Shown here: in pieces, positions 1 to 32,209 of the stretch
Position numbering within the stretch: position 1 is the stretch's first letter
How the letters are laid out: each line of letters begins with the position of its first letter
Assembly: GCA_007693595.1 (NCBI GenBank)
Contig: REDI01000007.1
Span: 1 to 32,209, forward strand
Reading direction: 5' to 3'
Length of the DNA: 32,209 bases
Source of the DNA: Deltaproteobacteria bacterium
GTDB lineage: Bacteria; Myxococcota_A; UBA796; GCA-2862545
The notes under the pieces: generated by a model
What the model was told of the DNA's origin: nothing
Seen by the model: only the letters and a program-made list of their open reading frames with translations
Database searches by the model: none
Translations under genes and position numbers: made by a program

Positions 1-384
1 TCAGCGCCGCCGTCACCGGCTCCGCATCGGCGAAGTCTCCCGCTTGTTCGCGGGCAGTGGACAGCAGCGACTCGCCCTCGCTCAACGCCTGCGAGCGGGC
101 CTCGGCCGCCGCCGCTTCAGCCGCCGCCGCCTCGGCCGCCGCCGCCTCGGCCGCTTCCTTCGCCGCACGGGCTTGGGAAACCGCCTCCGAAAGCGCCTCG
201 GCCTCCGACGTCGCCGCAGCCAGCGCCTCGGCCGGATCCTCGGCACCCGCGATCGCCTCCACCGCCTCCGACAGCGCGCTCAGCGCCGCCGTCACCGGCT
301 CCGCATCGGCGAAGTCTCCCGCTTGTTCGCGGGCAGTGGACAGCAGCGACTCGCCCTCGCTCAACGCCTGCGAGCGGGCCTCGG
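1..384. repeat. Exact 105-bp direct repeat (1-105 and 280-384) inside the pseudokinase gene
   Basis: Bases 1-105 are identical to 280-384, an offset of 279 bp or 93 codons, so the repeat is in frame. The first copy may continue beyond the window. Between the copies lies a GGCCGCCGCC-type low-complexity run (about 103-160) encoding AAAEA repeats. Exact nucleotide identity points to recent duplication or gene conversion of a coiled-coil unit. Confidence 0.95.
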
Positions 385-1759
385 GGTCGTCCTCGTCGTC
401 CTGTTCCGGCGGCTCCGGTCCTTCGTCGGACGACGCAGCCTCGCCACCCTCGGCGAGCAGCTCTTCCGCCCGATCGATCTTCTGGGCGACCTCGTCGGCC
501 ACCCCGCGCACAGCCTCCCAGATGTCGACCGCCCGATCCGCGGCATCGAAGACTTCTTGAGCGTCTTCGCTGGTCTCGGTGATCTCGGCGGCCTGCGCGG
601 CGTTGCGCGCGGCGGTCTCGGCCTCGATGTGCAGGGCGTCGATCTCTTCACGGAGCGCCACGACCTCGGCTAGGCCGGTGTCGAGGAGGGCGTCGCTCAG
701 CCCCTCGATGAGCTCGCGCACGCGGTCGACCTCCTCTTCGCACTTGGCGGCCGCTTCGTCGGCGTCGCGGGCCGCCGCGTCGAGCTCGGCCGCCGTGTCG
801 GCGGCGGGGACGTCGGCGGACTCCGCCGGGGCCGCCTCGGGATCGTCCTCTGGTGGGAGTTCGACGTCGGTGAGGCGAGGCTCTTCGAGGATGCTCGCCA
901 TGAAGGCGGGCAGATCATCGCCCTCGAGCTCGCCATCCAACAGCTCGTCAAGCCGCTGGAGCAGCTCTTGGGGATCAGCCCGATCACTCACCTTGGAGGC
1001 CAGCATAGCCGCGAGGGCATCGAGGAGGGGCTCGGGCAGCTCTGCCCCCACCTCGTCGAGGATCTCGCGGGTCGCGCCGGCCTGCGCCTGATCGAGCACG
1101 TCTTCGGCGCTCCCGAGGTAGGCGGGCTCCCCCAGGAGCAGCTCGAGCCCGATGAGACCCAGGCTGAAGAGGTCGGAACGCACGTCCTCGGGCCGACGCG
1201 CGAAGCGCTCGGGGGGGGCGTAGCGAAGGGAGCGCGCGGTCGGCAGATAGGTCTCGTCGGCATGAAAGCGCGAGAACTCGGGCTGCAGGACGCCGTAGCC
1301 GATGAGCATGGGCACCCCGTCCGGGTCGACCAGGATGCGCCACGGGCTGAGGGCGCCGTGGCTGGGCACCCCTTGAGCGTCTCCAGCGTCGCCGGCCTCG
1401 ATCAGCACTCGGGCCGAGGCCCGCAACAGCTCCGCCCCAGCCCGAAGCGGCATGAGCCGATCGAGCTCCTTGAGCATCACCCCGATCTCGGCGAGCGACC
1501 AGCACTCCCCGGTCGGGTAGACGAAGAGCCCCTCGCGCTCGACCCAGTCGCCCAGCGCGACGACCCCCGGCACCATCGGCATGTCGAGGAAGGCGCGGAC
1601 CGCGGCCACCCCATCGTGGATCGCGGGCTCTTCGAGAAAGGTCTCGGCAAAGAGGAGCGCCGTGTGCAGGCGGCCATCGGGGCCCTCGAGCTCGATCAGA
1701 TCGGCTGCGGGACCTCGGATCCCGTGACCAGTAGGCTTTTTCTCGCCGAACAGACCCAT
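1..1759 (-). CDS. Pseudokinase-like protein with Ala/Glu-rich coiled-coil repeats (3' end outside window)
   Basis: The reading frame is open from an ATG at 1759-1757 to the window edge (586 codons, no stop), so the C-terminus is missing. A GGGAG-like ribosome site precedes the ATG. Residues about 20-275 have the outline of a Ser/Thr kinase fold: SHGALSPWRIL (133-143) lies where HRDLKPxN would be, IGYG (153-156) replaces DFG, YAPPERF (180-186) matches the APE segment, and SDLFSLGLIGLELLLG (195-210) matches helix F. The HRD aspartate, the DFG aspartate and any N-lobe lysine are absent, so it is probably a catalytically dead pseudokinase. Residues about 300-586 are acidic and Ala/Glu-rich, likely coiled coil. 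They include AAAEA runs near 540-553 and a 35-residue segment present twice, 93 residues apart. No signal peptide is visible. The gene is divergent from the crotonase gene. The partner and role are unknown; a scaffold function is inference. Confidence 0.8.
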   Translation of the reverse strand, partial: MGLFGEKKPTGHGIRGPAADLIELEGPDGRLHTALLFAETFLEEPAIHDGVAAVRAFLDMPMVPGVVALGDWVEREGLFVYPTGECWSLAEIGVMLKELDRLMPLRAGAELLRASARVLIEAGDAGDAQGVPSHGALSPWRILVDPDGVPMLIGYGVLQPEFSRFHADETYLPTARSLRYAPPERFARRPEDVRSDLFSLGLIGLELLLGEPAYLGSAEDVLDQAQAGATREILDEVGAELPEPLLDALAAMLASKVSDRADPQELLQRLDELLDGELEGDDLPAFMASILEEPRLTDVELPPEDDPEAAPAESADVPAADTAAELDAAARDADEAAAKCEEEVDRVRELIEGLSDALLDTGLAEVVALREEIDALHIEAETAARNAAQAAEITETSEDAQEVFDAADRAVDIWEAVRGVADEVAQKIDRAEELLAEGGEAASSDEGPEPPEQDDEDDPEARSQALSEGESLLSTAREQAGDFADAEPVTAALSALSEAVEAIAGAEDPAEALAAATSEAEALSEAVSQARAAKEAAEAAAAEAAAAEAAAAEARSQALSEGESLLSTAREQAGDFADAEPVTAAL

Positions 1760-1850
1760 GAAGCGACTCCCTCAATCCGGATGCGCACGCTACCAGAAGC
1801 ACAACAACCCAGGGGCGGCGTGCGAGCCCCCCGCGATCAAGGAGCAGGAG

Positions 1851-2588
1851 ATGCCCGTTCATCTGGAGCGCAACGGCGCCGTCACCACCATCATCCTCGA
1901 CCGGCCCGAGGTGCGCAACGCCGTCGACCGAGCGCACGCCGAGGCCCTCGCCGACGCGGTGCGGCGCTTCGAGGCAGACGAGGGCGCGGCGGTCGCCGTG
2001 CTCTGGGGCAACGGTGGACACTTCTGCGCGGGCGCCGACCTCAAGGCCATCGCCGCCGGTCAGCCCAACCGGGTCGAACCGACCGGAGACGGCCCCATGG
2101 GCCCGACCCGCATGCGGACCCGCAAGCCGGTGATCGCCGCGATCTCGGGCTACGCGGTCGCGGGGGGGCTCGAGCTGGCCTGTTGGTGCGACCTGCGCAT
2201 CGTCGAAGAGAGCGCGGTGCTGGGTGTCTTCTGCCGCCGGTGGGGCGTCCCGCTGATCGACGGCGGCACGATCCGCCTTCCGCGCTTGATCGGACAGGCG
2301 CGGGCGCTCGATCTCATCCTCACCGGCCGCCCCGTGCGAGCCCAAGAAGCGGTCCAGATCGGCCTGGCGACCCGGGTCGTCCCCGACGGGGAGGCACGCG
2401 CGCGCGCCGAGGCCTTGGCGGCCGAGATCGCCCAACACCCCCAGCGCTGCCTGCGAGGCGATCGCGCCAGCGTGCTCGAGCAGTGGTCGCTGCCCGAAGG
2501 CGTCGCCCTACAAGTCGAGCTTGGCCACGGAATCGAAGCCCTCCGCGCCGAGTCCGTCGCGGGCGCGACGGCCTTCACCGAGCGCTGA
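1851..2588 (+). CDS. Enoyl-CoA hydratase/isomerase (crotonase) family protein
   Basis: This 245-residue cytoplasmic protein covers a full crotonase domain. The start is the ATG at 1851, which has AAGGAG 6 bases upstream (1839-1844); an upstream in-frame ATG at 1758 would add an atypical N-terminus. HFCAGADLK (57-65) and YAVAGGLELACWCDLR (101-116) form the two oxyanion-hole and CoA-binding segments. Glu108 corresponds to the first catalytic glutamate of classical enoyl-CoA hydratase. The second (Pro-Glu-Ile in the classical enzyme) is replaced by Cys128 in GVFCRRWGVPLIDGG. That signature recalls a crotonase subfamily that may not be a simple 2-enoyl-CoA hydratase. The family acts on acyl-CoA thioesters; the exact reaction cannot be assigned. 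The neighbours give no pathway context, and the gene stands alone between a divergent pseudokinase gene and an envelope operon. Confidence 0.9.
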   Translation: MPVHLERNGAVTTIILDRPEVRNAVDRAHAEALADAVRRFEADEGAAVAVLWGNGGHFCAGADLKAIAAGQPNRVEPTGDGPMGPTRMRTRKPVIAAISGYAVAGGLELACWCDLRIVEESAVLGVFCRRWGVPLIDGGTIRLPRLIGQARALDLILTGRPVRAQEAVQIGLATRVVPDGEARARAEALAAEIAQHPQRCLRGDRASVLEQWSLPEGVALQVELGHGIEALRAESVAGATAFTER

Positions 2589-2616
2589 CACCCCTTGTCA
2601 ATGGGCGCCACCAGGG

Positions 2617-2645
2617 CTGACGGCGGCCCTTCCCTTGGCTACTAT
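2617..2645 (+). promoter_or_regulatory. Possible sigma-70-like promoter for the OmpA/TSP3 operon
   Basis: CTGACG (2617-2622) and TACTAT (2640-2645) each match 4 of 6 consensus bases and are separated by exactly 17 bp. The -10 box overlaps the ATG at 2644. If the promoter is real, transcription begins near 2652 and translation would have to start at TTG 2674. Confidence 0.3.
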
Positions 2646-4470
2646 GCGCGTCGACCCGCGACGCGAGACGATCTTGAAGCTTCGACCGTTCTGCTACCCC
2701 TTGGCGCTGGGCGCGCTCACCTCCCTGGTCCCCGCGAGCGCCTGGGCCCAGGGATTCTCCACCGACATCGAGTTGGTTCGCCCAACCTTCTCGCCTCGGA
2801 GCACCCTCGGCGTCGACAGCCCCTTCATCGGGGGCGAGGGCCACCTCACCCTCGGGCTGCAAAGCGCATACGCCCGCGACCCCCTCCGGCTCATCGAGTT
2901 CGACCGGCTCTCGGGGCCGGTGGTGCGCAACCGCTTCGGCAACCACCTCGGCCTCGCGTGGGCCCCCTCGGACCGCCTCTCGCTCCGGGCCTCGCTGCCG
3001 CTGGTCTGGCAGTGGGGTTCCAGCATCGACGAGTACCGCGCCGACGGGCCCGGCGTCGGGGACCTGCGGGCCGGACTGCGCTACCTCATCTGGGAAGGCG
3101 GCGGCTTCACCATCGGGGCCCACGGCGACTTCGTTCTGAACGTGGGCACCCGCAACGCCTACCTCGGCGAGACCCAGCCCCGCACCTCCTTCGGCCTCCT
3201 CACCGCCTACGAATCAGGCCCCCTGCTCATCCTCGGGACCCTAGGCGCCGAGACCCGATCCAACCTCGACACCCAGCTCGACTTCAACCTCGGCAATGAG
3301 CTCGTGGCGAACACCGCCCTCGTCTACACGATGCCGGGCGACGAGATCGCCTTCAGCGCCGAGCTGCTCTCGCGCTTCGGCATGTCCCGCCTGTTCGTCG
3401 GAGGGGCTGAGTCCTCGATGGAGTGGATCCTGGGCACGCAAGTCCCGCTGAGCGACAGCTTCGGCATGCACCTCGGCGTCGGACGAGGGATCACGGCGGG
3501 CTACGGCACCTCCTCTTTCCGCGGCCTCTTCTCGATCCGCTACCAGCGCACCCCACCCCCGCCCGTCGAGGAGCCCGACTACATCGTCGACATCATCGAC
3601 ATCCCCGACGACCTCATCGACGAGCCCGATCCCGAGCCCACCACCGTCGTCATCACCCCCACCCAGGAGCCTGGGGAGTGGCGCGAGGGCCAGCTCGCGC
3701 GCGTCGCCGTCGACCGGATCGAGATCCGCGAGCCGATCCAGTTCGAGTTCGCCACGCCGCGGATCTTGCCGGTCTCGCTCCCGCTGCTCCGCCAGGTCGC
3801 TGGGCTACTCAACCGCGACGCCCGGATCGGCCACCTGCTCATCGAGGGCCACGCCAGCCAGGAAGGGAGCCACAGCTACAACTACGATCTCTCGATCCGA
3901 CGAGCAAAGGCGGTGTACGAGCAGCTTTTGGTGCTGGGAGTGCACCCCTCGCGCATGAGCTACCGCGGCATGGGCAAGGTCGTCCCCCTCAGCGACCGCA
4001 CCGACGAAGAGAGCCTCGCCGAGAACCGTCGTGTCGAGTTTCAGATCCTCTACCAGCGCGCCCCGGGCGACGAGCTGCCCGAGCTGTCCCCTGAGGTCAA
4101 GCTGCCATGGAGCGGCGAGAGCGCCACCGTGCAGACCCCCACCGAGATCCCTGCGGTCAAGGTCCGTCCAGCGCCTCCCCCAGACCTCCTCGATGACTCG
4201 GCGACCGAGCCGGTCTCCCCCGAGCCCGAGCCTCTCGAGCCCACTCCCCCCGGTAGCCAGCCCACCGCCGAGCCCAGCGAAGGGTCGACAGGGGCGCCGC
4301 CATCGTCTACACCTGAACCTGAGCCTGAATCGGATACGGTAGAACCCTCGTTCGAGCCCGAGTCAGCACCCGAGCCCGAGCCTGAGTCAACACCCGAGCC
4401 CGAGCCCGAAGACGACGCGCCCCTGCCGCCCCCTCCCGAGATCCAACCCTCTTCCCCAGAGTTTCCATGA
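2644..4470 (+). CDS. OmpA-like outer-membrane protein with acidic Pro/Glu tail
   Basis: The protein has 608 residues from ATG 2644, with a signal peptide ending ASAWA (to about residue 35). TTG 2674 gives a more classical signal peptide beginning KLRPFC and remains an alternative start. Residues about 36-310 look like an outer-membrane beta-barrel, with alternating hydrophobic and aromatic strands and many Gly/Leu turns. An Asp/Pro-rich linker follows. Residues about 377-470 form an OmpA C-terminal (peptidoglycan-binding) domain: GHASQEG (from 402), [13 protein letters not shown], and AENRRVEF (from about 459). Unusually, a tail of about 135 residues rich in Glu-Pro and Ser follows the OmpA domain; in classical OmpA that domain is last. 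The stop overlaps the next gene's ATG (ATGA), so the two are probably translationally coupled. Likely role: tethering the outer membrane to peptidoglycan, and possibly holding the coupled TSP3 protein (inference). Confidence 0.9.
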
Positions 4471-5549
4471 TTCACCTCCTCACGCTGAGCCTGCTCCTCG
4501 CTGGCCCCGCCTGGGCGGGCGATGGCGCAGCCGACGAGGTCTGCGACACAGATCTCGAGCAGGACCTGAACTGCAACTACATCAACTGGGATCTCGAGCT
4601 CGACGTCGACCTCGACGACCCGGAGTGCATCTGGCCTGGCCGCGAAGACGGCGAGAACGCCAACGCCGACTGGTTCTACGACTATACCTCCTTCAAGTGC
4701 AGGTACAACCTGCAAGCCATGGGCTTCGACGAAGACGAAGACGGCTTCTCCTACGGCAGCATCGAGGTCGGGCCCGAGGGCCAGCCCCCCGATCGCGTGA
4801 TCACCCTGCAGTGCGACAACTGCCCCGAAGACTACAACCCCGATCAGATGGATCGGGACTGTGACAACGTCGGCGACATCTGCGACAACTGCCCCGACGA
4901 CTACAACCCCGATCAGGCCGAGTCCGACGGCGATGGCCTGGGCGATGTGTGCGACAACTGCCCCTTCGTCTACAACCCCGACCAGACCGACAGCGACGGC
5001 GACGGCGTCGGCGACGCCTGCGACAACTGTGTCGACATTCCCAACCCCGATCAGTCCGACATCGACGGCGACGGCTGGGGCGACCTCTGCGACAACTGCC
5101 CAACCCGCTTCAACCAGTTCCAGCTCGACACCGATGAGGACGGGCATGGCGACATCTGCGACAACTGCCCCGACGACTACAACCCCGAGCAAGAAGACCG
5201 CGACACGGACCAAGTAGGCGATATTTGCGACAACTGCCCCGACGTCTACAACCCTGACCAGACCGACACCAGCGGCGACGGCGTCGGCGACGCCTGCGAC
5301 AACTGTCCCGACGAATACAACCCCGACCAGCTCGACAGCGACGGCGACGGCGTCGGCGACGCCTGCGACAACTGCCCCTTCGTCTTCAACCCCAACCAAG
5401 AAGACTCCAACGGGAACGGGATCGGGGACGTCTGCGATGGCGCTCCCAAGCTCCGAGGCGGAGGGTGCCGGTGTAGCGCCGTCCCCGCATCCAGCCTGGG
5501 ATGGGGGCTCCTGATCGGCTTGGGCCTGCTCGCCCGCCGCCGACGCTGA
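4467..5549 (+). CDS. Thrombospondin type 3 repeat protein with MYXO-CTERM-like tail
   Basis: This 360-residue exported protein overlaps the OmpA-like gene by 4 bases. Its signal peptide ends GPAWA (about residue 17). Residues 116-322 are nine contiguous 23-residue repeats of the form CDNCPxxYNPDQxDxDGDGxGDx, the thrombospondin type 3 pattern, in which the Asp-rich loops bind calcium and the two cysteines per unit pair. Some units are degenerate: unit 5 has NQFQ for NPDQ, and units 1 and 6 lack part of the DGDG loop. The last 30 residues carry GGGCRC, a hydrophobic helix and ARRRR. That is the layout of MYXO-CTERM, a C-terminal sorting signal cleaved by a myxosortase so the protein can reach the cell surface. 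An Asp-rich segment (about 20-60) precedes the repeats. Likely role: calcium-stabilised surface or matrix protein. The partner is probably the coupled OmpA-like protein. Confidence 0.93.
4812..5432 (+). repeat. Nine tandem 69-bp units coding TSP3 repeats
   Basis: Nine in-frame 69-bp units each begin with the codons for Cys-Asp-Asn-Cys. Units 3, 7 and 8 are especially alike at DNA level, which suggests unit turnover by duplication. The array is a natural site for copy-number change. Confidence 0.9.
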
Positions 5550-5611
5550 GCGCCCGGACTCCCCATGTGCGCCCCGCCGCGCTACATCGTGGCGCCAGCC
5601 CCGGAGTACTC

Positions 5612-6409
5612 ATGGCGACCAGCCAGCGCATGCCCCAGCCCTCCAGCGAAGAGCGCCCCCGATTCGTCGACCGCCCCCCGGAGCGGTTCAACGATCCAAA
5701 ACTCAACCCCTACCTGATTGGCCACCGCGAGTTTGGCCCGCCCCTGCTCACCGCCACCCAGGCCGCCACCTACTACGGCCGCTGGCACGAAGCCTTCGGG
5801 CGCCACGCCCCCCTCCACGTCGAGATCGGGGCCGGCAACGGCTTCTTTCTTGCGGGCTTCGCCCAGAAACACCCCGAGATCAACCTCCTCGGCATCGAGA
5901 TCCGCTACAAGCGCACCGTGCTCTGCGCGCGAAAGATCCGCAATGCGGGACTCAGCAATGCCCTGATCACCCGCTACGACGCCTGGTTCCTCGACGACCT
6001 CTTCGAGCCCGGCAGCCTCTCGGGCCTCTACATCAACCACCCCGACCCCTGGCCCAAGGACAAGCACGAGAAGAACCGCCTGATCAGCCGGTGGTTCTTG
6101 GAGGAGGCCGCCATCTTCCTGCGCGAGGGGGCCACCCTCCGCCTCAAGAGCGACTTCGAAGACAACGTCGCCCGGGTGCCCCGCCTGCTCGACGCCGACG
6201 GCGACGGCGCCCCGATGCCTGCTCTGCCGTTTCAGATCACCGGCCGCTGCGAGGACGTGACCCAAGGCGAGGGCCTCTGGCCCGACGACATCGAGACAAA
6301 CTACCAGTCCAAGTTCCGCAAGCGCGGGCTGCCGGTCTACGCGATCGAGCTCACCCGAACCGGCCAGGCCTGGCCGCCCGAGGGCTGGGTGAGCAAGCAC
6401 GCCCGGTGA
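5612..6409 (+). CDS. trmB: tRNA (guanine-N7-)-methyltransferase TrmB
   Basis: The 265-residue enzyme forms m7G at position 46 of tRNA using S-adenosylmethionine. The start is ATG 5612, preceded by GGAG 6 bases upstream. Visible family motifs, in order: EIGAGNGFFL (SAM-binding motif I, about 71-80), GIEIRYKR, the hallmark INHPDPWPKDKHEKNRL (family INFPDPWPKxxHxKRR), and TNYQSKFRKRGLPVY near the C-terminus (family TxYExKFxxxGxxI). It carries an extra N-terminal segment of about 50 residues rich in Pro and Arg, longer than in many bacterial TrmB proteins. The gene stands alone between two envelope-related units, with 62 bp before it and 95 bp after. Confidence 0.95.
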   Translation: MATSQRMPQPSSEERPRFVDRPPERFNDPKLNPYLIGHREFGPPLLTATQAATYYGRWHEAFGRHAPLHVEIGAGNGFFLAGFAQKHPEINLLGIEIRYKRTVLCARKIRNAGLSNALITRYDAWFLDDLFEPGSLSGLYINHPDPWPKDKHEKNRLISRWFLEEAAIFLREGATLRLKSDFEDNVARVPRLLDADGDGAPMPALPFQITGRCEDVTQGEGLWPDDIETNYQSKFRKRGLPVYAIELTRTGQAWPPEGWVSKHAR

Positions 6410-6504
6410 GCCCCGCCTGAGCGGCCCCCCTTCCAGGTCTGCCCCAGGGAATGCCTACCCAGGCCCCGACGGTTACCCCTTCTATCCCTTCGCGCCGAGG
6501 ACGC

Positions 6505-7866
6505 ATGATCCCAGCCCTGCTCGCCCTGTTCTTGAACGCCCAGGCCTCTCCGGGCCTCTCCTGCGTCGAGGAGCAGATCGACCTACCCAAGCCCAAGCTT
6601 CCCTTCAAGGCGCCTAAGGGGCTGGCCTGGGAGGGGATCGAGCCCGTCGCGACCCTGAGCGACGGGCGGCTGATCTTCACCCGTGCCGCCGCCCTCGACG
6701 CGATGAGCCACAAGGCGCGCGGCGCCATGCTCGAGCAGCGGACCCAGATGCGGATCATGCAGCTCATCGCCCATGATCCCAGCCAGGGCGAGCCTCAGGT
6801 CTGGCTCCTTCCTCGCGCATTGATCCTTGAGCTACACGCCCTGCCCGGCGGAGGCATCGCTGCGGCGCTCAACGTCAACGGCGTCAACGCGCTCTACGTC
6901 TTGGACGGCAGCGACAGCACGCCCGAGCCCATCACCCTGCCCAACCCCGTCGCCCACGAGAAGGTCTGGCGAGACCGGAGCCCTTACAAGGGCAACGGCC
7001 CGCCCCGGCTCAGCCCCACCGGCGAGCACACGATCGTCTACACCTACGGCGGAAACAGCTACGCCATCGACCTCAAGGCGCGGCAGGTCGTGCGCAGCGC
7101 CGCAGTCTGGTCCGCCGAGATCGCGGCGATGCATCCTCCCTCGAAGCCCGCGAGAGTGCTCGCGCTCGAGCTCGGATCCAACCTGGTGCGCTTCAGCGAC
7201 ACCCTCACCCTGCTGCAGCGGCGCCCCTGCCCGAGCTGCAGGCTCATCAGCCTGGGCCGTCACAGCGACTCCCGCCCCACCGTCGCCGCCCTCGCGGCCC
7301 CCGACAACGAGGGCATCTCCGTGATCTACCTGAGGCCTGACACCTCCCTCGACGATCTAGCGACCCGCCACATCATCGAGCTTCCCGCCGACCTCTTCGA
7401 CGGTCCTTGGGCGTGGACCCTACGATCCGGCCCTGGCAACCTGGCGCTGATCAGCCTCTCGGCCATGACCAGCTCTCCCGCCCACCACGTCTTCGCCCTC
7501 GATCCCGACCGCGACGAGCCCGTCTGGACCTGGCACGGCACCGACGAAGGCGGCCCCTCCCAGCGCTTGGTCGCCGATGCCCTCGGCGATCAGGTCCGCT
7601 TCCGCATCGTCCAGGGCGAGGGACACGCCGAAGAGACCCTGCGCGCGGCCCTCTTCCAGCCAAGCCAGGGCGAGCCCACCGCCTGGATCTCGGACGAGGA
7701 CCTCGAAGCCCCCCTGAAGCGGCGCCTCTTCGCCCCCATGGCCCCGCACCAGCAAGGCCCCCACAGCTCGGCCGACGTCGAGGGCGATCCCATGTTCGAT
7801 CGCACCCCGCACAAGGCCCATCAAGCCACCTTTCAGCGCTGCACCCTCACCGTGGATCCCTCGTGA
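6505..7866 (+). CDS. Exported hypothetical protein, possible beta-propeller
   Basis: Not recognised as a named family. The ATG at 6505 is chosen because GAGG lies just upstream (6497-6500) and because it gives a short signal peptide, MIPALLALFLNAQA, followed by SPGLSC. The mature part (about 440 residues) is rich in short hydrophobic strands. Repeated segments such as GGIAAALNVNGVNALYVLDG, HTIVYTYGGNSYAIDLKA and HHVFALDPDRDEPVWTW resemble WD40 or PQQ-like propeller blades. A CPSC pair occurs mid-protein. The stop overlaps the next gene's GTG start (GTGA), making this the first gene of a four-gene overlapping operon with an acyltransferase and an ABC importer. The function is unknown; a periplasmic or surface location is inferred from the signal peptide. 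Confidence 0.8.
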   Translation: MIPALLALFLNAQASPGLSCVEEQIDLPKPKLPFKAPKGLAWEGIEPVATLSDGRLIFTRAAALDAMSHKARGAMLEQRTQMRIMQLIAHDPSQGEPQVWLLPRALILELHALPGGGIAAALNVNGVNALYVLDGSDSTPEPITLPNPVAHEKVWRDRSPYKGNGPPRLSPTGEHTIVYTYGGNSYAIDLKARQVVRSAAVWSAEIAAMHPPSKPARVLALELGSNLVRFSDTLTLLQRRPCPSCRLISLGRHSDSRPTVAALAAPDNEGISVIYLRPDTSLDDLATRHIIELPADLFDGPWAWTLRSGPGNLALISLSAMTSSPAHHVFALDPDRDEPVWTWHGTDEGGPSQRLVADALGDQVRFRIVQGEGHAEETLRAALFQPSQGEPTAWISDEDLEAPLKRRLFAPMAPHQQGPHSSADVEGDPMFDRTPHKAHQATFQRCTLTVDPS

Positions 7867-8711
7867 ACGTGCCCCCAACGCCGGAGCAGGCCCTCCAGGC
7901 CGAGGATCTCTTCTACAGAGACAACCTCGATCTCGACCAAATGACTCCCCTGCGCTGGATCCTGCTGGCGCTGTGGACCCCCATCGGACTGCCCCTCATG
8001 GCGGTGCGGGCCGCCTTGGCCATCGGGGCCAGCCTGGTGGTGCCGCCTCGCTACCGCGCGTGGTGGGTGACGTTCCTGACCGGGATCTTCCTGGTCGTCA
8101 GGAACAAGACCAAGATCCGTGATCACGGCGTCGTCGTCGTGAGCAACCACATCAGCTACCTCGACGGCATGACGGTCCGCGCCGCCGTCCGGAGCACCAA
8201 GCCGCTGGCGACCTTGCTCTGGCACAAGGTCAACCGCCTCAACAAGATCATGGCGCGACCGAGCATCCCTGTCATGGAGTCGGGGAAGAACCGGCAGCTC
8301 ACAGAGAAGATCAAGACCTACCTCCGCAAAGGCAACGTGCTGCTCTTCCCCGAGGCCACCGTCACCGACGGCTCGGGCCTGCTGCGCTTCGAGCGCATGG
8401 CCTTCAGCCTCGACGCCCGCGTAGTGCTCGTCGCGATCCGCCACCGCCGGCCGCTGCCCTTCATCCACCCGAGCGCCCTACGCGAGAAGCTGATCATCCA
8501 AGTCTTCTTCGAACTCTTCCAGCCGTGGATCGTCGCCGAGATCGAGTGCCTCGGCGTACACACCCCTGGCCCCGATGAGTCGTTTGAAGACTTCGCCAAG
8601 CGCTCGCAGCAGCTCATCGCCGACGCCCTGGGCGTGCCCACCACCTCCTACACCTGGAGGGATCGTCGGCGACTCATGGTCGAGCTTAAACGAACGAAGG
8701 AGCGCACATGA
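7863..8711 (+). CDS. PlsC-type 1-acyl-glycerol-phosphate acyltransferase family protein
   Basis: This 282-residue protein has a GTG start overlapping the previous stop and an ATGA overlap with the next gene. Two hydrophobic helices (about 32-80) precede the acyltransferase core. NHISYLD (95-101) supplies the catalytic His96-x4-Asp101, and FPEATVTDG (162-170) is the phosphate/glycerol-binding motif, with Ala in place of the usual Gly of FPEGT. The family transfers an acyl chain from acyl-CoA or acyl-ACP to lysophosphatidate or related lysolipids at the inner membrane. The substrate cannot be read from sequence; the spacing of motifs recalls the LPCAT/AGPAT branch. Operon placement ahead of a metal-chelate importer is unexplained and may reflect only shared expression. 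Confidence 0.88.
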   Translation: MNVPPTPEQALQAEDLFYRDNLDLDQMTPLRWILLALWTPIGLPLMAVRAALAIGASLVVPPRYRAWWVTFLTGIFLVVRNKTKIRDHGVVVVSNHISYLDGMTVRAAVRSTKPLATLLWHKVNRLNKIMARPSIPVMESGKNRQLTEKIKTYLRKGNVLLFPEATVTDGSGLLRFERMAFSLDARVVLVAIRHRRPLPFIHPSALREKLIIQVFFELFQPWIVAEIECLGVHTPGPDESFEDFAKRSQQLIADALGVPTTSYTWRDRRRLMVELKRTKERT

Positions 8712-9547
8712 GGGCCCTGGTCGCTGCCCTGCTGCTCGTGGGGTGCAGCCTGGGTGCACCGCCGCCGGATCCCGGACCCCGGATCGCGAGCCTCTCGCCC
8801 GCTCTCACCGAGACGCTGGGCGCCCTCGACGCCCTCGACACCCTGATCGCGCGGAGCGAGTTCTGCGTCGAGCCCCCCGAGGCCCGCGCCTTGCCCACGG
8901 TCGGCAGCTCGCTCACACCCGACCTCGAGCGCCTGGCACGCCTGCGCCCTAGGGCGATCCTAGTCGACGACAGCGCGGGAACGCAGACCGAGCAGCTCGA
9001 GCGTATCGCCCCCACCGAGCGCCTTCCTTGGCTCACCGTCGATCAGGTCGGCGCCTCGATCCGGCGACTGGGCGAGCTCAGCGACCGCGCCGAGAGCGCC
9101 GATCGGCTCGCGGATCGCCTCTCAGAGGTCCTGGGCACATCCCCTCCCCCCGACGCCCCCGAGGTGCTCGCCGTTCTGGGCAGTAGCGATCTTCAACGCG
9201 AGATCTGGTTCGTGCGCCGCGACAGCCTGCACGGCGCGATGATGCAGGCAGCCGGAGCCAGGAACGCCATTGATCGCGACATCGGCGGCGCGCCGACCCT
9301 CTCCCTCGAGGCCCTCATCAAGCTCGACCCCCAGGCGGTGGTGATCCTGCACGCCTCCGACGATCCCGCGTCCGCCGAGCCCCTCCTGAAGGCCTGGCGA
9401 CGGCTCAAGCCGCTGCGCGCCGTCCAGCAGGACCGGGTGAAGGTGGTGGCCGACCCCAAGATCTACTCCACCGGGCCGCAGATCCTCGACACCGTGGAGC
9501 GGGTGCGCGAGGTCGTCCAGACCCTGCCCCGCAGCGAGCCGCGATGA
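8708..9547 (+). CDS. Periplasmic substrate-binding lipoprotein of a BtuF/FecB-type ABC importer
   Basis: This 279-residue lipoprotein has lipobox LLVGC with Cys13. The mature part matches the periplasmic-binding protein 2 family used for cobalamin, haem and ferric siderophores: RIASLSPALTETLGAL (from about 25), the RLARLRPRAILVDD segment, and a C-terminal KVVADPKIYSTGPQILDTVERV. It overlaps the next gene, the fused ATPase-permease, by ATGA, so one transcript can encode a complete importer. The ligand is not predictable. No cobalamin riboswitch or Fur-like site was recognised upstream, but the operon promoter would lie before 6505. Confidence 0.92.
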   Translation: MRALVAALLLVGCSLGAPPPDPGPRIASLSPALTETLGALDALDTLIARSEFCVEPPEARALPTVGSSLTPDLERLARLRPRAILVDDSAGTQTEQLERIAPTERLPWLTVDQVGASIRRLGELSDRAESADRLADRLSEVLGTSPPPDAPEVLAVLGSSDLQREIWFVRRDSLHGAMMQAAGARNAIDRDIGGAPTLSLEALIKLDPQAVVILHASDDPASAEPLLKAWRRLKPLRAVQQDRVKVVADPKIYSTGPQILDTVERVREVVQTLPRSEPR

Positions 9548-11292
9548 GCGCCATCGAGATCCGTGGGCTGCACATCGGCGGCGACCCGCGCCCCCGCCTG
9601 AGGGGGATCGACCTCGAGCTGCGCAGCGGCGAGATGGTGGTCCTGATCGGTCCGAATGGCGCAGGAAAGTCGACCTTGATCCAAGCCATCACCGGCGCGG
9701 CAGGCACCGACAGCGGGGACCTACGGATCGGGGGCACGCCCCAGGACCGCCTCGATCGCGGCCAGCGCGCCGCGCACATCGCTTGGCTCCCGCAGCAGAC
9801 CCGGCTCGAAGAGGGCCTCACCGGGATCGAGGTCGTGGCAGCCGCGAGGTTTCGCCACCGGGAGCCCTGGCGGGTGGCCCTCGAGGCCGCGCGAGAACAC
9901 CTCCGGCGTCTCGGGGCCGAGGCCTGGGCCCATCGGCGCATGACCACGCTCTCCGGCGGCGAGGCGCAGCGGGTACGGCTCGCCTCGCTCTCGGCTCAGG
10001 AAGCGGACTGGTGGCTGCTCGATGAGCCGGGCAACCACCTCGATCCCGCCGTGCGCTTGCGGGTCTACGAGGCCGTCTGCACCCGCGCTCAGCAGGGCGG
10101 AGGCGTGGTCATCGTCACTCACGACATCGGCGCCCTCGCCCACCTGCCACAAGCGCGCGTGATCGGGCTGAGCGAGGGTGAGGTGCGCTTCGATCTCCGC
10201 GCTCCCGATCCCCAGCTCCCCGCGGCGCTCGGCGCCCTGCTCGGACTCGAGCTGGCGACGTCCGACGGCGCGCTCGTGGTGCGCGGACCGCGCGGGGAGC
10301 CCCCGCCAAGCGAGGCCTCTGCCTCAGAGGAAGGAGCGCGCCCCTCCTCGACTCTTCAGGGCATGGCGGCGGTGATCGGTCTCTCGCTGGTCGGAGTCCT
10401 CGTGGCACCGTGGATCGGGCTCTCTCTCGACGCCGAGACCGGGCCCTTCGTGCTGCTCGAGCTGCGGCTTCCCCGCGCGCTGCTCGGAGCGGTGATCGGC
10501 GGCACCCTCGCGCTCACCGGCGCAGCCTTCCAGGCTGTTCTCGAGAACCCGCTCGCGACCCCGAGCACCATCGGCACCACCGCGGGTGCCAGCCTGGGAG
10601 CGCTCGCCGTGCTCGTGCTCCTCCCCGCCGCTGCGGTCGGCTCCACCACCGTCGCGCTGGGTGCCTTCGCCGGGGCTCTCTTCGTCTCCCTGGCCATCGC
10701 CAGCCTCGCCACCCTGCGCCGCTTCCGCACCGAAGAGCTCCTCCTCGCCGGGATCGCCATCAGCCTGGGCGCAGGAGCGGCGATCACCGGCCTCCAGCTC
10801 CAGGCCGACGCCTCAGCCACCCTCGCCAGCGTGCGCTGGTCGCTGGGATCCCTCTCGATCGTCGGATATGAGCGCCTGATCGCTGTCCTGCCCTTCGCCG
10901 GCCTCGGTTCGATCGCCGTGCTGGCCCAGACGGGGAGCCTGCACAGCATGGTGGCGGGCAGCGAGCGCGCACGCACGCAGGGGGTCGACGTGGTCCGAAC
11001 CCGAACGCTGGTCCTGGGCGCGGGCTCCCTCGCGGTCGCAGGCTGCGTCGCGGTGGCGGGCCCCATCGCCTTCATCGGGCTCGTGGTCCCCCACTTGGTC
11101 CGCCTCTTCGTCGGCGGAGGGCCGAGGCGCCTGCTCTGGCTCTCGCTGATCGCGGGCGCGGGCTTCCTTCCGCTGGCCGACGGCCTCGCCCGCGTCGCCT
11201 GGCCCGGGCGGGAGCTCCCCGTGGGTGTGCTCACCGCCGCGCTGGGCGCCCCGACCTTGCTCGCGCTGCTCTGGCGACGACGCCCTCGCTAA
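9544..11292 (+). CDS. Fused ABC importer: ATPase (BtuD/FecE-like) + permease (BtuC/FecCD-like)
   Basis: One 582-residue chain carries both halves of a type II ABC importer. The N-terminal ATPase has Walker A GPNGAGKST (36-44), a Q-loop WLPQQ (81-85), signature LSGGE (136-140), Walker B WWLLDEP (156-162) and switch His193 (VTHD). A polar linker (about 244-271) leads to a FecCD permease of about 310 residues. Its family marks include LRLPRALLGAVIGGTLALTG, then NPLATPSTIGTTAGASLG, and near the end GPIAFIGLVVPHLVRLF. In BtuCD, FhuBC and FecCDE these are separate polypeptides, so fusion in this order (ATPase first) is unusual. No stop or frameshift separates the halves. The upstream overlapping gene encodes the binding lipoprotein. 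Likely cargo: iron-siderophore, haem or cobalamin. Confidence 0.93.
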   Translation: MSAIEIRGLHIGGDPRPRLRGIDLELRSGEMVVLIGPNGAGKSTLIQAITGAAGTDSGDLRIGGTPQDRLDRGQRAAHIAWLPQQTRLEEGLTGIEVVAAARFRHREPWRVALEAAREHLRRLGAEAWAHRRMTTLSGGEAQRVRLASLSAQEADWWLLDEPGNHLDPAVRLRVYEAVCTRAQQGGGVVIVTHDIGALAHLPQARVIGLSEGEVRFDLRAPDPQLPAALGALLGLELATSDGALVVRGPRGEPPPSEASASEEGARPSSTLQGMAAVIGLSLVGVLVAPWIGLSLDAETGPFVLLELRLPRALLGAVIGGTLALTGAAFQAVLENPLATPSTIGTTAGASLGALAVLVLLPAAAVGSTTVALGAFAGALFVSLAIASLATLRRFRTEELLLAGIAISLGAGAAITGLQLQADASATLASVRWSLGSLSIVGYERLIAVLPFAGLGSIAVLAQTGSLHSMVAGSERARTQGVDVVRTRTLVLGAGSLAVAGCVAVAGPIAFIGLVVPHLVRLFVGGGPRRLLWLSLIAGAGFLPLADGLARVAWPGRELPVGVLTAALGAPTLLALLWRRRPR

Positions 11293-11378
11293 AGCCCTGT
11301 CACACGTTGTCACCCAACGGAAGGCGTTCGAACAGGCCTCGAAGGCGCCACGTCTAACGGACACGACAGGAGGTCCCC

Positions 11379-12296
11379 ATGCGCTCGCTTCGAACCTTGA
11401 GTCTCGTACCCTTTGCCCTCGCCACCCTCGGCTGTGTCGTGATGGACTCACCCGAGTTTCAACGCCATGGAGCCGTTTATGCGACGACCAACGGCGTCAC
11501 CCTCTACGACCAGGGCGGAGGCTTCGCCGGCATGAGCGGCACGACCTGCCAGTTCTCTCGCGGAGGCCACCTCGGAACCGACGTCTCGACCTCCGCCCGC
11601 CAGCCCAAGGTGCTCGACGGCGTCAAGGATAACGAGGGCACCCTCGTCCTCGCATCGACCGAGGGTTTGCTCCATGTCATCGCAGGGAACGGGTCCAACC
11701 TGCATGAGACCGAAGTCGCCTCCTTCGATCGCCTCTCTCAAGCCTTCCTGACTCGCGACCACGTCGTCGCGATCGGCGGCTGCACCCTTCGCTGGATGGG
11801 AGGCCCCATCAGTGGCCAGCGCAACCTGAACCTAGAGAGTGAAAACTGCGAGAACGCACAGCTCGCAGTCGACCGACGCACGGGAGCGGCCTTCGTCACC
11901 GCAGGCGGCGAGGTCATTCGGGTCGATGAGCACGGGACCCACCCCCTCGGTCACGAGGCCGACCAGATCGTCTTCAGCCAGGCGCTGAACGGGCTGCTCC
12001 TCCTCGACGCGTGGGATACCGAGGTCCGCTTCATCAGCCGCGATGGGGATCTTGTGTGGAGTAAGGATCTCGGGAACGACGGTCGGATCCGGAGCGCCGC
12101 GGACTTCGGGAGCCAGGGGCTGCTGGGGCTGACCCTCGAGAGCGAGGAGCCGAGCCTGATCATGCTCGATGGCGAGACCGGCGAGCTCGCGATCGAGACC
12201 GAGCTCTCGCAGAGCGCCGACGTCATCAGCTCCTTCCACGGAGAGCAGCTCGGGCTCGTCCTCCCCTCGCGGGTCGAGCTGTTCAGCTTCCGCTGA
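11379..12296 (+). CDS. Hypothetical lipoprotein, propeller-like
   Basis: The 305-residue protein has a strong AGGAGGT ribosome site (11368-11374) and lipobox LATLGC with Cys19. The mature domain has repeated strand-turn segments (TNGVTLYDQGG, LVLASTEGLLHVIAGN, AAFVTAGGEVIRVDEHG, LLLLDAWDTEVRFISRDG, LIMLDGETGELAIETE), resembling PQQ/WD-type propeller blades about 40 residues apart. No enzymatic motif is visible. The gap of 86 bp from the ABC operon suggests its own promoter. Likely located in the outer or inner membrane facing the periplasm; the function is unknown. Confidence 0.85.
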   Translation: MRSLRTLSLVPFALATLGCVVMDSPEFQRHGAVYATTNGVTLYDQGGGFAGMSGTTCQFSRGGHLGTDVSTSARQPKVLDGVKDNEGTLVLASTEGLLHVIAGNGSNLHETEVASFDRLSQAFLTRDHVVAIGGCTLRWMGGPISGQRNLNLESENCENAQLAVDRRTGAAFVTAGGEVIRVDEHGTHPLGHEADQIVFSQALNGLLLLDAWDTEVRFISRDGDLVWSKDLGNDGRIRSAADFGSQGLLGLTLESEEPSLIMLDGETGELAIETELSQSADVISSFHGEQLGLVLPSRVELFSFR

Positions 12297-12442
12297 TCTC
12301 GGGCCGGGGTCCTCCGATCAGAGGCCGAGGGCTTGGCTGGCCCGCCCGCGCCCCCCGACGTGACCATGCCCTCAGGGTGAGCAGAAAGTCGTAGCCCTCG
12401 CCGACAACCCTGCTCCCTGCGACAGGCCGATGCGATAGAGCA

Positions 12443-12460
12443 CCGGGGTCGCTTCCCCGG
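12443..12460. other. CCGGGG/CCCCGG hairpin in the 12297-12521 gap
   Basis: A 6-bp perfect stem with a 6-base loop (TCGCTT). It lies between the lipoprotein stop and the barrel gene start, with no T-run after it. Nothing else recognisable was seen in this 225-bp gap. Confidence 0.4.
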
Positions 12461-12521
12461 CGTGGTCACTCGGTCGTGGCGCCAGGCGCGCCGGCCCCCA
12501 ACCTTGACCCCAAAGTGCTCC

Positions 12522-13325
12522 ATGATCCTTCTCTCCGCGCTCGTGAGCTTCAGCCTGGCCGCCCCACTCAACGATCCCGAGGCCGATCATCACCTCGAGC
12601 TCGACGCGGAGCTAGGGTTCCTCGCGCCCCTCTCGCACAAGATCCAGTTCGGTCAAGACGGCAGCCGAATCAACTACATCGCCGAGGGCGGCCAGGACAA
12701 CCTCTTCGCTTTCTTCCGACCTACCGCCCGCTTCTCGTATAAGGGCGCCCGATTCACCGCCCTCTGGCAGCCCCTCGACCTGCGCACCACCGCGATCCCA
12801 GGGCGCGACCTCCAGGTGAACGAGCGGGTCTTTCCAGCCGACACCCCCATGGACTTTCGATACGGCTTCTCGTTCTGGCGACTGGGCTGGGAGCAGCGAG
12901 TCTTCGAGAAAGGGGGCAGCACACTCCACCTCGGCCTCGGGCTTCAGATCCGAAACGCGACCATCAGCTTCGTGAGCACCGACGGCGCCCTCGGCGAGGT
13001 CCAGCGCGACATCGGGCCCGTCCCTCTGCTCAAGGGGCAGTTCCGCCACCGCTTCGAGAAGGGCGCCTTTATCGAGGTCGAGACAGACGGCTTCTACGCC
13101 CCGATCCGCTACCTGAACGCCCGCGATGTCGACGTCGAGGGCGCCATCGCAGACCTGCAGGTCCGCGCCGGTCTGCCCCTGTCCGCCCCCGCCGAGGCCT
13201 GGCTCGGTCTTCGCTACCTGGGCGGCGGTGCCTCGGGAACGGGAACCCCCCAAGGAACCGGCGATGGCTTCACCGTGAACTGGCTGCACACCCTCACGCT
13301 CACGCTCGGGCTAAGAGCACGATAG
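12522..13325 (+). CDS. Putative outer-membrane beta-barrel protein
   Basis: This 267-residue protein starts at ATG 12522, chosen because it begins a signal peptide, MILLSALVSFSLAAPL. The rest consists of amphipathic strands with aromatic girdle residues, for example ARFSYKGARFTALWQPL, RYGFSFWRLGWEQRVF, TLHLGLGLQIRNATISF and EAWLGLRYLGGG. It ends in strand LTLTLGLRAR; the last residue is Arg rather than the Phe/Tyr typical of BAM signals. No family was recognised. A hairpin follows 12 bases after the stop, so the gene is probably monocistronic or ends the short lipoprotein-barrel unit. Confidence 0.8.
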   Translation: MILLSALVSFSLAAPLNDPEADHHLELDAELGFLAPLSHKIQFGQDGSRINYIAEGGQDNLFAFFRPTARFSYKGARFTALWQPLDLRTTAIPGRDLQVNERVFPADTPMDFRYGFSFWRLGWEQRVFEKGGSTLHLGLGLQIRNATISFVSTDGALGEVQRDIGPVPLLKGQFRHRFEKGAFIEVETDGFYAPIRYLNARDVDVEGAIADLQVRAGLPLSAPAEAWLGLRYLGGGASGTGTPQGTGDGFTVNWLHTLTLTLGLRAR

Positions 13326-13337
13326 TCGGAACCTGGG

Positions 13338-13358
13338 CGCTCCCTTACAAGGGGAGCG
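13338..13358 (+). terminator. Terminator-like hairpin after the barrel gene
   Basis: CGCTCCC (13338-13344) and GGGAGCG (13352-13358) form a perfect 7-bp stem with a 7-base loop, 12 bases after the stop at 13325. There is no T-run, as is common in very GC-rich genomes. Confidence 0.45.
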
Positions 13359-13394
13359 ACCGACCTCGCCCACACCCCTGTCTGGAGCGTTCCT

Positions 13395-15842
13395 ATGGAG
13401 ACGCTGACCTGGCCGCTCAGCGAGCCGATCACGATCTTCTTCCTTGTGATGTTCCTCCTTCTGCTCGTGCCGATCGGTATGCAGCGGCTCAAGCTCCCGG
13501 GCGTCGTGGGGCTGATCCTGACCGGGCTCATCTTGGGGCCCAATATGTTCAACCTGCTCGAGCGGGACTCGACCTTTGAGCTCTTCGGCGCGGTGGGCCT
13601 GCAATACATCGTGTTCACGGCGGGCCTCGAGCTCGACCTGGCAGGGTTCAACAAGGTCAAACTCAAGTCCGCCTTCTTCGGGATGATCTCCTTTCTCATT
13701 CCGATCACCGTCGGGACTTTCGCCGCGCTGACCTTGCTGAACTTCGACCTCAACTCCGCCATCCTCCTGGGAAGCGTCTTTGGCAGTCACACCCTGCTCG
13801 CCTACCCCGTGGCCAGCCGCCTGGGGCTCGCCAAACACGAGACCGTGACGGTGACGGTGGGAGCCACCTTGGTCACCGACGTCAGCGCCCTTCTGGTGCT
13901 CGCGATCATCGCCAACACCAAGCACGGCGATCTCGATGCCTGGTTCTGGATCCAGCTCGCGGTGGGTGCTGCGATCTTCCTCGCCTTGGTGGTGGTGGCT
14001 TTGCCGCGCCTGGCCAAGTGGTTCTTCGTCAAGCGCGACGCGGACGGCATCGAGGCCTTCCTCTTCGTGCTGGCCTCGGTCTTCGCCGCCTCGTGGATCG
14101 CCGAGCTGACCGGCCTCGTCTCCATCATCGGATCCTTCCTGGCGGGCATCGCGCTCAATCGCATGATCCCCTCGACGAGCGTGCTCTCGAATCGGCTTCA
14201 GTTCGTCGGGAACGCCCTGTTTATCCCCTTCTTTCTGATCTCGGTCGGCATGCTCACGAACCTGTGGGTGCTGCTTGAGGGCTACATGGCCTGGGTGATC
14301 TCGATCACCATGAGCGTGGCGGTCGTCTCGACCAAGTGGGCGGCAGCCCAGCTCGGCGGCCTGCTCCTGGGGTACAGCTCCGACGAGCGAAACCTCATGT
14401 TCGGCCTCTCCGTGCCCCAGGCCGCCGCCACCCTCGCCACGGTCACGGTCGGCTACAAGCTCGAGTTCTTCGACGACAACGTCCTGAACGGAACCATCAT
14501 CATGATCATCGTCACCTGTCTGGTCGGCCCCGCCATGGTCGACCGGGCCGGCCGGCAGATCGCCAAGCTGATCGCGAGCACGCCCCCCGACGCCCACGAC
14601 GCGCCCCAGCGCTTGCTGATCCCGCTCTCGAACCCCGAGAGCGTGAGTGTCTTGCTCGACATGGCCCTGATGGCACGCGACGGGCTGAGCGAGCAGCCGA
14701 TCTACCCCTTGGTGGTCGTCGATGACTCCGAAGACGCCGACGCCCGTCTCGCCGCCGCCGAGGGCCTTCTCGCCAACGCCATCCATCACGGTGCCTCGGT
14801 GCAGGTGCCTGTCCAGCCGATCACCCGCGTACACAAGAACGTCTCCACCACCATGCTCAGCGCCGCGCGTGACACCCGCAGCTCGCACGTGATCGTAGGG
14901 TGGGATGGGCGACGCTCGCGCTACGGCCATACGTTCGGGCGGGTGCTCGACCCCGTCGTGCGCGAGGGCGAGTGCGCCTTGCTGGTCTGCCATCTGCGCC
15001 AGCCCCCCAACACGCTGGCCAAGGTGGTGCTGACCCTGCCGCCTTTCGCCCATCGCCACCCCGGCTTCGCGCAGCAGATCCACGACCTCAAGCGCATCGT
15101 ACAGCGCATCGCCGCCCCCCTCGTGGTCCTCGTCCCCCCCGAGAACGCCGAGGAGGCCATCGCCACGATCAAGCGAGCCAAGCCCACGGTGCCCCTGACG
15201 GCCCACACCTTGCCCTCATGGAGCGGGGTGCTCGGCGCCGTCGCGGAGCAGGTCGAAGAAGACACCCTGCTCATGCTCGTCAGCGCCCGACCCGGCACCC
15301 TGGCCTTCGACCAGAACCTCGATCACCTCCCGAGCAAAATCACCCGCCGCTTCGAGGAGCTGAACCTCGTGGTGTCGTATCCTGCGGAGCCCGCCTTGCT
15401 CGAGGCCGCCGACGGGCCCGTCGCCGACGACCTCGCGATCTCTCTGCAGACCTTGACCTTCGAGCCCGCGCTACGCGAGATCCTCGATGCCGTGCCCAGC
15501 CTGCCCGACTCCGCCCGCCAGACGCTCCATCGCGCGATGGTCAAGACCGCCCGCAGGGGCTCGACCGAGCTCGAACCCGGCATCGTGCTCTTGGACCTTC
15601 ACCGCGCCGAGATCCCCGCCTCGGTACAGATCGTGGCCTCGAGCGCCGAGGGCGTCGCCTTCCCGCAGACGCGCGAAGATGTCAAGATCTTCCTCGTCCT
15701 GCTCTCGTGCGCCGCCCGACCGAGCGACGTCCACCTCGACCGCCTGACTCGCCTCGCCGCCGCGCTACGTCGCCGCGATCAGGCCGCCCTGCTGCGCGAG
15801 AGCCCCACCGTCGAGCGGCTGCATCAGATCACCAAGGGCTGA
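13395..15842 (+). CDS. CPA2-type cation:proton antiporter fused to USP-like and PTS EIIA-like domains
   Basis: This is an 815-residue inner-membrane protein. Residues about 10-385 hold some 11-13 hydrophobic helices of a Na+(K+)/H+ exchanger: LKLPGVVGLILTGLILGPN is the typical N-terminal signature, and Thr161-Asp162 in GATLVTDVSALL sits at the ion-binding position. Residues about 395-670 are cytoplasmic and resemble universal stress protein folds (RLLIPLSNPES, then SSHVIVGWDGRRSRYGHTFG). The last 135 residues resemble a fructose/Ntr-type PTS EIIA domain: GSTELEPGIVLLDLHRAEIP with His736 at the phospho-histidine position, then GVAFPQTREDVKIFLVLLS and LDRLTRLAAALRR. Likely role: pH or K+/Na+ homeostasis gated by nucleotide binding and possibly by PTS phosphorylation (inference). 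EIIA identity is moderate; the Ser-Thr-Gly-Ile signature is degenerate. Confidence 0.88.
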   Translation: METLTWPLSEPITIFFLVMFLLLLVPIGMQRLKLPGVVGLILTGLILGPNMFNLLERDSTFELFGAVGLQYIVFTAGLELDLAGFNKVKLKSAFFGMISFLIPITVGTFAALTLLNFDLNSAILLGSVFGSHTLLAYPVASRLGLAKHETVTVTVGATLVTDVSALLVLAIIANTKHGDLDAWFWIQLAVGAAIFLALVVVALPRLAKWFFVKRDADGIEAFLFVLASVFAASWIAELTGLVSIIGSFLAGIALNRMIPSTSVLSNRLQFVGNALFIPFFLISVGMLTNLWVLLEGYMAWVISITMSVAVVSTKWAAAQLGGLLLGYSSDERNLMFGLSVPQAAATLATVTVGYKLEFFDDNVLNGTIIMIIVTCLVGPAMVDRAGRQIAKLIASTPPDAHDAPQRLLIPLSNPESVSVLLDMALMARDGLSEQPIYPLVVVDDSEDADARLAAAEGLLANAIHHGASVQVPVQPITRVHKNVSTTMLSAARDTRSSHVIVGWDGRRSRYGHTFGRVLDPVVREGECALLVCHLRQPPNTLAKVVLTLPPFAHRHPGFAQQIHDLKRIVQRIAAPLVVLVPPENAEEAIATIKRAKPTVPLTAHTLPSWSGVLGAVAEQVEEDTLLMLVSARPGTLAFDQNLDHLPSKITRRFEELNLVVSYPAEPALLEAADGPVADDLAISLQTLTFEPALREILDAVPSLPDSARQTLHRAMVKTARRGSTELEPGIVLLDLHRAEIPASVQIVASSAEGVAFPQTREDVKIFLVLLSCAARPSDVHLDRLTRLAAALRRRDQAALLRESPTVERLHQITKG

Positions 15843-15894
15843 TGGGGAGGCGGGCCTGCGCGCAGTCCCCCGCGCCACGGCCGGGTGTTCGGAC

Positions 15895-17337
15895 CTACTG
15901 ACCCTGACCGCGGCTGAAGCCGGGCTGGCCATCGAAGGTGCACAGGCCTTCGTGCTTGATGACGTCGAAGCCGGCATCGATCAGGCGGCTGATCAGCACG
16001 CCGACCTTCTTGGAGTCGATAGGCTCCTCGGCCTGAAAGCGGCAGCGCCAGTGATCGGTGCAGAAGGTCTCGGGCATGCCGTCGGGCCAGACCTTGACCC
16101 CCCGGTTGCTGATCATGATGAGCGGCAGCACCCCGTCGGCGGCGGCGATAAGGCCTTGGGCCAGGGCGTCGGGGCTGCGCTCCCCTTCGGCCCAATCGAC
16201 GAAGACATCAGCGCCGAGGTGCTTTTTGACCTGGGGGGGGCGCGGCTTGAGCACGGGAAGGCTCGGGGCGCCCGTTCCAGCGCGAGCCTTGGGCAGCGTC
16301 GAGGGCTCCTGACCGAGGCGCGCGATGACCGCGTCGGCGAAGGCGGCGGTGCCTACCCGCTCGGAGCTGACGGTCGCATCGTAGATGTCGCCGGTGTGGA
16401 CGCCGTCTTCGAGGGTCTTGAGCCAGGCGTTCTCAACCTTTGTGGCGACATCTCCCTGGCCGATGTGGCGGAGCATGAGCAAGGCCCCGTTGAGCAGCCC
16501 CGAGGGGTTGGCGATGCCCTGACCCGCGATGTCGGGGGCGCTGCCGTGCACCGCCTCGAACATGGCGCAGGAGTCCCCGATGTTAGCCGAGCCGGCAAGG
16601 CCGACAGAGCCCGCGATCTGGGCGGCGATGTCGGAGATGATGTCGCCGTAGAGGTTGGTGGTGACGATCACGTCGAACATTCCGGGGCGATCCGCCAACA
16701 AGGCGCTCCCGATATCGACAATATACCGCTCTTTCTCGACGTCATCGTATTCGGCAGCGACCTCTTCGAAGACCTCGGTAAACAACCCATCGGTGATCTT
16801 CATGATGTTGTCTTTGACGAAGGAGGCGACCTTCTTGCGGCCTTGGCTGCGCGCAAACTCGAAGGCATAGCGCACGATTCGCTCGGTGCCAGGGCGACTG
16901 ACGAGCTTGAGGCACTGGCGGACCTCGTCGGTCTGGCGGTGCTCGATGCCGGCGTAGAGATCTTCTTCGTTCTCGCGGACCACGACCACGTCCATGCCGG
17001 GATGCTTGGTGCGAACAAAGGGGGCGTAGGCCCGGACAGGGCGCACGTTGGCATAGAGCCCGAGGCTCTTGCGCACCGTGACGTTGAGGCTCTTGACCCC
17101 TTTGCCATAGGGCGTGGTGACGGGGCCCTTGAGGAAGACCTTGGTGCGCCGCAAGCTGTCCCAGCAGTCGGGGGTGATGCCCGCCGGATGGCCAGCGTTC
17201 CAGACCGACTCGCCGATGGTGATCTCTTCGATGTCGAGCGAGGCGCCGGCCGCATCGAGGATGCGCAGGACCGCGTCGGTGATCTCGGGGCCGATACCGT
17301 CGCCGCGCGCGACGGTGATGGGGGTATGGGTAGACAC
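15895..17337 (-). CDS. icd: NADP-type isocitrate dehydrogenase (Rickettsia/Thermus-like long form)
   Basis: This 480-residue TCA-cycle enzyme converts isocitrate to 2-oxoglutarate and CO2. It starts at GTG 17337, with GGAGG 7 bases upstream. GDGIGPEIT (12-20) opens the isocitrate/isopropylmalate dehydrogenase fold. SLNVTVRKSLGLYANVRPVR carries the substrate-binding Ser and Arg residues. VVVRENEEDLYAGIEH, then FDVIVTTNLYGDIISDIAAQIAGSVGLAGSANIG, gives the metal-binding aspartates and the family signature, and FEAVHGSAPDIAGQ begins the cofactor loop. About 140 residues follow the catalytic core, the C-terminal extension seen in the 480-500-residue Rickettsia/Thermus class and absent from the 416-residue E. 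coli enzyme. Cofactor specificity is inferred from the family, not read directly. It is convergent with the antiporter gene (52 bp apart) and divergent from an exported-protein gene. Confidence 0.93.
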   Translation of the reverse strand: MSTHTPITVARGDGIGPEITDAVLRILDAAGASLDIEEITIGESVWNAGHPAGITPDCWDSLRRTKVFLKGPVTTPYGKGVKSLNVTVRKSLGLYANVRPVRAYAPFVRTKHPGMDVVVVRENEEDLYAGIEHRQTDEVRQCLKLVSRPGTERIVRYAFEFARSQGRKKVASFVKDNIMKITDGLFTEVFEEVAAEYDDVEKERYIVDIGSALLADRPGMFDVIVTTNLYGDIISDIAAQIAGSVGLAGSANIGDSCAMFEAVHGSAPDIAGQGIANPSGLLNGALLMLRHIGQGDVATKVENAWLKTLEDGVHTGDIYDATVSSERVGTAAFADAVIARLGQEPSTLPKARAGTGAPSLPVLKPRPPQVKKHLGADVFVDWAEGERSPDALAQGLIAAADGVLPLIMISNRGVKVWPDGMPETFCTDHWRCRFQAEEPIDSKKVGVLISRLIDAGFDVIKHEGLCTFDGQPGFSRGQGQ

Positions 17338-17358
17338 GTAGAGCCTCCATGCAACAGT

Positions 17359-17402
17359 GGGCGCGCAGGAATATCGCGCCCCGCCCAGCTTGCACGCAAG
17401 CT
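17359..17402. promoter_or_regulatory. Two inverted repeats between icd and the divergent exported-protein gene
   Basis: GGGCGCG (17359-17365) pairs with CGCGCCC (17375-17381) across 9 bases. AGCTTGC (17387-17393) pairs with GCAAGCT (17396-17402) across 2 bases. Both lie just upstream of icd. They are candidate operators, or a leader hairpin in the icd message. Confidence 0.4.
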
Positions 17403-17429
17403 CGACCGCTCGGCCGCCCCCTCGAACGA

Positions 17430-17458
17430 TTGACGCCCGGTGTCGCGGGCAATAGGAG
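17430..17458 (+). promoter_or_regulatory. Candidate promoter for the exported Cys-rich protein
   Basis: TTGACG (17430-17435) matches 5 of 6 bases of the -35 consensus. The -10 candidate TAGGAG (17453-17458) follows after 17 bp and is weak (3 of 6). The start codon is 22 bases further on, with GGAGGT between. Confidence 0.35.
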
Positions 17459-17480
17459 CCGACTCCACCCGGAGGTCCTC

Positions 17481-18284
17481 GTGAAGGCCCTGCTGACTCT
17501 CTCTGGCGCCGCCGTGGTCACGATGAGCCTGTGCTGCGGCATGTGCAGTCGCGCCCCCGCCCCCGTCGAAGCCCGCTACGACGGGCCAGGCCGGGTCCAC
17601 GCCGGGCAGATGTTCCCCTTCACCATGCGACTGACGAACAACACGCGCGCACCCGTCACGATCGAGTCGGTGGTCGTACCCGCCTCCCTGGCCCGCAACC
17701 TCCAACTCGTCGTCGAGAACGCCCAGCGCAAGGAGCCCTTCGGCGATGGCCTGCGGGCCTGGATCCCTCCCGTCACCATCGCCCCCGGCGCCGAAGAGCG
17801 GGTGGCCGACTTCTCGGGCGTTCCCTTCGTCAGCGGCGCAGCCGGGGGACGCCTCGAGTTCTGCGAACCCAGCGGCACCTGCCACCGCGGCGCCGTAGGC
17901 GCCATCGTGCTCGGCGGGGTGGACCGCGCCATGCGTCAGACCTGGGAGCTCCCCGAGTCTATCGTCCTCGATGAGCCCTTCGAGATCGCCCTCACGATCG
18001 AGAACGTCTCCGGGGGCCCCGACCGCCTCACCAGCGCGGGCGTCCACCAGAACGTCACCCAGTGGCTCGACATCGCCCCCCTCGACCCCAAGGCCCGCGA
18101 CAAGGGGCGCAACCTCGGCCGCGAGACCTGGCTCTACAACCTCGATCTTGACCCTTCCGAGTCCACACGCATCACCTTCGCCGCCACCGCCACGTCGCGC
18201 GGCGAGCAGACCTTCACCGGCGCTATCTGCCCCACCAGCGAGACCTTCTGCGTCGATGAGAAGGTCTCGGTCCGCATCCAATAA
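17481..18284 (+). CDS. Exported Cys-rich hypothetical protein with CARDB/Ig-like domains
   Basis: The 267-residue protein starts at GTG 17481, 4 bases after GGAGGT (17471-17476). The N-terminal hydrophobic segment ends in a cysteine cluster, SLCCGMC, so it is exported and may be a lipoprotein, although no perfect lipobox is present. Two all-beta domains are suggested: VHAGQMFPFTMRLTNNTRAPVTI (about 37-59) and SIVLDEPFEIALTIENVSGGPDRL (about 155-178). Both have the look of cell-adhesion or CARDB-like sandwich domains that open with a statement-like strand pair. FCEPSGTC and ICPTSETFC could form disulfides. No enzyme motif was seen. It is followed 9 bases later by the ArsC-like gene on the same strand. 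Confidence 0.8.
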   Translation: MKALLTLSGAAVVTMSLCCGMCSRAPAPVEARYDGPGRVHAGQMFPFTMRLTNNTRAPVTIESVVVPASLARNLQLVVENAQRKEPFGDGLRAWIPPVTIAPGAEERVADFSGVPFVSGAAGGRLEFCEPSGTCHRGAVGAIVLGGVDRAMRQTWELPESIVLDEPFEIALTIENVSGGPDRLTSAGVHQNVTQWLDIAPLDPKARDKGRNLGRETWLYNLDLDPSESTRITFAATATSRGEQTFTGAICPTSETFCVDEKVSVRIQ

Positions 18285-18293
18285 GGAGCCCCC

Positions 18294-18650
18294 GTGTCCC
18301 TCACCCTCTACGGCATCCCCACCTGTGGCACCGTCAAGAAAGCCAGAAAGTGGCTCCACGACCGCGGTGTCGACCACACCTTCGTCGACTTTCGCGAGCA
18401 CCCGCCCAGCCAAGCGAAGGTCGACGCCTGGGTTCAAGCCTTCGGCGCCAAGGCCATGCGCAACACCTCCGGGGGGGCGTACCGCGCCTTGGGCGACGAG
18501 AAGAAGACCTGGGACGACACCCGCTGGTCCCGAGCCTTCGCGAGCGATCCCATGCTGATCAAGCGACCGATCATCGAGCGCGACGGAGCGCCCACCCGCG
18601 TCGGCTTTCGCGCCTCCGACGAGGTGCTCACCCAAGAGTTGATGGGCTGA
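18294..18650 (+). CDS. ArsC-like thioredoxin-fold protein of the Spx/YffB family
   Basis: This 118-residue protein starts at GTG 18294 with AAGGAG upstream (18284-18289). TLYGIPTCGTVKKARKWL at the N-terminus is the family signature: one active-site cysteine followed by a Lys-Lys-Ala helix, as in YffB, instead of CxxC. MLIKRPIIERDG (about 84-95) holds the conserved Lys-Arg-Pro. Length and motifs fit a complete single-domain protein. YffB-type proteins are glutathione-linked reductases of poorly known substrate, and true arsenate reduction should not be assumed. No ars operator or transporter lies nearby. Confidence 0.9.
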   Translation: MSLTLYGIPTCGTVKKARKWLHDRGVDHTFVDFREHPPSQAKVDAWVQAFGAKAMRNTSGGAYRALGDEKKTWDDTRWSRAFASDPMLIKRPIIERDGAPTRVGFRASDEVLTQELMG

Positions 18651-18672
18651 GCCCACCGCCGAGCCGCAGCGC

Positions 18673-18688
18673 CCTCAAACGCTTGAGG
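18673..18688. terminator. Possible bidirectional terminator between convergent genes
   Basis: CCTCAA (18673-18678), loop ACGC, TTGAGG (18683-18688). It lies 23 bases after the ArsC-like stop and overlaps the last codons of the opposing membrane-protein gene. The stem is short and no clear T-run follows. Confidence 0.35.
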
Positions 18689-19070
18689 CGATGAGCAAGC
18701 GGATCTGGAGCCCGAGCGCTGCGAGGGCGACCCCCGAGGTGAAGATCCACAACGGCAAGATGAGCCACTTCGACGGTGAGATGGCCTTGGAGATGCTCTT
18801 GGGCCTCGAGAAGGCACGAACGAAGGCGCCGAGGCCGAAGCCCCAGGCCGCCACGACCATGACCGGCTGCAAGAAGGTTCCGGCCACACCCACGATGTAG
18901 AGGAGGGTGTACATGGGCATCGACGGAGGCACCAACATCTCGGGCGAGCAGGCACAGACGAGGAACCAGGACAACAGCGCAGCCATCAAACTGCCCCACG
19001 CCTGACTCCAGACCTCCTTGCTGCGTGTGCGCGCTACGACAGTCTCGACATCTTCTTGCACGATTTCCAT
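18675..19070 (-). CDS. Small multi-pass membrane protein, unknown function
   Basis: The 131-residue protein starts at ATG 19070-19068. A charged N-terminus of about 22 residues is followed by three clear hydrophobic segments (about 27-45, 52-78 and 103-127), with a basic loop, RAFSRPKSISKAISPSKW, between the second and third. A CAC pair lies in the first segment. The topology suggests an inner-membrane protein. No family was recognised. It ends convergently with the ArsC-like gene only 24 bp away. Confidence 0.75.
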   Translation of the reverse strand: MEIVQEDVETVVARTRSKEVWSQAWGSLMAALLSWFLVCACSPEMLVPPSMPMYTLLYIVGVAGTFLQPVMVVAAWGFGLGAFVRAFSRPKSISKAISPSKWLILPLWIFTSGVALAALGLQIRLLIASSV

Positions 19071-19201
19071 GGGTCGCTGCTCCTCTGTTTGGCCGAGACC
19101 CTACCGCATGGCCGCGCCAGGCACAATCCCCGGGCGCACGATCCCACACCGCTCCCGACGTCGCGGCCCGGATTGGGCCCCGGCGGGCAGGTCGGGACCG
19201 C

Positions 19202-19900
19202 TCAGATCCCTGGCAGCCAGGACGCTGCGCTGCGGAGCACCGCGGGTCCATCCGAAGGCACCACCTCGCCATGCGCCATCACGATGCGTTCGAAGTCTTC
19301 CTCGAGCAGGGCCGCGATGCTGCGCCCCATGGCTCCTTTGTCTTGGACGGTGCTCCGCCAGAGTCGACTCTGGACAGGGGCTCCGATGGACCCGGTGAGT
19401 CGGAACATCAGGGGGCTCAGGAAACCGCGCACCCGGCGCAAGTTGAAGAGGGCGTCGGTCAGGATCAAGGTCCGGGTCGGGCGATGGAGGAAGGCCGTCT
19501 CTTGCGACTTGGGCGATCCGTGCAAGAAGATAGGGGCGAGCACCTTGGCGAAGGGGACCTCTGCGCCAGGACCCAGCGTGCGCTCCAGCCCGAGCTCGGG
19601 GCGCTTGGCGGGGAGGCCAGGAGCCGCCCAGGTCTCAGCCTGAGGGTAGCGCTCCATAGCCGGGCGAAGATAGAGGTGATGGAGGTCATTCGGCGCGATC
19701 AGGGTCGTCACCTGTCCTAGGGCGTCGATGCGGGCTGCGATCTCGTCGTCGAAGGGCACGGGGGACCACAAGGCGAGATCCGAGCCTTCGAGGCGGACCA
19801 CCAACATGCGCGCAGGAAGGAAGACGCCGGGGAGCATGCGGATCTCGTGACCGAGCTCCCAGATCTGATCCGAGACGATGGGCGAGAGGGTCGTGGTCAT
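19202..19900 (-). CDS. DUF4336 domain protein (metallo-beta-lactamase-like fold)
   Basis: This 232-residue protein starts at ATG 19900-19898; a longer upstream frame exists but its composition is unlike coding sequence. The pattern matches DUF4336: RMLVVRLEGSDLALWSPVPF near the N-terminus, then LDALGQVTTLIAPNDLHHLYL, YPQAETWAAPGLPAKRP, and FLHRPTRTLILTDALFNL. The PNDLHHLYL segment is the degenerate equivalent of the metallo-beta-lactamase HxHxDH region. Members are uncharacterised and are often predicted to be hydrolase-like without proven activity. It lies between the membrane-protein gene and alkB on the same strand, but with gaps of 131 and 223 bp, so co-transcription is uncertain. Confidence 0.88.
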   Translation of the reverse strand: MTTTLSPIVSDQIWELGHEIRMLPGVFLPARMLVVRLEGSDLALWSPVPFDDEIAARIDALGQVTTLIAPNDLHHLYLRPAMERYPQAETWAAPGLPAKRPELGLERTLGPGAEVPFAKVLAPIFLHGSPKSQETAFLHRPTRTLILTDALFNLRRVRGFLSPLMFRLTGSIGAPVQSRLWRSTVQDKGAMGRSIAALLEEDFERIVMAHGEVVPSDGPAVLRSAASWLPGI

Positions 19901-20009
19901 GGCGCTCCAGTTGCAAGGGGAAAGACTATCCACACTCGCTACCCCGTGCCCGTAGGTCCGAGGCGGTCGGGCGACGAGCTCCACTTCAGGAGGCTGGCGC
20001 GCTGGGAGT

Positions 20010-20040
20010 GGGGAGTGAGAGTGGGGCCTGGGAGTGGGGG
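20010..20040 (+). other. G-quadruplex-like G-run cluster
   Basis: Four G-tracts (20010-20013, 20023-20026, 20030-20032, 20036-20040) are separated by loops of 9, 3 and 3 bases, and a further GGG lies at 20004-20006. The cluster sits in the 223-bp gap between DUF4336 and alkB, upstream of the DUF4336 gene, whose coding strand is the C-rich one. Confidence 0.5.
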
Positions 20041-20123
20041 TCGAGCGCGCGCACCGAGGTCGAACCACCCGTATCCGCGAGGGCTCCTGGGCCGCAGACG
20101 CCCCCGAGTGGCTCCGGAGTCCC

Positions 20124-20753
20124 CTACCCCACCATCTGACGAAAGGTTAGGTTGATTCTGGGCCCATCGACCCGCTTGCGGCGTGGGACGCAGTGATGCC
20201 AGCACCGCTGGGTCCGACCGCCCATGAACAGCAAGGAGCCATGATCGAGGTCGATATTGACCGGATCGTGGGCGCCGTCGAGGTGGCGGAGCCGAAAGGT
20301 GCGGGTCGCGCCCAGGCTCACGCTGGCGATCACCGGGTCGGGGCCCAGCTCGGGTTCGTCGTCGGCGTGCCAGGCCACCGAGTCCTGCCCGTCGCGGTAG
20401 AGGTTGAGCAGGGCGCTGTTAAACCGGAGGCCGACCTCGGCCTCGAGGCGCGCCTTGATCTCGCCGACTCCGCCCTCCCAAGGGTGCGGCTCCATGCGGA
20501 TCCCCGACCAGGTGTAGACCGTTCCCGGATCGCCGTACCAGGCGTTGAGTCGCGGGACGTGGTGGGTCTTGCCGTACATCGTGATCTGATCCTGACGCCA
20601 TGGGACCTCGTCCATGAGCCGGTCGAAGAGCACCGAGGCGCGATCAGGCGGGAGCCAGTCCGGGTCGAGCCAGATCTCCGCGTCGGGCAGGTCGAACCCC
20701 CGGCGCGAAGCGGCCGGCCGGGAAGGGGGCGAGAAGAGGCCTATCTGGGACAT
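20124..20753 (-). CDS. alkB: AlkB-family 2-oxoglutarate/Fe(II) dioxygenase
   Basis: The 209-residue enzyme starts at ATG 20753-20751, with GGAG about 9 bases upstream. AlkB enzymes directly reverse 1-methyladenine and 3-methylcytosine damage by oxidative demethylation. The iron ligands are His129 and Asp131 (WHADDE) and His187 (WHHCVPR). PRINLTFR (198-205) supplies the 2-oxoglutarate-binding arginines, and NLYRDGQDSVAWH matches the NxYxxGxxxxxxH lead-in. PRLNAWYG and YTWSG resemble the ALKBH2/3-like branch. The protein is full length. The neighbouring SAM methyltransferase lies upstream on the same strand with a 90-bp gap. No ada-type regulator or ada box was seen. Confidence 0.94.
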   Translation of the reverse strand: MSQIGLFSPPSRPAASRRGFDLPDAEIWLDPDWLPPDRASVLFDRLMDEVPWRQDQITMYGKTHHVPRLNAWYGDPGTVYTWSGIRMEPHPWEGGVGEIKARLEAEVGLRFNSALLNLYRDGQDSVAWHADDEPELGPDPVIASVSLGATRTFRLRHLDGAHDPVNIDLDHGSLLFMGGRTQRCWHHCVPRRKRVDGPRINLTFRQMVG

Positions 20754-20843
20754 GGTCAAGCTCCAGACGTCGAGAGGAAGCACCCGCCACGCGCATCGCC
20801 GACAAGGACCCGCATCGGGTCGAGGCGCAGGGGGTGGACCCGT

Positions 20844-21611
20844 TCAGCGGACCGTTCCGACCCTCATCGCCAACGGCCAGCGGACCGTTCGCAGGGTCTC
20901 GGGCGGCCCCCAGGCCGCTCGAAGCCGTGCGCCGATCTGTTCGAGGGGATCCGCTCCCGTGCGGGTGCGATGACGGCGGCAGGCCGACCAGGTATCGAGG
21001 TAGCCCACCACCTGTGGCAGATCCCAGTCTGCCTCCATCGTCAAGGACGGGGTGTCGGCTGGCTCGTAGGGCCAAGGCACGTCTCGATAGCCCCCTTCCA
21101 AGATCTTGCGCTCCGGCGGCCAGTCCGCGCGCAAGATCTCGTGGTAGAGCTCGGCGACGAGCGCGTCGACAGCCGGGGCGATGCGGAAGAGCTGGTAGCA
21201 CCACACCGCGACCCGCCCTCCCGGCCGCACCACGCGACGGACCTCGCGGTTGAACCCGTCGATGTCGAACCAATGCAGCGCCTGAGCTACGGTCACCAGC
21301 TCGACCGACCGTGAAGCAAGACCCGACGCCTCGGCGGGGGCTGCACGATACCTCACCCGGGGGTGCGGCGTGGCACGCTCGATCTGCGCGGCCGACGCGT
21401 CGGTGGCCCAGACCGAGAAGCCCCTTTCAGCCAGCGCCAGCGCCGCCTGACCCGAGCCGGTGCCGCAGTCCCAGATGACCGCATCGGCAGGCAGGCTCTG
21501 GGTGAGCCAGTCGATGAGCGACGCGGGGTAGGAGGGCCGATGGGCCGCGTAGGCCGAGGCGTGTCCCGAAAAATGATCGCGGAAGGAGGTCAAGGCTCCC
21601 CTCGGTGCCAT
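20844..21611 (-). CDS. Class I SAM-dependent methyltransferase
   Basis: This 255-residue protein starts at ATG 21611-21609; an in-frame ATG at 21650 is possible but adds a Cys/Trp-rich leader atypical of the family. FRDHFSGHASAYAAHRPSYP near the N-terminus is typical of small-molecule methyltransferases of the Methyltransf_11/25 type. VIWDCGTGSGQAALAL (about 45-60) is SAM motif I, ATDASAAQIERA is motif II, and ELVTVAQALHWFD is motif IV. RRVVRPGGRVAVWCY is the post-core strand. The ALHWFD segment recalls trans-aconitate and juvenile-hormone-type methyltransferases. The substrate is unknown. It is divergent from the GST gene across 227 bp. Confidence 0.9.
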   Translation of the reverse strand: MAPRGALTSFRDHFSGHASAYAAHRPSYPASLIDWLTQSLPADAVIWDCGTGSGQAALALAERGFSVWATDASAAQIERATPHPRVRYRAAPAEASGLASRSVELVTVAQALHWFDIDGFNREVRRVVRPGGRVAVWCYQLFRIAPAVDALVAELYHEILRADWPPERKILEGGYRDVPWPYEPADTPSLTMEADWDLPQVVGYLDTWSACRRHRTRTGADPLEQIGARLRAAWGPPETLRTVRWPLAMRVGTVR

Positions 21612-21684
21612 TCTGGCAAAGCATGCCCAAGGCTTATCTCGTCCGCCCACTCCAAGCTCCTACTGAGGGGGCGAACTTACGAAA

Positions 21685-21698
21685 ACCCAAGATTGGGT
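21685..21698. promoter_or_regulatory. ACCCAA-GA-TTGGGT inverted repeat in the methyltransferase/GST divergent gap
   Basis: A 6-bp inverted repeat with 2-bp spacer, roughly 75 bp from the methyltransferase start and 140 bp from the GST start. It is a candidate operator. On the minus strand it is followed by TTTT and could instead be a weak hairpin terminator. Confidence 0.3.
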
Positions 21699-21838
21699 CC
21701 CTCGCTACCAACGCACTTCGGCAGGGCAACCCCGAAGGCGAGGCCCCCCAGCGTGGGACCCGCCGTGGAGCGCGCCACGAGACTCAGGTGGGAGTGAGGG
21801 TCTCCGCACGCTAACCTCCCCTCCCCCCTGGAGCCCCC

Positions 21839-22507
21839 ATGAACCTCACCGTGCATCACCTGGAACACTCGCGATCCGCCCGTGCCATTTGGCTCTTGGA
21901 GGAGCTGGAGGCGCCCTATGAGCTGCGTCGCTATCGGCGAAACCCCAGAACCTTTCGTGCAGACCCAGCGCTGAAGTCCGTCTCTCCGCTCGGCCGGGCA
22001 CCGATCGTCGAGATCGACGGGGTCGCGCTCGCGGAGTCCGGGGCGATCATGGAGGGAGTGCTCGACCGGATCGGGCAGGGACGCCTGCGGCCCGAGCCAG
22101 GCACGGCCGACTTCGATCATTACAGGTTCTTTCTGCACTACGCTGAGGGATCGCTCATGCCACCGCTGCTGATCAGCCTGATCTTCTCCAAGGCGGTAGA
22201 GGGCGCTCCGTTCTTCGTCCGGCCGGTTGTCAAGGGGATCGCTGCCGGGGTGCACGCCAAGTTCATCCGAGGCGAGTTCGACGCCCACTTCGGCTTCGTC
22301 GAGGCGCACCTCGCGGAGAACGAGTGGTTCGCGGGCCCCGCGTTCTCGGCGGCCGACATTCAGATGGTCTACCCCGTCGCCGCCGCGCCGCTGCGCGCAG
22401 GGCTGACGAAACAGAGCCACCCGAACCTCCACCGCTGGCTGGAGCAGGTCCGAGGGCGACCAGCGTATCAGCGGGCCATCGATAAGGGTGGACCCCTGTT
22501 TCCTTAG
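21839..22507 (+). CDS. Glutathione S-transferase family protein
   Basis: The 222-residue protein starts at ATG 21839, with GGAG 6 bases upstream. The N-terminal thioredoxin-like domain begins LTVHHLEHSRSARAIWLLEEL, where a Ser in HSRSAR can activate glutathione. SPLGRAPIVEIDG carries the cis-proline, and LAESGAIMEGVLDRIG is the Glu-Ser glutathione gamma-glutamyl site. The C-terminal helical domain ends FSAADIQMVYPVAAA (family N-cap box S/TxxD) and HPNLHRWLEQVRGRPAYQRA. It conjugates or uses glutathione; the substrate is not predictable. A perfect 7-bp hairpin lies 20 bases after the stop, which suggests a single-gene transcript. Confidence 0.93.
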   Translation: MNLTVHHLEHSRSARAIWLLEELEAPYELRRYRRNPRTFRADPALKSVSPLGRAPIVEIDGVALAESGAIMEGVLDRIGQGRLRPEPGTADFDHYRFFLHYAEGSLMPPLLISLIFSKAVEGAPFFVRPVVKGIAAGVHAKFIRGEFDAHFGFVEAHLAENEWFAGPAFSAADIQMVYPVAAAPLRAGLTKQSHPNLHRWLEQVRGRPAYQRAIDKGGPLFP

Positions 22508-22527
22508 GGCGAGCCCCAGAGCGACGT

Positions 22528-22547
22528 GGCGCAGAAATCGCTGCGCC
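22528..22547 (+). terminator. Hairpin terminator candidate after the GST gene
   Basis: GGCGCAG (22528-22534), loop AAATCG, CTGCGCC (22541-22547). The 7-bp stem is perfect and lies 20 bases after the GST stop, in the 153-bp gap between convergent genes. No T-run is present. Confidence 0.5.
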
Positions 22548-22660
22548 CGGAGCGACGGCGCGGGCATGGCCCCGGCGATCCAGACAACGCATCGCTCCCC
22601 CTCGTAACGCCGGTGAGCGGCCCCCAGGTCGTGTGAGGGCGGAGCCTGCTGAGCGCGGGA

Positions 22661-23206
22661 TCAGGGGTCCAGCACGCACGAGAACGCTCCGCTGATCCGG
22701 CGCGCGGGGGCCGGTCGAAAGACGCCGTGAAGGGTGTCGTGCTCCAGATCCACGCGGAGCCCGAGCGGAGGCTCGCCGGCCAAGCGACGAGCGACGTCCA
22801 TGGGAACGTCCAGGGTGACGCGCCAGAGGGTCTGGGTGTGAGACTCGCGATTCATCAGGCGGGCGGGCGCCTCTCGGGAGATGGGGAGGTTCACCGTCGA
22901 GCCATCGCCGAGGGTGAGCACGACGGGTGTGCCCTTGGAGATCGGACGATCCATAAAGCCCAACTCGGTGAGATCGTAGGCCCAACGAACCTGACCGCTG
23001 AACGACGTGACGGTCGAGGACACGGGCCCGGGCGGAACCAAGGTCTGAGCGATCAGGTCGTAGGGCTGGATCCAGTACCAACGATGGACCTTGCCGCGCT
23101 CGCCGGTGAGGGGATCGGGATCTACCGACTGGCACTGGGCCCAGGCCGGCGAGGTCGTGCCGAGGGCGAGAGCGCCGAGCGCCAGCACAATGCGGAGAGT
23201 GGACAT
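22661..23206 (-). CDS. Exported hypothetical protein
   Basis: This 181-residue protein starts at ATG 23206-23204, with GGAG upstream. The frame stays open upstream through low-complexity and repeat DNA, so this start is preferred. The signal peptide is LRIVLALGALALGTTSPAWA, then QCQS. The mature part has beta-strand character (HRWYWIQPYDLIAQTLV, SGQVRWAYDLTELGF, VVLTLGDGSTVNLPISREA, LWRVTLDVPMDVARRLAG). Cysteines lie only near the two ends (CQS and FSCVLDP) and could form one disulfide. It is not recognised as any family. A periplasmic or surface location is inferred. It borders the RAYT/repeat island. Confidence 0.8.
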   Translation of the reverse strand: MSTLRIVLALGALALGTTSPAWAQCQSVDPDPLTGERGKVHRWYWIQPYDLIAQTLVPPGPVSSTVTSFSGQVRWAYDLTELGFMDRPISKGTPVVLTLGDGSTVNLPISREAPARLMNRESHTQTLWRVTLDVPMDVARRLAGEPPLGLRVDLEHDTLHGVFRPAPARRISGAFSCVLDP

Positions 23207-23460
23207 GGGGGCTCCGGGGCAGGACAGGGACGAAGAGAACGGCGGGCGCATTCGATGCGCTGGGGGAGGGCGAGCGTCGACTTCGGTTCGTCGATAGCAG
23301 AGCCGAAGGGGGCAGTCGGGAGGCGCAGGGCGACGCTCTCGGCGGGGCGGGCTGGATGCCGGCGCTCTCGGCGGGCAGGCGCCTTCGACGGGGCGGCCGC
23401 CAGGGACGGGGCGGGCGCCAGGGACGGGGCGGGCGCCATGGAGGCGAGCTCCGCCGCGGC
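23207..23460. other. Non-coding GC-rich stretch preceding the left repeat module
   Basis: No convincing gene is present. It holds a CTTCGG/CCGAAG inverted repeat (23281-23286, 23303-23308) and two near-copies of GCTCTCGGCGGG about 30 bp apart. It also holds a perfect 18-bp tandem duplication (23400-23435). CGGTTCGTCGA at 23284-23294 recurs at 23814-23824, just upstream of the transposase gene. Confidence 0.6.
23400..23435. repeat. Two tandem 18-bp units, CCAGGGACGGGGCGGGCG
   Basis: Two identical adjacent copies (23400-23417 and 23418-23435). A degenerate relative precedes them. This is GC-rich slippage-type repeat, immediately left of the 31-bp array. Confidence 0.85.
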
Positions 23461-23688
23461 CACCGTAGTCGACGCAACTTCGGACCTCGACCACCGTAGT
23501 CGACGCAACTTCGGACCTCGACCCCCGTAGTCGACGCAACTTCGGACCTCGACCCCCACTGACGCGACCGACCTCCCGATAACGTAGCCTCTATCGTCGG
23601 CACCTCGACCGAAGGGGCCCTCCAGCCGCCTGACCTCCGAAGTTAAGCTGACTTCGGTCCTTCACCTCCGAAGTTAAGCCGACTTCGG
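23461..23688 (+). repeat. Left repeat module of the RAYT island (three 31-bp units + two hairpins)
   Basis: Three contiguous 31-bp units cover 23461-23491, 23492-23522 and 23523-23553; the first two are identical and the third differs by one base. Each contains GTCGACGCAACTTCGG. After a spacer come two hairpins, CCGAAGT-7 bases-ACTTCGG, at 23637-23657 and 23668-23688, whose starts are also 31 bp apart. The module recurs in the same orientation beyond the transposase gene. Confidence 0.9.
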
Positions 23689-23822
23689 TTCGGCGGCGTG
23701 GTGCCGATCTCATGGTCGGTACGGACACGAGGCTCGCGCCGGCCCGCGGCGATGGCGCTCGGCTCATGCCGGCGACATGCGCGGACCGAAGTGGACCGGC
23801 CGCCGACGGGTGTCGGTTCGTC

Positions 23823-23836
23823 GACGGACGTCCGTC
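23823..23836. promoter_or_regulatory. Perfect 14-bp palindrome GACGGACGTCCGTC upstream of the transposase gene
   Basis: Fully self-complementary and 44 bases before the chosen transposase start. It is a candidate operator, or a recognition site for the transposase itself. Confidence 0.4.
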
Positions 23837-23880
23837 ACTCCACAGCGCAACAGACGGTGGAAAACGCAAGATCTACTGGC

Positions 23881-24723
23881 ATGGCTCATGCATTCGAGAT
23901 GGCCATGAGACACTTTGCCGCCCATGCTGTCGACGACCGCCTCCTCTTTCTTACCTGGGAGGAGGGGCTCCACCTCTGGAGCGTGCTGACATCCAGACTG
24001 CCCGGCGCGGTAGTCTGTCTGATGCCGAACCATGTTCACGTGCTCGCACCCGAGGAAGGGCGAGGTGCGATCCGGGGAGCCATGTCCTCTCATGCGCGCT
24101 GGCTGAACCACCGGCGAAAGCTCTGCGGTCCACTGTGGCGCCCTCTGTCCGACACCGGCGCGATCCTCGGGCGCGAGAAGTGGGAGAGGAACATTCGGTA
24201 CGTGCACCTCAACCCCTGCCGGGCCGGACTGGTCGACGACCCGCTGGCGTGGCCCCTCTCGACCCATCGAGACCTGGTCGGGCTGACGCTGAGACCCGTC
24301 ACTCCCGTGCGCCGCGATCCGGCTGGGTTCCATCGCTACGTCAGCTCCGACCCGAAGGTGCGCGTAGAGGGCACGATGCTGCCCTACAACATTCTGGAGA
24401 AGCCAACCTTCGATGAGCTGGTCGATGCGGTGAGCGCGCTGGTTCGGTGTACCGACGACGAGCTTCGGCGTAAGACGTCAGCCAGGAGGACGCTGATCCG
24501 CGCCGCCAAGAGCCTCACGCCCCTGAACAACAGGGAGATCGCCGAGGCGGTAGGGGTGAGTCGGAGGACCGTGGAGAACGCAGCGCAGCTTGATCCAGGG
24601 GGCGAGAAGATCCTCCGTCGGGTGTTCGGCGACCGACGATTCGGGCTGATCGTGGCGGAGGACGGCCCTCGAAAGGGATGGAAGTATAGGGTGAATACTG
24701 CGGATCGAGGGCAGCGACTCTAG
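23881..24723 (+). CDS. REP-associated tyrosine transposase (RAYT, IS200/IS605-like HUH nuclease)
   Basis: The protein has 280 residues from ATG 23881. No good ribosome site is visible, and in-frame starts further upstream (for example ATG 23752) are possible. The HUH pair is His51 and His53 in CLMPNHVHVL, the hallmark of Y1 transposases. NIRYVHLNPCRAGLV (104-118) is the RAYT signature, with Tyr107 the likely nucleophile region. The C-terminal about 100 residues add a helix-turn-helix-like segment, LNNREIAEAVGVSRRTVENA, seen in a subset of RAYTs and likely to bind DNA. The family cuts and joins single-stranded DNA at REP hairpins. Non-coding modules with short hairpins lie on both sides in direct orientation. 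The N-terminus is shorter than in many RAYTs, where a PRxxR-x-YHV segment precedes; truncation or a wrong start is possible. Confidence 0.9.
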   Translation: MAHAFEMAMRHFAAHAVDDRLLFLTWEEGLHLWSVLTSRLPGAVVCLMPNHVHVLAPEEGRGAIRGAMSSHARWLNHRRKLCGPLWRPLSDTGAILGREKWERNIRYVHLNPCRAGLVDDPLAWPLSTHRDLVGLTLRPVTPVRRDPAGFHRYVSSDPKVRVEGTMLPYNILEKPTFDELVDAVSALVRCTDDELRRKTSARRTLIRAAKSLTPLNNREIAEAVGVSRRTVENAAQLDPGGEKILRRVFGDRRFGLIVAEDGPRKGWKYRVNTADRGQRL

Positions 24724-24799
24724 CGGGCGCCCCCGACGGGACAGGCGCAGCCGACCGGGCAAGCCTTGACAGGCCGGGGGGCACGAGATGTGCCGCAGG

Positions 24800-24813
24800 C
24801 ATCGGTTCCGATG
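24800..24813. other. CATCGG-TT-CCGATG inverted repeat after the transposase gene
   Basis: A 6-bp inverted repeat with a 2-bp centre, 77 bases after the transposase stop and just before the right 31-bp units. It could mark an element end or a termination structure. Confidence 0.35.
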
Positions 24814-24831
24814 GGCGAAGACCGCCGCGCC

Positions 24832-25021
24832 CCCCGTAGTCGACGCAACGTCGGACCTCGACCCCCGTAGTCGACGCAACGTCGGACCTCGACCCCGTCC
24901 AGCCTCAACCGCCATCCGAAAACGAAGCCTCTATCGTTCGCGCCCTCACCGAAGGCCCCGTCCAGCGCCTCCAACTCCGAAGTTAAGCCCACTTCGGCCC
25001 TTCACCTCCGAAGTTACGCGG
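24832..25021 (+). repeat. Right repeat module of the RAYT island (two 31-bp units + one and a half hairpins)
   Basis: Two identical 31-bp units (24832-24862, 24863-24893) differ from the left ones at one position (CAACGTCGG versus CAACTTCGG). The first hairpin, CCGAAGT-7 bases-ACTTCGG, is at 24977-24997. A second, degenerate one starts 31 bp later (25008) and lacks its right arm. The distance from the last 31-bp unit to the first hairpin is 114 bp, exactly as in the left module. The intervening GAAGCCTCTATCGT-type spacer is also alike. Confidence 0.9.
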
Positions 25022-25234
25022 ACTACCCTCCCTCCGCGGAGCGCCTTCGACGCGGCCACAGAGGGCCTGGAGGCCCCGGAGGGCGAGGAGAAAGCCCCAA
25101 CCCTCTCACGAGCCTTAAGCCCACGACCGGGCCCCAGCGATCTCCACCCTTGAAGACCCCGAGGGGCCGCATCGTCTCTGGCGACCACGGGCGCGGGCCA
25201 AGGTCCCCCCGGCCTCCACGCCCCGTCTCCCTCG
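25022..25234. other. Non-coding stretch right of the RAYT island
   Basis: No gene is supported. It contains GCGCCTTCGACG (25041-25052), also found left of the left module (23379-23390), and a GGCCTGGAGGCC inverted repeat. Otherwise it is unremarkable GC-rich sequence. Confidence 0.5.
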
Positions 25235-25675
25235 CTACACCTGTGGCCACCAGACCCACGGCGCGAGCTCCTCGGAGGTCATGCTCGCGACCTCGCGGCC
25301 CTGCACCTGCACCGTGCGGGAGAAGGCGAGCGGTGAGCCAGGGTAGAGCTCCACCTCCGACTCCTCGATCCGAACCCAGCCCCAGCCTCGGATCAGCTCC
25401 AGCCAGCGCGCCTCGAGCTCGGGACGCAGGCGCGCGAGGTGCAGAGCCAGGTTGGCCTCCAAGGCCAGCGGCAGCTCCTCCGACGGCACGAGCTGGCGCT
25501 GACCCTTGGGACCCTCGAGCTCGACTGTGAGCGGGCCCCCGGTGAACCGCCTAAGGTACATGCGCACCGGCGAGGCGGGCACGGGGTCGACCGTCCAGCC
25601 CCACCAACCGACCTCATCGCCGGCGAGCAAGATCTGGTGGGACGGCATCTTGTCATCATCTTGTCGTTTGGTCAT
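25235..25675 (-). CDS. Small hypothetical protein downstream of the AAA+ ATPase gene
   Basis: The 146-residue protein starts at ATG 25675-25673, with GGAGGAAG a few bases upstream; an in-frame GTG at 25693 would place that ribosome site inside the gene. It is not a recognised family. It has no signal peptide or membrane segment and is rich in Trp, with WWGWTVDPVP near the N-terminus and APWVWWPQV at the very end. A central Leu/Ala/Glu helix, LPLALEANLALHLARLRPELEARWLELIR-like (about 72-100), sits between beta-rich parts. It begins 48 bp after the AAA+ gene ends, on the same strand, so it is probably co-transcribed. A role as substrate or adaptor of the ATPase is inference. Confidence 0.72.
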   Translation of the reverse strand: MTKRQDDDKMPSHQILLAGDEVGWWGWTVDPVPASPVRMYLRRFTGGPLTVELEGPKGQRQLVPSEELPLALEANLALHLARLRPELEARWLELIRGWGWVRIEESEVELYPGSPLAFSRTVQVQGREVASMTSEELAPWVWWPQV

Positions 25676-25723
25676 CTCTTCCTCCAGGTTCACTACGGGT
25701 CTCGGGTCGGGTTGGAACTTCGG

Positions 25724-27802
25724 TCACGCGGTCGCTCGGGCGGCGTCGTGCCGCCAGGTGACGGCCAGTCCCTCCAGCCGGTCGTGGTGGACGGGCACCC
25801 CATGGGCGGCGGCGCGCAGCACGATGGCGCGAATGTCGGCGCCGGAGAGCGGATAGAGCGCGGCCAACCTGCGGAGGTCGACGCCGGGGGCGCGGCGGTC
25901 TTGGGGCAGCATCGCCTGCCACAGCGCCTCGCGGGCCTCGCGGTCGGGCATCGGGAGGTGGATCGTCCACAGCAGCCGCCGCGTCAGGGCCGGATCGAGG
26001 GCGTCCTGGCGGTTGGTGGTCATCACCACGAGGCCCTCGTGGCTGTCGAGCAGCGTCAGCAGCGCGGAGGTGAGCACGTCGTCGTGATGGGCGCTGCGGG
26101 AGGATCCCCGAAGGCCGGCGATGGCGTCCACCTCGTCGAGCACGAGGACCGCGTCTTCGCGATCGGCCTGGGCAAAGAGCTCGGAGAGGCGGCGCTCGCT
26201 CTCCCCGACCCACTTGGACCGCACCGAGGCTGCCGAGACCAGCAGCGCCCCGCGACCCAGCTCGCCAGCGATCGCGCGAGCGCCGTGGGTCTTTCCGGTT
26301 CCGGGAGGCCCGTGCAGCAGGAGCGCCGTCGCCGAGGTGGCCTTGCCCCCGATCCCCCACGTGTCCGCCCAACGCGCGAGGTGGAGCACCTCCTCGATCT
26401 CCAGCCTCGCATCCGTCGGGACAAAGAGATCGTCGAGGGTGATGGAGGACCGCAGCGTCCCCTCCGGCGCGATCCCGGTTCGGGCGTCACGGGCGGCAGA
26501 GGCCAGATCGGCAACCCGGATCGGGCCGTGCAGTCCTCGGCTCGCGAAGGCGCGGGCGCTGGCGGTCAGGACCGCGTTCTTGATCTCCCCGCCGGTCAGC
26601 GGAAAGCGTGAGGCCAGCCGTTCAAGATCGACGTCTTCGGCCAGCGGCAGCTCCGGCGGCAGGTGGGCGCGCCAGATCTCCTCGCGCTGATCCGCCTCGG
26701 GAGCGCTGAACCGGAGGTGGAGCAAGATGCGCCGGTGAAGCGCCTCATCGAGGTGTTCGGGGAGGTTGGTCGCGAGCACCGCGACCCCGTCGAAGCGCTC
26801 CAGCTCGGCGAGCAGGATCGGCATGAGGTCGTTGCCTCGGGAGCGGCTCATGAAGACCGACTCACACTCGTCGAAGAACAGCAGGGCGTCGCGCAGGCGT
26901 GCCTCGCGGAACAGCCCCGGGAGCAGGCGCTGGTGATCGACGTGGCGCGCCAGCGTCGGCAGATCGACCGAGAGCACCCGCAGACCCAGCCGATCGGCGA
27001 TGGCGTGGGCGGTCATCGTCTTGCCCGTCCCCGGAGGCCCGCTGAACAGCAGGTACGTGCCCCGACCATAGGGGATCACGCGGTCGAGGCCCCACGTCGC
27101 CCGAGCGGCGAGCCAGCCCTGGCGGTCGTCGATGAGAGGCAGCAGTCGAGCGCGGTCCTCCTCGCGGAGCACGAGCCGCTCGAAGCTCGCCAGCGGCGCC
27201 CCGATGCTCGACAGCTCGACGACCTCGTCGCTGAGCCGGTCATCACCGAGCACTGAGGACAGCCCGTAGGTGGTGATGTTGATCGAGGCCCGCAGCAGGT
27301 CGTCGGCGGAGGCGGCGCGGCGCCCCATGTCGAGTTGGATCAGGTCGAGGCGGCGGAGGGGGGCGTCGGCGCGGAAGCGGGCGCGCTCGGCGACCTGATC
27401 CGCGAGGTCGAGCTCCGCGAGCTGAAGCACAGAGAGCACGGTGAGCATGCACGAAGGAAAGTGCTCGAACAGATCTTCGAGGGTCGGATCGAGGGCGACG
27501 GCAGCGCTGTTCAGCAAGACCTCCCGGTCGAAGGCGGTGAGGCCCTCCTGCGCGGCCAGGGCGTCGATGGGCAGGGTCAGTCCCAGCTCGCGGGTTCGGC
27601 GCAAGCGAGCTTCGATGTGAGCGCGGGTCGACCGCGCCTTGTCCTTGGACTGGGCTTCCGGGTTCGCCTCCACCTCGTCAAAGCAGCTCGCGCAGCGGCG
27701 ACCGTTCTTGCGAGGCGCGATCCACGTCGCTTGATGACGCAGCCAGCGCTGGTGATCTTCGAGGTGCTCGAGGGCGGAACGATAGGGCTCAAGGTTCGGC
27801 AT
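25724..27802 (-). CDS. Tandem-domain AAA+ ATPase
   Basis: The 692-residue protein starts at ATG 27802-27800, with GGAG upstream. Two AAA+ modules follow an N-terminal helical domain of about 200 residues. Domain 1: Walker A GPPGTGKT (255-262), Walker B LLFFDECE (307-314), sensor ATNLPEHLDEALHRR (344-358). Domain 2: Walker A GPPGTGKT (498-505), Walker B VLVLDEVD (552-559), sensor TTNRQDALDPALTRR (595-609). Both keep the catalytic acidic pairs and arginine fingers, so both rings may hydrolyse ATP. The N-domain has one CxxC (37-40), which might bind metal. The arrangement resembles Cdc48/VAT-like unfoldases and the ATPases linked to contractile injection systems, but no such genes are present here. 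Likely role: remodelling or unfolding a protein, perhaps with the small downstream gene product. It is divergent from recC. Confidence 0.9.
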   Translation of the reverse strand: MPNLEPYRSALEHLEDHQRWLRHQATWIAPRKNGRRCASCFDEVEANPEAQSKDKARSTRAHIEARLRRTRELGLTLPIDALAAQEGLTAFDREVLLNSAAVALDPTLEDLFEHFPSCMLTVLSVLQLAELDLADQVAERARFRADAPLRRLDLIQLDMGRRAASADDLLRASINITTYGLSSVLGDDRLSDEVVELSSIGAPLASFERLVLREEDRARLLPLIDDRQGWLAARATWGLDRVIPYGRGTYLLFSGPPGTGKTMTAHAIADRLGLRVLSVDLPTLARHVDHQRLLPGLFREARLRDALLFFDECESVFMSRSRGNDLMPILLAELERFDGVAVLATNLPEHLDEALHRRILLHLRFSAPEADQREEIWRAHLPPELPLAEDVDLERLASRFPLTGGEIKNAVLTASARAFASRGLHGPIRVADLASAARDARTGIAPEGTLRSSITLDDLFVPTDARLEIEEVLHLARWADTWGIGGKATSATALLLHGPPGTGKTHGARAIAGELGRGALLVSAASVRSKWVGESERRLSELFAQADREDAVLVLDEVDAIAGLRGSSRSAHHDDVLTSALLTLLDSHEGLVVMTTNRQDALDPALTRRLLWTIHLPMPDREAREALWQAMLPQDRRAPGVDLRRLAALYPLSGADIRAIVLRAAAHGVPVHHDRLEGLAVTWRHDAARATA

Positions 27803-27890
27803 CAGGATCTCCGTGAGGGTTTGGGCCCGGTTCGGGGCCTCGTGTGCTGCCCCGCAACTGGGGGCGTGCCTCCTCAACGCCCGGCCCCGC

Positions 27891-27966
27891 GGGTCGGAAC
27901 TTGTGGGTGGCGAGCGCGTTGAGCCTGCCCCGCCCGGGCCCCTCCCCTTCCTCGAAGTTCCGACCC
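27891..27966. promoter_or_regulatory. 12-bp inverted repeat in the AAA+/recC divergent gap
   Basis: GGGTCGGAACTT (27891-27902) and AAGTTCCGACCC (27955-27966) are perfect reverse complements separated by 52 bp, in the 261-bp divergent intergenic region. They are candidate paired operator sites for a looping regulator controlling both genes. No convincing sigma-70 promoter or LexA-type site was seen. Confidence 0.5.
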
Positions 27967-28063
27967 GGCGAGGACGGCGTGTCGGGGACCATGGAGGCGG
28001 GCTCTTGATGAACCCTCGAGGTTCTAGTACCGCCTCCGAGCCCGAACCCTGCAAGGAGCCCCC

Positions 28064-31000
28064 GTGCTCGAACTCACCTGTGCCCGCCCTGCCGACCTCG
28101 ACCGCGCCCTGGCCAAGGTCTCCGACTTTCTTGGGCGGCACCGCCCGCAGAGCCGCCCGCTGATCAGCCTGCCGGTGCTCATCGACCGCGCGACCCACGG
28201 CGCCTGGGTGCGCAGCTGGCTCGCCCAACATGACCCGTCGGGCACCTCGGCGGGCGTGGCGGTGGTGCCGGCCTGGGATGCGCTCGATGGCCTGATCGCC
28301 GTCGCCTACGCGTCCGAGGCCCCAGCGGGCGCGCGGATCCAGTGGTGGGAGGGCCTGCGCCGCGACGACCCGTGGAGCGCTGCGGCGCTAACCCACCGGA
28401 TCCTGGGGGTCTGGCGAGACCACCCGGGCGCGCCTGAGCTCAAAGCCGTTCACGCCTACACCGATGCCAGCGCCTCCCCCCGGGCCGATGTACGCCGTAC
28501 CCTGCTCGCGGAGCGCGCCGGTCGCCTGTTGCGCGAGGCGATGTCCCACGACGCCGCCGCGGTGCTCCCGTGGGCCTCGGAGCCTTCCGAGGGGTCTGAC
28601 GCCTGGTTCAGGTTCACCCTGCGCAAGCTCGGCGTCCAGGACAGCCCGGCTGGTTGGAGGACCGCGCCCGACCCCGAGCGCCTTCGCCCGCTCCTCGACC
28701 GCCCCGTCGTGATCGTCGGGCTGGCCGACGCCGATCCCGCGACGATCGGACTGATCGAGGCCATCGCCGAGATCCAGGACGTGTGCTGGATACGGCCGAG
28801 CACCGCCTTGGGCGTCGCTGACACGCCCCCCTCTTCGGTCACGCGGGCCCAAGGGGTCGAGATCGCGCGCCTCAAGACCTTACCTGCGTTCACGCCCGGC
28901 GATCCCGGTTCATCGTCCCCCTGCCCGACCCTCGCGAACTGGCGAGCGTGGATGACCAGCGGCACCCCGCCTGAGGCCCCCGCCGAAGAAGGCCGCGTCT
29001 TGTTTCCCGCCTGGACGCCCCGCCGCGAGGTCGAGCAGGTGCGCGACGAGCTGCTACGGCGGTTCAACAATGAAGACTTCGAGCCTCGCCAGGTGCGGAT
29101 CCTGACCCCGGACCTCGCCACCTATGGCCCGCTGATCCTCGATGTCTTCTCGGAATCGGGCGATGGTCGCAAGCCGCTGGCAACCTTCGCTGACGCGGGG
29201 TCCCCTCCCAAGGCCAAGGGGCAGGTGCCCAAGATCCCCCTCCAGCTCATCGGCCTGGGGCTGACCTCGACCAACCCCGTCGCCGCGGCCCTGCTCAAGG
29301 CCCTCGACCTGCTCACCGACCGCCTGACCGTGTCGGGCTGGTTTGAGCTGCTGTGTATTCCGCAGGTTAAGCGACGGTTCGGGCTCACGCACCTCGACAA
29401 CGACAGCCTGCGCAAGCTCCTCGCGAGCTCCGGAGCCCGCTGGGGCTTCAACGGTGCCGAGCGCGGCGAGGTCTACGGCATCGAGGCTCCGGTGCACAGC
29501 GTCGACTTCGGCCTGCAGCGCATGGCCCTGAGCGCCTTCGTGCATCAAGAGCTCGACCCGGCCAAGGGCGAGGTCCCGACCCGCTGGGGCCACGCCAACG
29601 CGCTCCTCTTTCCCACCGATGTCGGCGGGAGCGAGGGCATGCAGGCGAGCGCACGCCTCCAGATCGCCTTCGAGACCCTCCGGATCTGGCACAAGCGCCT
29701 CTGGAACGGTCCCGCCGCCGAGGGCTCCGGGACCTGGCCCGCCTTGCTAGGAGAGCTGCTCGACGATCTCCTCCAGACCGGAAGTAGCACCCAGTTTCTC
29801 CGCCAGGATGTCAACGAGGTCCTGCTCGAGGTGCTCGGCGAGGACACGAGCCCGTCCGCCACGACCGTCGCCTCCCTGCTGCGCGAGCGCTTCGACCGGG
29901 GCCTCAAGGGCGACGCCAAGGGACTGCCCGGCGTGCAGGTCATGAGCCTCGACGAGGCCAACGCCCTGCCGGCCGAGCTGGTGATCCTGATGGGCCTGAA
30001 CTCCGGCACCTTCCCCCGTCGCGACGACCGCCCGTCGTGGATGCCCGAGGGCGACCGCCCGTCCCGCACCGACCGCGACCAGCAAGCCTTCACCGCCGCC
30101 GTGCTCGCCGCCAAGCGAGAGGTCTGGCTCACCTGGACCGCCCGCGAGCCGCGCCGGGGCGAGGAGGTCCCGCCGAGCAGCCTGGTCGAGGATCTGATCG
30201 ACGCGCTGCGGCTTGACAAAGACGAGCGTCGCAACGCCGTCCAGCCTCATGGCCGGCATCGGTGGTCGGTGAGCGCAGGCGAGCCCTGGGGCACCTCGAT
30301 GGTCGCTGCGGCCGAAGCCGTCTCACGGGGAGCCAAGACCGAGGAAGAACTCTCCTGGGGCGACCAAGTTGTGCCGACCGCGGACGATGCCTCGGGGCCC
30401 CCACCACGAACCATAAGTCTGTTGGAGCTCCGAAATGCCCTGCTCAACCCCAGCAAGACCCTGCTGACAAAGGGGCTCGGGGTGTGGCTCGACAACGACG
30501 AGCGCGACCTGAGCGACGCTGACCCCCGAAAGCTCGCTTCTGCGCTTGAGAGCTGGATGCTCAAGGACACGCTCATCCGTCTGCTGCTCGAGGACCCGGA
30601 TGCGGACGATGCGACGGCGTTCGAAGTCACGGTTGGCGATGGGCTGCTGCCCGCGAATGCGTTGGGGAGAGCGCAGTTCGATGCCTACGCCGAGGAGTGT
30701 CGGGAGCTGGTGGTCCAGTATCGGGAGTGGATGGGGAGCACCCCTGAGCCCTCCTGCGTGGCAGCCACGACCTTCGACATCGACGGGCAGGAGATCACCC
30801 TAACAGGCGAGCTACCCGAAGCCTTCATCCGGCAGACCTCCGAGGGGCAGGCCATGCACATCTTCGGCCGGGCCTCTGCCTCGAAAGCAGACAAGAGCAA
30901 GCATCTGCTGAAGGGTTGGCTCGAGCTCCTGCTGGCCAATGCGGTAGGGCGTCCGGCGCCGGCGGCGTTTATCGCTTATGTAGACAAGCGTAAACCCACT

Positions 31001-31561
31001 TTGATCGGCCTCTGTATCCGACCGGCGGAGAACGGTCTGTGGCACGCTGAACAAGAGGCCATCTCACCTGCGGTCCCCAATGGCACCGACGAGGAGACTT
31101 GGCTGGCAGACTCTCGTCGCGTCAGCACAGCCCGAGACACTCTGGAGCAGCTCGTGCGCCTCGCCCTTCTCTCCGAGAGAATGCCCCTGCCCCTCTTCGA
31201 GGAGAGTAGCCACGCCCTGGCCAAAGAACTCGTAACGAAAGGCCGCGACCCCAAAGCGGCCAGCCTCTCCCCGGCTGACCTTCTCAGCTCCGCGATCGGT
31301 AAAGCCGGTGACCAGTGGTTTCCCACTTACTACTCGAAGGGAGACTGCGAAGACCCCTACGTCTCACGTCTTCACCCCAGCTACGACCTCGTCCGGGATC
31401 TCGAGCGGTTAATGGTCGAGAACGTCTCTCTTCGACCCTCAACCGGACCCGACCTCTCCTGTGCCCTGTCTCTCGCCCTCCACGTCTGGTGGCCTGTGGC
31501 GTGCGCGAGGGTCACTTCAGACAAATTCAAGAATCACTTTCTCGCGGGGGGCAACCCATGA
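28064..31561 (+). CDS. recC: Exodeoxyribonuclease V gamma subunit RecC
   Basis: This 1165-residue protein starts at GTG 28064, 6 bases after AAGGAG (28052-28057). Length and layout fit RecC, the Chi-scanning, inactive helicase-like subunit of RecBCD. GRVLFPAWTPRREVEQVRDELL (about 310-330) matches the RecC segment HSPxREVEVLHDxLL. VQVMSLDEANALPAELVILMGLNSGTFPRRDDRPSW (about 624-660), then RTDRDQQAFTAAVLAAKREVWLTW, matches the conserved core (GLNDGxFPR, DR-x-x-FLxALLAAR). The C-terminus has a degenerate nuclease-fold look, as in RecC. The stop overlaps the recB ATG (ATGA), so the two are translationally coupled. The last about 1.1 kb is slightly less GC-rich than the rest. It binds the 3' strand at double-strand breaks with RecB and RecD. 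Confidence 0.9.
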   Translation: MLELTCARPADLDRALAKVSDFLGRHRPQSRPLISLPVLIDRATHGAWVRSWLAQHDPSGTSAGVAVVPAWDALDGLIAVAYASEAPAGARIQWWEGLRRDDPWSAAALTHRILGVWRDHPGAPELKAVHAYTDASASPRADVRRTLLAERAGRLLREAMSHDAAAVLPWASEPSEGSDAWFRFTLRKLGVQDSPAGWRTAPDPERLRPLLDRPVVIVGLADADPATIGLIEAIAEIQDVCWIRPSTALGVADTPPSSVTRAQGVEIARLKTLPAFTPGDPGSSSPCPTLANWRAWMTSGTPPEAPAEEGRVLFPAWTPRREVEQVRDELLRRFNNEDFEPRQVRILTPDLATYGPLILDVFSESGDGRKPLATFADAGSPPKAKGQVPKIPLQLIGLGLTSTNPVAAALLKALDLLTDRLTVSGWFELLCIPQVKRRFGLTHLDNDSLRKLLASSGARWGFNGAERGEVYGIEAPVHSVDFGLQRMALSAFVHQELDPAKGEVPTRWGHANALLFPTDVGGSEGMQASARLQIAFETLRIWHKRLWNGPAAEGSGTWPALLGELLDDLLQTGSSTQFLRQDVNEVLLEVLGEDTSPSATTVASLLRERFDRGLKGDAKGLPGVQVMSLDEANALPAELVILMGLNSGTFPRRDDRPSWMPEGDRPSRTDRDQQAFTAAVLAAKREVWLTWTAREPRRGEEVPPSSLVEDLIDALRLDKDERRNAVQPHGRHRWSVSAGEPWGTSMVAAAEAVSRGAKTEEELSWGDQVVPTADDASGPPPRTISLLELRNALLNPSKTLLTKGLGVWLDNDERDLSDADPRKLASALESWMLKDTLIRLLLEDPDADDATAFEVTVGDGLLPANALGRAQFDAYAEECRELVVQYREWMGSTPEPSCVAATTFDIDGQEITLTGELPEAFIRQTSEGQAMHIFGRASASKADKSKHLLKGWLELLLANAVGRPAPAAFIAYVDKRKPTLIGLCIRPAENGLWHAEQEAISPAVPNGTDEETWLADSRRVSTARDTLEQLVRLALLSERMPLPLFEESSHALAKELVTKGRDPKAASLSPADLLSSAIGKAGDQWFPTYYSKGDCEDPYVSRLHPSYDLVRDLERLMVENVSLRPSTGPDLSCALSLALHVWWPVACARVTSDKFKNHFLAGGNP

Positions 31562-32209
31562 CCACCAAACCGTGGACCCCGACAACGGCCCTCCCCGAAG
31601 GCTCCAACACCCTCATCGAGGCCTCGGCCGGCACGGGCAAGACCTACCAGATGGAGGGGCTCGTCCTGCGGCTGGTGGTGGAGCAGGGCCTCTCGATCGA
31701 GCAGATCCTGGTGATCACCTTTACCCGCGCCGCCGCTGCGGAGCTCCGAGGACGGATCCGTGCTCGTCTGGTCGCCGCGCGAGAGGCTCTGCGCACCGGG
31801 AAGGCCCCCGAGAATGACGAGCTCATCCCACACATCCTGAAGCTGGACCGCCAAGCATGCCAGAGTCGAATCGATCTCGCGATCGCCGCCTACGACCGTG
31901 CGATGATCTCGACGATCCACAGCTTCACCCAGGACTGCCTCACCCGCTTCGCCCTTGAGGCCAACGTCGAGCTCGACGCGCGCAGCGACCTCGACTCCTC
32001 GGCGCTCCAGGGGCGGTTGATGGCCGACGCTCTGGGCTCCATCGGTCATGCCGTGACCGTAGAACAGGCGTCGCTCCTCGCCGACATGGGCCTGCCCCCC
32101 TGCGACGAGGACGTGTTTGCCAGAGGCGTGCTGGGGGATCTCGATGCGGAGGTGCGGCCCGCACCGCTGGAGGGGATCGCCGTCCCCGAAACCACGAAGG
32201 CGTGGAGGC
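31558..32209 (+). CDS. recB: Exodeoxyribonuclease V beta subunit RecB (5' part only)
   Basis: The first 217 codons are present; the frame is open to the window edge. The gene begins at ATG 31558, overlapping the recC stop. EASAGTGKTY (21-30) is the UvrD/RecB Walker A motif, LVITFTRAAAAELRGRIRAR (51-70) is motif Ia, and MISTIHSFTQDCL corresponds to the IHSFCQxxL segment typical of RecB. The full protein should be over 1000 residues, with 3'-5' helicase and a C-terminal nuclease domain. recD is expected next. Confidence 0.93.
   Translation, partial: MTTKPWTPTTALPEGSNTLIEASAGTGKTYQMEGLVLRLVVEQGLSIEQILVITFTRAAAAELRGRIRARLVAAREALRTGKAPENDELIPHILKLDRQACQSRIDLAIAAYDRAMISTIHSFTQDCLTRFALEANVELDARSDLDSSALQGRLMADALGSIGHAVTVEQASLLADMGLPPCDEDVFARGVLGDLDAEVRPAPLEGIAVPETTKAWR

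Follow-up and report, generated by a model that had tools for sequence, protein, structure and literature searches.

The window analysed here is the whole stretch of 32,209 nucleotides at positions 1-32,209 of contig REDI01000007.1 from a Deltaproteobacteria bacterium (assembly GCA_007693595.1). It contains a RAYT gene (positions 23881-24723, + strand; 280 codons from the ATG at 23881) lying between two direct copies of a repeat module, at about 23463-23688 (module 1) and about 24834-25028 (module 2). An 18-bp GC-rich tandem repeat (23373-23442) is located immediately ahead of module 1. Other features of the window include a gene for a large protein that combines a variant winged-helix domain with two AAA ATPase domains (25724-28231, - strand) and, among NCBIfam models, comes closest to the anti-phage ATPase IteA with a score far below the cut-off; an adjoining gene for a RecC-like protein (28064-31561, + strand; RecC_C, E 1e-30); and nine copies of a 69-bp tandem repeat (4812-5437) that encode Asp-rich repeats like thrombospondin type 3 repeats.

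The tandem 31-bp units that the original prediction had placed on either side of an HUH transposase gene were recovered by a repeat search of the window, with 3.1 copies (98%) at 23463-23557 and 2.1 copies (100%) at 24831-24896. In module 1, the left arm (23463-23557, + strand) consists of three units whose 21-nt cores start at 23463, 23494 and 23525 (CCGTAGTCGACGCAACTTCGG), and the right arm (23637-23688, - strand) of two inverted units with cores at 23637-23657 and 23668-23688, 31 bp apart. A central box, AGCCTCTATCGTC (23586-23598, + strand), lies 40 bp from the left inner core and 38 bp from the right one. Module 2 has a left arm of two units (24834-24896, + strand; cores at 24834 and 24865; CCGTAGTCGACGCAACGTCGG), a central box, AGCCTCTATCGTT (24926-24938, + strand), with the same 40/38 offsets, and a right arm of two inverted units (24977-25028, - strand; cores at 24977-24997 and, decayed, at 25008-25028). 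Arm-to-arm spacing is 112 bp in both modules when the first bases of the inner 21-nt cores (CCGTAGTCnnnnnAACTTCGG) of the two arms serve as end points. The identical spacing is thus real, and the 114 bp given earlier was the same distance taken from other reference bases.

Two hairpin-like pairs in the window (23636-23689 and 24976-25028) had been regarded as a second component beside the 31-bp array. This two-part layout was abandoned: the repeat search paired the left units and the right "hairpins" as inverted repeats, and the right elements proved to be the same 31-bp unit in the opposite orientation, again 31 bp apart. As read from the sequences, each arm of a module contains 2-5 tandem 31-bp units, the two arms are inverted relative to each other, and the linker of fixed length between them holds a short conserved box. 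A recent IS-like composite made up of the RAYT gene and both modules was also considered and rejected, because each window module is closer to a module at another locus than to its partner (linker identity is 80% between module 2 and the C94 module and 73% between module 1 and the C57 module, vs 66% between modules 1 and 2).

The RAYT protein carries the HUH motif as PNHVH and a single catalytic tyrosine in RYVHLNP, in agreement with the TnpA_REP fold. An in-frame ATG at 23905 agrees better with the alignment of its clade than the ATG at 23881. In the predicted structure (mean pLDDT 70), two fold searches gave coherent matches for two parts only, and other matches were taken as chance. The HUH (TnpA_REP-like) domain comprises residues 3-159 (23887-24357, + strand) and matches 4er8 with Z 12.3 over 137 residues; the same structure was matched with the clade profile at E 1e-7. 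Residues 179-257 (24415-24651, + strand) form a predicted C-terminal helical DNA-binding domain that resembles DnaA domain IV on DnaA-box DNA (3pvp, Z 6.6; 1j1v, Z 6.2 and 20% identity), with modest Z values of 6-7 and pLDDT of 52-77; Pfam HTH matches to the C-terminal region are weak. Based on this model, the RAYT appears to combine an HUH nuclease domain with a DnaA-domain-IV-like duplex-binding domain.

To the draft genome (4.92 Mb in 97 contigs, fragmented) the search for the unit was extended, and further copies linked to RAYT genes were found. The motif CCGTAGTC-N23-CCGTAGTC gave 40 tandem pairs vs none for the reversed control, far beyond chance. About 15 modules with three unit families (f1-f3) were identified, which is a lower bound because several arrays lie at contig ends; their spacing was 112 bp in 11, 111 bp in two, and 110 and 101 bp in one each. 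Family f1, that of the window, comprises nine modules (two on C10 and one each on C57, C94, C85, C6, C70, C76 and C58), with 2-5 units per arm and a spacing of 112 bp in all of them. Family f2 (CCGTAGTCnnnnGAGTTGCGG) is represented on C67, C16 (two modules), C15 and C19, with spacings of 112, 111, 111, 110 and 101 bp, and f3 (ACGTAGTCGCCTGAGTGAGGG) by one module on C52 (112 bp) and one extra unit on C86. The genome has exactly three RAYT genes, one beside each family (C10 beside f1, C67 beside f2 and C52 beside f3). All three score 37-39 bits against NF047646, below its curated cut-off of 80 bits, and by this score they are divergent relatives rather than members of this equivalog.

Dispersal apart from the transposase gene, as had been proposed, was borne out by modules at places without a RAYT gene and by near-identical copies at different loci. 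The f1 linkers fall into three groups, with between-group likeness little above chance. Within one group (C85, C6, C70 and C76), linkers at different loci are 83-93% identical and the modules have a further 60-95 bp in common on one side, which is evidence of copying. Between most modules, homology ends near the arm ends. An 87-bp stretch, 94% identical, flanks two modules of different unit families, those on C16 (L191:9-95) and C57 (L044, right of the module).

Apart from single chance matches, the CCGTAGTC unit pair did not occur in 57 further genomes of the order. In a relative, G009, the module beside the RAYT gene on its contig C27 recurs at about 31 places with a unit sequence unlike that of the present genome and the same plan. 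This unit occurred in 60 tandem pairs in G009, in none in the control and in none in the congener G018. The C27 RAYT gene is flanked by two modules, as in the window. In the 26 modules that were read from end to end, each arm has two units, the arms are inverted, and the 31-bp period is exact in all 51 in-array unit pairs found. Spacing in G009, based on these 26 modules and four others from scan coordinates, was 111 bp (18 modules), 110 bp (six), 100 bp (three), 101 bp (two) and 121 bp (one). The linkers are mutually unrelated, with pairwise identities of 0.13-0.56. According to gene calls by a simple codon model written for this analysis, 25 of the 26 modules are intergenic in DNA that is 91% coding, and the 24 dispersed ones lie between divergent genes in two cases, codirectional genes in 13 and convergent genes in eight. 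Thus, the sites are intergenic without promoter bias.

Nearly all G009 linkers hold GGCGTTCGCTCGTT in either orientation. In the direction of the box itself, the distance to the arm is 27, 37 or 47-48 bp in all 26 modules, and on the opposite side 26, 36-37 or 47 bp; only 4% of shuffled linkers had the box at those distances, and a leave-one-out motif test upheld the placement in 25 of 26 modules. The box also shifts at constant total length (27+47, 37+37 and 48+26), and such shifts cannot stem from one insertion or deletion. In f1, the box (AGCCTCTATCGTC or CGCCTTCGCTCGTC, being less alike between the module groups) is always 39-40/38 bp from the arms, and the f2 and f3 boxes (GGCGTTGGCTCGTA, GACGTTGGTTCGTG and GGCGTTCCATTGTA) occupy the same place; in the 101-bp module on C19, 11 bp are missing from one side only. 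A box was looked for and not found in the G028 modules, and none was clear in the C67a module.

At 11 other RAYTs, whose units are unrelated, a GGCGTT/GGCGTC-type box was present between the arms. Box displacement in 11 RAYT families with unrelated units followed a periodicity of 10.5 bp (R 0.875, Monte Carlo p 1.5e-4) in a register-free test that includes three less certain modules (L176, L181 and L189). At the sequence level, the 31-bp period of the units corresponds to three helical turns, and arm-arm and arm-box distances vary from module to module by whole helical turns while the linker sequence is free. A constant 31-bp period, combined with spacing in whole turns across linkers of free sequence, would place proteins on one face of the duplex and suggests looping.

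The three RAYTs of this genome and relatives across the order form a clade of 26 members with 100/100 support, apart from other RAYTs. The proposed link between module and RAYT was upheld in this set: modules were detected beside 17 of 24 clade RAYTs, vs one of 49 other RAYTs and one of 29 random stretches. Among the clade loci without a detected module, three have RAYTs that lack catalytic residues (L171, L174 and L175, which is the same as L110), and four have seemingly intact or contig-cut RAYTs. The RAYT relatives at L171, L174 and L110 have lost HUH or Tyr residues and have kept a long open frame. Tandem 31-bp arrays were essentially absent beside ordinary RAYTs; two ordinary RAYTs in proteobacterial MAGs (L068 and L078) have tandem GGTGGCAGTCACC-type palindromes at 33-34 bp on both sides. 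Across the clade, the box GGCGTTnnnnCGT recurs while the arms differ from gene to gene, i.e., the unit sequence changes from RAYT to RAYT and the box stays similar. This pattern of arms specific to each RAYT and a constant box would be explained by a division of labour, with recognition of the arms by the DnaA-like domain and action of the HUH domain at the box.

It is probable, although far from certain, that the modules serve an HTH-type RAYT (subclass 2.1/TIRYT-like) as dispersed docking sites in duplex DNA. The whole-turn spacing suggests that the enzyme acts on assembled duplex DNA, and not on the hairpins known for its relatives. From the sequences we infer that the module is the substrate of the RAYT, as the original prediction had supposed, and that it is mobile and is bound and cleaved by this enzyme. 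In a possible mechanism, the C-terminal domain would bind the tandem units cooperatively along one face of the helix, looping would bring the two arms together, and the looped arms would place the HUH domain over the box, where one strand would be nicked. By nicking, the enzyme may occasionally produce copies of modules at new intergenic positions, as seen in this genome, and may for the rest sustain the use of old sites, which would be the situation in G009.

Ordinary REPIN biology, in which RAYTs move inverted pairs of REPs via single-strand hairpins, would make the tandem units local duplications and the spacing an inherited feature; we regard this as unlikely. RAYTs of other groups do cleave REP hairpins, and REPIN length is fixed, at 71 and 110 bp in PMC3116915. 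The modules share with REPs and REPINs their intergenic location, multiple copies and link to a RAYT. Some window units are imperfect palindromes with GTAG, some f1 units fold (the right units of both window modules, C10a/b, z about -4) and others do not, and whole modules fold because their arms pair. However, the units do not appear to be REP palindromes in most families: f2 and f3 units showed no stable self-hairpin of the REP kind, and neither G009 units (mean z 0.04) nor G009 linkers (mean z 0.10) gave a hairpin signal. The last result in particular disfavours REP or REPIN hairpins as a general explanation, for which the folding tests gave no general support. Instead of two inverted REPs with a spacer hairpin, there are 2-5 units per arm and linkers with z about 0. 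In place of a GT[AG]G hairpin foot, f1-f3 units carry GTAG internally, and G009 units lack it. Inheritance of the spacing also fails to account for whole-turn steps in unrelated linkers and for the box shifts at constant length.

Chromosome-organising proteins that form looped complexes typically do so on old intergenic sites that are maintained and have their parts in phase, and the modules might bind another host protein (a nucleoid, partition, replication or repair factor), with the RAYT merely situated among them. The intergenic placement and the lack of recent copies in G009 would suit this possibility, but it appears rather improbable, considering that the unit sequence is particular to each RAYT locus (three families with three RAYTs here), that the congener G018 lacks the G009 units and that a duplex-binding domain is predicted in the RAYT itself. 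Looped operators also show helical phasing, and the modules adjoin RAYT genes, as would be expected if the RAYT regulated its own gene and a small regulon; this has very little probability given that only two of the 24 dispersed G009 modules lie between divergent genes, and an operator or promoter role was set aside for lack of a divergent-gene bias in that genome.

Compared with known systems, the docking-site reading has several parallels. Phage attP sites and rolling-circle plasmid origins (bind and nic) contain repeated arms that bind protein, a separate core and spacing by whole helical turns; here there is no integrase or plasmid, and the modules are dispersed at 15-31 chromosomal places. 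BIMEs are also clusters of inverted repeat units, but they alternate orientation unit by unit, whereas all units of an arm are co-oriented here. The RAYT/TnpA_REP enzymes with their REPs and REPINs (the REPtron) are alike in having an HUH single-tyrosine enzyme with a dispersed intergenic repeat of its own on the flanks of its gene, inverted pairs and one repeat family per enzyme. What differs here is the tandem 31-bp units in each arm, the central box, the helical phasing and the additional predicted duplex-binding domain, with no general hairpin or GTAG foot.

The RAYT fits subclass 2.1 of TnpA_REP (Quentin 2018, PMC6006769) and TIRYT (Di Nocera 2013, PMC3733652) when published descriptions and predicted domain content are likened: both have a long protein with a C-terminal HTH or Bac_DnaA_C-like domain, here seen as a DnaA domain IV fold with weak Pfam HTH matches, and inverted repeats that flank the gene. 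TIRYTs have single long TIRs with GGGGWSAS (PMC3733652), while the present RAYTs have a defined arm-box-arm module that often lies to one side of the gene or flanks it as direct copies, and GGGGWSAS terminal inverted repeats were not found in either the units or the boxes of modules 1 and 2. For subclass 2.1, neither automatic nor manual search revealed REP-like sequences, and the survey left the target of this HTH-bearing subclass open (PMC6006769).

The modules would thus provide a cognate site for an HTH-type RAYT, in copies enough to define arms, core and geometry, and would make target binding and cutting directly testable. The duplex recognition implied by whole-turn spacing would be unusual for a family known for single-stranded hairpins, and the split between arms and box may offer a natural series in which DNA-binding specificity has changed beside a constant presumed catalytic target. 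More tentatively, and with some doubt on our part, the system may be domesticated, an HUH nuclease-DnaA-like fusion that builds looped, phased complexes on tens of dispersed duplex sites, whose arms evolve rapidly while the core is conserved, for a chromosomal role rather than selfish spread. If so, this role might be programmed nicking, replication restart or DNA organisation.
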